DNA of 51,741 nucleotides from Chitinophagales bacterium (GCA_025057275.1 JANWXQ010000056.1:1-51741), one strand, 5' to 3'. Shown: positions 1 to 51,741, numbered from the stretch's first letter. Translations and numbers: made by a program. Notes: a model not told the origin generated them from the sequence alone.

Positions 1-597
1 AATGGTAAACAAGACGCTGTGCGTCATGGCCTGATCCACTGCGGCGTAATTGAGGTAATTGGTGCCGGCAACGTAGGCCAGCAGGATCAAGGCTACAACC
101 CGGTCGGAAAAATAGCGCAGCAACAGAAGGCGCAACAGAAATACACCTAGCAGGCCGTACAGAAACATGCCGGCGCCGATGGCAAACTGGTAGGGAAAGG
201 AAAATCCGTCGGCCGGTGCGGAGCGACTAAACAGAGCATAAGCATGGCCTGCAAGAAAAAAAGGCAACATGGTCAAAGCCAGGCCGGATGGATATTTGAA
301 GACGCAGTTGCCCGTGAGGGGATGTGTATGGGCTTGTTGCATTTCGGGAGCAAAGCGATACTGAATTATCACAGAGTCCAGGTAGGCGCAATGTTTGAGG
401 TCTCGATAGATGAACAGCGCTGGCAGGTATTGGTAATAGCCGCTTACATCCCAACCGACAGTGGCCTCAGATTGTGTTTTGTTCCAACGTGGATGAAAGC
501 AAAAAGCCACATAACACATTAGCAAGTAACAGCCGATCAGGCAGAAAAAGGATAGCCGGTTTTCTCGTGGAGGAATGAGTAACCTGATTACCTTCAT
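1..597 (-). CDS. Polytopic membrane protein, GT39/PMT-like (3' end beyond window)
   Basis: Reading the minus strand from the ATG at 597 gives 199 open codons that run off the left edge, so the C-terminus is missing. An in-frame TGA two codons upstream fixes the start at or after this ATG. Hydrophobic segments lie near residues 17-33, 104-122, 138-160 and 167-180. The motifs GWDVSGYYQYLPALFIYRDL, KYPSGLALTML, PADGFSFPYQ and GTNYLNYAAVDQAMTHS match, from memory, a Bacteroidota family of large inner-membrane proteins often labelled glycosyltransferase family 39 or hypothetical. The acidic residue after the first membrane helix (GWD) would be the expected catalytic region in GT39-type lipid-linked sugar transferases; this role is inferred. 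No exact TAnnTTTG box precedes it. Confidence is high for a real membrane protein and moderate for the transferase label. Confidence 0.8.
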   Translation of the reverse strand, partial: MKVIRLLIPPRENRLSFFCLIGCYLLMCYVAFCFHPRWNKTQSEATVGWDVSGYYQYLPALFIYRDLKHCAYLDSVIIQYRFAPEMQQAHTHPLTGNCVFKYPSGLALTMLPFFLAGHAYALFSRSAPADGFSFPYQFAIGAGMFLYGLLGVFLLRLLLLRYFSDRVVALILLAYVAGTNYLNYAAVDQAMTHSVLFTI

Positions 598-757
598 TGA
601 TCACTTCACAAGGTAATTGAGCAAGCAGCAGTGGGAAGGTAAGATAAGTTGTGATGGTATCGATATACGGCGTATGCACTTGCCCAGGTTTCGGAAACCA
701 GTTGCATGTTACTTAGCGTCAGGACCGGCGCGCAGTATGCTTCACATCTAAAAAGAA

Positions 758-781
758 AAAAGCCGCCCTAAGGCGGCTTTT
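758..781 (-). terminator. Rho-independent terminator after the small lipoprotein pair
   Basis: A 7-bp GC stem (AGCCGCC/GGCGGCT) with a 4-nt loop is extended by A:T pairs on both sides. On the minus strand it is followed by a run of T, and it lies 25 nt past the stop of the 806-1216 gene. It can also act in the plus direction. Confidence 0.85.
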
Positions 782-805
782 GGAGCGGATGTTAACCGAA
801 AGGAA

Positions 806-1216
806 TTACTTAGGCGGCTGTTGTTGCTGGGTTGCGCCTTTCCGATCGGTTACCGACTTAGGGCCTTCCTGCTGAGTGCCGGGCCGGTCGGTTACGGTTT
901 GCGGGCCTTGTTGCTGGGTGCCCGGCCGATCTGCTACGGTGCCCTTCTTAGGGTCTTCCTTTTTAGGAGCAGGAGGAGCGGGTTTCTTCACGCCAGGCTT
1001 TTTCATGGCTGCTGCCATCAGGGAATCAGCCCGGTGCTGGGCAATGGCCATGATTTCGCTCATGCAGGCCTGCATGACCGAGTCGGTTAATGCTTTGATT
1101 CGCGCATTGCCAATGGAATCGGCCCGGGCAATGGCTTTGCTGTTATCAACAGGCTGGCAGCCCGAAAGGGCAAGGACTGCGGCCACGAAAAGGGCAGGGA
1201 TTGCTAAGGTTTTCAT
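806..1216 (-). CDS. Small lipoprotein with a repeated PGTQQ tail
   Basis: A 136-aa protein whose N-terminus is a type II signal peptide with lipobox LSGC (Cys about residue 20), so it should be lipidated and held in the envelope. The middle is a short helical segment with the pattern RADSIGNARIKAL, shared with the upstream gene, so the two are probably paralogues. A Lys/Pro-rich stretch follows, then three imperfect repeats of about 14 residues containing TDRPGTQQ and ending in polyglutamine. I recognise no catalytic domain. It starts 30 nt after the stop of the upstream lipoprotein gene, so the two form one transcription unit ending at the hairpin at 758-781. The repeats look disordered and may vary in copy number between strains. 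Function unknown. Confidence 0.8.
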   Translation of the reverse strand: MKTLAIPALFVAAVLALSGCQPVDNSKAIARADSIGNARIKALTDSVMQACMSEIMAIAQHRADSLMAAAMKKPGVKKPAPPAPKKEDPKKGTVADRPGTQQQGPQTVTDRPGTQQEGPKSVTDRKGATQQQQPPK

Positions 1217-1246
1217 GATTCTGTATAAGTTTTCTGGATTAAACCT

Positions 1247-1492
1247 TTACATACCGCCATGAGCTGTGGCCAGAGCGTTGTAGATGGAATCAGTTTTCTG
1301 CTGAATCCACATCGCGCGGTTCGACTGGCAATTCTGGACAGCCATTTGCAGTGCAGCATCTTTACCGGCATTGAAAATGGAATCGGCGCGCTTCATAATC
1401 GCAGCTTCATCCATAGGCTTTCCCTGTTGGCAGCCGGAAAGGCCCGTAGCAACAGCGAGGCCGGCCAGCAGGAGCACACAGAAGGGTTTCAT
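1247..1492 (-). CDS. Small lipoprotein, paralogue of the next gene
   Basis: The 81-aa product starts at the ATG at 1492 (MKPFCVLLLAGLAVATGLSG), giving a clean type II signal peptide with lipobox LSGC. An in-frame ATG 13 codons upstream would put charged residues before the signal peptide and overlap the promoter box at 1518-1525, so I reject it. The mature part contains RADSIFNAGKDAALQMAV, which resembles the segment in the 806-1216 protein. There is no tail of repeats here. It is the first gene of a two-gene unit. Function unknown; likely a small periplasm-facing membrane-anchored protein. Confidence 0.8.
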   Translation of the reverse strand: MKPFCVLLLAGLAVATGLSGCQQGKPMDEAAIMKRADSIFNAGKDAALQMAVQNCQSNRAMWIQQKTDSIYNALATAHGGM

Positions 1493-1517
1493 TGGCGTTG
1501 AACGGATTTTGGTGGGG

Positions 1518-1525
1518 CAAATGTA
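1518..1525 (-). promoter_or_regulatory. Bacteroidota -7 element (TACATTTG) for the lipoprotein pair
   Basis: An exact TAnnTTTG match on the minus strand, 25 nt upstream of the ATG at 1492. It supports that start over the upstream in-frame ATG. No convincing -33 TTTG is visible. Confidence 0.6.
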
Positions 1526-1608
1526 GGGCATTTGCTTTCATTAACAGAAAGGATTTTTACCGGTTAGCAAAACTCAAGCTGTTTTGAAGCCTGAGGAGCT
1601 GTATTTTG

Positions 1609-1616
1609 TATGTTTG
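1609..1616 (+). promoter_or_regulatory. -33/-7 promoter (TATGTTTG) for the EGF-like lipoprotein
   Basis: An exact TAnnTTTG with a TTTTG at 1582-1586, about 22 nt upstream, in the position of a -33 element. Transcription would begin near 1621, inside the longest reading frame, which supports translation from 1662. Confidence 0.6.
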
Positions 1617-1661
1617 TGCTGCGTGTCTGGTTTTTTCCCCAAACTCATTTCCGGCAAGCTG

Positions 1662-2135
1662 ATGATCGTGGCCGGCGTGGCTGCGTTGGCGTTGTTGTTT
1701 TGGGCGTGTAAAGACCCATGTCAGGGCGTGCGTTGCGTACATGGCGACTGCCTGGATGGCGCCTGCAAGTGTGCCCCCGGCTACGTGGGCGACAGTTGTT
1801 CGGTAGAATGGAAAAGCTTGTTTTTTGGCACCTATAATGTGTATGACATCTGTTCTTTAACCGGCATTTCGCTTTATACGGTCAACATCAAGCAAGATTC
1901 CACTGGCTTGTTCAAGGTGCTTATCGCCAACTTCGCCAATGCCTTTGCCGGCGACGTTCGGGCCACCGTGTCGGGAAACATATTGACCATTCCTGCCCAG
2001 AGCCCGGATAACGACCACCGCACCGTTAGCGGTTCCGGCACGTTTTATAACCAGGATTCGTTGAGCTTGAGCTATCGCATCGTTTCCACACAAGGTTGGG
2101 AGAATGTCTGTGACCAGTCGTACTGGAAAAAATAA
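1662..2135 (+). CDS. Lipoprotein with one EGF-like domain
   Basis: A 157-aa protein read from the ATG at 1662. The longer frame from 1584 begins upstream of the predicted promoter and lacks a proper signal peptide, whereas 1662 gives MIVAGVAALALLFWAC, a short lipoprotein signal with Cys16 as the lipidated residue. Immediately after it come six cysteines (about residues 20, 25, 30, 35, 37 and 46) with the EGF-like spacing ending C-x-C-x8-C. The remaining 110 residues look like a beta-rich domain of unknown type. Small lipoproteins of this EGF-plus-beta form occur in Bacteroidota. Function unknown; probably outer-membrane or surface located. No operon partner is obvious. Confidence 0.75.
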   Translation: MIVAGVAALALLFWACKDPCQGVRCVHGDCLDGACKCAPGYVGDSCSVEWKSLFFGTYNVYDICSLTGISLYTVNIKQDSTGLFKVLIANFANAFAGDVRATVSGNILTIPAQSPDNDHRTVSGSGTFYNQDSLSLSYRIVSTQGWENVCDQSYWKK

Positions 2136-2201
2136 GCCGGCTGTTTTTTTGCTATCTTGCAGAAGAAAAACTTGGAACGGAAATTGACCTAAAGCAGGGT
2201 A

Positions 2202-2771
2202 ATGCAAATAGTCGTCATTCTGCTGCTGGTTGCCTTTTCACCGTCGCTTTTCGGACAAACGGAAGGTAAGCTGCTGCCATTGATGGTAGTGGGTGGCGAT
2301 ACTGTTCCTGTATGTACCCTGCATGAGGTGGTTGTAGTGAGCAAGCGCACGTTTGCTTCCCAGGCAGAGCAGCAGCGGTTCAATCAGCTACGCCGTAATG
2401 TGCTGATTGTTTACCCTTACGCCGTAGAAGCAGCCCGGCTGTTCCGTTCCATTAACGATGAACTGGCGCAACTGGAAAAAAAGAAAGACCGCCGCAAATT
2501 CCTCAGGCAGAAAGAGCGGGAGCTGGATGCCATGTACAGTTATACACTGCGCAACATGACCGTTACGCAGGGGGATTTGCTGGTTAAACTGATTGCGCGC
2601 GAAACCGGAGTAAGCGTTTATACCCTGATCGAAGAATTAAAAAACCCTGTGTCCGCATTTTATTGGGACAAAGCCAGCAGTTTCTTTGGCTATTCGCTTA
2701 AGCAACAATACGACCCTCAGGAAATGCGCGACATTGAGCTGATTGTACGCTCATTGGAAGCAGGTTACTAA
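2202..2771 (+). CDS. DUF4294 family protein
   Basis: A 189-aa protein with an N-terminal signal sequence (to about residue 20) and the body typical of DUF4294, a Bacteroidota family of unknown function. Characteristic stretches are RRNVLIVYPYAVEAARLF, LTVTQGDLLVKLI-like TVTQGDLLVKLIARETG, and a C-terminal segment reading YDPQEMRDIELIVRSLE. A Lys/Arg-rich helix near residues 90-105 may form a coiled coil. It probably acts in the periplasm. Its TAA overlaps the TAG of the convergent GT9 gene by 3-4 nt, so the two 3' ends share bases and no terminator separates them. Confidence 0.85.
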   Translation: MQIVVILLLVAFSPSLFGQTEGKLLPLMVVGGDTVPVCTLHEVVVVSKRTFASQAEQQRFNQLRRNVLIVYPYAVEAARLFRSINDELAQLEKKKDRRKFLRQKERELDAMYSYTLRNMTVTQGDLLVKLIARETGVSVYTLIEELKNPVSAFYWDKASSFFGYSLKQQYDPQEMRDIELIVRSLEAGY

Positions 2772-3751
2772 GCCATCGCCAGGCGGACGATTTCATCGAC
2801 ATCCAGATCGTTCATACACCGGAAATGGCCTTTGGGGCATCGGCTGAATCCCAGTTTGGAACAAGGGCGGCACGATAGTCCGGCACGTTCCACGATCCGG
2901 CTGCCAGCAGGAGGCGGCTCATCGCCAAAGTAAGGGAACATGCCCAGCGCAGGAACCGTATTGCCCCAAACCGAGATGATGCGCTTGCGAAAGGCCGCAG
3001 CAATGTGCATCAGTCCGGTGTCAGGCGTGATAACCACCCGGGCCTGCCGGATGACTGAGGCCGATTGATGCAACGTTAACCGGCCACAGGCATGATGGAC
3101 TTTTAACGGTGCCAGTTCCTGCAACAGATTACCAGTCAGTTCATCTTCCTTTCCACCCAAAAGCACAATGGGCAGGGGAAGCCGTTGAACCAGCTGTTGC
3201 AGCTTGGCCAGCGGCATTTTTTTGGTGGCATGGGCAGCGCCAACAGCAAGGGCCGCATAGCCATGCAAATGGGTGAGAGGAAGCCGATCGACAGGTATTT
3301 CCTGATCAGGTGGAATAAAATAATCGAGGCCCTTACCATCGTTGCGAACGCCCAGGGGGCGCACGACGTTCAGGTAGCGATCCACCAGATGGGCTGCGGG
3401 TAACCAGTTGATCTTAAAATTGACCAGCAACCATTTTTCCAGATTGAGCTTGTGCACGGCAGCCTGACGACGCCCGAGAAGCCGGCGGATCAGCCAAGAG
3501 GTTCTGTTGTTTTGCAAATCAGCGATGAAGTCATAACGCTCGGCGCGCAATTTTTGAATCAAACGCGGCAAGGGCTCCTGTTGCCAGAAAATCCTGTCCA
3601 AATACGGATTAGCCCGAAAAATATCGGCAAAGGATACACCGGTAAGCAGATGAATTTGCGCCTGCGGAAAAGTCTTTCTTAAGCACCGGATTACGGGAGA
3701 GATCAGAACAAGGTCGCCAATGCTGCTGAATCGGATCAGAAGCACCTTCAC
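2768..3751 (-). CDS. Glycosyltransferase family 9 (ADP-heptose:LPS heptosyltransferase-like)
   Basis: A 327-aa GT-B protein starting with MKVLLIRFSSIGDLVLISPV, the classic GT9 N-terminus. The C-terminal half has VVITPDTGLMHIAAAF near residues 242-257, the conserved nucleotide-sugar binding loop of WaaC/WaaF-type enzymes. It should transfer a heptose or related sugar to the LPS core or another envelope glycan on the cytoplasmic side. The acceptor is not predictable. The start codon is GTG at 3751; a near-match to the promoter element (CACCTTTG, 3757-3764) ends 5 nt before it, as expected for a leaderless mRNA. It diverges from the sulfatase gene at 3853. Confidence 0.9.
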   Translation of the reverse strand: MKVLLIRFSSIGDLVLISPVIRCLRKTFPQAQIHLLTGVSFADIFRANPYLDRIFWQQEPLPRLIQKLRAERYDFIADLQNNRTSWLIRRLLGRRQAAVHKLNLEKWLLVNFKINWLPAAHLVDRYLNVVRPLGVRNDGKGLDYFIPPDQEIPVDRLPLTHLHGYAALAVGAAHATKKMPLAKLQQLVQRLPLPIVLLGGKEDELTGNLLQELAPLKVHHACGRLTLHQSASVIRQARVVITPDTGLMHIAAAFRKRIISVWGNTVPALGMFPYFGDEPPPAGSRIVERAGLSCRPCSKLGFSRCPKGHFRCMNDLDVDEIVRLAMA

Positions 3752-3756
3752 AGCTG

Positions 3757-3764
3757 CAAAGGTG
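3757..3764 (-). promoter_or_regulatory. Near-consensus -7 element (CACCTTTG) abutting a GTG start
   Basis: One mismatch to TAnnTTTG on the minus strand. Only 5 nt separate it from the GTG start at 3751, so the transcript would begin at or near the start codon. Confidence 0.4.
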
Positions 3765-3778
3765 ATTAAACCCTTACT

Positions 3779-3786
3779 TAAATTTG
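3779..3786 (+). promoter_or_regulatory. Candidate -7 element (TAAATTTG) for the sulfatase pair
   Basis: An exact TAnnTTTG, 66 nt upstream of the first sulfatase ATG, in the divergent gap between it and the GT9 gene. No clear -33 element; such a short match can occur by chance. Confidence 0.4.
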
Positions 3787-3852
3787 ACTTGGGCTGATGG
3801 CTGCAACCCTTTTATCCTGGCTTCGTAACAGTAAAAATTGGTCTGTCATGTG

Positions 3853-6048
3853 ATGATGACTTTTCGATTTGTTTCCGTTCTAGTTCTTGCCGGCCTGTTG
3901 TCCGCCACCCGGGGAATGGGGCAATGCTCCCTGAGTATTCCCTCCAACGTAAAGGCAAAAAACCAAACCAGTTGTTCAGTGGATGTAAGCTGGAAAGCTG
4001 TCAGTGGCAGCAGTTACTACAAGGTGCGGCACCGGATATCCGGCAGCGGCACGTGGACATATAGCCCGGAAATCTATACCACTGCGTACACGGTTTCCGG
4101 GCTGGCGGCCAACGTGAGTTACGAATTTGCCGTTGCCAGTCATTGCAGCGACGGCACCACTGCCGGCTACTCGGCCTCGGTAATCAAGGCCACGAAAAAA
4201 TGCACAGCGCCTTCCAATGTAACCATTGGCAACATAACGTCATCTTCTGCCCTTATCCAATGGACAGCCCTTTGCGGCAGTTCCCAGTTTACCCTGCAGC
4301 ATCGTCCGCTGGGTTCTTCTGCATGGACAAAGGTGAAGAACATCACCACTGCCAGCTACACCCTTGGCGGGCTAAACCCCGGGACATCTTATGAGGTCAG
4401 ACTGCAGACTGACTGTGGCAGCGTCAACAGCGGCTGGACGTCCATTGTTTCCTTTACCACTGCTACCTCCGCGTTACCCGGCCGCAACATCATTCTTTAT
4501 GTACTGGACGACGCCCGGTACGATGCCTTTACCGTTAACGGCGGACCGTCGTGGTTCAGCACACCGGCCATAACCAGTCTGGCCACAGAAGGAGTCAATT
4601 TCAAACTGTCCATACCGACTACCTCACAATGTTCGCCGAGCAGAGCCAGCCTGTACACCGGCGTATACGCTCACATCCACGGAGTGGAAAAGAACGGCGA
4701 TGCCATGAATGCCGGCGTTCCTTTGGTGCAGCAAATCTTAAAGGACCATGGATATCATACCGGATTTGTCGGCAAGTACGGTCAATATCTGGGCGACCCG
4801 CAGGGTTTTAACTGGTGGGCCACCTCAGATGGAAATGTTTTTGAAGATGCCAGCTACCGCATCAATGGCAAAGACACCATCATTTCCGGTCACATTTCCG
4901 ATGTGTACCAGCAATTGGCGCTGGATTTCCTAAACAGTGTACCGTCAGGCAAGCGTTTTGCCTTGTTTTTCTTTACGCGTGTTCCGCATGAGCCTACCAC
5001 TCCAAGACCTGCCGATGCTGCCCTGTACACCGGCGAAGTGCTGCCATTTCCTTCGAACTTTTCTTTTTACACCAACAATTATCCTTCCTTCTACACCTCA
5101 GGTATCTGGTCAGCAGACAGTGCGGCGGCCCGCGATAAGATTTTAAAGACCTTCCAGTCGCTGGCCGGAGCAGAAGCCAACGTAGCAGCCTTACTGGACT
5201 GGCTGAATGGAAAGGGGCTAAAGGATAGCACCCTCTTTATGCTGACCAGCGACAACGGTTATCTGCTTGGCGAGCACAAGCTCAAAGAAAAAATTTTGGC
5301 TTTGGAGGAATCCATTCGGGTGCCCCTGTTTGTGCGTTACCCCAAATGGTTTGCGCCCGGCACGGTGGTGAGCCAGTCCATTACCGCCAACATCGACCTG
5401 CCATTGACGATGCTGGAGTTGGCAGGCATTCCCAACATCTACGGTATGCAGGGACTAAGCCTGAAAAGCCAGGCAACCGGCACGGAAACCCGGACCAAGT
5501 TTTTTTATCAGACCGGTTGGGATCCGTATTATGCCAAATTGCGGGCATTGCGCACGCTGAGTGACATATTCATCCGCTCCTACTGTAAAACCACTTGCGA
5601 AGAGTTTTACGATCTGACCACTGATCCCCGACAAAACAGCAATCAGATTTTTAATCCGGCCTATGCTACGTTGATCGCTCAACGGAAAGTTACGCTGGAC
5701 AGCCTTCGTGCGGTTTTCGGTGATTATACACCATCCAAAAAAACCTGTTCGCTTGTTACTTCCGGATCCCGTAGTTCCTGGCAGGCAACCGAACCGGATG
5801 CCGACTTAACGATTTACCCGCTACCCGCTTCCGATCTGCTGAACATTTCCTGTTTTCAGGGTTGGAAGGAAGGAACGGTGGTGCGCATCACCGATGTGCA
5901 GGGGCGCATGATGGCGGAGATTCACTCCCTGACGGGAGAGCAGCACGTTACCGTTGACGTGTCGGCATGGCCTTCTGGCATGTACGTTCTTGCCTGCAGC
6001 CGGCCACAGGGTTGGGCAAGGTATCGTATGTTTACTGTGGAAAGATAA
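3853..6048 (+). CDS. Secreted sulfatase with two N-terminal FN3 domains and a T9SS sorting domain
   Basis: A 731-aa protein from the tandem ATGs at 3853. Order: signal peptide to about residue 24; two cysteine-bearing fibronectin type III domains (about 30-115 and 116-205); an alkaline-phosphatase-fold sulfatase (about 211-620); and a type A T9SS C-terminal domain from about 650 (IYPLPASDLLNIS, then WPSGMYVL). The sulfatase has the metal-binding LDDARYD motif and the formylglycine signature C-S-P-S-R at Cys260, plus TSDNGYLLGEHKLKEK further on, so it should be active if a maturase converts Cys260. It would cleave sulfate esters on an extracellular polysaccharide or glycoprotein; the substrate is unknown. 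The next gene, 7 nt downstream, is a full-length paralogue. N-terminal FN3 pairs are unusual for sulfatases, which normally begin with the catalytic domain. Confidence 0.9.
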   Translation: MMTFRFVSVLVLAGLLSATRGMGQCSLSIPSNVKAKNQTSCSVDVSWKAVSGSSYYKVRHRISGSGTWTYSPEIYTTAYTVSGLAANVSYEFAVASHCSDGTTAGYSASVIKATKKCTAPSNVTIGNITSSSALIQWTALCGSSQFTLQHRPLGSSAWTKVKNITTASYTLGGLNPGTSYEVRLQTDCGSVNSGWTSIVSFTTATSALPGRNIILYVLDDARYDAFTVNGGPSWFSTPAITSLATEGVNFKLSIPTTSQCSPSRASLYTGVYAHIHGVEKNGDAMNAGVPLVQQILKDHGYHTGFVGKYGQYLGDPQGFNWWATSDGNVFEDASYRINGKDTIISGHISDVYQQLALDFLNSVPSGKRFALFFFTRVPHEPTTPRPADAALYTGEVLPFPSNFSFYTNNYPSFYTSGIWSADSAAARDKILKTFQSLAGAEANVAALLDWLNGKGLKDSTLFMLTSDNGYLLGEHKLKEKILALEESIRVPLFVRYPKWFAPGTVVSQSITANIDLPLTMLELAGIPNIYGMQGLSLKSQATGTETRTKFFYQTGWDPYYAKLRALRTLSDIFIRSYCKTTCEEFYDLTTDPRQNSNQIFNPAYATLIAQRKVTLDSLRAVFGDYTPSKKTCSLVTSGSRSSWQATEPDADLTIYPLPASDLLNISCFQGWKEGTVVRITDVQGRMMAEIHSLTGEQHVTVDVSAWPSGMYVLACSRPQGWARYRMFTVER

Positions 6049-6055
6049 TTTTTTT

Positions 6056-8233
6056 ATGAGCGATATGTGCCGGCTGTTTTTTTTCTGCCTGTGGGGGCTT
6101 ATGATTTCCACTCGTCTGTCAGCTACCTGCACCCTGCCATCACCCCAGAATCTGCAGGCCAAAAACATTACCAGCTGTTCCATGGAGGTAAGCTGGAAGA
6201 AGGTTAACGGAGCCAGCTATTATCAGGTGCGCTATAAGCTAAGTTCAATAGCTGTTTGGACGTATTCGGCGACAGTAACCACAACCAAGCTGACTCTTTC
6301 TGGACTACAGCCTTCATCATCGTACGATTTGGCAGTGGCCAGTTACTGTGCCGATGCCACTACGTCGGGTTATTCCAATGCCATTACCCGAAGTACGCTT
6401 GCCTGCACCAAGCCAACAGGCCTTACAGTGGCGGTACTTTCCGCTTTTGAGGCAAAGGCAAGCTGGACCCCGATTTGCGGCACTACACTATTCTCGGTAC
6501 AGTATCGTAAACAGGGGGTTTCCACCTGGACAACAGTTAACGGGGTCAACGGAACGGAATATTTGATTGGTTCGCTTTCTCCCCAAACGAACTATGAATG
6601 CCGCATTCGCTCCGACTGTGGAGGCGTTTACTCCGGATATACTTCCATCGTATCGTTTACCACACCTATGGCTCCGCCTGATGCACGCAAAAATATACTG
6701 TTCATCTTCTTGGATGATGGTCGCTACGATTCCTATCAGCCTACAGGCGCGCCAAGCTGGGTGGAAACACCGGCCATCAACCGGATTGCGACGGAAGGAG
6801 TCAATTTTCAGATTGCTATTCCCACTACGTCGCAGTGTGCACCCAGCAGGGCCACGGTGTACACCGGCCTGTATTCGTTTCATCACGGCGTCTTGCGCAA
6901 CGGCGATACGCTCAACAAGGCCCTGACGCTGGTGCAGACCCTGTTGCAGCAACGGGGCTATTATACCGGCTTTATCGGAAAATTCGGACAGCGATTCGGC
7001 GACCCCAGAGGATTTCACTGGTGGGCCGTAAGCAGAGGAAATAATTTTATAAATGAAACATACAGTATTAACGGAGTGTCCGAGTCCAGGCCCGGCCACA
7101 TCAGCGACGTGTATTTCAACTTGGCTAAGGAGTTCATCGCCACCGTTCCTGCCCAAACGCCCTTTGCGCTGTTCTATTTTACGCGCGTCCCGCATCACCC
7201 GACCACACCCCGGCCAGAGGATGAATCCCTGTATCTGAACGAATCCATGCCTTTCCCCTCCAACTTTAATTTTTATACCAGCCTCTACCCCAGTTACTAT
7301 CATGCCAGAAAATGGAATGCCGATTCAGCTACCGTTCGGGCCGAAAAACTGGAAATGTTTCAGTGCCTCAGAGGCGTGGAAGCGAATGTGGATTCCTTCT
7401 TCTACCTGCTGGAACAACGGGGGGCGCTGGACAGCACGCTGATCATTTTCAGCAGCGATAACGGCTACCTGATGGGAGAACACCAAATGCAGGCTAAAGT
7501 GGTGGCTTTGGAAGAATCCATTCGCGTACCCTTATTTGTTCGCTATCCAGCCTGGTTTGCTGCCGGTACGGTGGTAACCCATCAGATCGCTTCCAATATT
7601 GATATACCGGTTACCCTTCTGGAATTTGCCGGAATACCAAACATCTATGGATTTCAAGGCATTTCGCTGCGTGCGCTGGCCAGCGGAGCAGCCAATCGTT
7701 CAGCATTGCTCTACGACTTTGGCGGAGATAATGAAATACCTCCGATCCGGGCCGTACGTACGCTTACTGACAAGTTCATCCGCAGCTATTGTACCAGCAC
7801 CACGGAAGAGTATTTTGACCTGGTTGCCGATCCGCAGGAAAACGTAAATCTCATTTTTAATTCGGCTTATCAGCAAATCATTCAACAGCGTCGCTTGTTG
7901 CTGGATAGTTTAAGGCAGTTGTTTGCCGACATAACGCCGGTGGCGCGCACCTGTTCTTTGGTCGGTTCGTCGCGTTTGGGCTCAGGGAGGGTAGAGGAGT
8001 TGGTGTTGTATCCTCAGCCTGCCGATAACCACCTAACCGTCGTGACCGGCATGGAAGGACCAGTTTCTGTGGAAATTCACGACCTGAGTGGCCATCTGCT
8101 TCAGGTGCTGGAAAAGAAGGATGGGGAACGCTTTGAATTGAACATCTCCATGCTGGCAGAAGGAAGCTACCTGCTCAGTTGTGCAGGAGCGAAAGGAAGA
8201 AAACAAGTTCTTCTGATGGTGCAACGGCCGTAA
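6056..8233 (+). CDS. Second FN3-FN3-sulfatase-T9SS paralogue
   Basis: A 725-aa protein, start chosen at ATG 6056 (MSDMCRLFFFCLWGLMIS) because it gives a signal peptide and follows the previous stop by 7 nt; longer in-frame starts overlap the upstream gene. Same domain order as its neighbour: two FN3 domains, sulfatase from about residue 215, T9SS type A domain from about 649 (LYPQPADNHLTV). The formylglycine motif is C-A-P-S-R at Cys261 and the metal motif is LDDGRYD. Segments such as SWKKVNGASYYQVR in the first FN3 domain match the upstream protein nearly residue for residue, so the pair arose by tandem duplication. Both catalytic motifs are intact, so neither copy looks decayed. Translation may be coupled to the upstream gene. 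Confidence 0.9.
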   Translation: MSDMCRLFFFCLWGLMISTRLSATCTLPSPQNLQAKNITSCSMEVSWKKVNGASYYQVRYKLSSIAVWTYSATVTTTKLTLSGLQPSSSYDLAVASYCADATTSGYSNAITRSTLACTKPTGLTVAVLSAFEAKASWTPICGTTLFSVQYRKQGVSTWTTVNGVNGTEYLIGSLSPQTNYECRIRSDCGGVYSGYTSIVSFTTPMAPPDARKNILFIFLDDGRYDSYQPTGAPSWVETPAINRIATEGVNFQIAIPTTSQCAPSRATVYTGLYSFHHGVLRNGDTLNKALTLVQTLLQQRGYYTGFIGKFGQRFGDPRGFHWWAVSRGNNFINETYSINGVSESRPGHISDVYFNLAKEFIATVPAQTPFALFYFTRVPHHPTTPRPEDESLYLNESMPFPSNFNFYTSLYPSYYHARKWNADSATVRAEKLEMFQCLRGVEANVDSFFYLLEQRGALDSTLIIFSSDNGYLMGEHQMQAKVVALEESIRVPLFVRYPAWFAAGTVVTHQIASNIDIPVTLLEFAGIPNIYGFQGISLRALASGAANRSALLYDFGGDNEIPPIRAVRTLTDKFIRSYCTSTTEEYFDLVADPQENVNLIFNSAYQQIIQQRRLLLDSLRQLFADITPVARTCSLVGSSRLGSGRVEELVLYPQPADNHLTVVTGMEGPVSVEIHDLSGHLLQVLEKKDGERFELNISMLAEGSYLLSCAGAKGRKQVLLMVQRP

Positions 8234-8260
8234 AGCTATATTGCGCGCAGCGCCCTGCCC

Positions 8261-9394
8261 TTGGCTACAATTACTCTTGTCGGAACGGCGTATCCTTACC
8301 GGGGTGGACTTGCAGCCTTCAATGAGCGGCTGGTGGCTGCCTGGAGGCAGCAGGGCCATAATGCCCGCATTCTGACTTTTACGGTACAGTATCCCCGCTG
8401 GTTGTTCCCCGGGAGATCGCAGTTCAGTCCGAGACCCAAGCCGGATCTGCCCATAGAGCGGGCTGTTCATTCCTTCAATCCGATTAACTGGATTCAGGTG
8501 GGCCGTCGCCTGCGAAGAGAACGACCTGACCTTGTCGTTTTTAAATTCTGGCTTCCCTTCATGGGTCCCTGCTTTGGCACCATAGCCCGAATGGCACAAC
8601 AAAACGGGGTTACCCGGATAGCGGCAATTCTGGATAATGTCATTCCGCACGAACGGCGTTTCGCTGATGTGGCGCTGACCCGGTATTTTCTGAAAAGCTG
8701 CCATTGTCTGGCCGTCATGTCTGACCAGGTTTTAGCCGATCTGAACCAGTTGGCGGTTGACCAAAAGGTGATAAGACTTTTTCATCCGCCGTACGATTAC
8801 GGCCCTGCAGTTGACCCGTTGCAGGCACAGCACCGGTTGGGTCTGGAGCCGGGATTTTGCTATGCGCTATTTTTTGGCTTTATCCGGAGGTATAAAGGCC
8901 TAGATCTGCTGCTGCAAGCCATGGCTGATGCCCGCCTGAGCAGAAGCAAGCTAAAGCTGATTGTTGCCGGAGAGTTTTATGATGCTGAGCAACCGTATTT
9001 CGATCTGGTAGCCCGCCTGGGCCTGTCGGAACAGGTTATTTTTCACAACCACTTCATCGCCGATGAATTGGTGCCGCTGTATTTCAGCGCCTGCGATTTT
9101 GTTGTGTTGCCGTACAGGGAAGCCACCCAAAGCGGCATTGCCCAAATTGCCTTTCAGTACCACAAGCCGGTAATGGCCACTGCAGTAGGCGGCCTGCCGG
9201 AGGTAGTCATTTCCGGGCAAACCGGCCTGATTGCCTCGCCTGAACCGGCAGCTCTGGCTCAGACCCTTGTACTGATGCTGGACGACGAAATGCGCAAAGG
9301 GCTTGCGGCACGCATTCATGAACGGCAGCAACATTCGGGGTGGCAGGCTTTTGCCGAGCAACTGCTTGAGGGATGTGAAAAATTCAGGCGATAA
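8261..9394 (+). CDS. Glycosyltransferase family 4
   Basis: A 377-aa GT-B enzyme. The N-terminus (ATITLVGTAYPYRGGLAAFN) has the glycine-rich loop of GT4 proteins, and the C-terminal half has FFGFIRRYKGLDLLLQA and then YREATQSGIAQIAFQ, VMATAVGGLPEVV, the nucleotide-sugar-binding region. It would transfer a sugar from an NDP-sugar to an envelope glycan or lipid in the cytoplasm. I chose TTG at 8261 because no ATG or GTG gives the expected N-terminus and the protein begins properly there; TTG is a rarer start. It lies 27 nt after the sulfatase pair on the same strand. A degenerate box (TATATTGC) at about 8236-8243 might be a promoter. The acceptor is not predictable. Confidence 0.85.
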   Translation: MATITLVGTAYPYRGGLAAFNERLVAAWRQQGHNARILTFTVQYPRWLFPGRSQFSPRPKPDLPIERAVHSFNPINWIQVGRRLRRERPDLVVFKFWLPFMGPCFGTIARMAQQNGVTRIAAILDNVIPHERRFADVALTRYFLKSCHCLAVMSDQVLADLNQLAVDQKVIRLFHPPYDYGPAVDPLQAQHRLGLEPGFCYALFFGFIRRYKGLDLLLQAMADARLSRSKLKLIVAGEFYDAEQPYFDLVARLGLSEQVIFHNHFIADELVPLYFSACDFVVLPYREATQSGIAQIAFQYHKPVMATAVGGLPEVVISGQTGLIASPEPAALAQTLVLMLDDEMRKGLAARIHERQQHSGWQAFAEQLLEGCEKFRR

Positions 9395-9402
9395 AAAAGT
9401 TT

Positions 9403-9410
9403 TATATTTG
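9403..9410 (+). promoter_or_regulatory. -7 element (TATATTTG) for rpsU
   Basis: An exact TAnnTTTG, 23 nt upstream of the rpsU ATG, in the short gap after the glycosyltransferase gene. The -33 region is poor. Confidence 0.65.
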
Positions 9411-9433
9411 CGCCGCCAAACACAACATTGCCG

Positions 9434-9622
9434 ATGCTCATTGTTGATGCCCGTGAAACAGAGTCGCTGGACAAGGCCCTCAAGAAGTACAAAAAGAAGT
9501 TTGAGAAAGCCGGCATTTTGAAGGAATTGCGCCGGCGGCAGGCTTTTGTAAAGCCCTCTGTCGTGCGCCGCAACACCGTATTGCGGGCCATGTTTCGGGA
9601 AAAGCTGAACCACCACAGTTAG
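9434..9622 (+). CDS. rpsU: 30S ribosomal protein S21
   Basis: A 62-aa basic protein, MLIVDARETESLDKALKKYK, continuing KKFEKAGILKELRRRQAFVK, diagnostic of S21. A TTG two codons upstream would add MP; the family normally starts at the internal ATG, so 9434 is used. In Bacteroidota S21 sits near the anti-Shine-Dalgarno region of 16S rRNA, and SD sequences are largely unused in this group, which fits the SD-poor leaders throughout this window. It has its own promoter and precedes a tyrosine recombinase and hpf, so this is a small cluster with two ribosome-associated genes. Confidence 0.95.
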   Translation: MLIVDARETESLDKALKKYKKKFEKAGILKELRRRQAFVKPSVVRRNTVLRAMFREKLNHHS

Positions 9623-9701
9623 TCATTTTGTAACGCTTTTTTTGCACCCGCGCAGGCGGTATTAACTGCAGCGGGGACGTTTCTTTACTATATTGCCAGC
9701 G

Positions 9702-9709
9702 TACCTTTG
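9702..9709 (+). promoter_or_regulatory. -7 element (TACCTTTG) for the recombinase-hpf unit
   Basis: An exact TAnnTTTG ending 15 nt before the ATG at 9725, so the leader would be only about 10 nt. Confidence 0.6.
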
Positions 9710-9724
9710 TATGGCGCAGCCGGC

Positions 9725-10609
9725 ATGGAGCTACAATCCTTTTTTAACTACCTGCAGTTTGAAAAGCGATGCAGTGCGCATACGCTGACGGCTTACCGAA
9801 ACGATTTGCGTCAGTTTTCCGATTACCTGCGTCGGGTGTATGATGTAACGGATGTTTCAGCTGTGGAAGTTAAACACATCCGTTCCTGGATGGTTCATCT
9901 GTTCAATCAGCGCATTGGAGGCAGAAGCATGAACCGCAAGCTGTCCTGCCTCAGTAGTTATTTTCGGTTCATGCAGCGCAGTGGTAAAGTCAAACAAAGT
10001 CCGATGACCCCTGTTACCGGTCCGCGTGCGCCGCAACGACTTCCTGTCTTTATTCCCAGTGATCAGATGGAATCGTTGTTTGCATCGGTGAACTTTGGCA
10101 GCGGATTTTCGGGCATGCGCAACCGGATGCTGCTGGAACTGCTATACGCCACCGGTATGCGCCGTTCAGAGCTGATTGCACTTCAAGATTCTTCCGTAGA
10201 CTTTCGGCGCAACACGATTCGGGTATTGGGTAAAGGTGGCAAGGAACGATTGGTGCCATTTGGGGACAGTCTGAAGGAATTGCTTCAAAAATATCTGGAT
10301 GAGCGTAACCGGCATTTCGGCAAGGAACAGTTCCCTGCACTGGTGGTCAGTGACAGCGGAAAACAAATGAACCCGCGCAGCGTTTACAACTGTGTGCGTC
10401 GCTTGCTGGACCAGGTTACGTTTGTTTCCCGACGCAGCCCGCATGTGTTGCGCCATACGTTTGCGACCCATCTGCTTAACAACGGCGCCGAGATTCAGGC
10501 CATCAAGGAATTGCTGGGTCATGCCTCATTGGCGGCCACGCAGGTGTACACCCACAATTCGGTTGAGCAGTTAAAAGCCGTTTACCGAAAAGCACATCCT
10601 AAAGCCTAA
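9725..10609 (+). CDS. xerC: Tyrosine recombinase, XerC/XerD type
   Basis: A 294-aa integrase-fold protein of the length of Xer chromosome-dimer resolvases. The N-terminal SAM-like core-binding domain (about 1-85) is followed by the catalytic domain. All catalytic residues are visible: Arg146 (TGMRRSEL), Lys173 (GKGGKER), His240 and Arg243 (HVLRHTF), His266 (LLGHASL) and the nucleophile Tyr275 (QVYTHNS). It should act with its Xer partner at dif to resolve chromosome dimers. No attachment site, cargo or other mobile gene is near, so it is not a phage or element integrase. I used ATG 9725 because an upstream TTG lies in the promoter box. XerC versus XerD cannot be settled by eye. hpf follows after 4 nt, so they are co-transcribed. 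Confidence 0.88.
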   Translation: MELQSFFNYLQFEKRCSAHTLTAYRNDLRQFSDYLRRVYDVTDVSAVEVKHIRSWMVHLFNQRIGGRSMNRKLSCLSSYFRFMQRSGKVKQSPMTPVTGPRAPQRLPVFIPSDQMESLFASVNFGSGFSGMRNRMLLELLYATGMRRSELIALQDSSVDFRRNTIRVLGKGGKERLVPFGDSLKELLQKYLDERNRHFGKEQFPALVVSDSGKQMNPRSVYNCVRRLLDQVTFVSRRSPHVLRHTFATHLLNNGAEIQAIKELLGHASLAATQVYTHNSVEQLKAVYRKAHPKA

Positions 10610-10613
10610 GAAG

Positions 10614-10937
10614 ATGAAGGAAATAAAAGAAAGGCCATTACCCCTGCAGATTCATTCCATTCATTTTAATGCGGACCGTAAGCTGGAATCGTTCATTGAA
10701 GAAAAGCTTCGAAAGCTGAATCGGTTTTGTTCGCGCATCAACGACATTCAGGTCATCCTGAAGTTGGACCACAACAAAGGCGTGGTCAAGGATAAGATTG
10801 CCGAAATCCGGGTGCATGTGCCGGGTAAAACGCTTTTTGCCGAAGAACGCCGCTGGACGTTTGAAGAGTCGGTGGAGTTTGCCGTAGATGCGATTGTGCG
10901 GCAGGTAAAAAAGCACATGGAAAAACTGCGCGAATAA
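10614..10937 (+). CDS. hpf: Ribosome hibernation-promoting factor, short form
   Basis: A 107-aa protein of the RaiA/HPF family: LQIHSIHFNADRKLESFIEE at the N-terminus, then a beta-alpha-beta-beta-beta-alpha pattern with IRVHVPGKTLFAEE and a C-terminal helix ending VKKHMEKLRE. It binds the 30S decoding centre and inactivates ribosomes in stationary phase. The C-terminal dimerisation domain of long HPF is absent, so it cannot by itself make 100S dimers of the long-HPF kind. It starts 4 nt after the recombinase stop. I see no terminator before the tRNA promoter at 10969. Confidence 0.9.
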   Translation: MKEIKERPLPLQIHSIHFNADRKLESFIEEKLRKLNRFCSRINDIQVILKLDHNKGVVKDKIAEIRVHVPGKTLFAEERRWTFEESVEFAVDAIVRQVKKHMEKLRE

Positions 10938-10968
10938 GGCGGCGGGCGCAGGTACAGGATTCTGTAAG

Positions 10969-10976
10969 TATATTTG
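10969..10976 (+). promoter_or_regulatory. -7 element (TATATTTG) for the tRNA-tuf unit
   Basis: An exact TAnnTTTG about 115 nt upstream of the first tRNA. The leader after it can fold: a stem pairs 11006-11014 with 11025-11033 (9 bp, one wobble, 10-nt loop). Another small stem of the form CCTTTT/AAAAGG lies at 10981-10995. These may direct processing of the tRNA precursor. Confidence 0.6.
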
Positions 10977-11090
10977 CGCACCTTTTTGAAAAAGGAATTT
11001 GTGTGGCACAGCCCATTGGATCGGGGGTTGTGCATTGAAATAACCGGACAACACATGCCGCGGTACGCAGCCAACGGGAGAAGCGTTCAG

Positions 11091-11164
11091 GCCGATGTAG
11101 CTCAGTTGGTTAGAGCTACTGATTTGTAATCAGTGGGTCGGGGGTTCGAGTCCCTCCATCGGCT
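11091..11164 (+). tRNA. tRNA-Thr (anticodon TGT)
   Basis: A full cloverleaf: acceptor GCCGATG/CATCGGC, T8-A9, D-arm, anticodon stem ACTGA/TCAGT with loop TTTGTAA (anticodon TGT), and T-arm with GGTTCGAG. CCA is not encoded. First of four tRNAs before tuf, in the same order as E. coli thrU-tyrU-glyT-thrT-tufB. Confidence 0.96.
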
Positions 11165-11195
11165 CCGGCCCCACCGGGCGGAAAATAAGTGCCAT

Positions 11196-11278
11196 GGGGA
11201 GATACCAAAGTGGCCAACTGGGCCTGACTGTAAATCAGGTGGCATACGCCTTCGTAGGTTCGAATCCTGCTCTCCCCA
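11196..11278 (+). tRNA. tRNA-Tyr (anticodon GTA)
   Basis: An 83-nt class II tRNA with acceptor GGGGAGA/TCTCCCC, loop CTGTAAA (anticodon GTA), a long variable arm (about 11239-11254) and T-loop GGTTCGAATCC. CCA is not encoded. Confidence 0.96.
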
Positions 11279-11360
11279 CAATGCCCATTGACCGGCAACC
11301 CGCCGGTCGGGGCCATGGTGCGGACGAATAGGTGTTCCACATTTCGGCATCATACCGCTT

Positions 11361-11436
11361 GCGGGAGTAGCTCAGTCGGTAGAGCATCAGCCTTCCAAGC
11401 TGAGGGTCGCGGGTTCGAATCTCGTCTCCCGCTCCA
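11361..11436 (+). tRNA. tRNA-Gly (anticodon TCC)
   Basis: Acceptor GCGGGAG/CTCCCGC, anticodon loop CTTCCAA (TCC) and T-arm GGGTTCGAATC. The 3' CCA is encoded. Confidence 0.96.
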
Positions 11437-11474
11437 AAGGAGCCCCACCGGCGGGCAGGTTCCCATGTGTTCGT

Positions 11475-11547
11475 GCCAATGTAGCTCAGTTGGTAGAGCA
11501 CATCCATGGTAAGGATGTGGTCGCCGGTTCGATTCCGGCCATTGGCT
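11475..11547 (+). tRNA. tRNA-Thr (anticodon GGT)
   Basis: Acceptor GCCAATG/CATTGGC, anticodon stem CATCC/GGATG with loop ATGGTAA (GGT) and T-arm CGGTTCGATTCCG. CCA is not encoded. Last intact tRNA before tuf. Confidence 0.96.
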
Positions 11548-11562
11548 CATTGTGATAAGCGA

Positions 11563-11634
11563 AGCCTTGTAGCTCAGGGGAAGAGTGCCTGCTTTGCGGC
11601 AGGAGGCGTTCTGATCGTTTCGGAACCAGGGCTC
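11563..11634 (+). ncRNA. Degenerate tRNA-like element between tRNA-Thr and tuf
   Basis: This 72-nt stretch has the layout of a tRNA but is not a functional one. It has a 7-bp acceptor (AGCCTTG with CAGGGCT, one wobble), T8-A9, a D-stem GCTC/GAGT and a 5-bp anticodon stem CCTGC/GCAGG. The anticodon loop has only 6 nt (TTTGCG), and the T-arm (GTTCTG/CGGAAC) has loop ATCGTTT, which lacks the TTCRANY consensus. It could be a decayed tRNA gene or a tRNA-mimicking part of the tuf leader. It is followed by a perfect 6-bp hairpin (AGGATC/GATCCT, 11635-11649). Confidence 0.5.
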
Positions 11635-11649
11635 AGGATCACGGATCCT
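11635..11649 (+). other. Short perfect stem-loop in the tuf leader
   Basis: AGGATC-ACG-GATCCT, directly after the tRNA-like element and 43 nt before the tuf ATG. There is no T-run after it, so it is not a terminator. It could be an RNase site or part of the leader fold. Confidence 0.45.
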
Positions 11650-11691
11650 ACAAAAACCAACAAAAAATTTATAAACATTTAACCTGACACC

Positions 11692-12879
11692 ATGGCAAAA
11701 GAAAAATTTGAACGGACCAAGCCTCACGTAAACGTAGGCACCATCGGGCACGTGGACCACGGCAAAACGACGCTGACCTCAGCCATCACCTATGTGCTGA
11801 GCAAGCAGGGTCTGGCCGAAATGAAATCCTACGATTCCATTGATAATGCGCCGGAAGAAAAAGAGCGGGGCATTACGATCAACACCGCCCACGTGGAATA
11901 CCAGACCGCTAACCGGCACTATGCCCATGTGGATTGTCCCGGTCATGCCGACTACATCAAGAACATGGTCACCGGAGCAGCCCAGATGGACGGCGCCATT
12001 CTGGTTGTTGCCGCTACCGACGGCCCCATGCCGCAAACCCGTGAACATATTCTGCTGGCTCGGCAGGTGGGCGTTCCCAAAATTGTGGTCTACCTCAATA
12101 AGGTGGATCTGGTGGACGACCCCGAATTGCTCGATCTGGTGGAAATGGAAGTTCGCGAACTCCTCAATTTCTATCAGTTCGACGGAAACAATGCTGCCGT
12201 TATCCGGGGTTCAGCGCTGGCGGCCCTCAATGGCGATCCGGAAGGAATGAAATCCATTCAGGAACTGCTTGATGCCATCGATCGCGAAATCCCCGTTCCC
12301 GTGCGGGCCAAAGACAAGCCCTTCCTGATGCCCGTAGAAGACGTTTTCTCCATCACCGGTCGGGGTACCGTAGCTACCGGCCGTATTGAACGCGGTGTTA
12401 TCCATACCGGCGACCCGGTGGAAATCGTCGGATTGCAGGAACAGTCGCTGAAAAGCACGGTAACCGGCGTAGAAATGTTCCGTAAGATTCTGGATGAAGG
12501 CGAAGCCGGCGACAACGTAGGGCTGTTGCTTCGCGGTATTGAAAAAGACGACATCCGCCGGGGTATGGTCGTTTGCGCTCCGGGCTCCATAACGCCGCAT
12601 ACCGAGTTCAAATGCGAAGTTTATGTTTTGTCAAAGGAAGAAGGGGGCCGCCATACGCCGTTCTTCAGCAATTACCGACCGCAGTTTTACATGCGTACCA
12701 CCGACGTAACCGGCGAAGTGCAGCTTCCGCAGGGAGTTGAGATGGTGATGCCTGGCGACAACATCAGCCTGACCGTTAAGCTGATTACGCCCGTGGCCAT
12801 GGAAAAAGGGTTACGCTTTGCAATTCGCGAAGGAGGCCGCACCGTCGGGGCTGGACAGGTTACCGAAATCATCAAGTAA
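11692..12879 (+). CDS. tuf: Elongation factor Tu
   Basis: A 395-aa GTPase that delivers aminoacyl-tRNA to the ribosome. G1 is GHVDHGKTT (about residues 19-27), G2 the RGITIN region, G3 DCPGHADY, and G4 NKVD; domains 2 and 3 follow, ending [15 protein letters not shown]. The length is normal and nothing is missing. It lies directly behind four tRNA genes, an ancient gene order shared with E. coli tufB, and shares their promoter at 10969. It ends at the strong terminator at 12897, which separates it from tRNA-Trp-secE-nusG-rplK unless there is readthrough. Confidence 0.98.
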
Positions 12880-12896
12880 TTTTGCACCTTGCCGGC

Positions 12897-12930
12897 AAAG
12901 GTTACAGGAAAGGTCCTGTAACCTTTTGTC
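12897..12930 (+). terminator. Strong Rho-independent terminator after tuf
   Basis: A 13-bp perfect stem (12897-12909 with 12914-12926), 4-nt loop AAGG, followed by a short T-run. It is nearly symmetrical. Confidence 0.92.
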
Positions 12931-12958
12931 CTTATCCCATGTTCACCAAAACCAAGCT

Positions 12959-13032
12959 ACGGGCATAGTTCAATGGTAGAATAGCGGTCTCCAAAACCGT
13001 TGATGGGAGTTCGAATCTCTCTGCCCGTGCCA
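12959..13032 (+). tRNA. tRNA-Trp (anticodon CCA)
   Basis: Acceptor ACGGGCA/TGCCCGT, anticodon stem GCGGT/ACCGT with loop CTCCAAA (CCA), and T-arm AGTTCGAATCT. The terminal CCA is encoded. It sits between tuf and secE, the usual place in Bacteroidota. Confidence 0.96.
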
Positions 13033-13045
13033 GTGCGATCAATTC

Positions 13046-13240
13046 ATGAAGCGCGTAAAAGCCTACCTCACCGACATCTATACGGAAATGACCCAAAAGG
13101 TATCCTGGCCTACGTGGGAGGAACTGCAGGGTAGTCTGGTGGTGGTGTCTACGGCCATCCTGCTGCTCACCTTTATTGTATGGGTGATGAATGAAATATC
13201 CAATCTGACCATGACGACTTTTTATCAATTGTTCAGATAA
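13046..13240 (+). CDS. secE: Preprotein translocase subunit SecE
   Basis: A 64-aa protein with a single membrane helix (about residues 31-50) preceded by the amphipathic segment [12 protein letters not shown], the SecE signature. It clamps SecY in the SecYEG channel. It is the minimal one-helix form usual outside enterobacteria. It starts 13 nt after tRNA-Trp and precedes nusG by 11 nt. Confidence 0.95.
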
Positions 13241-13251
13241 GCCCCGCAGCC

Positions 13252-13797
13252 ATGAGCCAGGAAAAGAAGTGGTACGTGATGAAGGTGCTCAGCGGCAAGG
13301 AGCGCAAAATCAAGGAGTACATCGAGGGGGAAGTCAAGCGCAGCGGTTGGGACCACATCATTTCCCAGGTCCTCGTTCCGTTGGAAAAAGTCTACAAGGT
13401 TAAAGATGGAAAGAAGGTGATCAAGGAGCGCACCTTTTTTCCCGGATATGTACTGGTTGAGGCAGACCCCTCCTTGATGACCAGCGACATGCTCAACTCC
13501 ATACGTCAGATTACCGGCGTGCTGGGATTTTTGGGTGGCGATCATCCGCAGGCACTGCGTAAGAGTGAGGTCAACCGCATTCTGGGTAAAGTTGACGAAA
13601 TGGCAGAAGCCGGGGAAAGCTTCACCGAGCCATTCCTGGTAGGAGAAAACGTAAAAATCATCGACGGCCCGTTCAACACCTTTATCGGGGTGATAGAAGA
13701 AGTAATTGAGGAAAAAAAGAAGTTAAAGGTCAATGTCCGCATTTTCGGCAGGAAAACTCCGGTAGAGCTCTCGTTCGGACAAGTTGAAAAAGCCTGA
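13252..13797 (+). CDS. nusG: Transcription termination/antitermination factor NusG
   Basis: A 181-aa protein: NGN domain about residues 1-115 ([20 protein letters not shown], then [11 protein letters not shown]) and a KOW domain near the C-terminus ([20 protein letters not shown]). It binds the RNA polymerase clamp and couples transcription to translation and Rho. In the conserved secE-nusG-rplK order. Confidence 0.97.
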
Positions 13798-13837
13798 TAA
13801 CACAAAAGGATCCCTCTCATAAAATTTTCCATACGTT

Positions 13838-14281
13838 ATGGCCAAAGAAATAGAAACCTTTGTGAAGCTGCAGGTGAAAGGCGGTCAGGCCAATCCCGCT
13901 CCTCCCATCGGCCCGGCGCTGGGTTCCAAGGGAGTCAACATCATGGAATTCTGCAAGCGCTTCAATGCCCAGACGCAGGATAAAATCGGCAAAACGCTTC
14001 CGGTCATCATCACCGTTTACAAGGATAAATCGTTTGATTTTGTCATCAAGCAACCTCCGGTATCGGTAAGCATTCTGGAAGCCATCAAAAAAGAAAGTGG
14101 CAGTGCCGTTCCCAACCGCAACAAGATTGGGGCCATTACCTGGGACCAGGTGCGCCGCATTGCTGAAGAAAAAATGCCTGACCTCAACTGCTTCACGCTG
14201 GAAAGCGCCATGCGTATGGTGGCCGGAACGGCCCGCTCCATGGGGGTGGTGGTGGAAGGCAAAGAACCCTGGAATTCATGA
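13838..14281 (+). CDS. rplK: 50S ribosomal protein L11
   Basis: A 147-aa protein with the L11 N-terminus ([20 protein letters not shown]), the [15 protein letters not shown] stretch and a C-terminal rRNA-binding domain ending [13 protein letters not shown]. It forms part of the GTPase-associated centre of the 50S subunit. Normally rplA (L1) and then rplJ, rplL, rpoB and rpoC follow; here the unit ends at a hairpin terminator 18 nt later and pckA follows. That break is the notable feature. Confidence 0.97.
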
Positions 14282-14298
14282 TCAACCGGCAGTACATC

Positions 14299-14333
14299 AG
14301 GCCGGAACAAAGTTCCGGCCTGTTCCTTTTTTG
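14299..14333 (+). terminator. Strong Rho-independent terminator after rplK
   Basis: A 10-bp perfect stem (AGGCCGGAAC/GTTCCGGCCT), 3-nt loop AAA, then a T-run (CCTTTTTTG). It isolates rplK from any downstream gene. Confidence 0.92.
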
Positions 14334-14397
14334 TCTATTTTACCAACTGACGAAACGGAACTTCCTGCGTCCAACCCCTTAACCAAACCCCAACCTT

Positions 14398-16014
14398 ATG
14401 CACCAACAGGGCCTTCGCAATCTTTCCCATAGCACGGAAGCCTATGGCATTAACGGTAAACACACTGCATTTTGGAACCTTCCTATCGATGAACTGATCG
14501 AACGCACCGTGTCCAGCGGCATGGGCACCATCGCATCTTCCGGGGCGCTTGCCGTGGATACCGGAGCCTTTACCGGAAGGGCTCCAAAAGATAAATACAT
14601 CGTTCGCGATGCGCTGACCGAAGCAACCGTTTACTGGGGTGAGGTCAATCAGCCATTTGAGGAAAAACACTTTGAGCCTTTGCTCCGTCAGGTACAGCAA
14701 TACCTGAGCGAGCGCGATTTGTTTGTTAAGGATGCCTATGCCTGCGCCGATCCGGCTTACCGGCTTTGTGTGAGGGTGATTACGGAGTTGCCCTGGGCGG
14801 CCCTGTTCGTTCATAATCTCTTTCTGCGGCCTACCGAAGAAGAAGTGGTGGCGATGGAGCCGGACTGGGTGGTTTTGCATGCACCGGGGTTTCAGGCCGA
14901 TCCCCGGGCTTACGGAATTCGTGCCGGAAATTTTGCGCTGATCAACTTCAGCCGCCGCATGATTCTGATAGGCGGAACAGCTTATACCGGTGAAATAAAA
15001 AAGGGCATATTCACCGTACTCAATTACATTCTGCCGCATGACCGTAACGTGCTCAGCATGCATTGTTCTGCCAACCAGGGCCCGGCAGGCGACACGGCTA
15101 TCTTCTTTGGATTAAGCGGAACCGGAAAAACCACCCTGAGTGCCGATCCGGGTCGCCGCCTGATCGGCGATGACGAACACGGCTGGAGTGAAAACGGCAT
15201 ATTCAATTTTGAAGGGGGCTGCTATGCCAAATGCGTGCATTTGTCTGAGGAGAAAGAACCGCAGATCTACCGGGCGGTACGGCGGGGAGCCCTGCTGGAG
15301 AACGTGCGGTATTTCCCTGGAACCAACCAGGTGAACTACGACGATATTTCGGTGACCGAAAATACACGCGTCAGCTATCCGTTGCATTACATAGAAAATG
15401 CTTTAATACCTTCGGTGGGAACGCATCCCCGCAACATCTTTTTTCTTACCTGCGATGCCTTCGGTGTACTGCCACCCATTTCCCGATTGACCACCGGCCA
15501 GGCCATGTACTGGTTTCTTTCAGGTTATACGGCCAAGGTAGCCGGCACCGAAGCCGGCATTACCGAGCCCAAGATTACCTTCTCCACCTGCTTCGGGGCA
15601 CCCTTTCTGCCGCTGGATCCCAACCGCTATGCCGCTATGCTGGCCGATAAGTTGCAGAAGCATCAATCGGTCGTCTGGCTGGTTAACACCGGTTGGACCG
15701 GTGGCCCATATGGCACAGGCAGCCGCATGAAGCTGGCATACACCCGCCAAATGATTGCCGAAGCATTGGCCGGCAGGTTGAATCAGGTGGCTTACCGCAC
15801 GCACCTCGTTTTCAGACTTCAGTATCCGTTGGAATGCGCCGGTGTGCCAAAGGAAGTGATGGACCCGCGCAATACCTGGGACGATCCGCTCGCTTACGAC
15901 GCTCAGGCCAATCAGCTGGCCGAACAATTCCGGCGCAATTTTGCCCGGTTCGAAGCTACCGCCAGCAAGGAAGCGTTGGCCGCTGCTCCCCAACTGATGG
16001 GAGCGACTACCTGA
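14398..16014 (+). CDS. pckA: Phosphoenolpyruvate carboxykinase (ATP)
   Basis: A 538-aa enzyme that converts oxaloacetate and ATP to PEP, CO2 and ADP, the first step of gluconeogenesis. The P-loop (kinase-1a) motif GLSGTGKTTLS lies near residues 238-248, and the metal and substrate motifs FTGRAPKDKYIV, IGDDEHGW and NTGWTGGPYGTGSRM are intact. Full family length. It follows the rplK terminator by about 65 nt. I see no exact TAnnTTTG upstream, and transcription presumably starts within the T-rich terminator tail. Confidence 0.97.
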   Translation: MHQQGLRNLSHSTEAYGINGKHTAFWNLPIDELIERTVSSGMGTIASSGALAVDTGAFTGRAPKDKYIVRDALTEATVYWGEVNQPFEEKHFEPLLRQVQQYLSERDLFVKDAYACADPAYRLCVRVITELPWAALFVHNLFLRPTEEEVVAMEPDWVVLHAPGFQADPRAYGIRAGNFALINFSRRMILIGGTAYTGEIKKGIFTVLNYILPHDRNVLSMHCSANQGPAGDTAIFFGLSGTGKTTLSADPGRRLIGDDEHGWSENGIFNFEGGCYAKCVHLSEEKEPQIYRAVRRGALLENVRYFPGTNQVNYDDISVTENTRVSYPLHYIENALIPSVGTHPRNIFFLTCDAFGVLPPISRLTTGQAMYWFLSGYTAKVAGTEAGITEPKITFSTCFGAPFLPLDPNRYAAMLADKLQKHQSVVWLVNTGWTGGPYGTGSRMKLAYTRQMIAEALAGRLNQVAYRTHLVFRLQYPLECAGVPKEVMDPRNTWDDPLAYDAQANQLAEQFRRNFARFEATASKEALAAAPQLMGATT

Positions 16015-16037
16015 TCGCGGCTTCGGTTTTGTCCGCC

Positions 16038-16790
16038 ATGCATGTTGAAGGTAAGGCGCTCGCCGGCCATCTGTTTTTTGCCGAACAGATCAATGGCCGA
16101 CACGGCCGGCTTGAACCCGAGGAAGCTCATCATTGCCTTCGCGTCTTGCGGTACCGCTGCGGTGATGTCGTTCGGATTACGGACGGAAAGGGCAAACTGT
16201 ATGCAGCACAGATCGATCGTGACGAGGTTCAGGATTGCCAACTGACCATTCATTCCCTCATTCGCGAAGAGGCCAGGCCGCTGCCTCGCATTCATCTTGC
16301 CGTTGCACCCACCAAAAATGCCGACCGCTTTGAATTTCTTTTGGAAAAAGCCACCGAAGCGGGGGTGGCTGCATTCACTCCCTTGTTGTGTCAGCGTTCG
16401 GAGCGTAAGAAAGTAGCATTGGAACGGATGCAAAGCATCCTAAAAGCAGCGGTGAAGCAGTCCGGACGGTTGTGGTTGCCGGCGCTTTATCCACTCACAC
16501 CGATTGTTTCCTTTCTCAATACCCTGGCAGATGAAGACGGTGCCCGTTTCATTGCACATTGTCACCAGGGCAATTTGCCACATTTGTTTGCGTTGTACAG
16601 GGGTGAAGCAGCCTGCACGGTGCTCATTGGTCCGGAGGGGGATTTTTCGGCAGAAGAAGTGCAAGCGGCGGCAGCCAGCGGTTTTTCCGGGGTATCGCTG
16701 GGCCCGTACCGGCTGCGCACCGAAACGGCAGGACTCGTAGCTTCGCTTGCGGTTTCACTGAAGTATGCGCTGGTTCAGGGCACTTACTGA
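16038..16790 (+). CDS. rsmE: 16S rRNA (uracil-1498-N3)-methyltransferase
   Basis: A 250-aa SPOUT-class (alpha/beta knot) methyltransferase that modifies U1498 of 16S rRNA. The signature motifs are present: HLFFAEQI near the N-terminus, LEKATEAGVAAFTPL, VLIGPEGDFSAEE, and the SAM-binding knot LGPYRLRTETAGL near the C-terminus. ATG 16038 lies 24 nt after the pckA stop; longer in-frame starts overlap pckA out of frame. The N-terminus is about 10 residues longer than in most members. Its end overlaps the next start by 26 nt. Confidence 0.92.
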   Translation: MHVEGKALAGHLFFAEQINGRHGRLEPEEAHHCLRVLRYRCGDVVRITDGKGKLYAAQIDRDEVQDCQLTIHSLIREEARPLPRIHLAVAPTKNADRFEFLLEKATEAGVAAFTPLLCQRSERKKVALERMQSILKAAVKQSGRLWLPALYPLTPIVSFLNTLADEDGARFIAHCHQGNLPHLFALYRGEAACTVLIGPEGDFSAEEVQAAAASGFSGVSLGPYRLRTETAGLVASLAVSLKYALVQGTY

Positions 16791-17445
16791 GTTGCTGCAG
16801 CTCTTGGTGTTGGTGCTGGCGGTTCATTCTTTGGCTGCAGCCGCTCCGCCGTCACTGCGCCTGGCCCTGCTCAAATACCGCGGTGGCGGCGACTGGTATA
16901 ATGACGTTAATTCATTAAAAAATCTGGCATTGTTCTGCAACCGGGAGCTGGGGACGAATCTGCATACCGAGCATGCCATTGTGGAGCCTGATGCTCCCGA
17001 GTTGTTTAATTATCCTTTTGTCTATATGACCGGACACGGCAATTTTACCTTATCACCTGAGGAAGCCCGCAATTTGAGAACGTATCTTACCGGAGGCGGC
17101 TTTCTGTTTGTCAACGATGACTATGGACTGGACCCATATGTACGGCCGGCGCTGAAGATGATTTTTCCGGAACTGGATCTGGTGGAAATTCCGTTCAGCC
17201 ATTCCATTTACCGCAATCCCTATCCTTTTCCGCAGGGCTTACCCAAAATTCACGAGCACGATCAGCAAAGCCCGAGAGGATATGGATTATTTTACGAGGG
17301 ACGTATGGTGGTTTTTTATAATCATGAAACCGATCTGGGCGATGGCTGGGATGATGTGCACAACGATCCCCCCGAGGTTCGCCTCAAGGCCCTGCAGATG
17401 GGCGCCAACATCATCCGCTACGTGTTTTGCGGAGATACGCTATGA
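16765..17445 (+). CDS. DUF4159 family exported protein
   Basis: A 226-aa protein with a hydrophobic signal segment (about residues 8-26) and the DUF4159 body: RLALLKYRGGGDWYNDVNSL, NYPFVYMTGHGNFTLSPEE, LRTYLTGGGFLFVNDDYG and FSHSIYRNPYPFPQGLPKI. Its fold resembles class-I glutamine-amidotransferase-like domains as I recall, but I see no clear catalytic triad, so no reaction is proposed. It is probably periplasmic. It overlaps rsmE by 26 nt, so translation is coupled. Its stop overlaps the convergent pyrD stop by 6 nt. Confidence 0.88.
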   Translation: MRWFRALTELLQLLVLVLAVHSLAAAAPPSLRLALLKYRGGGDWYNDVNSLKNLALFCNRELGTNLHTEHAIVEPDAPELFNYPFVYMTGHGNFTLSPEEARNLRTYLTGGGFLFVNDDYGLDPYVRPALKMIFPELDLVEIPFSHSIYRNPYPFPQGLPKIHEHDQQSPRGYGLFYEGRMVVFYNHETDLGDGWDDVHNDPPEVRLKALQMGANIIRYVFCGDTL

Positions 17446-18501
17446 TGCCGGATCGCGTGCCAGAGCCTTCACCAGCTTCCGTACCAGGCCGGGTCCTTCA
17501 TACACCAGTGCGGTATAGAGCTGAATCAGATCGGCTCCCGCCTGCAGTTTTTCCCTGACGTCTTCGGGAGTAAAGATGCCTCCGCTGGCCATCAAGGTCA
17601 GACGGTTGCCGCATCGTTGCCTGATGATCCGGATCAGCTCGGTGGAGCGCCCTGCCAACGGCTTGCCGCTGATGCCCCCTGAACCCATTCGTTCCAGCAC
17701 CGGTGCTGAAGTCCGTAATCCATGGCGGTTGACGGTAGTGTTGGCTGCGATAAGGCCTGAAAGGCGGTGGCTCAGCGCGCAATCCACGACGTCGGCAACT
17801 TCCGATGAGCTCAGATCGGGTGCAATTTTCAAAAACAGGGGCACAGGCTTTGGGAGTTTTTCGTTGACCTGCTGTAAATGACCAAGCAACCCGTCGAGCC
17901 AGGAGCGCTGCTGCAGTTCGCGCAGCCCCTCGGTATTGGGAGAACTGACGTTGATCACTATGTAGTCTGCCCACTGATGCAGCCGATCAAAACAAAAGAG
18001 GTAGTCTTCAACAGCCTCATCCAGTGGAGTGGAACGGTTCTTTCCGATGTTCACGCCCACAACGGTTTGCCACTTATATCGGACTTTCCATTCCTGAAAT
18101 TCCTTTAACCTTGCTGCCACCACATCGGCGCCCTGATTGTTAAATCCCATTCGGTTCAGCAGGGCCCGGTCGGCCGGCAACCGGAACAGTCGAGGTGCCT
18201 CATTGCCGGGTTGGGGCAGCGGCGTAACGGTGCCTATCTCCACGAAACCAAAGCCCAGCGAAGCAAGGGCCTGCAGGTAGCGGCCATCTTTATCCAGGCC
18301 CGCGGCCAGTCCGATGCGGTTGGGAAACACCAGCCCGCATCGTTCCAGCTGGAGCTGGGGAGATCGAACGCGGCATAAGCCATGGATCAGTGGCCGCATG
18401 CCGGGAATGCGCAGCAGCAGTTGCCAAGAAGAAAGGGTCAGTGCATGAGCTGTTTCGGGAGGCAGCACAAACAGCAATGGTCGCAGCAACCGGTACACCA
18501 T
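17440..18501 (-). CDS. pyrD: Dihydroorotate dehydrogenase (quinone), class 2
   Basis: A 353-aa membrane-associated flavoenzyme that oxidises dihydroorotate to orotate in pyrimidine synthesis, passing electrons to quinone. The class 2 N-terminus (MVYRLLRPLLFVLPPETAHA) forms the quinone tunnel; I use this Met at 18501, since the longer frame would include the promoter. FMN and substrate motifs are GFVEIGTVTPLPQPGNEAPR, NVSSPNTEG with the catalytic serine region, and LIAANTT. It diverges from rarA across 55 nt and converges with the DUF4159 gene. Confidence 0.96.
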   Translation of the reverse strand: MVYRLLRPLLFVLPPETAHALTLSSWQLLLRIPGMRPLIHGLCRVRSPQLQLERCGLVFPNRIGLAAGLDKDGRYLQALASLGFGFVEIGTVTPLPQPGNEAPRLFRLPADRALLNRMGFNNQGADVVAARLKEFQEWKVRYKWQTVVGVNIGKNRSTPLDEAVEDYLFCFDRLHQWADYIVINVSSPNTEGLRELQQRSWLDGLLGHLQQVNEKLPKPVPLFLKIAPDLSSSEVADVVDCALSHRLSGLIAANTTVNRHGLRTSAPVLERMGSGGISGKPLAGRSTELIRIIRQRCGNRLTLMASGGIFTPEDVREKLQAGADLIQLYTALVYEGPGLVRKLVKALARDPAS

Positions 18502-18510
18502 GCGTGCGGG

Positions 18511-18518
18511 CAAAAGTA
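18511..18518 (-). promoter_or_regulatory. -7 element (TACTTTTG) for pyrD
   Basis: An exact TAnnTTTG on the minus strand ending 9 nt before the pyrD ATG, so the leader would be a few bases at most. Confidence 0.6.
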
Positions 18519-18556
18519 GGCGGCAAGGCGAAAAAGTATTAAGTTGAGTACCTGTT

Positions 18557-19828
18557 ATGCACAGCCACAATCGGAAGCCGCTTGCCGAACGCATGCGGCC
18601 CCAGCGTCTGGAGGATTTTGTCGGCCAAAGTCACCTGATCGGACCCGATCAGGTGCTGCGTCGTATGACGGAAAACGGTCAACTGTTTTCCCTCATTTTG
18701 TGGGGACCACCCGGTAGTGGCAAGACGTCGCTGGCCCGCATTCTGGCTGTGGAAGGCAAACGCCCCTTGCTGTCGCTCAGCGCGGTCCACTCCGGAGTAC
18801 GTGAAGTGCGGCAGGCCATAGAGCAGTCGAAGCGACTGGGTCAGGCCGTGTTGTTCCTGGATGAACTGCATCGGTTCAGCAAAAGTCAGCAGGATGCGCT
18901 GCTGCCTGCCGTAGAACGGGGCGATGTGATTCTGATTGGGGCTACCACGGAGAATCCTTCGCTGGAGATCATTTCCCCGTTACTGTCGCGCTGTCAGGTC
19001 TATGCCTTGCATCCGCTGGAGTCGGACGATCTGCTGCTGCTGCTTCACCGGGCGCTGGAGCGTGATGAGTGGCTGCGCAGCCGGCAGGTTACTGTCGTGC
19101 AAAGCGATGCCTTGCTGCGCCTCAGCGGAGGCGATGCCCGCCGCATGTTTAACCTGGTGGAACAGGCCGTGAATACTACTCCCTCAGGGCCGGTGCGGCT
19201 GACGGACGATCTGGTGATGCGGGTAGCTCAACGGCGAATCGCATTGCACGATAAAGACGGGGAGCAACACTACCAGCTTATTTCTGCATTCATCAAATCG
19301 GTGCGGGGCAGCGATCCCAATGCAGCCGTCTATTGGTTAGCACGCCTCATTGCCGGCGGTGAAGACCCGCTGTTCATCTGCCGCAGGATGATTGTTCTGG
19401 CGGCAGAAGATGTTGGCCTGGCTAATCCCGCTGCTTTGCCCGCAGCGACGGCCTGTTATCAGGCCGTGGAGCGGATAGGCATGCCGGAAGGCCGGATCGT
19501 TATGGCTGAAATGGCCGTTTATCTGGCCTGTTCGGCAAAGAGTAATTCCTGTTACAAAGCCATTCAGGATGCGCTTGCCGAGGTGGACCTTTCAGGGGCT
19601 TTGCCAGTTCCATTGCATTTGCGAAATGCGCCCACACCGCTGATGAAGGAGTGGGGATATGGCAGCAATTACCAATACGATCACGACGTGCCCGGGCATT
19701 TTGCCGGACAGGAGTTTCTGCCGCCGGAACTTCACGGTCGTCGTTTTTATGATCCGGCTTCTAATGAACGGGAGCAGCGCCTGCGCCAGTTTCTTCGCGA
19801 GCGATGGGGGGAGATCTATGGGTACTGA
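18557..19828 (+). CDS. rarA: Replication-associated recombination protein A (MgsA/RarA)
   Basis: A 423-aa AAA+ ATPase related to clamp loaders and eukaryotic WRNIP1, acting at stalled replication forks. N-terminus PLAERMRPQRLEDFVGQSHL, Walker A GPPGSGKTS (about residues 49-57), Walker B LFLDELHRFSKSQQD (the usual DEIH is DELH here), sensor 1 ATTENPS, and the C-terminal tetramerisation region with AAEDVGLANP and AVYLACSAKSNS. Full length. The hydrolase gene follows within 30 nt. Confidence 0.95.
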   Translation: MHSHNRKPLAERMRPQRLEDFVGQSHLIGPDQVLRRMTENGQLFSLILWGPPGSGKTSLARILAVEGKRPLLSLSAVHSGVREVRQAIEQSKRLGQAVLFLDELHRFSKSQQDALLPAVERGDVILIGATTENPSLEIISPLLSRCQVYALHPLESDDLLLLLHRALERDEWLRSRQVTVVQSDALLRLSGGDARRMFNLVEQAVNTTPSGPVRLTDDLVMRVAQRRIALHDKDGEQHYQLISAFIKSVRGSDPNAAVYWLARLIAGGEDPLFICRRMIVLAAEDVGLANPAALPAATACYQAVERIGMPEGRIVMAEMAVYLACSAKSNSCYKAIQDALAEVDLSGALPVPLHLRNAPTPLMKEWGYGSNYQYDHDVPGHFAGQEFLPPELHGRRFYDPASNEREQRLRQFLRERWGEIYGY

Positions 19829-19845
19829 GCGGAAAGGCAGGCCCT

Positions 19846-19853
19846 TACCTTTG
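19846..19853 (+). promoter_or_regulatory. -7 element (TACCTTTG) abutting the hydrolase ATG
   Basis: An exact TAnnTTTG whose last base is 4 nt before the ATG at 19858. A start site about 5-7 nt downstream of the box would give a leaderless mRNA. Confidence 0.65.
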
Positions 19854-19857
19854 CATC

Positions 19858-20544
19858 ATGGCTTTGCAAATCACGTACTTCGGTCATTCCTGTTTTGGTG
19901 TGGTTGCCGGCGGCAGGCGCCTGTTGTTTGATCCGTTTGTTTCGGGCAATCCCAAAGCGGCACACCTGCGGGCCGAGGACCTGCAGGCAGATTATGTGCT
20001 GATTTCCCATGCACATGGCGATCATCTGGCCGATGCCCTCCAGGTGCTTCAGCGCACCGGAGCCAAACTCATCTCCAACTTTGAAATAGCCTCGTATTAC
20101 GAGGCCAAGGGAATTTCCGGGGTGGAAAAACTCAACTTTGGCGGGCGCATAGCCACGTCATTTGGCCACGTGCGTATGCTGCATGCCCAGCATTCCAGCC
20201 AGTTTCCTGATGGCACCTATGGAGGCAATCCCGGGGCCTTTCTGGTGGAAAGCTCTGACGGCAACTTTTACTTTGCCGGAGATACGGCGTTAACGCTTGA
20301 CCTGCAGCTCATTCCCCGTTATGCCACTGTCAAACTGGCCTTTCTGCCCATAGGAGGTTACTTTACGATGGATTACAACGATGCTGCCATAGCGGCAGAG
20401 TTTCTGCAAAGCGAAATCGTTATTGGCATGCATTACGATTCGTTTCCACCGATTACCATTGATCACGATGCTGCGCAAAAAGCCTTTGCCGACAGCCAGG
20501 CCAAGCTCATCCTGATGCCGGTAGGAGGCACCCTTACCGTATAG
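19858..20544 (+). CDS. UPF0173 metal-dependent hydrolase (metallo-beta-lactamase fold)
   Basis: A 228-aa protein: MALQITYFGHSCFGV at the N-terminus and the metal-binding LISHAHGDHLADA (HxHxDH) near residues 55-67. Later ligands are in MLHAQHSSQF, FAGDTALT and IGMHYDSFPP. This is the UPF0173/YtkL family, hydrolases without an established substrate. ATG 19858 gives the standard N-terminus; the longer frame overlaps rarA. kdsA follows 11 nt later, so the two share a transcript. Confidence 0.92.
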   Translation: MALQITYFGHSCFGVVAGGRRLLFDPFVSGNPKAAHLRAEDLQADYVLISHAHGDHLADALQVLQRTGAKLISNFEIASYYEAKGISGVEKLNFGGRIATSFGHVRMLHAQHSSQFPDGTYGGNPGAFLVESSDGNFYFAGDTALTLDLQLIPRYATVKLAFLPIGGYFTMDYNDAAIAAEFLQSEIVIGMHYDSFPPITIDHDAAQKAFADSQAKLILMPVGGTLTV

Positions 20545-20555
20545 GCTATCGAAGC

Positions 20556-21407
20556 ATGGTGCCAGCCGACATCCCCAAGCTTCGACACTACAGGCGACCT
20601 TCGTTTTTGCTTATAGCCGGTCCCTGTGTGGTGGAAGAAGGCCATGTGCTACAAACCGTAGCGGAAGCGGTGGGAGAAGCCTGTGAAGCGTTACAGATTC
20701 CCTGGGTATTCAAAGCCTCCTACCGGAAAGCCAATCGTACACGCGGCGATTCTTTTACTGGGATCGGCGATGAAGCGGCTTTGGAGCAATTGGCTCAGAT
20801 TGGCAGCAGGTACGACATACCGGTGCTGACCGATATTCATGAAGCGGCAGAAGCAGCAATGGCGGCAGCGTTTGTTGACGTATTACAGATTCCTGCATTT
20901 TTGTGCCGTCAGACCGAATTGTTGCAGGCTGCCGGACGCACGGGAAAATGGGTAAATATCAAGAAAGGGCAATTCCTGGCTGCCGATCAGATGGCCTTTG
21001 CCGCGCAGAAGGTGGAAGCCACAGGAAATCACCGGATCATGCTTACGGAGCGGGGCACCATGTTCGGCTACGGCGATCTGGTGGTCGATTTCCGCTCGGT
21101 TCCTATCATGCAGCAGGCCGGCTATCCGGTCATTGTTGACTGCACCCATTCGGTACAGCAGCCCAACCAGACGGCAGGAGTAACAGGCGGTATGCCCCGC
21201 ATGATTGAACCTTTGGCCCGGGCAGCTCTTGCTGTGGGCGCTGATGGCCTTTTCCTCGAGACGCATCCGGAACCCGCGCATGCCCGTTCCGACGGCGCCA
21301 ACATGCTGCCGCTGCGCGAACTCAAGCCCTTGTTGCAACGGCTGCGCAGCCTGTACGATAAGGTCTGCGAACTGTATCCGCAAACCGGTCAACGGTTCAG
21401 CGGCTGA
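20556..21407 (+). CDS. kdsA: 3-deoxy-8-phosphooctulonate synthase
   Basis: A 283-aa TIM-barrel enzyme condensing PEP with arabinose 5-phosphate to Kdo-8-phosphate, the precursor of the Kdo sugar in LPS. Motifs: FLLIAGPCVVEEG, VFKASYRKANRTRGDSFTG, VLTDIHE, VDVLQIPAFLCRQTELLQAA, KKGQFLAADQM and LVVDFRSVPIM. A KdsA-type N-terminus and a full-length C-terminus are present. Its 3' end overlaps the convergent OmpA-family gene by 11 nt. It supports an LPS-bearing outer membrane, consistent with the GT9 gene near 3 kb. Confidence 0.95.
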   Translation: MVPADIPKLRHYRRPSFLLIAGPCVVEEGHVLQTVAEAVGEACEALQIPWVFKASYRKANRTRGDSFTGIGDEAALEQLAQIGSRYDIPVLTDIHEAAEAAMAAAFVDVLQIPAFLCRQTELLQAAGRTGKWVNIKKGQFLAADQMAFAAQKVEATGNHRIMLTERGTMFGYGDLVVDFRSVPIMQQAGYPVIVDCTHSVQQPNQTAGVTGGMPRMIEPLARAALAVGADGLFLETHPEPAHARSDGANMLPLRELKPLLQRLRSLYDKVCELYPQTGQRFSG

Positions 21408-23319
21408 GTACCGTGATTTCTGTGCGACGGTTCAAAGCCCGTCCTGCTTCCGTGTCGTTGGTGGCAATCGGCTGTTGTTCACCAAACCCACGAAAGCTGA
21501 GGCGGCTTTTTTCAATGCCTCCGGCCAGCAGATACTCATACACCGCTTTAGCCCTGTTCTCTGACAGGCGCTGATTGTGCTCATGACTGCCCTGATTGTC
21601 GGTGTGGCCGTCAATGCGAATGCGCAACGTGCTGTTTTGTTGCAGCAGGCTTAGCAGGCGCTGCAATTCTACTTCTGACTCCTTTTTCAGGGCATAGGAG
21701 TCATGGTCAAAAAAGATATTATACAAGGGAATGCTTTGTCCGGGGGTAAGTGGCTTGAGGCGAACCGGAAGCGTATCGGGCCTGACCGTGGCCTGTCGGC
21801 TCAACGAAAAATGACGGGAATAAAACAAATAACCATCGGCGAAGGCATGAAGGGCATAATCGGTGCCGGCGGGAAGGGAAATCAGGTAGCGGCCATCCCA
21901 AGTATCGGAGCGGGAAGAGGCAGCCAGGGCTCCGCTACGCAAGTCGTAAAGCTGGATGCGGGCATGCAACGGGCGGCCACTGGCCTCGTCCACTACCGTT
22001 CCGGTCAGGTAAGCCGTTGGGGTAGGTCGTGCTTCGTCATATAGTTCAAAAACATATAGGTTAAAATCGTTTCGATCGCTGAAACGTCCTGAAGCAAAGT
22101 AGGCCAGCTTTCCGCTCAGTGCGACAAACAGGCTGTTTTCATCGTTTTTGCTGTTGATGGGATATCCCAGATTTTGCGGACGGCCCCAGCTGCCATCGGC
22201 ATGGCGCCGGCTAACAAACAAGTCGTCGCCACCCATTCCGGGATGACCATTGGAAGCAAAGTAAAGGGTTTGCCCATCGGGGTGGATATAAGGCGATTTT
22301 TCATCAAACGGTGTATTGATGGAATCGCCCGCATTTTCCGGGGCCGACCAGTTGCCGGCTTCGTCGCGCCGGCTGATCCAGATGTCGCTTCCGCCTTTTC
22401 CGCCACTACGGTTGCTGACAAAATAAAGGGTGCGGCCATCGGCGGCAATGGAAGGCTGGGTTTCCCAGGCCGGCGTACAGACGGGCGGCCCCAGGTTTTG
22501 GGGTGCGCTCCAGCGGTCTGCATCCCGCTCTGCATAATAGATGTCGCAACTGCCAAAGCCTCCGGGCTGATCGCATCGCACAAAATACATGGCTTTTCCA
22601 TCGGCGGTCAGCGTCTGGCCTCCTTCATTTCGGGGAGTGTTCAACGAAACGATAGGTTCAGCAGCACGCCACTGACCGTTGATTTTATGAGACAGGTAAA
22701 AATCCTCCTGTGCCGCTGCTCCCTTACCTAAACGCCGGGTAAAGACCAAAGTTTGTTCATCGCCGGAAAGCGAAGGCAGGTATTCTGGCCAGTCGGAGTT
22801 GACAGCCGAAGGGAGCGGTTTGGGGGCAAACGGAACCGGATGCTGCCTGGCTTCCCGGGCAAAAGCCGCATTGATGCGCATGCGTTCGGCCTCCAGCCTT
22901 CGCTCCCGCGAAGTGGAAGTAAAATCCAGGAAGCGATTGCAGGCTTCCAGGCAACGTTCCAGGGAATCCAGCTCCCAGTAGGCCTGGGCCAGAAAAAACC
23001 ATGCTTTGGATGCGTAACGGGCATCCAGCGAGATAACCTGAAGCAAGGAGGTAATGCTTTCGGCATAGGCCCCTTGCAGCAATTGCAGCTCGCCCAGCAG
23101 CAGGGGAGGATCGATAAAGTCGGGTCGCTTTCGGCTAAGTTCCTTCAATGCCTCCACGGCCTGAGCATATTGCTGGCGCGCAATCAGGTCATTGGCTTGC
23201 TGCCATTCCTTAAGGGCGGACTTTCCGGCGGTCTTGACGGTCGTGTAGGATTGCGACCAGGCTGGCGCAGTCGCAATTGCGCACAGCGTGAGCCAGAGAA
23301 TCAGTCGTTCAGGGAACAT
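21397..23319 (-). CDS. Outer-membrane OmpA-family protein with TPR, PD40 propeller and CRD (PorE-like)
   Basis: A 640-aa protein with a signal peptide (about 1-22), TPR helices (about 33-135), a beta-propeller of PD40/WD40-like repeats (about 175-420; repeated YFVSNRSGGKGGSDIW-type units), a carboxypeptidase-regulatory-like domain (about 435-525) and an OmpA_C peptidoglycan-binding domain (about 535-640; INGHTD-like IRIDGHTDNQGSHEHNQRLS). This order is that of PorE (PG1058), proposed to anchor the T9SS to peptidoglycan, but many Bacteroidota carry several such proteins. Unlike PorE I see no lipobox cysteine after the signal peptide. It overlaps the queE stop by 11 nt and is the last gene of the rpoC-folD-queE run. 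Confidence 0.88.
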   Translation of the reverse strand: MFPERLILWLTLCAIATAPAWSQSYTTVKTAGKSALKEWQQANDLIARQQYAQAVEALKELSRKRPDFIDPPLLLGELQLLQGAYAESITSLLQVISLDARYASKAWFFLAQAYWELDSLERCLEACNRFLDFTSTSRERRLEAERMRINAAFAREARQHPVPFAPKPLPSAVNSDWPEYLPSLSGDEQTLVFTRRLGKGAAAQEDFYLSHKINGQWRAAEPIVSLNTPRNEGGQTLTADGKAMYFVRCDQPGGFGSCDIYYAERDADRWSAPQNLGPPVCTPAWETQPSIAADGRTLYFVSNRSGGKGGSDIWISRRDEAGNWSAPENAGDSINTPFDEKSPYIHPDGQTLYFASNGHPGMGGDDLFVSRRHADGSWGRPQNLGYPINSKNDENSLFVALSGKLAYFASGRFSDRNDFNLYVFELYDEARPTPTAYLTGTVVDEASGRPLHARIQLYDLRSGALAASSRSDTWDGRYLISLPAGTDYALHAFADGYLFYSRHFSLSRQATVRPDTLPVRLKPLTPGQSIPLYNIFFDHDSYALKKESEVELQRLLSLLQQNSTLRIRIDGHTDNQGSHEHNQRLSENRAKAVYEYLLAGGIEKSRLSFRGFGEQQPIATNDTEAGRALNRRTEITVLSR

Positions 23320-23956
23320 GCAGGTACTTATGCAACTGAACAGAAATTTCCCACTGCGGCTTTTGCCTGATGTAGGATAATATCAGCGGAATGATTTGGT
23401 TCCGACGCGACCATTCGGGTTGCAGGTAGCGTTTGCACTGGGGTGTGACGTATGCCGCGTAGCGTTCGGCCCATTGCAGATCGGTGGGATGATAAATCAC
23501 TACCTTCAATTCGTTGGCTAGGGGCAAATTTTGTTCCAGGGGGGGCTTGAACTTTTTTGGTGAAATACAAATCCAATCCCAACTTCCTGAAATCGGCGCC
23601 GTGGCAGCCGTTTCCAAGTGTGCTTTCTTGCCTGAGTCGTGAATGCAGTCGGTCAGAGGCAAAAGGTCATAAAGAGTGGGCTCCCCACCGGTCACCACGC
23701 AGATGGGAGCGGTTTGCCGGCGGATGGATTCGCCGATTGCCTCCAGCGACAAAACGGGATGCAGCGTGGCATCCCAGCTGTCTTTCACATCGCACCAAAC
23801 GCAGCCTACATCGCAGCCGGCCAGCCGGATGAACACTGCAGGCTGGCCCTGATAAAACCCTTCTCCCTGAATGGAAGGAAACAGTTCCATAACGGGATAA
23901 GCGAGCTGCAACCGGCTGGCGGGAGCATGCTGGTCATTGCGGGTAGCCGGCCACAT
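23309..23956 (-). CDS. queE: 7-carboxy-7-deazaguanine synthase
   Basis: A 215-aa radical SAM enzyme that converts 6-carboxytetrahydropterin to 7-carboxy-7-deazaguanine in queuosine synthesis. The QueE N-terminus MELFPSIQGEGFYQGQ, the iron-sulfur motif CDVGCVWC (C-x3-C-x2-C) followed by DVKDSW, and VVTGGEPTLYDL are present. The start is uncertain: ATG 23956 is used because it leaves about 20 residues before the MELF stretch, but GTG/ATG alternatives exist. It overlaps folD by 23 nt, implying translational coupling. Confidence 0.9.
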   Translation of the reverse strand: MWPATRNDQHAPASRLQLAYPVMELFPSIQGEGFYQGQPAVFIRLAGCDVGCVWCDVKDSWDATLHPVLSLEAIGESIRRQTAPICVVTGGEPTLYDLLPLTDCIHDSGKKAHLETAATAPISGSWDWICISPKKFKPPLEQNLPLANELKVVIYHPTDLQWAERYAAYVTPQCKRYLQPEWSRRNQIIPLILSYIRQKPQWEISVQLHKYLHVP

Positions 23957-24809
23957 AGAAGGTATTGAGCAGCAGGGCGGCAATGGTCATGGGGCCCACG
24001 CCTCCCGGAACGGGAGTAATGTGACTGCATATGGGAGCGACCGCATTGAAATCTACATCACCGACCAGGCGAAAGCTGCCAGGGTGGCTGCTGTCGGCAA
24101 TGCGGTTGATGCCCACGTCAATTACGGTGGCTCCGGGTTTAACCATGCTTGCTTGGATAAAATTAGGTTTTCCGATGGCTGCGATCAGCAGGTCGGCTGA
24201 GCGGCAATGGTCGGAAAGGTTTTCCGATTTGCTGTGGCACAAGGTTACGGTGCAGTTGCCCGGATAGTGGTTGCGGCTTAACAGCACGCTGAGCGGTCGG
24301 CCTACAATGTCACTTCGTCCCACGATAACGCAATGCTTTCCGGAGGTTTCAATGCGGTAATGCTCCAGCAGAAGCAGAATACCGTAAGGAGTGGCCGGCA
24401 AGGGGCAGGGCAATCCCTTCAGCATTTTTCCAGCATTAATGAAGTGAAAGCCATCCACATCTTTTTCCGGAGCAATGTGATGGGTGAGCACATCGGCCGG
24501 CAGGTGCGGCGGTAGCGGCAACTGAAGCAGGATGCCATGCACCGAAGGGTCGGCGTTGAGCCTGCTGATGGTATCAGTTAACGAAAATTCAGATACGTTT
24601 TCTTCCAGCCGGATCAGGGTGGACCGGATGCCTACGCGCTCGCAGGCCTTGATTTTGGAACGCACGTAGGTGTGGCTGGCGGCATCGTTGCCTACGAGTA
24701 TGGCCACCAGATGGGGCAGGGGCTTGTCTTGTTGCTTCAGGGTTTCCGTGACCCGGGCCAGTTTTTGCTGCAACTGCCCGGATAAGGCACGACCGTCAAG
24801 CAACTGCAT
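23934..24809 (-). CDS. folD: Bifunctional methylenetetrahydrofolate dehydrogenase/cyclohydrolase
   Basis: A 291-aa enzyme interconverting 5,10-methylene-THF and 10-formyl-THF with NADP. Motifs: YVRSKIKACERVGI (catalytic lysine region), ILLQLPLPPHL, PEKDVDGFH, VIVGRSDIVGRP (dinucleotide-binding loop) and ITPVPGGVGPMTIA. ATG 24809 gives the usual N-terminus MQLLDGRALSGQL; a longer frame reaches back into the stem-loop after rpoC. It lies 56 nt downstream of rpoC on the same strand. Confidence 0.96.
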   Translation of the reverse strand: MQLLDGRALSGQLQQKLARVTETLKQQDKPLPHLVAILVGNDAASHTYVRSKIKACERVGIRSTLIRLEENVSEFSLTDTISRLNADPSVHGILLQLPLPPHLPADVLTHHIAPEKDVDGFHFINAGKMLKGLPCPLPATPYGILLLLEHYRIETSGKHCVIVGRSDIVGRPLSVLLSRNHYPGNCTVTLCHSKSENLSDHCRSADLLIAAIGKPNFIQASMVKPGATVIDVGINRIADSSHPGSFRLVGDVDFNAVAPICSHITPVPGGVGPMTIAALLLNTFYVAGYPQ

Positions 24810-24827
24810 GGCGAAAGCGGATTGCCG

Positions 24828-24864
24828 GTTGCGGAACAAGCAGGTTGACCCTGCTTTCCGCAAC
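24828..24864 (-). other. Intercistronic stem-loop between rpoC and folD
   Basis: GTTGCGGAA (9 bp) plus AGCAGG (6 bp) pair with their complements across a 2-nt bulge and 5-nt loop. It begins one base after the rpoC stop. No T-run follows on the minus strand and the folD ATG is 19 nt away, so it is more likely an mRNA processing, stability or attenuation element than a full terminator. Confidence 0.6.
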
Positions 24865-24865
24865 G

Positions 24866-27800
24866 CTATTCATCCAGGCTGGGAATTTCGCTGAGCAGTT
24901 CTTTTTTGGACTGCATCAGTTGCTGGTATTCCTCCATGGAGCCAACGATGATGTTTTCGTAGGCCCGCATGCCGGTTCCGGCCGGAATGAGGTGCCCCAC
25001 AATGACGTTTTCTTTGAGTCCGATCAGGTCATCGGTTTTCGCTGCAATGCTGCTGCTGCTGAGCACCTTGGTGGTTTCCTGGAATGAAGCGGCAGAAATC
25101 CAGCTTTGCGTGCCCAGTGAGGCCCGGGTAATGCCCTGGAGAATAGGGCTGCCCGTTGCGGGTCGGGCATCGCGGTATTGGACCGTACGTTTGTCGGCAC
25201 GCTTCAGCAGCGAATTCTCTTCGCGGATGGCACGCAGGGTAACGATCTGGCCTACGCTCAGGTTGGCGGAGTCGCCGGCATCGGTGATGACTTTCTTGTC
25301 AAAAATTTCTTCATTTTCCATAAGAAACTCATGCCGGTCAACGGCTTCCCCTTCCAGAAAGCGGGTATCTCCCGGATCCACGATGTTCACCTTGCGCATC
25401 ATCTGGCGGACGATCACCTCAATGTGCTTGTCGTTGATTTTTACGCCCTGAAGCCGGTAAACTTCCTGGATTTCATTGACCAGGTATTCCTGGGCGGCAT
25501 TTACCCCTTTGATGGCCAGAATGTCGTTCGGGGTGATGGCTCCGTCGCTGAGCGGCTGACCTGCTTTAACGAAGTCGCCATCGGCAACCAGAAAGAGTTT
25601 GGAAAGCGGCACATGGTATTTGCGCTGTTCACCGTCTTTAGAAGTTACGATCAGTTCGCGGTTACCGCGCTTGATGCTGCCAAAGGTTACCACACCGTCT
25701 ATTTCGGTTACAATGGCCGGATTGGAGGGATTGCGAGCCTCAAAGAGCTCGGTGACGCGGGGCAGACCGCCGGTAATGTCGCCGCGCAATTTGGCCAGGG
25801 TGCGCGGAATTTTTACCAAAATCATTCCGGCCTCCACATCGTCACCTTCTTCCACGTTGATGTGCGAACCAACCGGCAGGTTGTAGGCTTTTTCGGTTTT
25901 GCCTGAGCCCACCACCTTAATGGTGGGGATCTTGCTTTTATCGCGGCTTTCGATGATCACCTTTTCCTTATGGCCGGTCTGCTCATCCATCTCTTCGCGA
26001 TAGGTCAGGCCTTCAATGATGTTTTCAAAAACGATGCGGCCCTTGATTTCGGACAGGATGACGGCATTATACGGATCCCAGGTACAAATAACCTGGCCGC
26101 GGCTGACGCGGTCGCCCTCTTTTACATGCAGATGGGCACCATAAGGCAAATGATGGGTAATCAGGGTTTGACCCGTTTGGGGATCGTCAATGCATACCTC
26201 ACCGTTTCGGCCGATGACCACAACCGCTGTACCACCGGAGGCCGAAGAAAAGGTGGAGGTGCGGGTGTCTTCAAAACGGATGACGCCATCAAACTTGGAT
26301 TTGAGTTCGGATTCGGAAGCAAAGCCGGAAGCAGCACCGCCGGTGTGGAAGGTGCGCAGGGTGAGCTGGGTACCGGGCTCACCGATGCTTTGTGCGGCGA
26401 TGATGCCTACGGCATCGCCGATTTCAGCCAGCCGGTTGATGGCCAGGTTGCGCCCGTAGCATTTGACGCAGACGCCTCGACGCGATTCGCAGGTCAGTAC
26501 GGAGCGGATTTCCACCGTTTCAATGGCAGTGGCTTCGATTTTTTCTGCCACTTCCTGACTGATTTCCTCCCCGCTGCGCACGAGCAGTTCATGGGTGATC
26601 GGGTCGTAAACGTCGTTGAGGCTGATGCGTCCGATAATGCGATCGCTGAGCGGCTCCACCACTTCATCGTTATCGCGCAGGGCTGAAATGGGAATGCCAC
26701 GCAGGGTGCCGCAATCTTCTTCCGTGATGACGACGTCCTGAGCCACATCCACGAGGCGGCGGGTGAGGTAACCGGCATCAGCGGTCTTGAGCGCCGTGTC
26801 GGCAAGACCCTTGCGGGCACCGTGGGTAGAGATGAAGTATTCCAGAACGCTGAGGCCTTCTTTGAGGTTAGCCAGAATGGGATTTTCAATGAGCTCACCG
26901 CCGCTGCTGCCGCTCTTGCGGGGCTTCTGCATCAGGCCACGCAATCCGCTCAGTTGTCGCACCTGCTCTTTGGAACCGCGGGCGCCGGAATGCAACATCA
27001 TAAACACGCTGTTGAAACCCTGCTTGTCGCTTTCCAACATTTTGTACAGGCTTTCAGCAATGCGGTTGTTGACACGGGTCCAGATGTCAATGACCTGATT
27101 GTACCGTTCGTTGTTGGTGATGAAACCCATGTTGTAGTTGCTGATGACTTCATCTACTTCGCGCTGGGCCTGACGCAGCAACTCCTGCTTGTTGGCCGGG
27201 ATGAGCAGGTCGGTCAGATTGAACGACAGCCCTCCCTTGAAGGCCATGGTGAAGCCCAGGTTCTTGATGTCGTCCAGGAATTTTACGGTGGTGGGCACAT
27301 CGGTGACTTCAATGATCTGACCAATGACGTCGCGCAGCACCTTTTTAGTAAGCAGCTGATTGATGAAGCCGGCCTGGGGCGGCACCACGCTGTTGAAGAT
27401 GACCCGGCCTACAGTGGTTTCCACCAGCCGGGTAACCAATTGTCCGTTTTCGCGGACCGGCACTTTTACCTTGATGAAGGCATGCAGGTCCACCTGCTGT
27501 TCGTTGTAGGCAATGATGACTTCCTCAGGCGAGTAAAAGACCTTGCCTTCTCCTTTGACTTTTACTCCGTCCTGACTTTTCATGCCTTTGGTGATGTAGT
27601 ACAGCCCCAGCACCATATCCTGTGAGGGCAGGGTGATGGGCGTGCCGTTCTGCGGATTCAGGATGTTGTGAGCAGAGAGCATGAGCAGCTGCGCCTCCAG
27701 GATGGCGGCATTGCTTAATGGCACATGGACCGCCATCTGGTCGCCGTCGAAGTCGGCATTGAAGGCCGTGCAGACCAGCGGATGAAGCTGAATGGCCTTG

Positions 27801-29167
27801 CCTTCAATGAGTTTGGGCTGAAAGGCCTGAATGGATAGCCGGTGCAGGGTAGGAGCCCGGTTCAACAGCACAGGATGGCCTCTGAGGATGTTTTCCAATA
27901 TGTCCCAGATTACTGGTTCCTTACGGTCCACCAGTTTCTTGGCGCTTTTAACGGTCTTGACGATACCTCGTTCAATCAGCTTTCGGATAATGAAGGGCTT
28001 GAACAATTCAGCCGCCATGTCTTTGGGCAGACCGCATTCGTACAATTTCAATTCCGGACCCACCACAATCACCGAGCGGCCGGAGTAATCCACGCGTTTG
28101 CCCAGCAGGTTCTGACGAAAACGGCCTTGTTTGCCTTTAAGAATGTCGCTAAGGGATTTGAGTGCGCGGCCTCCCTCTGCCTTAACCGCATTGGATTTTC
28201 GCGAATTGTCAAAAAGACTATCCACCGCTTCCTGCAGCATGCGCTTTTCGTTGCGCAGGATGACTTCAGGGGCTTTGATCTCCAACAGTCGTTTCAGGCG
28301 GTTGTTGCGGATGATGACGCGGCGATACAGGTCGTTGAGGTCGGAAGAAGCAAAACGGCCGCCATCCAACGGAACCAGGGGGCGCAGCTCGGGCGGAACT
28401 ACCGGCAAGTATTCAATAACCATCCATTCCGGCTTATTGACCGCACGCTGATTGGCTTCCCGGAACGATTCCACGACACTGAGCCGCTTAAGCGCTTCCT
28501 GCTTTCGCTGCTGTGAGGTTTCGGTGGCAGCCTGATTCCGCAACTGATAGCTGAGCTGATTCAGATCGATGCGGGCCAACAGATCGCGGATGGCTTCGCC
28601 GCCCATCTTGGCAATGAACTTGCGGGGGTCCTTATCGTCCAGGTGCTGGTTGTCGCGCGGCAACTGCTCCAGAATTTCCAGGTATTCTTCTTCCGTGAGC
28701 AGATCCAGATACTGTTTGTCTTCGCGGATGCCGGGCTGGATGACCACATACCGTTCGTAGTAAATGATCATCTCCAGCTTCTTGGACGAAAGACCGAGCA
28801 GATATCCGATTTTATTGGGCAGGCTCTTGAAATACCAGATGTGTACGATCGGCACCACCAGGCGAATGTGACCCATGCGTTCGCGCCGCACCTTTTTTTC
28901 CGTGACCTCTACGCCGCAACGGTCGCAAACAATGCCTTTGTAGCGGATACGTTTGTACTTACCGCAGTAACATTCGTAATCTTTTACCGGACCAAAAATG
29001 CGCTCGCAAAACAAACCATCGCGTTCGGGCTTGTACGTGCGGTAGTTAATGGTTTCGGGTTTCAGCACTTCCCCATAGCTGCGTTCCAGTATGGAATCGG
29101 GCGAGGCCAACTGGATGCGAACCTGGGTGAAGTTGGGCTTGATCTTCAGATCTTTCTTAAATGGCAT
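24866..29167 (-). CDS. rpoC: DNA-directed RNA polymerase subunit beta'
   Basis: A 1433-aa subunit, start at ATG 29167 ([20 protein letters not shown]); an apparent 31-residue extension is not conserved sequence and runs back into the leader. The first zinc site is Cys66, Cys68, Cys81 and Cys84 ([19 protein letters not shown]), and the active-site magnesium motif NADFDGDQM is near residue 465. The bridge-helix region follows ([19 protein letters not shown]), and the second zinc site is around [11 protein letters not shown]. rpoB is not adjacent: the upstream neighbour is a divergent secreted-protein gene, and the gene has its own promoter at 29314. folD, queE and the PorE-like gene follow. Confidence 0.98.
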
Positions 29168-29313
29168 ATGGCGTTGGATGGATTTGCATGGCCGTTGCGT
29201 AGGCGTACTGCCGACGGAACCGGAGGTGTTTGTAAAGCACACCCATCCCGTACAGAGCAATATTGATGCTGATAAGTAACGTCTTGCAGGAAGCCCACCG
29301 CTTAGGCGAACGG

Positions 29314-29321
29314 CAAAGGTA
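29314..29321 (-). promoter_or_regulatory. -7 element (TACCTTTG) for rpoC
   Basis: An exact TAnnTTTG on the minus strand, 146 nt upstream of rpoC ATG 29167, so the leader is unusually long for this window (about 140 nt). Most of the 295-bp divergent gap at 29168-29462 is this leader; I see no further gene there. Confidence 0.65.
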
Positions 29322-29450
29322 GGATTTTTTTCTCATTTGGAAAGGTAAAACAGAAAATTTCCAGTAGGCAAGAAATCGGCGGCTTTTAGCACTCGGCGCG
29401 GTTGGAGAAGCAGTATGCAGTCTGATTGCTGGTGCCCGTGGCCCGGTAGC

Positions 29451-29458
29451 TATATTTG
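29451..29458 (+). promoter_or_regulatory. -7 element (TATATTTG) abutting the CHU_C protein ATG
   Basis: An exact TAnnTTTG ending 4 nt before ATG 29463, with TTG at 29426-29428 in a roughly -33 position. The mRNA would be leaderless. Confidence 0.7.
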
Positions 29459-29462
29459 CCTT

Positions 29463-31022
29463 ATGAGGCGACTGATTGGCGGAATTCTTGCCTGGATTAT
29501 CCCAATTGGGTTGATGGCTCAATGTCCCGCAGGTCTTGCTCCACTGGGGCCTAACTTAGTAGTGAACGGAGATTTTGAAAGCGGCAACACCTCATTTACC
29601 TCCGCTTATGGCTATTGTTCGACCAGCCAGTGTTTGCTTGGTGCCGGGCTGTACACGGTAGGAAGCGATCCGGCATTTTACAATGTGGCATGGGTAGGGG
29701 CCGATCACACTACCGGAAGCGGCAAATTTCTTATGGCCAATGGCAGTTCCACTGCGGGAACCGCCGTTTGGTGTCAGACAGTGCCGGTGGATCCCAACAG
29801 CTATTACCAGATCAGCTATTTTTTGACTTCCCTCTACAATCAATCACCTGCCACCATACAACTGAATGTGAACGGCGTGAATTATTTCGCTCCGTTCGCT
29901 GCCCCGAACACCACCAACACCTGGAAGCAGTTTTCGCAGGTGATGCAAACCGGCGTGCAGACTGCTTTTACCATTTGCCTCATCAACACCAACCTGCAGG
30001 CTAATGGCAATGATTTTGGTATTGACGACATTTCCGTGCGCAAGTGCGAATGCGATCTGACCATCAGCGCCGGTCCTGACCAAAGCATTTGTTTTGGTGA
30101 TACCGTGATGTTGGATGGCAGCGGCTCGGTGGCCTATTTCTGGAGTCCGAACAATTCCATTGATTGCACTACTTGCGAAAATCCCCACGTCTGGCCCAGC
30201 ACGACAACGACCTACTATGCAACCGTCAGTGGTCCCGGTGGCTGTGAAGCCATTGATTCCGTTGTAGTTACCGTTTATCCACCGATTGATCTGAAAGCCA
30301 GGCCCGATACCACCATATGCCCGGGTACGGTGCAGCTTTCTGCGCAGGGAGCCGTAAGTTACCACTGGGAGCCGGCCGCATTGCTCAACGATCCTGATAT
30401 AGCCAATCCGAAAGCCACGGTAACCGAAACCACCGTATTCTATGTCTATGGCACCGATACCTACGGCTGCATTCATTTGGACAGTTTGGTCATCACGGTG
30501 GATGGCGAACTTACAGGCATAACGGCTGGTCCGGACACGGTGGTTTGCCCCGGTCGTGACGTCACCTTGTCGGCCAGCGGCGCCGCTTCCTACGAATGGG
30601 TGCCGGCGCAGGGTTTGTCCTGTGCCGATTGTCCCACGCCTCAGGTCATCAATCCCCTCAGCGACGTTACTTATGTGGCCTATGGCTACAACAACATCGG
30701 CTGTCTGGTGGGCATTGACACCGTAACCCTTACCGTCAATCAATTATGTTCCTATGTGCTATTGCCGACGGCTTTTTCTCCCAACAACGATAACCGCAAT
30801 GACTGGTTCCGGCCACAATTCAAAGGTGTAGTGGAATACGACCTGCGGGTATATAACCGCTGGGGGCAGATGGTGTTTCGCAGCCCCAGGCCGGAATCGG
30901 GTTGGGACGGAACCTTTAATGGAAAAGAACAACCTATCGGCGCCTACACCTGGTTGCTCCGGGCCGAGCTGGATGACGGTACCCGGCTAAGCGAGCGGGG
31001 AACAGTCACCCTGGTGCGGTAA
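29463..31022 (+). CDS. Secreted T9SS type B (CHU_C) protein with immunoglobulin-like repeats
   Basis: A 519-aa protein from ATG 29463 (MRRLIGGILAWIIPIGLMAQ, a signal peptide). After a Cys-containing carbohydrate-binding-like N-terminal domain (about 20-195, with the NGDFESG motif) come three PKD/Ig-like modules of about 85 residues starting ISAGPDQSICFGDTV, KARPDTTICPGTV and ITAGPDTVVCPGRDV. The C-terminus (LLPTAFSPNNDNRNDWF, then YDLRVYNRWGQMVF and WDGTFNGKEQPIGAYTW) is the gliding-motility-associated CHU_C domain, a type B T9SS signal that leads to export and surface attachment. The transcript appears leaderless. It converges with the hydroxylase gene with 5 nt between stops. Confidence 0.9.
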   Translation: MRRLIGGILAWIIPIGLMAQCPAGLAPLGPNLVVNGDFESGNTSFTSAYGYCSTSQCLLGAGLYTVGSDPAFYNVAWVGADHTTGSGKFLMANGSSTAGTAVWCQTVPVDPNSYYQISYFLTSLYNQSPATIQLNVNGVNYFAPFAAPNTTNTWKQFSQVMQTGVQTAFTICLINTNLQANGNDFGIDDISVRKCECDLTISAGPDQSICFGDTVMLDGSGSVAYFWSPNNSIDCTTCENPHVWPSTTTTYYATVSGPGGCEAIDSVVVTVYPPIDLKARPDTTICPGTVQLSAQGAVSYHWEPAALLNDPDIANPKATVTETTVFYVYGTDTYGCIHLDSLVITVDGELTGITAGPDTVVCPGRDVTLSASGAASYEWVPAQGLSCADCPTPQVINPLSDVTYVAYGYNNIGCLVGIDTVTLTVNQLCSYVLLPTAFSPNNDNRNDWFRPQFKGVVEYDLRVYNRWGQMVFRSPRPESGWDGTFNGKEQPIGAYTWLLRAELDDGTRLSERGTVTLVR

Positions 31023-31027
31023 CGGCT

Positions 31028-31672
31028 TCAGGAGCGCTCTTCCGGATTGGCAAATTTTCCCTTGGTGCGCGGCACAGTTCCGAATACATGATCCCATAAG
31101 GGGCTGGATACGCCGAAACCTTTATCCGGCTCCTTGTAGTGATGCAGGTGGTGATACCGCCACAGCGGTTTGAAAAGGGGAAGCGGCGGTGCCATGGCAT
31201 GAATGGCATAATGCATGGTTCCGTAAATCAGATAGCCGCTGACAAATCCCGGCCAGAACAAAAAGGCATTGGGCCCCATGACCCAATAAAAAAGGGAAAA
31301 GAGCACTGAAGCTATGAGCAGGCTGGGCACAGGGGGCATGAACAGCCGGTCTTTATCCCGGGGAAATTCGTGATGAACGCCATGCGCGGTGTAAAGAATG
31401 CGCTGTACGCGAGGGTTTTCGCTGTGGTGATGGAATACAAAGCGGTGCATCAGGTATTCAAAAAGCGTCCAAAACGCCATGCCAAACAGGAAAAAAGCCG
31501 CAAGGCGTACGGGATGGGCATGCAGGTAAAAGGCCGCATAGGCCAGCATGGCCAGAATCAGCGGAATGTAAATACTGTATATCACCTGCGGGCTGGTCTT
31601 GGTAAGTCGTTCCAGGCTGCGGGAACGAAACAGCTTGGCCTGGCCCTTATTCTTAATGCGAATCGTCTCCAT
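31028..31672 (-). CDS. Fatty acid 2-hydroxylase-like membrane protein (sterol desaturase superfamily)
   Basis: A 214-aa membrane protein with four hydrophobic segments (about 36-52, 60-76, 122-140, 143-160) and the His-rich di-iron boxes HRFVFHHH, HGVHHEFPRDKDRLFMPP, HYAIHAM and HHLHHYKEPDKGFGVSSP. The second box resembles FA2H/Scs7 enzymes, which hydroxylate the alpha carbon of fatty acids, rather than sterol desaturases. Bacteroidota make 2-hydroxy fatty acids in sphingo- and sulfonolipids, so lipid hydroxylation is the likely role; the substrate is not proven. ATG 31672 is chosen because an upstream TTG lies inside the promoter box at 31691. Confidence 0.85.
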   Translation of the reverse strand: METIRIKNKGQAKLFRSRSLERLTKTSPQVIYSIYIPLILAMLAYAAFYLHAHPVRLAAFFLFGMAFWTLFEYLMHRFVFHHHSENPRVQRILYTAHGVHHEFPRDKDRLFMPPVPSLLIASVLFSLFYWVMGPNAFLFWPGFVSGYLIYGTMHYAIHAMAPPLPLFKPLWRYHHLHHYKEPDKGFGVSSPLWDHVFGTVPRTKGKFANPEERS

Positions 31673-31690
31673 AAAAACCGTTTCAGCCTG

Positions 31691-31698
31691 CAAAGGTA
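31691..31698 (-). promoter_or_regulatory. -7 element (TACCTTTG) for the hydroxylase
   Basis: An exact TAnnTTTG on the minus strand; the ATG lies 18 nt downstream. Confidence 0.65.
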
Positions 31699-31732
31699 AA
31701 TAGCACCCAACGATCGTTGCTGCTGACCGGGC

Positions 31733-32317
31733 TCAACCATGCGCTTCACACAGCTGCTGGTGCAGCGCATACACCTGGGGTATCAAGGCGGCAGCCTCGT
31801 GGTTGTCAATACGGAAGGTAGCCCGTTGAAGTATCTGCTCCTGCGGTAGCTGGTGGCGCTGCCGGCGGTGAAATTGTTCGGCAGAAAAACCGCTGCGAAG
31901 TTGAACGCGCTGCAGACGCAGGGGTTCCGGAGCGGTAACGGCAATGACGAAGTCCATCAGCGCATCCATGCCCGATTCGTATATCAGGGCCGCCTCGGCA
32001 AGCGTATAAGGCCCCTGCTGCTGTTGGCGCCAAATCAGATAGTCCGCTTTCACCAGGGGATGAATGATTCCATTCAACCACTGCAGATGCTGCGGATCGG
32101 AGAATACGACCTCTGCCAATGCAGCCGTCTGAAGTTCCTGCCCGATGACCTTTAGTCCGAACCGTTGCCGCAAGGCTTCCAGCACAGCCGGTTGAACCAG
32201 CATGTTTTTTGCCTGACGGTCCGCATCGTAAACGGCAATGCCCAGCAGGGCAAAAAGTCGGGCTACCGTGCTCTTGCCGGCACCCAGATTACCGGTGAGG
32301 CCTCCGTGCCTCGGCAC
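31733..32317 (-). CDS. coaE: Dephospho-CoA kinase
   Basis: A 194-aa P-loop kinase for the last step of CoA synthesis. Walker A is GLTGNLGAGKSTVAR at residues 6-20; DADRQAKNML, SDPQHLQWLNGIIHPLV and the RxQL-type lid region (RLQRVQLRSG) follow. The start is GTG at 32317, two bases after the yajC stop, and gives MPRHGGLTG. Last gene of the rpsP-rimM-trmD-DUF1573-yajC-coaE run. Confidence 0.93.
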   Translation of the reverse strand: MPRHGGLTGNLGAGKSTVARLFALLGIAVYDADRQAKNMLVQPAVLEALRQRFGLKVIGQELQTAALAEVVFSDPQHLQWLNGIIHPLVKADYLIWRQQQQGPYTLAEAALIYESGMDALMDFVIAVTAPEPLRLQRVQLRSGFSAEQFHRRQRHQLPQEQILQRATFRIDNHEAAALIPQVYALHQQLCEAHG

Positions 32318-32319
32318 GT

Positions 32320-32652
32320 TCAGGATTTCTGGTTCAGGGCCCGGGTGTACTCCAGGGAAATGCCGCTGCGCTCCATGACCACGCGGGTGTTCGTATCAAT
32401 TTCCAGTTCTACGGTGCTGGCCCCTTCATGAATTTTGGTGATGCGGCCGTGTATGCCGGAAACGGTGACCACCTTGTCCCCCTTTTGCAGGCTTTCCAGA
32501 AACTTCCGCTGTTCACGGGCTTTCTTGGCCTGCGGACGAATCATAAAAAAATACATAATAGCAAAGATGCCTACCAGAAAAATCAGGTTCACCCAGCCGG
32601 CTCCGCTTTGTCCCGAAGCCGGTGGTGCCATCAACAGGAAGCTTGCATTCAT
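32320..32652 (-). CDS. yajC: Preprotein translocase accessory subunit YajC
   Basis: A 110-aa protein with one membrane helix (about residues 19-38, WVNLIFLVGIFAIMYFFMIR) and a soluble domain reading MIRPQAKKAREQRKFLESLQ, KGDKVVTVSGIHGRI. It associates with SecDF and aids Sec translocation. Spacing is 3 nt from the upstream DUF1573 gene and 2 nt to coaE. Confidence 0.95.
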   Translation of the reverse strand: MNASFLLMAPPASGQSGAGWVNLIFLVGIFAIMYFFMIRPQAKKAREQRKFLESLQKGDKVVTVSGIHGRITKIHEGASTVELEIDTNTRVVMERSGISLEYTRALNQKS

Positions 32653-32655
32653 CGT

Positions 32656-33138
32656 TTACGGTGATTGGGTTTTTGGTTTTTTGATGACGACGCCGGTTAC
32701 CTTCAGCGTTGTTTTGTTCGGATAGGTGTTGGCAATAACCACTACGTTTTTGCTGAATTCCCCCGTCTGGTTTTTGCTGTTATACACCACACGAATGTAG
32801 GCACTGTCGCCCACCTTAACCGCTCCTTTGGGCCAAACGGGCGTGGTGCAGCCGCAGCCGCTCTGCACTTCGGAAATAATCAGCGGGGCTCTGCCGGTAT
32901 TGGTGAACCAGAAATCGTGCGTGACTTCTTCTCCTTCCGTAAGGGCCCCGAAATCAAAGCTGCGGTTCTTAAAGCTCATTTCCGGAAGCAGTTCCTCATC
33001 GCCCAGCCCCGGGTTGCGCACCAGGCTGCCATCCATGGGCACTTTTTCTGGTGCAGGGTTCTGACAGGCCAGCGCGGCGAATAGCAACAACACAAACAAG
33101 ACCTTCACGGCATGCGAAAGTAAAGCACGGATGGCCAT
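32656..33138 (-). CDS. DUF1573 lipoprotein
   Basis: A 160-aa lipoprotein: signal segment ending LFAALAC (Cys about 25), then a DUF1573 immunoglobulin-like domain with DFGALTEGEEVTHDFWFTNT, ISEVQSGCGCTTPVWPKG and VVYNSKNQTGEFSKNV. DUF1573 proteins are abundant in Bacteroidota and of unknown function; the SGCGCT motif is conserved in the family. Its ATG shares one base with the trmD stop (TGATG), so translation is coupled. Confidence 0.92.
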   Translation of the reverse strand: MAIRALLSHAVKVLFVLLLFAALACQNPAPEKVPMDGSLVRNPGLGDEELLPEMSFKNRSFDFGALTEGEEVTHDFWFTNTGRAPLIISEVQSGCGCTTPVWPKGAVKVGDSAYIRVVYNSKNQTGEFSKNVVVIANTYPNKTTLKVTGVVIKKPKTQSP

Positions 33139-33818
33139 CAGTCAGGGGGCAGCAAATCGGGTCGGCGCTGGCGGGTGCGTTGCTGGCTTTGCTCCAGCCG
33201 CCATTCGTCAATGGCTTTCTGATTGCCTGACAGCAAAACCTCGGGCACCCGTAGCCCACGGAAAACCTCCGGTCGGGTGTAAACGGGAGGCGCGAGCAGG
33301 TTATCCTGAAATGAATCAAAAAGTGCCGATGCTTCGTCGTTAAGCACACCGGGCAGCAGGCGGGCCACGCAGTCCACCAGTACGGCAGCAGCCAGCTCCC
33401 CACCACTGAGCACATAATCGCCAATGGAAATCTCGCGGGTTACGTATAGCTTGCGAATGCGTTCGTCAATGCCTTTGTAATGGCCGCAAATGAGGATCAG
33501 ATTTTGATGAAGCGACAATCGGTTACAGAGCGATTGGCACAGTCGCTCCCCGTCGGGAGTGAGGTAAACAATTTCATCGTATTTGCGTTGGCTCAGGAGG
33601 TGATCCAGGCAATTGGCCAAAGGTTCTGCCATAAGCACCATGCCCGGACCGCCGCCATAGGGATAATCGTCTACGGTGCGGTGCCGGTCGGTGGCAAAAT
33701 CCCTCAATTGCACCCGGTGAATTTCTAGCAATCCGCGTTCCTGGGCCCGGCGAAGGATAGAGTGGCTGAAGGGTCCTTCCAGCAGTTCGGGAAACAACGT
33801 AACGATGTCAATGCGCAT
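33138..33818 (-). CDS. trmD: tRNA (guanine-37-N1)-methyltransferase
   Basis: A 226-aa SPOUT enzyme: [20 protein letters not shown] at the N-terminus, the [13 protein letters not shown] stretch, the knot motif [13 protein letters not shown] and [16 protein letters not shown]. It methylates G37 next to the anticodon and prevents +1 frameshifting. It follows rimM by 20 nt. rplS, which normally follows trmD, is missing; DUF1573 follows directly. Confidence 0.96.
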
Positions 33819-33838
33819 CTGGCTGGCGGCTGAAAATT

Positions 33839-34366
33839 TCAGGATGACCGGGGTGCATAGAGGTCCAGCAACCCATCGGGCAGTCGGACAAAAAGCACCC
33901 TGCGCTCGTGGTCGGCTCCGAGCAGAAAGTGTTCATGCAGGGGAAACAACACCTCTTTTTCCCTGAAGCGGAACAATCCCAGGGCATGCTGCGGCAACAG
34001 CAACACGTCTTCGAGCGGGCCCAAAGGACCCACCTGTTCATCGTGCAGGTTGTAACCCAGCCAGGCAGCGGGCCCCGTCACCTCGGGTGCCGCTTTCAGA
34101 CAACTTGCCTCCACCATCAGGGATTGACCGACGAATTGCTGCGCCTGTGTTCTTTCCCTGATGCCCTGCAAAAGCAGGAGTCCATGACCGGAGGGGGTCA
34201 CGTCAAACTCTTCGGTTTCGAACGGCAGGAGGGTCTGGCGATGGGTAAGAAAAAACACCGGGGTATCGGGCAGACGATGCCGGTAGGGAGGTAAAAGATA
34301 AAACCGCAAATGACCTTTCAGGCCAAAGGCCCGGTTCACCCTACCCACGCAAATCAGCCGCTGCAT
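33839..34366 (-). CDS. rimM: Ribosome maturation factor RimM
   Basis: A 175-aa protein of the RimM family, with the N-terminal barrel ([20 protein letters not shown]) and the PRC-barrel half near the C-terminus ([31 protein letters not shown]). It aids maturation of the 3' domain of the 30S subunit. It lies 18 nt after rpsP and 20 nt before trmD. Confidence 0.9.
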
Positions 34367-34384
34367 GGCCGGAAAGCGCCGGGG

Positions 34385-34795
34385 TTAAGAGGCCGGCGCT
34401 GCCTGCTTTTTATCCTTTTTCCTACGCTTCCGGCTTCGGGCATTGCTTTTGCCGGAGGCGTTACGCCGGGCTTCCAGCCATTTATTCCATTTTTCGTCCG
34501 CCAGTTCCTGAGTAAGCACTCCCAGAGCAATGCCCCGCTGCAGGTGTTTGTAGTACAAGACGCCGGCTGTGCTAAGCAGGCGGCGCACCGTCGGGGTTGG
34601 TTTTGCCCCGTCGTGCAGCCACTGCAGCGCCCGGTCACGGTTGACTTCCAGGACGGCCGGATCCAGGGTGGGATCGTAATAGCCCAGCTTCTCGATGAAG
34701 CGGCCATCGCGGGCGGCCTGAGCAGAGGCGGCTACGATGTGATAGACGGGGTGGCCCTTGCGGCCATGCCGCTGAAGCCGTAAACGAACTGCCAT
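34385..34795 (-). CDS. rpsP: 30S ribosomal protein S16
   Basis: A 136-aa protein. The core is S16 (AVRLRLQRHGRKGHPVYHIV, IEKLGYYDPTLDP, QWLHDGAKPTPTVRRLL). The last ~45 residues form a basic Lys/Arg-rich extension (SGKSNARSRKRRKKDKKQ), which in Bacteroidota S16 is commonly longer than in E. coli. It has its own promoter at 34834. Confidence 0.96.
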   Translation of the reverse strand: MAVRLRLQRHGRKGHPVYHIVAASAQAARDGRFIEKLGYYDPTLDPAVLEVNRDRALQWLHDGAKPTPTVRRLLSTAGVLYYKHLQRGIALGVLTQELADEKWNKWLEARRNASGKSNARSRKRRKKDKKQAAPAS

Positions 34796-34833
34796 TTTAC
34801 TTTAGAAAAAGTTTTATGGGTTTAAAAGAGGCG

Positions 34834-34841
34834 CAAAGATA
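34834..34841 (-). promoter_or_regulatory. -7 element (TATCTTTG) for the rpsP-rimM-trmD operon
   Basis: An exact TAnnTTTG on the minus strand, only 4 bp beyond the prfB stop, 38 nt before the rpsP ATG. Confidence 0.65.
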
Positions 34842-34845
34842 GGTA

Positions 34846-35941
34846 TTATTCGGTAACAGGCTGCTTTTGAGCCAGCAAATAGGCCTTGATGAAGTCGTTG
34901 AGTTCGCCGTCCAGAACGGCCTGGGGGTCGGTGCGTTCCAACCCGGTGCGCAGATCCTTGACCAGTTTGTAAGGATGCAGAACGTAGTTGCGGATCTGCG
35001 AGCCCCATTCGATTTTCCGCTTGCCGGCCTCCAGCTTATCGCGTTCGGCCTGCCGTTTTTCCAGTTCCCGTTCATACAGTTTGGAACGCAGCATCTTCAT
35101 GGCTTTTTCCCGGTTGCCAAGCTGGGTTCGCTCCGTCTGGCACATAACGGTTATGCCTGTCGGCACATGGGTGAGAATGACCTTGGTTTCCACTTTGTTC
35201 ACGTTCTGCCCGCCGGCTCCGCCGCTGCGCGCCGTTTCCATTTTCACATCGGCATCCTTCAGGTCAATTTCAATAGTGTCGTCCACCAGCGGATAGACAA
35301 ATACCGAGGCAAAGGAGGTATGCCTTCTGGCATTGGCATCAAAGGGGGAAATGCGCACCAGCCGATGAACGCCGCTTTCGGATTTCAGGTGGCCAAAGGC
35401 ATATTCCCCGTCGAACTCCAGCGCAGCGGAACGGATTCCGGCCACTTCGCCGTAACTGACGTCCAACTGACTGACCCGGTACCCGTTTTTTTCGCCCCAC
35501 ATGATATACATTCGCTGGAGCATGGCGGCCCAGTCGCAGCTTTCGGTGCCGCCGGCCCCGGCATTGATTTCCAGCACTGCGCCCAATTTGTCTTCTGGCG
35601 CAGTTAGCGTGCTGTGGAACTCCAGATGTTCAACGGCCTGCAGTGCCTGTCCGTATTGCTGATCAATGATTTCCGGTTCCGCCTCTCCGTTTTGCTGAAA
35701 TTCGTAAAGCACTTCGAGATCTTCCACGGCCGTTTGTGCCGTTTGAAAGCGGCTGATCCAGTTGCGGTTTTCCTTAATCTGGCGCATGACCTGTTCTGCC
35801 TTCTGGGGGTCGCTCCAGAAGTCGGGGGCATGGGTCAGCGCTTCGTCGTTGCGGATTTGTTCGCTTCGAAGGTCAATGTCAAAGAAACCTCCTCAAAGCC
35901 CGCAGCCGGCTTTTCAGATCTTTTAGCTGTTCAGCAGTCAT
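34846..35941 (-). CDS. prfB: Peptide chain release factor 2, with programmed +1 frameshift
   Basis: A 364-aa RF2 encoded in two frames. ATG 35941 opens a 20-codon frame ([20 protein letters not shown]) ending at an in-frame TGA (35881-35879). The site reads CTT-TGA-C (35884-35878), preceded by an AGGAGG at 35893-35888. Slippage from CTT skips the T at 35881 and continues as GAC ATT GAC. The second frame runs to 34846. Peptide motifs are intact: SPF ([12 protein letters not shown], stop recognition of UGA/UAA) and GGQ ([11 protein letters not shown], peptidyl hydrolysis). The frameshift autoregulates RF2: low RF2 means slow termination at TGA and more frameshifting. The protein appears to be the normal length. 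Confidence 0.95.
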
Positions 35942-35956
35942 GCGGCGAAGATACGC

Positions 35957-38563
35957 TCAGCGGCTGAAGCGATCCTGCAATTCGGCCAGCTTGAGCAGGG
36001 CTTCCACGGGAGTGAGCGTATTCAGATCCAATTGCTTGAGCCATTGACGCAGCCGGGTCATTTCCGGATCCGGAGCAAAAAGGGACAGCTGATGGGACGA
36101 GGGCTGCTGGGCTGGCTGTACTTTCGGCGGGGTGCTGCGTCCGTTTTCCAGTTGTTTCATGATCTGACCGGCCCTCTCGATCACGGGCTGCGGTAGGCCG
36201 GCCATGGCAGCTACGTGAATGCCAAAGCTGTGTTCGGCGGCACCGGGTTGCACCTGATGCAGAAACAATACCTTATTGCCTGCTTCACGTACGGCCATAC
36301 GGTAGTTAACGATGCGCGGGAGGCGGTTGGCCAGTTCATTCAGTTCGTGGTAGTGGGTGGCAAACAATACCTTGGGCCGGCCTCTGGGATGATCGTGCAG
36401 GAATTCGGCAACGGCCCATGCAATGCTGATGCCGTCAAAGGTGGAGGTGCCTCGACCGATTTCATCCAGTACGATCAGGCTTCGGCCGGTAGCGTTGTGC
36501 AGAATGGAAGCCGTTTCCAGCATTTCCACCATAAAAGTGGATTCACCGGCAGCGAGGTTGTCGCTGGCCCCAACGCGGGTAAAAATTTTATCTACTAACC
36601 CGATAGTGGCCTGCCGGGCAGGGATAAAACTGCCTGTCTGGGCCATAAGCACCAGCAGGGCATTCTGACGGATGTAGGCCGATTTGCCGGCCATGTTGGG
36701 ACCGGTGAGAATGATGATCTGCTGTTGCTCTTCATCCAGGCGACAGTCGTTGGGAACAAAGGGTTTTTGGTTACCCAATTGTCGCTCAATAACCGGATGC
36801 CGACCCTGCTGGATGTCAATGGGTCCCTGTTCAACCAATGTAGGCCTGCACCAATTGTTTTTCACAGCCAGCCGTGCAAAGCATAGCAGGACGTCAAGTC
36901 GGGCCAATACCCGGGCATTTTGCTGAATCTGGGGAACGAATTCCCGGACGGCATCCAGCAGTTGCTGATACAGTTCCAGCTCCAGGGTAAGCATGCGGCT
37001 TTCGGCGGAAACGATTTTTTCCTCCAAATCCTTGAGCTCTGGGGTCACGTAGCGCTCGGCCTGCGTCAGGGTCTGCTTGCGAATCCAATCGGCAGGCACC
37101 TTGTGCCGGTGGGCATGGGTTACTTCCAGATAGTAACCAAATACCTGATTGTAACTGATTTTCAGCGAAGTAATTCCTGTACGCTCGGCTTCGCGCCGCT
37201 GCAGCTCCAACAGGTAATCCTTACTGTGCGTGGTCAGCCGCCGCAATTCGTCCAGCTCATTGCTGATGCCGGGGTTGAACAGGTGGCCTTTATGGGCCAG
37301 GGCCGGCGCATCGGGCCGTAATTCTTTTTGAATGCGGTCGGAAATCAGTCTGCAGGGTTGCAACTGTTCGGCCAGCCGTTGCACTTCTGGGGATGCGCTG
37401 AGCAGCAGTTCCTGAGCCTGTCCGGTGGCTTCCAGCGCCTTGCGGATGTGCAGCAAATCGCGGGGCCCGGCTTTTCCGGTAGCTGTTCGGGCAATGAGCC
37501 GTTCCAGATCGCCGCACTGGCGCAGGCAATCGGCCAGCCGGTCAGCCAGGGAAGGATCTTTGATAAAGGCTTCCACCTGATCCTGCCGTTCTTGCAGGGC
37601 CGAAAGGCTGGTCAGGGGAAGAGCCAGCCACTGACGCAGCAGTCGGCCGCCCATGGGTGTTATGGTATCGTCCATCACCTGAAGCAGCGACAACCCATCG
37701 GCTGCTGTGCTGGAGAGCAATTCCAGATTCCGAAGGGTAAAGCGATCCAGCCAGACGTGCTGGTGCGCGTCCAGACGGGCCAGGCCGTTCAGGTGACCCA
37801 GCTGGCTGTGTTCGGTGGCTTTCAGGTAGTGCAGGATGGCCCCGCTGGCCGTAACGGCTTCCGGCAGATCGTCGACGCCAAAGCCTTTGAGCGAATGAAC
37901 CTGGAAGTGCTGCAGGAGCTGGTCGCAGCCGTAGTCGTACTGAAATACCCAATCATCGAGGGCATAGGTATAAAAGCCATAGCCGAAAAACTGATGAAAC
38001 TTTTTTTTATTCGTTTTGCTGAAGATGATTTCGGCAGGCTGCAGCGATTGCAGCAGCTTGTCGGCATAGGCCGCATCGCCGGAAGTGCAGTAAAATTCGC
38101 CGGTGGAAATGTCGGCCAGGGCTATGCCGATGCAATCGCCATTCCAGTGCACGGCACAGAGGAAATTGTTGACCTTATGATCCAGGATGCGATCGTGGTC
38201 GGTGATGCCTGGGGTAATCAGTTCAGTGACATCGCGGCGCACTATGGTTTTGGCCAGCTTGGGGTCTTCCAGCTGATCGCAGATGGCTACCCGGTAGCCG
38301 GCCCGCACCAGCTTGGGCAGATAGGTATCCAGGGCATGATAGGGAAAGCCGGCCATGTCCTGCGCATAGGCAGCGCCGTTGGCGCGTTTGGTCAGCACGA
38401 TGCCGAGAATGCGGGAGGTGATGACGGCATCCTGGTCAAACGTCTCGTAAAAATCGCCTACGCGAAACAGCAGCAGGGCATCCGGATACCGGGCCTTGAT
38501 GGCCGCATACTGCTTCATAAGCGGCGTTTCCGTGGGGGAAGCGGCCTTCACGCTACGCGACAT
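35957..38563 (-). CDS. mutS: DNA mismatch repair protein MutS
   Basis: An 868-aa mismatch-recognition ATPase. The mismatch wedge motif GDFYETF (Phe-x-Glu) lies near residue 40, Walker A is GPNMAGKSAYIRQ near residue 620, and SDNLAAGESTFMVEM, VLDEIGRGTSTFDG and FATHYHEL follow. ATG 38563 gives the normal N-terminus MSRSVKAASPTETPLMKQYA; a longer frame upstream reads antisense into the divergent methyltransferase gene. It is transcribed from a promoter 15 nt upstream, divergent from the SpoU gene. Confidence 0.95.
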   Translation of the reverse strand: MSRSVKAASPTETPLMKQYAAIKARYPDALLLFRVGDFYETFDQDAVITSRILGIVLTKRANGAAYAQDMAGFPYHALDTYLPKLVRAGYRVAICDQLEDPKLAKTIVRRDVTELITPGITDHDRILDHKVNNFLCAVHWNGDCIGIALADISTGEFYCTSGDAAYADKLLQSLQPAEIIFSKTNKKKFHQFFGYGFYTYALDDWVFQYDYGCDQLLQHFQVHSLKGFGVDDLPEAVTASGAILHYLKATEHSQLGHLNGLARLDAHQHVWLDRFTLRNLELLSSTAADGLSLLQVMDDTITPMGGRLLRQWLALPLTSLSALQERQDQVEAFIKDPSLADRLADCLRQCGDLERLIARTATGKAGPRDLLHIRKALEATGQAQELLLSASPEVQRLAEQLQPCRLISDRIQKELRPDAPALAHKGHLFNPGISNELDELRRLTTHSKDYLLELQRREAERTGITSLKISYNQVFGYYLEVTHAHRHKVPADWIRKQTLTQAERYVTPELKDLEEKIVSAESRMLTLELELYQQLLDAVREFVPQIQQNARVLARLDVLLCFARLAVKNNWCRPTLVEQGPIDIQQGRHPVIERQLGNQKPFVPNDCRLDEEQQQIIILTGPNMAGKSAYIRQNALLVLMAQTGSFIPARQATIGLVDKIFTRVGASDNLAAGESTFMVEMLETASILHNATGRSLIVLDEIGRGTSTFDGISIAWAVAEFLHDHPRGRPKVLFATHYHELNELANRLPRIVNYRMAVREAGNKVLFLHQVQPGAAEHSFGIHVAAMAGLPQPVIERAGQIMKQLENGRSTPPKVQPAQQPSSHQLSLFAPDPEMTRLRQWLKQLDLNTLTPVEALLKLAELQDRFSR

Positions 38564-38578
38564 CTTGTGGCAGGCTTT

Positions 38579-38586
38579 CAAAAATA
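38579..38586 (-). promoter_or_regulatory. -7 element (TATTTTTG) for mutS, overlapping the divergent promoter
   Basis: An exact TAnnTTTG on the minus strand, 15 nt before the mutS ATG. On the plus strand the near-match TACTTTG (38588-38594) probably serves the methyltransferase gene, so the two start regions are only a few bases apart and may compete. Confidence 0.55.
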
Positions 38587-38606
38587 CTACTTTGGGCTGC
38601 GCAGGG

Positions 38607-39143
38607 TTGAGAAAGTTAACCACAGCGGAACTGAACCGGCCTGCAGTCGAGCAACTGCAGCAATTGCCGCGCATTCCCCTCGTCCTGCTGCTGGATAATA
38701 TCCGCAGCGCCTTCAACGTGGGCAGCATCTTTCGTACGGCAGATGCCTTTCGGGTAGAGCGGGTGGTTTTGTGCGGCATCACAGCTACGCCACCCCATCG
38801 TGAGGTATTGAAAACGGCTTTGGGCAGCACCGGATCGGTGCCGTGGCAGTACGAAGCCGATGCCGTAGGTGCTGCAGGCCGGCTAAAGCAGCAGGGCTAT
38901 CGCATGGTGGCCGTCGAGCAAACCGATAAAAGCCGCAATCTGCAGGAATTTCTACCGGATGGCAGACCGCTGGTGCTGATTTTCGGCAATGAAGTAAGGG
39001 GCATCGGGCCGGTACTGCAGCTGGCCGACGAAGCGGTGCAGATTCCGCAATGGGGCTTTAAGCATTCGCTGAATGTAGCCGTTGCCGCCGGCATCGTCCT
39101 GTGGGAAATCTGCAGAAAGTGCGGCTGGATAGGGGAAGGTTAA
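38607..39143 (+). CDS. SpoU/TrmH family RNA 2'-O-methyltransferase
   Basis: A 178-aa SPOUT methyltransferase. I use TTG 38607, giving MRKLTTAELNRPAVEQLQQL, the usual start in Bacteroidota TrmH-like proteins; upstream frames would overlap mutS sequence. Motif 1 is LLDNIRSAFNVGSIFRTADA, motif 2 LIFGNEVRGIGPVL and motif 3 IPQWGFKHSLNVAVAAGIVL (SAM-binding knot). It methylates a ribose 2'-OH in tRNA or rRNA; the exact target cannot be predicted. Its stop overlaps the ferritin stop by 4 nt. Confidence 0.85.
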   Translation: MRKLTTAELNRPAVEQLQQLPRIPLVLLLDNIRSAFNVGSIFRTADAFRVERVVLCGITATPPHREVLKTALGSTGSVPWQYEADAVGAAGRLKQQGYRMVAVEQTDKSRNLQEFLPDGRPLVLIFGNEVRGIGPVLQLADEAVQIPQWGFKHSLNVAVAAGIVLWEICRKCGWIGEG

Positions 39144-39637
39144 TCCACCTTCATGCTGCCCAGTTCCCGATCCACCCAGTACAGTCCGCGCGGACCTTCG
39201 CATTCCAGCAGCTTGATCTTGTCAATGATGGAGCGGAACAGTTTTTCTTCTTCATGCTGCTCGGCCACATACCATTGCAGGAAGTGGTTAGTGGAATAAT
39301 CCTGTTCCTGCAGGCAAAGGGTAACCAGGCGGTTTATGCTGGCCGTGACGTCCAGTTCATGCTGCAGAAGGGCTTCAAACAAATTCAGCAGGGAAGGAAA
39401 ATCGTTGGGCGGCTGGCGGAATGAGGGTACCAGGGCATGGCCACCGGCATCGTTGATGTAGGTGAACAGCTTCATCATATGGCTCCGTTCTTCCTCTGCA
39501 TGGCGGTACAAAAAGCGGGCTACCCCTTCCAGATTACGTGCATCGGCCCAACTGGCAGCGGCCAGATAGTAGTTGGAAGCGTAGCCTTCATATTCAATTT
39601 GCTGGTTAAGGGCCTGTTCAACGGTTTTCGACAACAT
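39140..39637 (-). CDS. ftnA: Ferritin
   Basis: A 165-aa four-helix ferritin that stores iron as ferric oxide. Ferroxidase ligands are visible: the Glu of EYEGYASNYY, HAEEERSHMMKL (Glu and His), LQHELDVTASINRL, and EQHEEEKLF (Gln, Glu). ATG 39637 gives MLSKTVEQALNQQI; 10 extra residues in the longer frame are not conserved. It lies 32 nt after the TonB receptor gene on the same strand, so the two are probably co-transcribed and the receptor may bring in iron. Confidence 0.95.
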   Translation of the reverse strand: MLSKTVEQALNQQIEYEGYASNYYLAAASWADARNLEGVARFLYRHAEEERSHMMKLFTYINDAGGHALVPSFRQPPNDFPSLLNLFEALLQHELDVTASINRLVTLCLQEQDYSTNHFLQWYVAEQHEEEKLFRSIIDKIKLLECEGPRGLYWVDRELGSMKVD

Positions 39638-39669
39638 GACAAAAAGCAATGGGGTAAAGGAACACAATT

Positions 39670-42507
39670 TTACTGAATGCGTAGGGCCAGTCCGAGCAAC
39701 AGATGGCGGCCTTCAAAGTAGCGGGCCGGGTTATCGGGAGGCAGGTTGGCCGAACGGGGGTCCCGCGGGTCGTTGTACCGTGGGTCGCGCCATTCGGTGG
39801 GCACATCATCGCCGTATTCGTAAGCGCGGCCCGTTACGGGATTGACGATAGCGGTGTTCTTGTTGTTCAGGGCGTTGGTCAGCTCGCAGGTAACAGCCAG
39901 CTGTTGTCCCCTCAGCTCAAACCACTTGCGGAGGTTCAGATTCAGCCAGAATCCGGGAGCGCCCAAGGCGCTGTAACGCGCTTCCGGCTGACTGTTGATC
40001 TCGTAAATCGGCCGGCCGCTAAACGGCTCGTAGCCCCTGAACAGGTAGGGGGTATAACGGCGGCCGCTACGGAAAATCGCTTCCACATAAAAAGTGGCAT
40101 GATTCAGAATTCTGACGTTGAACAGCCCCTCCCTGCGGTTAAGCGTGAAGAGCGCATAGCCCTTGACATCCCAGGGCGAATCCCAGGCCAACGGAGTTTC
40201 CCGGGCTGTTTCGCTGTTGCCGGTGGCCAGTATTTCCTGCAGGGTCTGCGAGGCCGAAGAACTCTGGCCGGTGGCTACGCTGTAGGAAAACGACAGACTG
40301 GCTTCCAGCCAGCTTCCTGCCCGCTTGATGTAGGCTGCTTCCAGCCCCCGAATGCGGGCATAGTCGCTGTTGATCCGCAGGGTACGGATAACGTCGCGTC
40401 CGGTTGCATCGCGCAGCAAAACGGCGGAAGAAGTGATGAAGTCGTACTGATCCTTCCAGAAGGCCGCAACGGTAAGAGCATCATGGCTCCCGATCTGCGA
40501 TTTCAGCCCCAGTTCGTAGCTGATATCCACCTCTGGATTCAGTGCCGGATTACCGATAAAGCCCAACGTGGATCGGTCGGCATAAAAAGGATTCAGACCG
40601 GCATAGACATAACTGGGATGCGGATACACGGTACTGACTCCGTAATTAAAATACATGACCTGATTTTCGCGGATGGGAAAAGAGGCGGCCAGCTTGGGCA
40701 AGAGCCGCAGTTTGGTGCGCCGCCCGAACAGTCGGACCGTTTGGCGCAGGTAGGTTTGCCGGAATTCCTCGGCAATAAGGGCGTCGGGATTGGCCACAGC
40801 ATCGTCAACATATTGGCCGGGCATCCAGTATTCCAGACGCAGGCCGACATCGGCAACCAGGCCCAGATAGCGGTACTTATTGGTGAGGAAAAAAGCTCCT
40901 TTCAGCGGCTGAACGGCCCAGATGTCGCTGACGTCTCCCAGGCGGAACGACTGGGTAAACTGGGAATCGGGCAGGGGAATGGGAGCGCCGATCCACGGCC
41001 GGTAGATGTCGATCCACTGCATGTGCTGGGGCTTCACTTCGGCACCCACCATCAGGCGGTTGCGCGTATTGGCGGAATAAAAAGTAGAAGAGCCTTTTAC
41101 AGCGTATTCCTTGACCCAGTGGTCGTGCCATAGGGTGGCAATACCGTCGTTGTTATACAGGCCCGGCGGTGACAATACAAACACCACGGAGTCGCCGGCA
41201 GGAAAATAGGAAACAGGGAATTCCACAATGGAAGCTGGATCGAATTCGGTGGTTACTTCGGCTGGCCGCCACGGTCTTCCGTTGGCATCGGCGCGCAGGC
41301 GTACGAACAGGCGCGATACGCTGATCCGGTAATTGAAGGAGGGCCGGGGGGTATGGTTCCACTGCAGGGATTCCAGGTTGGTGTCGTGCGTGTAGGTGTT
41401 GGCGTGATCAGGCTGCAGATGGAATGCCCACTGATAGCCGGGCGTATACGGCACATCGGCTCCGGTAATGCGCAACATATTAAAATCCTGATTAATGGTC
41501 AGCGATTTCAAATAGGTAGCGTTCAACCGCTGCACCGGAGAAAAGTCGTAGTTCAGCTTCACCATGCCGGTCCAGCGGTTGTCCTGACGCGGAGCCCAGC
41601 GTGTGTCGGGATACAGGGAAGACACCAACTGGTCAGCAGGATTTTTTATATACGTATCAGTGAAGTGCAGCCGGATGGAAGTGAAGTAGCGCAGTCTTTT
41701 GCTGCCTTTTAACCATACCGGACCGCCGGCCGATCCGTCCACGGTGGTTTGGTTGAACACCGATGCCCATTGGCTGTTGAAGCCAAAGTGGTCTTGTTTG
41801 ACTGAGGCATCCAGAGCGAAGCGGTCGCCGCCACTGCGCGTCCGGGTATTGACGATGCCCGAAGCCGCATCGCCGTATTCGGCTGTTGGCGCCGAAGTGC
41901 TGACCTCAAGCTGATCGATGGCATTGCTGCCCAGCTCAATGCCGAATCCGGTGCCCGCCAGGGGGTCGCTGGCCGATACGTCGTCAATGAAAAAGCCGGT
42001 CTGATAGGTGCGGCCGCCGCGAATGTGCAGCCCTTCGGGATTGAGTACCACGCCGGTCTGCGTGTTGAGCAGTCCCTGCACATTGCGCACGGGTACCGCT
42101 TCGATGACATCGCGGTTGAGCTGATTGCGGCTGCGGCTGTCTTCCACGTCGATGAGCGGCCGGTCGCCAATGATGACGACCTCTTCGTCTAAAGTGACGG
42201 CCGTCACCTTCATGCTGATATTCAGGGTGCGCGATTCGCCTGCTTTCAGCGCAATTCCGGTATATAACATTTTTTCATATCCGATGTAGCTGGCTTCCAG
42301 CTGATAGGTTCCGGCCGGCAATTCCAGCCGGTAAAAACCGTTTTCGTCGGTAACGGCTCCGTAGCGGGTGCCTTTGGCCACGATGGCTACGCCGATCAGT
42401 TCCATCCCATCGGCTGCATCCCGCACCGTTCCTGACAAAACGGCAGGCTGGGCCGAGGCCGCATAGGCCAACAGCATCAACAGCGCAAAACAGACCAGGG
42501 ACTTCAT
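39670..42507 (-). CDS. TonB-dependent outer-membrane receptor with carboxypeptidase-regulatory N-domain
   Basis: A 945-aa protein from ATG 42507 (signal peptide to about residue 20, LLAYAASAQ), then a carboxypeptidase-regulatory-like domain (about 22-105), the plug (RNQLNRDVIEAVPVRNVQGL, IRGGRTYQTGFFIDDV) and a long 22-strand barrel ending LRLSLGLALRIQ-like. No SusD partner is next to it, so it is not a typical SusCD pair. The downstream neighbour, 32 nt on, is ferritin and upstream is a PspC gene, so metal uptake is a reasonable inference, but the ligand is not proven by sequence. Confidence 0.9.
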   Translation of the reverse strand: MKSLVCFALLMLLAYAASAQPAVLSGTVRDAADGMELIGVAIVAKGTRYGAVTDENGFYRLELPAGTYQLEASYIGYEKMLYTGIALKAGESRTLNISMKVTAVTLDEEVVIIGDRPLIDVEDSRSRNQLNRDVIEAVPVRNVQGLLNTQTGVVLNPEGLHIRGGRTYQTGFFIDDVSASDPLAGTGFGIELGSNAIDQLEVSTSAPTAEYGDAASGIVNTRTRSGGDRFALDASVKQDHFGFNSQWASVFNQTTVDGSAGGPVWLKGSKRLRYFTSIRLHFTDTYIKNPADQLVSSLYPDTRWAPRQDNRWTGMVKLNYDFSPVQRLNATYLKSLTINQDFNMLRITGADVPYTPGYQWAFHLQPDHANTYTHDTNLESLQWNHTPRPSFNYRISVSRLFVRLRADANGRPWRPAEVTTEFDPASIVEFPVSYFPAGDSVVFVLSPPGLYNNDGIATLWHDHWVKEYAVKGSSTFYSANTRNRLMVGAEVKPQHMQWIDIYRPWIGAPIPLPDSQFTQSFRLGDVSDIWAVQPLKGAFFLTNKYRYLGLVADVGLRLEYWMPGQYVDDAVANPDALIAEEFRQTYLRQTVRLFGRRTKLRLLPKLAASFPIRENQVMYFNYGVSTVYPHPSYVYAGLNPFYADRSTLGFIGNPALNPEVDISYELGLKSQIGSHDALTVAAFWKDQYDFITSSAVLLRDATGRDVIRTLRINSDYARIRGLEAAYIKRAGSWLEASLSFSYSVATGQSSSASQTLQEILATGNSETARETPLAWDSPWDVKGYALFTLNRREGLFNVRILNHATFYVEAIFRSGRRYTPYLFRGYEPFSGRPIYEINSQPEARYSALGAPGFWLNLNLRKWFELRGQQLAVTCELTNALNNKNTAIVNPVTGRAYEYGDDVPTEWRDPRYNDPRDPRSANLPPDNPARYFEGRHLLLGLALRIQ

Positions 42508-42533
42508 GGCGCATTCCGCTGCCGGGCAGCAGG

Positions 42534-42746
42534 CTAATCCCACAGCGGGTTGCGGCGCTGAAGATAGCGTTTCAGGTTGAGCCAGAAGGCCAGCATCAGG
42601 TACAACAGCACCGGCGACAGTACGGTGATGCAGGTGAGGTAGATAAAATACAGCCGAATCACTGCAGGCGATATGCCCATGCGCTCCCCGAGAAACGAGC
42701 AGACGCCAAAGATTTTTCCTTCTACAAAAAACTTAAGCTGCTGCAC
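42534..42746 (-). CDS. PspC-domain membrane protein
   Basis: A 70-aa protein with the PspC core: QQLKFFVEGKIFGVCSFLGE then GISPAVIRLYFIYLTCITVL and a membrane helix. PspC proteins act in envelope-stress responses or as small membrane proteins. GTG 42746 is the start: the TAnnTTTG box at 42752-42759 ends 5 nt before it, implying a leaderless mRNA. It lies 26 nt upstream of the TonB receptor, so it opens the PspC-receptor-ferritin unit. Confidence 0.85.
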   Translation of the reverse strand: MQQLKFFVEGKIFGVCSFLGERMGISPAVIRLYFIYLTCITVLSPVLLYLMLAFWLNLKRYLQRRNPLWD

Positions 42747-42751
42747 AGCAG

Positions 42752-42759
42752 CAAAGATA
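42752..42759 (-). promoter_or_regulatory. -7 element (TATCTTTG) abutting the PspC GTG start
   Basis: An exact TAnnTTTG on the minus strand with 5 nt to the GTG at 42746, consistent with a leaderless mRNA. Confidence 0.65.
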
Positions 42760-42806
42760 TTTTCGAAGCGGTTTTCGGTTTGCTCAGGGGGCTAGGCCCT
42801 GCCTGT

Positions 42807-42814
42807 TATCTTTG
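42807..42814 (+). promoter_or_regulatory. -7 element (TATCTTTG) for the M20 peptidase
   Basis: An exact TAnnTTTG, 20 nt before ATG 42835. The two divergent promoters here are about 48 bp apart. Confidence 0.65.
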
Positions 42815-42834
42815 GCCACCCAAATCCGTGCAAC

Positions 42835-44214
42835 ATGGAGGTACGATCTTATCTGCAACAGCATCAGGATCGCTTTCTGGACGAGCTGTTTGGCTGGCTG
42901 CGCATTCCATCGGTCAGCGCCGACCCGAAGTTTCGGGACGACGTTTTTGAAGCGGCCGAATACGTCAGGGCCCGCCTGGAAGAAGCCGGTGCCGACAACT
43001 GCAGGCTGATCCCCACCAAGGGCTTCCCTGTGGTTTTTGCCGAAAAAAGGTTATCTCCCGAACTGCCTACCGTGCTGGTGTATGGTCATTACGATGTGCA
43101 ACCTGCCGATCCTTACGATCTGTGGCAGTCGCCGCCCTTCGAACCCGAAGTGCGTAACGGAAAGATCTATGCCCGCGGAGCCTGCGACGACAAGGGCCAG
43201 AGCTACATGCACGTCAAGGCATTCGAGCTCATGATGAAAACCGGCCAGCTTCCCTGCAATGTGAAGTTCATGTTGGAAGGAGAGGAGGAAGTAGGCTCTG
43301 TGCATCTGGAAGGTTTTTTGAAAGAACATAAAGACCTGCTGAAAGCCGATGTGGTGTTGGTCAGCGACACCGCCATGATCAGTCTGGATTGTCCGTCGGT
43401 AACCATTGGGCTGCGCGGGTTGTGCTATTTTGAGGTGGAGGTAACGGGCCCCAACCGTGATCTGCACAGTGGCACCTATGGCGGTGCAGTAGCCAATCCC
43501 ATTCAGGTGCTGGCCCGCATGATCACTGCGCTCAAGGACGAGCGATTGCACATCACCATTCCCGGCTTTTACGATGATGTCATTGAGTACAGCTCTGAAC
43601 AACGGGCGGAAATGGCGCAACGGCCTTTTGATCTGGAGGCATACAAGAAGGAATTGGGTATCCACGAGGTGGAAGGAGAGGCCGGCTACAGTACGCTGGA
43701 GCGAACGACAATTCGGCCTACCGTTGAGTGTAACGGCATCTGGGGCGGCTACACCGGAGCAGGGGCCAAAACGGTGCTGCCTTCAAAGGCTTATGCCAAA
43801 ATCTCCTGCCGGCTGGTTGCCAATCAGCAACCCGAACGCATTGCCCAATTGTTCACCGACTATTTTTTGTCTCTTGCTCCGCGGTCGGTTCAGGTTAAAG
43901 TCCATTTGCTCAGCGCCGGCCATGGCGTTATCGTACCGACCGACAGCCTGGCCTACCGGGCTGCAGCCCTGGCCCTGGAGCATACGTTCGGCAAGAAGCC
44001 CATACCCACCATGGAAGGGGGCAGTATTCCCGTGGTGGCTTCCTTTGAAAAAATTCTGGGCCTGAAAACCGCATTGATGGGCTTTGGACTGGACACCGAT
44101 GCATTGCATTCCCCCAACGAAAATTTCGGTGTAGCCAATTATTTCAAAGGCATCGAAACCATTCCCTTTTTTTACCACTATTTCACGCAACTAAGCATGC
44201 AGCAGCAGAAATAA
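42835..44214 (+). CDS. M20 family metallopeptidase (dipeptidase)
   Basis: A 459-aa two-zinc peptidase: the first metal motif is GHYDVQPADPYDLW, then the bridging aspartate in GACDDKGQ, catalytic glutamates in EGEEEVGS, and later TMEGGSIPVV and ALHSPNENFGVANY. This is the M20 dipeptidase type related to ArgE/DapE and carnosinases. It probably hydrolyses dipeptides in the cytoplasm; the exact substrate is not predictable. Confidence 0.92.
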   Translation: MEVRSYLQQHQDRFLDELFGWLRIPSVSADPKFRDDVFEAAEYVRARLEEAGADNCRLIPTKGFPVVFAEKRLSPELPTVLVYGHYDVQPADPYDLWQSPPFEPEVRNGKIYARGACDDKGQSYMHVKAFELMMKTGQLPCNVKFMLEGEEEVGSVHLEGFLKEHKDLLKADVVLVSDTAMISLDCPSVTIGLRGLCYFEVEVTGPNRDLHSGTYGGAVANPIQVLARMITALKDERLHITIPGFYDDVIEYSSEQRAEMAQRPFDLEAYKKELGIHEVEGEAGYSTLERTTIRPTVECNGIWGGYTGAGAKTVLPSKAYAKISCRLVANQQPERIAQLFTDYFLSLAPRSVQVKVHLLSAGHGVIVPTDSLAYRAAALALEHTFGKKPIPTMEGGSIPVVASFEKILGLKTALMGFGLDTDALHSPNENFGVANYFKGIETIPFFYHYFTQLSMQQQK

Positions 44215-44230
44215 GTTGAACAGGCCATTG

Positions 44231-44330
44231 TGTCAGCTTTTCCGTTTTTTTCCGAAATAATTGCCGGCATTGCTGACATTTTTTAGCCCTGCTGCCTGCT
44301 GGCACAGCAAATGCTAAGCTGTTGCCGGCA
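44231..44330 (+). promoter_or_regulatory. groES-groEL leader with inverted repeats, no clear CIRCE
   Basis: A set of symmetric elements upstream of groES: TGTCAGC (44231-44237) with GCTGACA (44272-44278), TTGCCGGCA at 44261-44269 and again at 44322-44330 (palindromic TGCCGGCA), and TTAGC (44283-44287) with GCTAA (44313-44317) flanking a TGCTG/CAGCA stem. The canonical CIRCE arms (TTAGCACTC with 9-nt spacer) are not present. These may be heat-shock control sites, but no regulator can be named. Confidence 0.4.
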
Positions 44331-44372
44331 ACATCCAACAAAATCCGTAAACCCAAAAAATCAATAACAGCT

Positions 44373-44651
44373 ATGGCAAAAATCAATTTCAAACCCAATG
44401 AAGATCGTGTGCTGGTTCAGCCGGAACCGGCCGAGGAAAAAACTGCTTCCGGCATCATCATTCCCGACACCGCCAAAGAAAAACCGCAACGCGGTAAGGT
44501 AGTGGCCGTTGGGGAAGGTTCTAAGGAGAAACCGGTTACCGTGAAAGTGGGCGACCGGGTGCTTTATGGCAAGTATGCCGGAACCGAAATCACCATTGAC
44601 GGTGAAGACTACCTGATTATGCGTAACTCCGACATTTTCGGAACCTTTTAA
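44373..44651 (+). CDS. groES: Co-chaperonin GroES
   Basis: A 92-aa Gro[22 protein letters not shown], the mobile-loop region [20 protein letters not shown] and the C-terminal [15 protein letters not shown]. It caps the GroEL chamber. Start at ATG 44373, after the leader described above. groEL follows 34 nt later. Confidence 0.97.
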
Positions 44652-44661
44652 TCGCGTGTAA

Positions 44662-46311
<1,650 letters not shown>

Positions 46312-46333
46312 TCGCTGCAGCAGACCAGAACAG

Positions 46334-46377
46334 GCGGGGCGGGGGCCCGGGGGCGCCCCCCCCCCAAATTTTTTTTA
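46334..46377 (+). terminator. First of two tandem GC-rich terminators after groEL
   Basis: A G/C-rich arm (46334-46365) folds on itself and is followed by a T-run (46369-46376). Homopolymers are unusually long. It resembles the second copy at 46411-46455, about 80 bp on. Confidence 0.6.
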
Positions 46378-46410
46378 TAAAAAAAAATTTTATTAATTAA
46401 ATGGGGAACC

Positions 46411-46455
46411 CGGGGGGGCGGCCCCTCCGGGGCCCCGCCCCGCTTATTTTTTGCA
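46411..46455 (+). terminator. Second tandem GC-rich terminator after groEL
   Basis: GGGGCGG-type arm pairs with GGGGCCCCGCCCC, followed by TTATTTTTTGC. It precedes an AT-rich tail (46455-46480). The two units also pair with each other as a long imperfect inverted repeat. Confidence 0.65.
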
Positions 46456-46508
46456 TAAAAAAATTGTTAATTAATTACAGGGGCAACCGTTGCCTGGTGC
46501 TTTTCGGT

Positions 46509-47663
46509 TCATTGTTTGGCCACACGCCCTGTCCATTGTCCGCCGTCGCCGCGCACCACCAGCAGATAGCAGCCTGCAGGCAGGGCAGAAAGGTCCAAAA
46601 ACAGCGGTTCCTCTTGCCTTGGTGCCGGCTGCTTTAGCACGATCTGTCCTTGGACATTGACCAGCATCAACTTGTTGAGCCGGTACGGAGCGTGCAACCA
46701 AAGGGGACCATGTGTCAAGGTGGGGAAGACGGCCAACCGATGGTTCGTGAGCTCAGCCTGAATGCCTTGCAGGGGATTCAGCTTCCAGCCCAGATCAGCC
46801 AGCATGGCCCGGGTTACAGGACCAATGTTGTGCACTTTTTTTCCCTTGCTTACAAACGGCGTCATCAGTTCATCGGGGTGGCCGGCGGGATAGGTGCTTT
46901 CATTCAAATGAGTTATGCTACTCCCCAAGGAAAACGTATTGGGGGCATAAAGTCTAGGGGCGCTGTTTCCGTTGGCTGCCGTGGCCTGGGGACCGGCGAA
47001 GTATAGTTCATTGCTGGTAAGCTGTTGACCTAAGAAAACAGAAGGATTGGTTAATTCAATGAGATGAATGCCATTCTGGTCAACAAGGAAACGGTCGTAA
47101 ACGGAAGGCAGGCTATCCAGATCGGGCCAAGGGAAACTGGTGGTCAGCGGCGCGAAATCATCAGGGCTCAGCAGACCCAGCGAGCCCTCCCCATTGCTTA
47201 CCTTGGCTAGTGACACAAAGCCCAGTCCATGCCCGATTTCGTGCATGGCCACACTAACAAAGTCATACTGGTGGGAAGGCACCGTGCCAGCCGTATCCCA
47301 AAACCAGCTTTGGGTGCTGTTGAAATAAATGTCCATATCATATTCGCCAGCATTGAGTTCTTCGCCGCTGAGGGCATTGGCCAGGGCTGTCGGGTACCAG
47401 GTGCCGGAAAACGGTGCGGCGGCAAATTCTTTTCTGCCGTTAGGAAAACAAATACCCAAAGGACCAGAGGGTAACGGCACCAGCAGGGCATTGACTTTAA
47501 TGGGAACAGCGGACTGCAGTATGGCGGCCCAACGCTGTGCAGCCAAATCAAAAGCGGCCTGCTGCGTTGCTGTAAAGCCGGTGTAGGTAATCTGAAAGGA
47601 AGCCTGAGCGGAAAGCTGACGGGCAAGCAGCGTTGCAAAAAGGCATATGCAAAAGTGTTTCAT
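46509..47663 (-). CDS. Secreted zinc metalloprotease-like protein with T9SS sorting domain
   Basis: A 384-aa protein from ATG 47663 (MKHFCICLFATLLARQLSAQ, signal peptide). A catalytic-type domain follows with the zinc motif AMHEIGHGLGFVSLAK (HExxH; the third metzincin His position is Ser, so it is not a standard metzincin) near residues 170-185. The C-terminus (LTHGPLWLHAPYRLNKLMLV, then LSALPAGCYLLVVRGDGGQW) is a type A T9SS sorting domain. I rank it as a probable peptidase of uncertain family. A near-match promoter (TATTTTG) is about 20 nt upstream. Confidence 0.8.
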   Translation of the reverse strand: MKHFCICLFATLLARQLSAQASFQITYTGFTATQQAAFDLAAQRWAAILQSAVPIKVNALLVPLPSGPLGICFPNGRKEFAAAPFSGTWYPTALANALSGEELNAGEYDMDIYFNSTQSWFWDTAGTVPSHQYDFVSVAMHEIGHGLGFVSLAKVSNGEGSLGLLSPDDFAPLTTSFPWPDLDSLPSVYDRFLVDQNGIHLIELTNPSVFLGQQLTSNELYFAGPQATAANGNSAPRLYAPNTFSLGSSITHLNESTYPAGHPDELMTPFVSKGKKVHNIGPVTRAMLADLGWKLNPLQGIQAELTNHRLAVFPTLTHGPLWLHAPYRLNKLMLVNVQGQIVLKQPAPRQEEPLFLDLSALPAGCYLLVVRGDGGQWTGRVAKQ

Positions 47664-48277
47664 GGCTTTTCGCTGAGGCCAAAATAGGGGGATTGTAAAT
47701 AGCTTGATGGAAACATTGTCAATTTTCAAGTAGTTCGAAATCCATCGCTCCGAGAGATGCAGATAATGCATAAAGAGCCTGAAGGCGGCCTTCTCTCATC
47801 TACTGAGGTTACTAACTGCTTGAAGTCGTAGAGTTAAATGTCCCCTTCAGGGGATTTGGGAAAGCAGCGATGGCCGCTTCTTCGAAACCTCAGAAATTAA
47901 CCCGGATCCTTCAATCCTATCAAAAGGGAACCTTTCTCAGAAGAAATGTACCCTTTTAACCGCAGGATGAGCGGGTCCTTAAATGATACCCAAAATAAGG
48001 TATTGCATACCTTAAAATAATGTTATATATTTCTTATGTAAAAGTTAATTCCTTCAGCAGCACGAATGCTTTTGGAAAAAACCTAACCCGGTTGCCATGT
48101 GGACAAGTCTTTTTCCGGGTGACTATAATAATGTGCTCGTTTTGCGCAGGCAAAAAAGCTATGTTTTAAAGCTTCGTGGCCCGCCTGACTGACAACCTGA
48201 CTGTCCTGTTTCGCACCATCAGGACTTGCAATGAAAAGAATGGTGCATTTCCTAAATCCCCCTCAAACTTTTTAAAA
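47664..48277. other. AT-rich intergenic region with two perfect hairpins
   Basis: About 610 bp with no gene I can support. It contains TCCCC-TTCA-GGGGA (47841-47854) and TAAGGTAT-TGC-ATACCTTA (47996-48014), an 8-bp perfect palindrome whose flanks are A/T-rich. No exact TAnnTTTG stands at a useful distance from the large gene; near-matches TATATTTC (about 48026) and TATGTTTT (about 48160) are candidates. This is a boundary between divergently oriented T9SS genes. Confidence 0.6.
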
Positions 48278-51200
48278 ATGCAAACACCTCATTACTTCTC
48301 ATACGTCAGCCGCATGGGTGCCTGCATGCTGCTGACTATTATGGCTGCTTTCCTGCCGGTACATGGCCAAACTCCCTGGTACATTACGGGAAACAGCGGC
48401 ACGGATACTTCCCATTTTTTAGGCACAATCGATAGCGTCCCTTTAATCATTCGCACGCATCATGTGGAGCGAATGCGTCTCCTGGAAAACGGAAACTTGG
48501 GCATTGGCACGCAGCAACCGGAAGCCACCCTGGATGTGCGGGGAAATCTCATGGCCGGGGATAGCGCTTCATACTGCATGCTGGATAGTTCAGGCATTCG
48601 GTTGTTTGGCCATGCTGCATTACGCATTGCAGGTAACCGCTATGTTTTTCGGCTGGATAATGGGAGCCTGGGTGGTATGTTTATGAACCTGGACAGCCAG
48701 GCGTATGAGTTGCTTGACACCATGGGGGTTCGGGTATTTTCGGTTACCCTCTTAGGAAAAGGCTACCTGAAAGGGGGTCTGCAGTTAGGCAACAGCACCT
48801 CCGCGCAGGCGGGTACCATTCGCTGGACAGGCGATGACTTTGAAGGGCGTACCGATAGCGGCTGGGTTTCCCTTCTTGATGACAGTATGAAGGCCAATGT
48901 TTATTTATCCAACCTGGACTCCACTGCAATTAACCGGGAATTGCTGCCCGACAGTACAGAAAAACGAAATCTGGGAAGCGAATCGCGCCGCTGGAAACGC
49001 ATTCACCTGCACGATCTCAAATTTGCCGACGGCTCCATTCAATCATCTGCAGCCAAAGTGTATGCAGCTGGATCGGGTATCGCTATTTCCAACGACACGA
49101 TCAGTAATACCGGCGATGGGAACGCTTTAGACGATGCCAACCGTGCGTTGTCTAATCTGGATAACACAGCAATCAATAAGGATTTGTTGCCGGACACTAC
49201 GGCCAAGCGAAACTTGGGCAGCGACAGCTACCGTTGGAAAAGGATTCACCTCTACGATCTCAAGTTTGCTGATGGGTCTATTCAAAGTACAGCGCCGCTT
49301 AATTACAGTGCCGGAGCGGGTATCAGTATTTCCCCCGGCGGGATAATCAGCAATACCGGTGATCTGTATCCGTTTGATGCCAATCTCAGTTTGTCCAACC
49401 TGCTTCCAACCGCTATCAACGAGCATTTGCACCCGGCATTGAATAATGTGCTGAATCTTGGCAGTGCCCTTGTCGGATGGAAGGACCTTTATCTGGCCGG
49501 CAGCATTTACAATGCATTTACCCGAATTTTTTCAGTTGAGGGTACCGGTAATGTTTTTGTGGGTCGAGAAGCAGGAACCAGCAACACCACGGGTTCTTCC
49601 AACACAGCCGTTGGCTCCAACGCGCTCAAGAATAATACCACTGGAAGCAATAACACGGCAGTGGGCAAGGATGCTCTTAAAGCCAATACCACAGGGTCCG
49701 GTAATTCGGCCTTGGGTGAAAGCACGCTTGCTGCCAATACTACCGGTTCGAACAACGTCGCTATAGGAAAAGATGCGCTAAAAGCCAACACTACCGGTAC
49801 CGGTAATTCGGCCTTGGGTGAAAGTACGCTTGCTGCCAACACTACAGGAGGCAACAACACGGCAATGGGTAAGGATGCGCTTAAAGCCAATACCACGGGC
49901 TCAGGGAATTCCGCAGTGGGGGAGGCCGCTCTGTCCGCGAACACTACCGGTTCATTGAACACGGCCGTTGGAAAGCAGGCATTAGCAGCCAATCAAACGG
50001 GTCAGTTCAACGTCTCCGTTGGTTACGAATCCCTCAGTGCCAATACCACAGGCAATCAGAACACGGCCGTAGGCAGCCAATGCTTGTTCAGTAACCAGAC
50101 CGGCTCTGATAACACTGCTATGGGGTACAAAGCATTAAGGTCCAATACGACAGGCAAGGACAATACGGCGGTTGGAATGGAGGCTTTGCAGGCAAGCAAT
50201 ACCGGCGAGCGTAATGTAGCAGTGGGCAAACATGCCTTGTTCACTAATACTAGTGGTGACAATAACACGGCACTCGGCGTCGATGCCTTGCTTTTTAGCG
50301 AAACCGGGAACAACAACACGGCAGTCGGTTATGCTTCTTTACTTAGTAATACCACCGGCAACGACAACACAGCGGTTGGAAGAGATGCCCTTGTCAGCAA
50401 CACTGTAGGGTCAGGAAATGTAGCTATTGGGAAAGATGCGCTTTTTGGTAATACCACCGGAATTCACAACGCTGCTGTTGGCCAGGGGGCCTTGTTCTCT
50501 AATACGACAGGTAAGTACAATGCGGCTTTAGGCTTTAATGCCTTGTTTTCCAACACAACCGGCTCGGACAATGTAGCCTCCGGCAGGAATGCACTACAAT
50601 CCAATACCACCGGATCCTTCAACATTGCCCTAGGAAATGCTGCACTGAACTCCAACACCGTAGGCGAATACAATTCGGCAAGCGGTCGAGGCGCTCTCAG
50701 GGCAAACACTACCGGGTCCTTTAATACTGGTTTTGGCCGCAGCAGCGGCAGCTTTAACGACGCAAACAACAACTGCAGCTTCTTTGGCCATGATGCCGAT
50801 CAGTCGGTAGGAACTGATTTTAATAACAGTACCGCTTTGGGCAATAACAGCCGCATTACCGCCAGCAACCAGGTGCGCGTGGGGAATGGTGCAGTAACCA
50901 GCATCGGAGGCTTTGTTAACTGGACCAACGTCAGCGATGCCCGATTCAAAAAAGATGTGCAGCAAAACGTGCCCGGGCTGGAATTCATCAGCAAACTGAA
51001 CCCTGTCACCTACCGCCTGGATGTGCATGGCATCAGCCGATTCCTTGGAGAAGACATTACCGGAGAAGAGCAAACAGAAGGATACGAGGAGCCATCAGCT
51101 GAATACAAAGCCAGGGTGGAACAGGGTCGTAAAGAGAAAGAGGGCATCCTCTACACCGGCTTCATCGCTCAGGAAGTAGAGAAAGCGGCTCAGGAACTGG

Positions 51201-51721
51201 GTTTTGACTTTTCCGGCGTGGACAAGCCGCAGAACGACCACTCACTCTACGGGCTGCGGTACTCAGAGTTTGTGGTGCCGCTGGTCAAAGCTGTGCAAGA
51301 GCTGAACATGAAAAATGAGCAGTTGGAAAAAAAGAACGGGATGCTGCAAAATGAAAATGCCGAACTGAAAGCACGTGTTGAAAAAATTGAATCGCTGCTT
51401 TCGATTTCCGGTGAGGGCGGTGCAGAAAAACAGCCTGCTCACGAAACGGTAACTCTCAGCGGCGGCGCCCGCCTGGAGCAAAATGTACCTAATCCCTTTG
51501 ACGGCAGCACCGTAATCGGCTATGTCGTGCCCGATGAGTCGGCCCGCGTGCAACTGCAGTTTGTCAGCGCCACCGGCGAAGTGCTGCGCACCGTTGATGT
51601 GGCTGCCGGCAAAGGCACCGTCACCGTTAAGGCTCAGGATCTGCCCTCAGGCGCTTATCGCTACAGTCTGCTGGTCAATGGTTCCGTGGTGGATACCAAA
51701 ACCATGTTGCTGCAGAAATAG
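48278..51721 (+). CDS. Large T9SS-exported fibre protein with YadA-head-like repeats and S74 chaperone
   Basis: A 1147-aa protein from ATG 48278 (signal peptide ending PVHGQ). After GIGTQQPEATLDVRG come three imperfect copies of a block with NLDSTAIN, KRNLGS and RWKRIHLHDLKFADGSIQS. From residue 436 there are about 22 repeats of 17 residues (51 bp, 49583-50704) of the form NTTGSNNTAVGKDALKA, the G-x-x-N-x-A-x-G pattern of YadA/trimeric-autotransporter head beta-rolls. The next domain has the peptidase S74 (endosialidase) chaperone start NVSDARFKKDV, near residue 884; a coiled coil (EQLEKKNGMLQNENAELKAR) follows. The C-terminus from about 1064 (NVPNPFDGSTVIGYVV, LPSGAYRYSLLV) is a type A T9SS domain. 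It is probably a trimeric surface fibre or adhesin. Codon use in the repeats is degenerate, so they are old rather than recently expanded. Confidence 0.85.
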   Translation: MQTPHYFSYVSRMGACMLLTIMAAFLPVHGQTPWYITGNSGTDTSHFLGTIDSVPLIIRTHHVERMRLLENGNLGIGTQQPEATLDVRGNLMAGDSASYCMLDSSGIRLFGHAALRIAGNRYVFRLDNGSLGGMFMNLDSQAYELLDTMGVRVFSVTLLGKGYLKGGLQLGNSTSAQAGTIRWTGDDFEGRTDSGWVSLLDDSMKANVYLSNLDSTAINRELLPDSTEKRNLGSESRRWKRIHLHDLKFADGSIQSSAAKVYAAGSGIAISNDTISNTGDGNALDDANRALSNLDNTAINKDLLPDTTAKRNLGSDSYRWKRIHLYDLKFADGSIQSTAPLNYSAGAGISISPGGIISNTGDLYPFDANLSLSNLLPTAINEHLHPALNNVLNLGSALVGWKDLYLAGSIYNAFTRIFSVEGTGNVFVGREAGTSNTTGSSNTAVGSNALKNNTTGSNNTAVGKDALKANTTGSGNSALGESTLAANTTGSNNVAIGKDALKANTTGTGNSALGESTLAANTTGGNNTAMGKDALKANTTGSGNSAVGEAALSANTTGSLNTAVGKQALAANQTGQFNVSVGYESLSANTTGNQNTAVGSQCLFSNQTGSDNTAMGYKALRSNTTGKDNTAVGMEALQASNTGERNVAVGKHALFTNTSGDNNTALGVDALLFSETGNNNTAVGYASLLSNTTGNDNTAVGRDALVSNTVGSGNVAIGKDALFGNTTGIHNAAVGQGALFSNTTGKYNAALGFNALFSNTTGSDNVASGRNALQSNTTGSFNIALGNAALNSNTVGEYNSASGRGALRANTTGSFNTGFGRSSGSFNDANNNCSFFGHDADQSVGTDFNNSTALGNNSRITASNQVRVGNGAVTSIGGFVNWTNVSDARFKKDVQQNVPGLEFISKLNPVTYRLDVHGISRFLGEDITGEEQTEGYEEPSAEYKARVEQGRKEKEGILYTGFIAQEVEKAAQELGFDFSGVDKPQNDHSLYGLRYSEFVVPLVKAVQELNMKNEQLEKKNGMLQNENAELKARVEKIESLLSISGEGGAEKQPAHETVTLSGGARLEQNVPNPFDGSTVIGYVVPDESARVQLQFVSATGEVLRTVDVAAGKGTVTVKAQDLPSGAYRYSLLVNGSVVDTKTMLLQK
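49583..50755 (+). repeat. 51-bp tandem coding repeat (22-23 copies)
   Basis: In-frame 17-residue units within the large T9SS protein. Copies 2/4/6 and 3/5 are the closest to each other (DALKA and STLAA types alternate), suggesting duplication of a two-unit block; later copies have diverged. The last unit (50705-50755) is partial. Confidence 0.9.
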
Positions 51722-51741
51722 GCTTTGTTGAACCTGTTGGG

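Follow-up and report, generated by a model that had tools for sequence, protein, structure and literature searches.

Organisation of the gene and its product

The window, that is, the whole stretch of 51,741 nucleotides from a Chitinophagales bacterium (GCA_025057275.1 JANWXQ010000056.1:1-51741) that was analysed, carries at positions 48278-51721 of the plus strand a single ORF that holds every part of the protein described here. The product is 1147 amino acids long, starting at the ATG at 48278, with a stop codon that ends at 51721; a longer version starting at a GTG at 48176 is possible, and the ATG at 48278 yields a plain signal peptide. The gene lies 20 bases from the end of the contig, amid housekeeping genes (rpoC, mutS, groES/groEL). 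A prophage origin was considered and found to be unsupported, given these housekeeping genes in the window and the signal peptides of the relatives. The features of the gene are, in order:

48278..48367, + strand: signal peptide (residues 1-30, MQTPHYFSYVSRMGACMLLTIMAAFLPVHG), read from the translation; no lipobox Cys
48368..49600, + strand: N-terminal fibre part (residues 31-441), read from the translation
49601..50773, + strand: 23 tandem units of 17 residues (residues 442-832), consensus NTAVGxxALxxNTTGxx
50774..50932, + strand: neck (residues 833-885), including NSTALGNNSRITASNQVRVGNGAVTSIGGFVNWTNV; conserved across relatives
50933..51226, + strand: S74 (ICA) chaperone/protease domain (residues 886-983), from the Pfam match and the dyad
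51227..51409, + strand: last part of the S74 domain, then the long C-terminal helix/coiled coil (residues 984-1044), from AlphaFold2
51410..51463, + strand: flexible linker (residues 1045-1062), of low pLDDT in the AlphaFold2 model
51464..51718 (stop codon to 51721), + strand: putative T9SS type A sorting domain (residues 1063-1147), LEQNVPNPF...TMLLQK

The N-terminal fibre part contains two near-copies of LSNLD(S/N)TAIN..LLPD(S/T)T.KRNLGS(E/D)S.RWKRIHL.DLKFADGSIQS and matched no Pfam family at E <= 1. The S74 domain was matched by Pfam Peptidase_S74 (PF13884) over residues 886-975 with 36.3 bits, against a cut-off of 22, and begins with the motif SDARFK at residue 886 (nt 50933), the SDAR motif of the initial annotation. 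That annotation named Ser and Asp as the catalytic residues; the actual dyad is Ser-Lys (S886 and K891), in the arrangement S-x4-K from the first residue of the domain, with the predicted scissile bond V885-S886 at the end of the neck. The equivalent residues are S911/K916 in endoNF and S587/K592 in MYRF, in which alanine at either position of the dyad abolishes cleavage (PMC8326128). ICA domains also have an essential Gly (G956 in endoNF and G626 in MYRF, in the numbering of PMC3742443) and a trimeric coiled coil at the C-terminus; candidate counterparts in the window protein are an invariant Gly in TGFIAQEVE (alignment column 44) and a 50-residue helix. A loss of the catalytic residues was looked for and both were found to be present, so the puzzle originally raised, that a cut at this position would separate the fibre from the domain that directs its export, still stands.

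In the AlphaFold2 model, the helix (model residues 125-174, corresponding to 995-1044) was of high pLDDT, and the linker fell below 50 at model residues 180-191 (1050-1061). The pair E1046-G1047 in this linker is a weak candidate for a PorU site, as it matches the reported rule T/E/D/N|G/A/S (PMC10202324). Sequence searches of solved structures with the whole protein and with a profile of the S74-sorting domain region found no S74 entry.

The C-terminal domain and the repeats

The last ~85 residues scored 14.8 bits against Pfam PF18962 (cut-off 27), and 14.2 in the whole protein or 19.1 as an isolated tail against TIGR04183 (cut-off 23). As these values are below the curated cut-offs, we describe the domain only as resembling a T9SS type A sorting domain. 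At the level of the family the assignment is convincing: of 45 homologous tails taken from S74 proteins, all but one matched TIGR04183 at E <= 1 (44 tails, 9e-11 for the strongest), and the domain was modelled as a seven-stranded Ig-like sandwich (model residues 200-275, pLDDT mostly > 90). The next best families for these tails were those of T9SS-dependent proteins, and type A sorting domains are described as seven-stranded (PMC10202324). Structural comparison gave a match to the C-terminal domain of PorU (6za2; Z 9.0, rmsd 3.0, 86 aligned residues, 19% identity); Foldseek and VIA, given the model of the S74-sorting domain region, returned Ig-like matches to the sorting domain only, most of them unrelated Ig folds. 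The genome encodes a T9SS core of full-length SprA (2483 bits), PorU (1352 bits) and PorV (389 bits), along with ~140 sorting-domain matches (149 rows for TIGR04183 at E <= 0.1, most of them above the cut-off); the window's own domain is missing from the 149 rows obtained at that E-value. Thus, the arrangement proposed from the outset, an S74 chaperone ahead of a T9SS C-terminal domain in one protein, is confirmed, with the second part of it held at family level.

The repeats had been counted as 22 and called YadA-head-like. There are 23, and the step is exactly 17 residues across all of them. The YadA part of the description survived as a remote profile similarity, to EibD (E 2.8e-5) and CbpF (0.012), in a search affected by biased composition; Pfam YadA_head did not match the window protein at E <= 1, and gave weak matches to 2 of 37 relatives (best 0.031). 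Far better was the match to phage tail-spike families, the best named relatives, of which phrog_4636 aligned with both the repeat and the S74 parts (E 2.8e-96). A single-chain AlphaFold2 model of residues 626-895 showed a short strand per 17 residues, in what appears to be a beta-solenoid of moderate confidence (pLDDT 69, with 80-88 in the middle part). Foldseek gave nothing below 0.001 for this model, and the VIA matches (Z up to 15), although they included the P22 and Sf6 tail spikes, were to assorted beta-helices of 5-14% identity and therefore show only that the fold is a solenoid. YadA-type heads such as those of EibD and CbpF share short NxAxG-type repeats with the window protein, but the 17-residue period differs and the beta-barrel anchor of the autotransporters was not found, the C-terminus consisting of the coiled coil and the Ig-like domain. 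By profile comparison, then, the repeats resemble phage tail spikes most closely, and YadA heads only at a distance. Units of this kind, 17 residues long, are seen in S74 fibres with a sorting domain as well as in those lacking one.

Conservation of the dyad in Bacteroidota

Genes for S74 proteins were gathered from Bacteroidota genomes with a Pfam search and with a profile that starts after the dyad and spans the sorting domain. The domains were aligned to a model built in this analysis, and near-duplicates were removed before counting. The counts are of domains rather than of independent events. S74 genes were present in 88 of the 296 genomes sampled from the phylum. The order S74-coiled coil-sorting domain was found in 87 non-redundant proteins spread over 19 family codes and 39 genus codes, and S74 proteins with and without a sorting domain occurred together in 15 genera. 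The architecture is therefore widespread in Bacteroidota, and is neither a chance arrangement nor a singular oddity. Proteins of this kind often carry the annotation 'tail fiber domain-containing'. A signal-peptide-like N-terminus, as judged by a hydrophobicity heuristic, was found in 14/15 relatives with a sorting domain and 62/68 without. Viral S74 relatives, which end 95-134 residues past the start of the S74 match, had the dyad in 80/80 cases, a sorting domain in 0/80 and a signal-peptide-like start in 0/49. On a tree of the S74 domains, a weak one of ~100 columns, the sorting-domain label changed 40 times, compared with 69 for shuffled labels, which suggests that the sorting domain is clustered on the tree, yet has often been gained or lost. 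The same mixture is seen within the genome of the window: the window gene and L003 (5' end not read) have a sorting domain, L002 does not, and L004 is cut by the contig end. S74 and repeats were seen in L002 (N-terminus not read), and inspection of three frames downstream of it revealed no remnant of a decayed sorting domain.

Both Ser and Lys were kept in all 87 aligned non-redundant domains from proteins with a sorting domain, and in all 161 from proteins without. Together with a single Gly they were the only columns at 100% in either group, the median column being ~0.35. The conservation HMM had been seeded with SD-containing sequences; that the invariance is an artefact of the search was ruled out by masking the dyad letters to X, after which 301 of 303 domains were still detected, and by the dyad-free profile. 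The 80 named relatives, having been retrieved with SDAR-containing patterns, were excluded from these dyad counts. Very degenerate S74 domains could still escape Pfam-based gathering, a risk that is smaller, though not absent, with the dyad-free profile. Rows whose match starts past the dyad were left out of the aligned count and inspected individually. Across 198 genomes, the dyad-free profile revealed one dyad-dead protein with a sorting domain (G474, L318/L381), which reads YAADNIKKDI at the dyad and ANE in place of AQE, and which retains the repeats, coiled coil and sorting domain; the remaining rows came from secondary matches or from genes that are truncated or have a broken frame. Counting the dyad-dead protein as well, 87 of the 88 distinct S74 proteins that have a sorting domain retain the dyad. 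Two further proteins (L358 and L374) combine a fibre and coiled coil with a sorting domain, but S74 could not be detected in them. The Arg at +3 was kept less often in proteins with a sorting domain (51/87) than in those without (126/161).

Disabled cleavage, one of the ways in which the initial annotation had sought to resolve the puzzle, is thus rejected by sequence for the window gene, in which the dyad is intact, and for almost the whole family. Mutants of T5 pb1 (PMC4690869) and MYRF (PMC8326128) with Ser replaced by Ala still fold, trimerise and crystallise uncleaved. As the Ser is dispensable for folding, its retention points to cleavage, and its invariance in proteins with a sorting domain suggests that cutting is useful despite severing the fibre from that domain. 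Self-cleavage has probably been under selection even in these proteins.

Proposed course of export, assembly and cleavage

Several known systems share some of these parts. Bdellovibrio, the host of the MAT fibres, is not known to have a T9SS. The S74 group of these fibres (Bd3182; PMC10769870) is otherwise similar to the window protein, being chromosomal and bacterial, with a signal peptide, phage-like modules, a C-terminal S74 with an SDxxxK dyad and a trimeric organisation, which in our case is presumed, and in both systems there is also a non-S74 group. However, the MAT fibres as described terminate in S74, with no T9SS sorting domain; their mark is a conserved, beta-rich stretch of ~130 aa that follows the signal peptide, and their N-terminal domain is thought to be at the predator's surface (PMC10769870). 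We do not file the window protein among them. Bd3182 does show that a secreted bacterial S74 fibre can cleave itself, and its S782A mutant loses its normal location (PMC10769870). A further module C-terminal to the S74 (ICA) domain is found in MYRF and MrfA, where it fixes S74 to the membrane and a trimerisation-dependent Ser-Lys cut frees the N-terminal trimer (PMC3742443, PMC8326128). These proteins are eukaryotic, the anchor is a transmembrane helix in the ER and the freed part is a DNA-binding protein rather than a fibre. MYRF, in which a tethered S74 releases a trimer (PMC3742443), is the nearest working precedent. The phage S74 spikes and fibres (endoNF of K1F, T5 pb1, SPO1 gp2.52 and phrog_4636) share S74, coiled coil and dyad with the window protein, SPO1 gp2.52 aligning with its neck and S74 at 28.5%, but have neither the signal peptide nor the sorting domain. 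T9SS type A cargo has both, the latter as a C-terminal Ig-like domain of ~80 residues that opens with a PNP motif. The window protein differs from such cargo in its sub-threshold score and in the self-cutting chaperone that precedes the sorting domain, by means of which the cargo could lose this domain without PorU.

The reading that we tentatively prefer, although it falls somewhat short of an even chance, is that the chain is exported before it trimerises and cuts itself afterwards. The product would be a chromosomally encoded, secreted trimeric fibre of phage-tail-spike-type modules, with its own S74 chaperone/protease and a sorting domain, which probably sheds its export tag once assembled. 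Sec would deliver the chain to the periplasm, and the C-terminal domain would pass it to SprA/PorV ahead of the full assembly of three chains. Outside the cell, the coiled coil and S74 domain would gather three chains and fold the fibre, and correct trimerisation would switch on S886/K891, so that each chain is cut at V885-S886 into a fibre of ~88 kDa and a chaperone/sorting-domain piece of ~29 kDa (19 kDa should the sorting domain be cut away by PorU as well). The chaperone piece may then either remain tethered to surface lipopolysaccharide, the fibre being released in the manner of MYRF, or be discarded with the sorting domain. A more specific proposal, which we consider possible but on the whole doubtful, is that the S74 domain acts as a folding sensor, cutting off chaperone plus sorting domain only after correct assembly outside, with self-cleavage competing with or replacing PorU processing; a surface-tethered chaperone would be left behind, and S74 fibres would have acquired or lost the sorting domain, as an add-on, many times.

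A cut made ahead of export would cost the fibre its export signal, in which case selection should have removed the dyad; either the chain is exported before it trimerises, or the cleaved parts travel together. The accepted model of the T9SS, in which cargo folds in the periplasm prior to export (PMC10202324), argues against export first, as a trimer formed there would put cleavage ahead of export. It favours an alternative, to our minds unlikely, in which trimerisation and the cut are periplasmic, chaperone and sorting domain are held non-covalently, and the whole complex exits through the wide SprA channel to separate outside. The cleaved chaperone of T5 pb1 keeps an interface of ~3000 square angstroms with its fibre (PMC4690869), and the tip trimer of Bd3182 is only ~40 angstroms across (PMC10769870), both of which would suit such a passage. 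However, the contact in T5 is a weak one, of -12 kcal/mol and hydrophilic for the most part, and release is expected (PMC4690869), and a complex would present three sorting domains, each presumably in need of PorV; these two points favour export first. The many signal-peptide S74 fibres that have no sorting domain, with the paralogue L002 of this genome (N-terminus not read) counted among them, suggest, against export first by way of SprA, that another export route may exist. The position of the window's sorting domain under both curated cut-offs was also counted against export first.

The same two observations speak for the suggestion that the C-terminal domain is an Ig-like cap or adhesive domain with no role in export, shed by cleavage from a fibre that exits as its relatives without the domain do. 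So do the great frequency of Ig-like folds and the generic nature of the structural matches, but the TIGR04183 and T9SS-dependent matches of the homologous tails, the location at the extreme C-terminus behind a flexible linker, the absence of the domain from 80 viral relatives and the T9SS core in the genome make this explanation very improbable. It is also improbable, if less so, that S74 solely folds and trimerises the chain, with cleavage absent or very slow and the intact fibre anchored by PorU through its C-terminus. The dyad-dead relative, which keeps its fibre, coiled coil and sorting domain, and the two proteins with undetectable S74 suggest that cleavage is dispensable in some relatives, and the lower retention of the +3 Arg in proteins with a sorting domain would fit. 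Against this stand the invariance of Ser and Lys in 87 such proteins, the decay of the only Ser-loss protein at other S74 motifs (AQE to ANE) and the finding that mutation of the Arg in MYRF blocks cleavage only partly (PMC8326128). Taken as a whole, the interpretation given in the initial annotation is partly supported.

If cleavage does occur, the protein would be a T9SS cargo with autocatalytic release from its sorting domain, tied to the correct assembly of a trimer and so serving as a quality check; a literature search joining S74 and T9SS found no paper, and none of the papers found describes such a check for the T9SS. It would also allow a direct test of two points, the possible multimeric state of T9SS cargo and the stage at which such cargo folds. 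Since the cut is timed by trimerisation, the compartment in which the fragments first appear would report on folding relative to export, with the dyad-dead relative as a ready-made natural control. Such fibres are common in Bacteroidota, where they are likely to be adhesins.

Surroundings of the fibre gene and its paralogues

The gene adjoining the fibre gene on the opposite strand gave a weak matrixin-like (M10) metalloprotease match, slightly below the Pfam cut-off, and carries a T9SS sorting domain of its own (C32:46512-46673, 23.5 bits).

46509-47771, minus strand: gene adjoining the fibre gene, weak matrixin-like match
51721-51741: contig end, 20 bases past the fibre gene

Paralogues of the fibre gene in the same genome lie on contigs of 3.7 and 5.0 kb (L003 on C44, L002 and L004 on C2). 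The sorting domains of L003 and the window gene are 93% identical, and the S74 domain and repeats of L002 are the same as those of the window protein; L002 has no sorting domain, and examination of three frames downstream of it revealed no remnant of one. The assembly break at the end of the window contig was probably caused by recent duplication or gene conversion.

Residues and N-termini that differ with the sorting domain

Across all surveyed loci, Arg occupied S74 column 7, three residues after the dyad Ser, in 51/87 proteins with a sorting domain compared to 126/161 without one (Fisher p 0.002, uncorrected for kinship). This Arg may tune the speed of cleavage. Among the named relatives L147-L226 the N-terminus also varied by class: proteins with a sorting domain tended to start with W..TGN.GT..FLGT or GIGT..P, whereas those without tended to start with QVAINTDGS..DNSAMLDV or QYQAVVRD. 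The export or anchoring route may be readable from the N-terminus.

Natural variants of the dyad and the S74 domain

In two relatives, L358 and L374, a fibre, coiled coil and sorting domain were present and an S74 domain was not detectable, which parallels the non-S74 group among the Bdellovibrio MAT fibres (PMC10769870). A naturally occurring dyad-dead S74 fibre (L318/L381) was found in genome G474 (C14, about 36355-38871), with Ala in place of both Ser and Asp and AQE changed to ANE. Despite the dead dyad, its repeats, coiled coil and sorting domain were all kept, and it could serve as a ready-made control for the purpose of cleavage.
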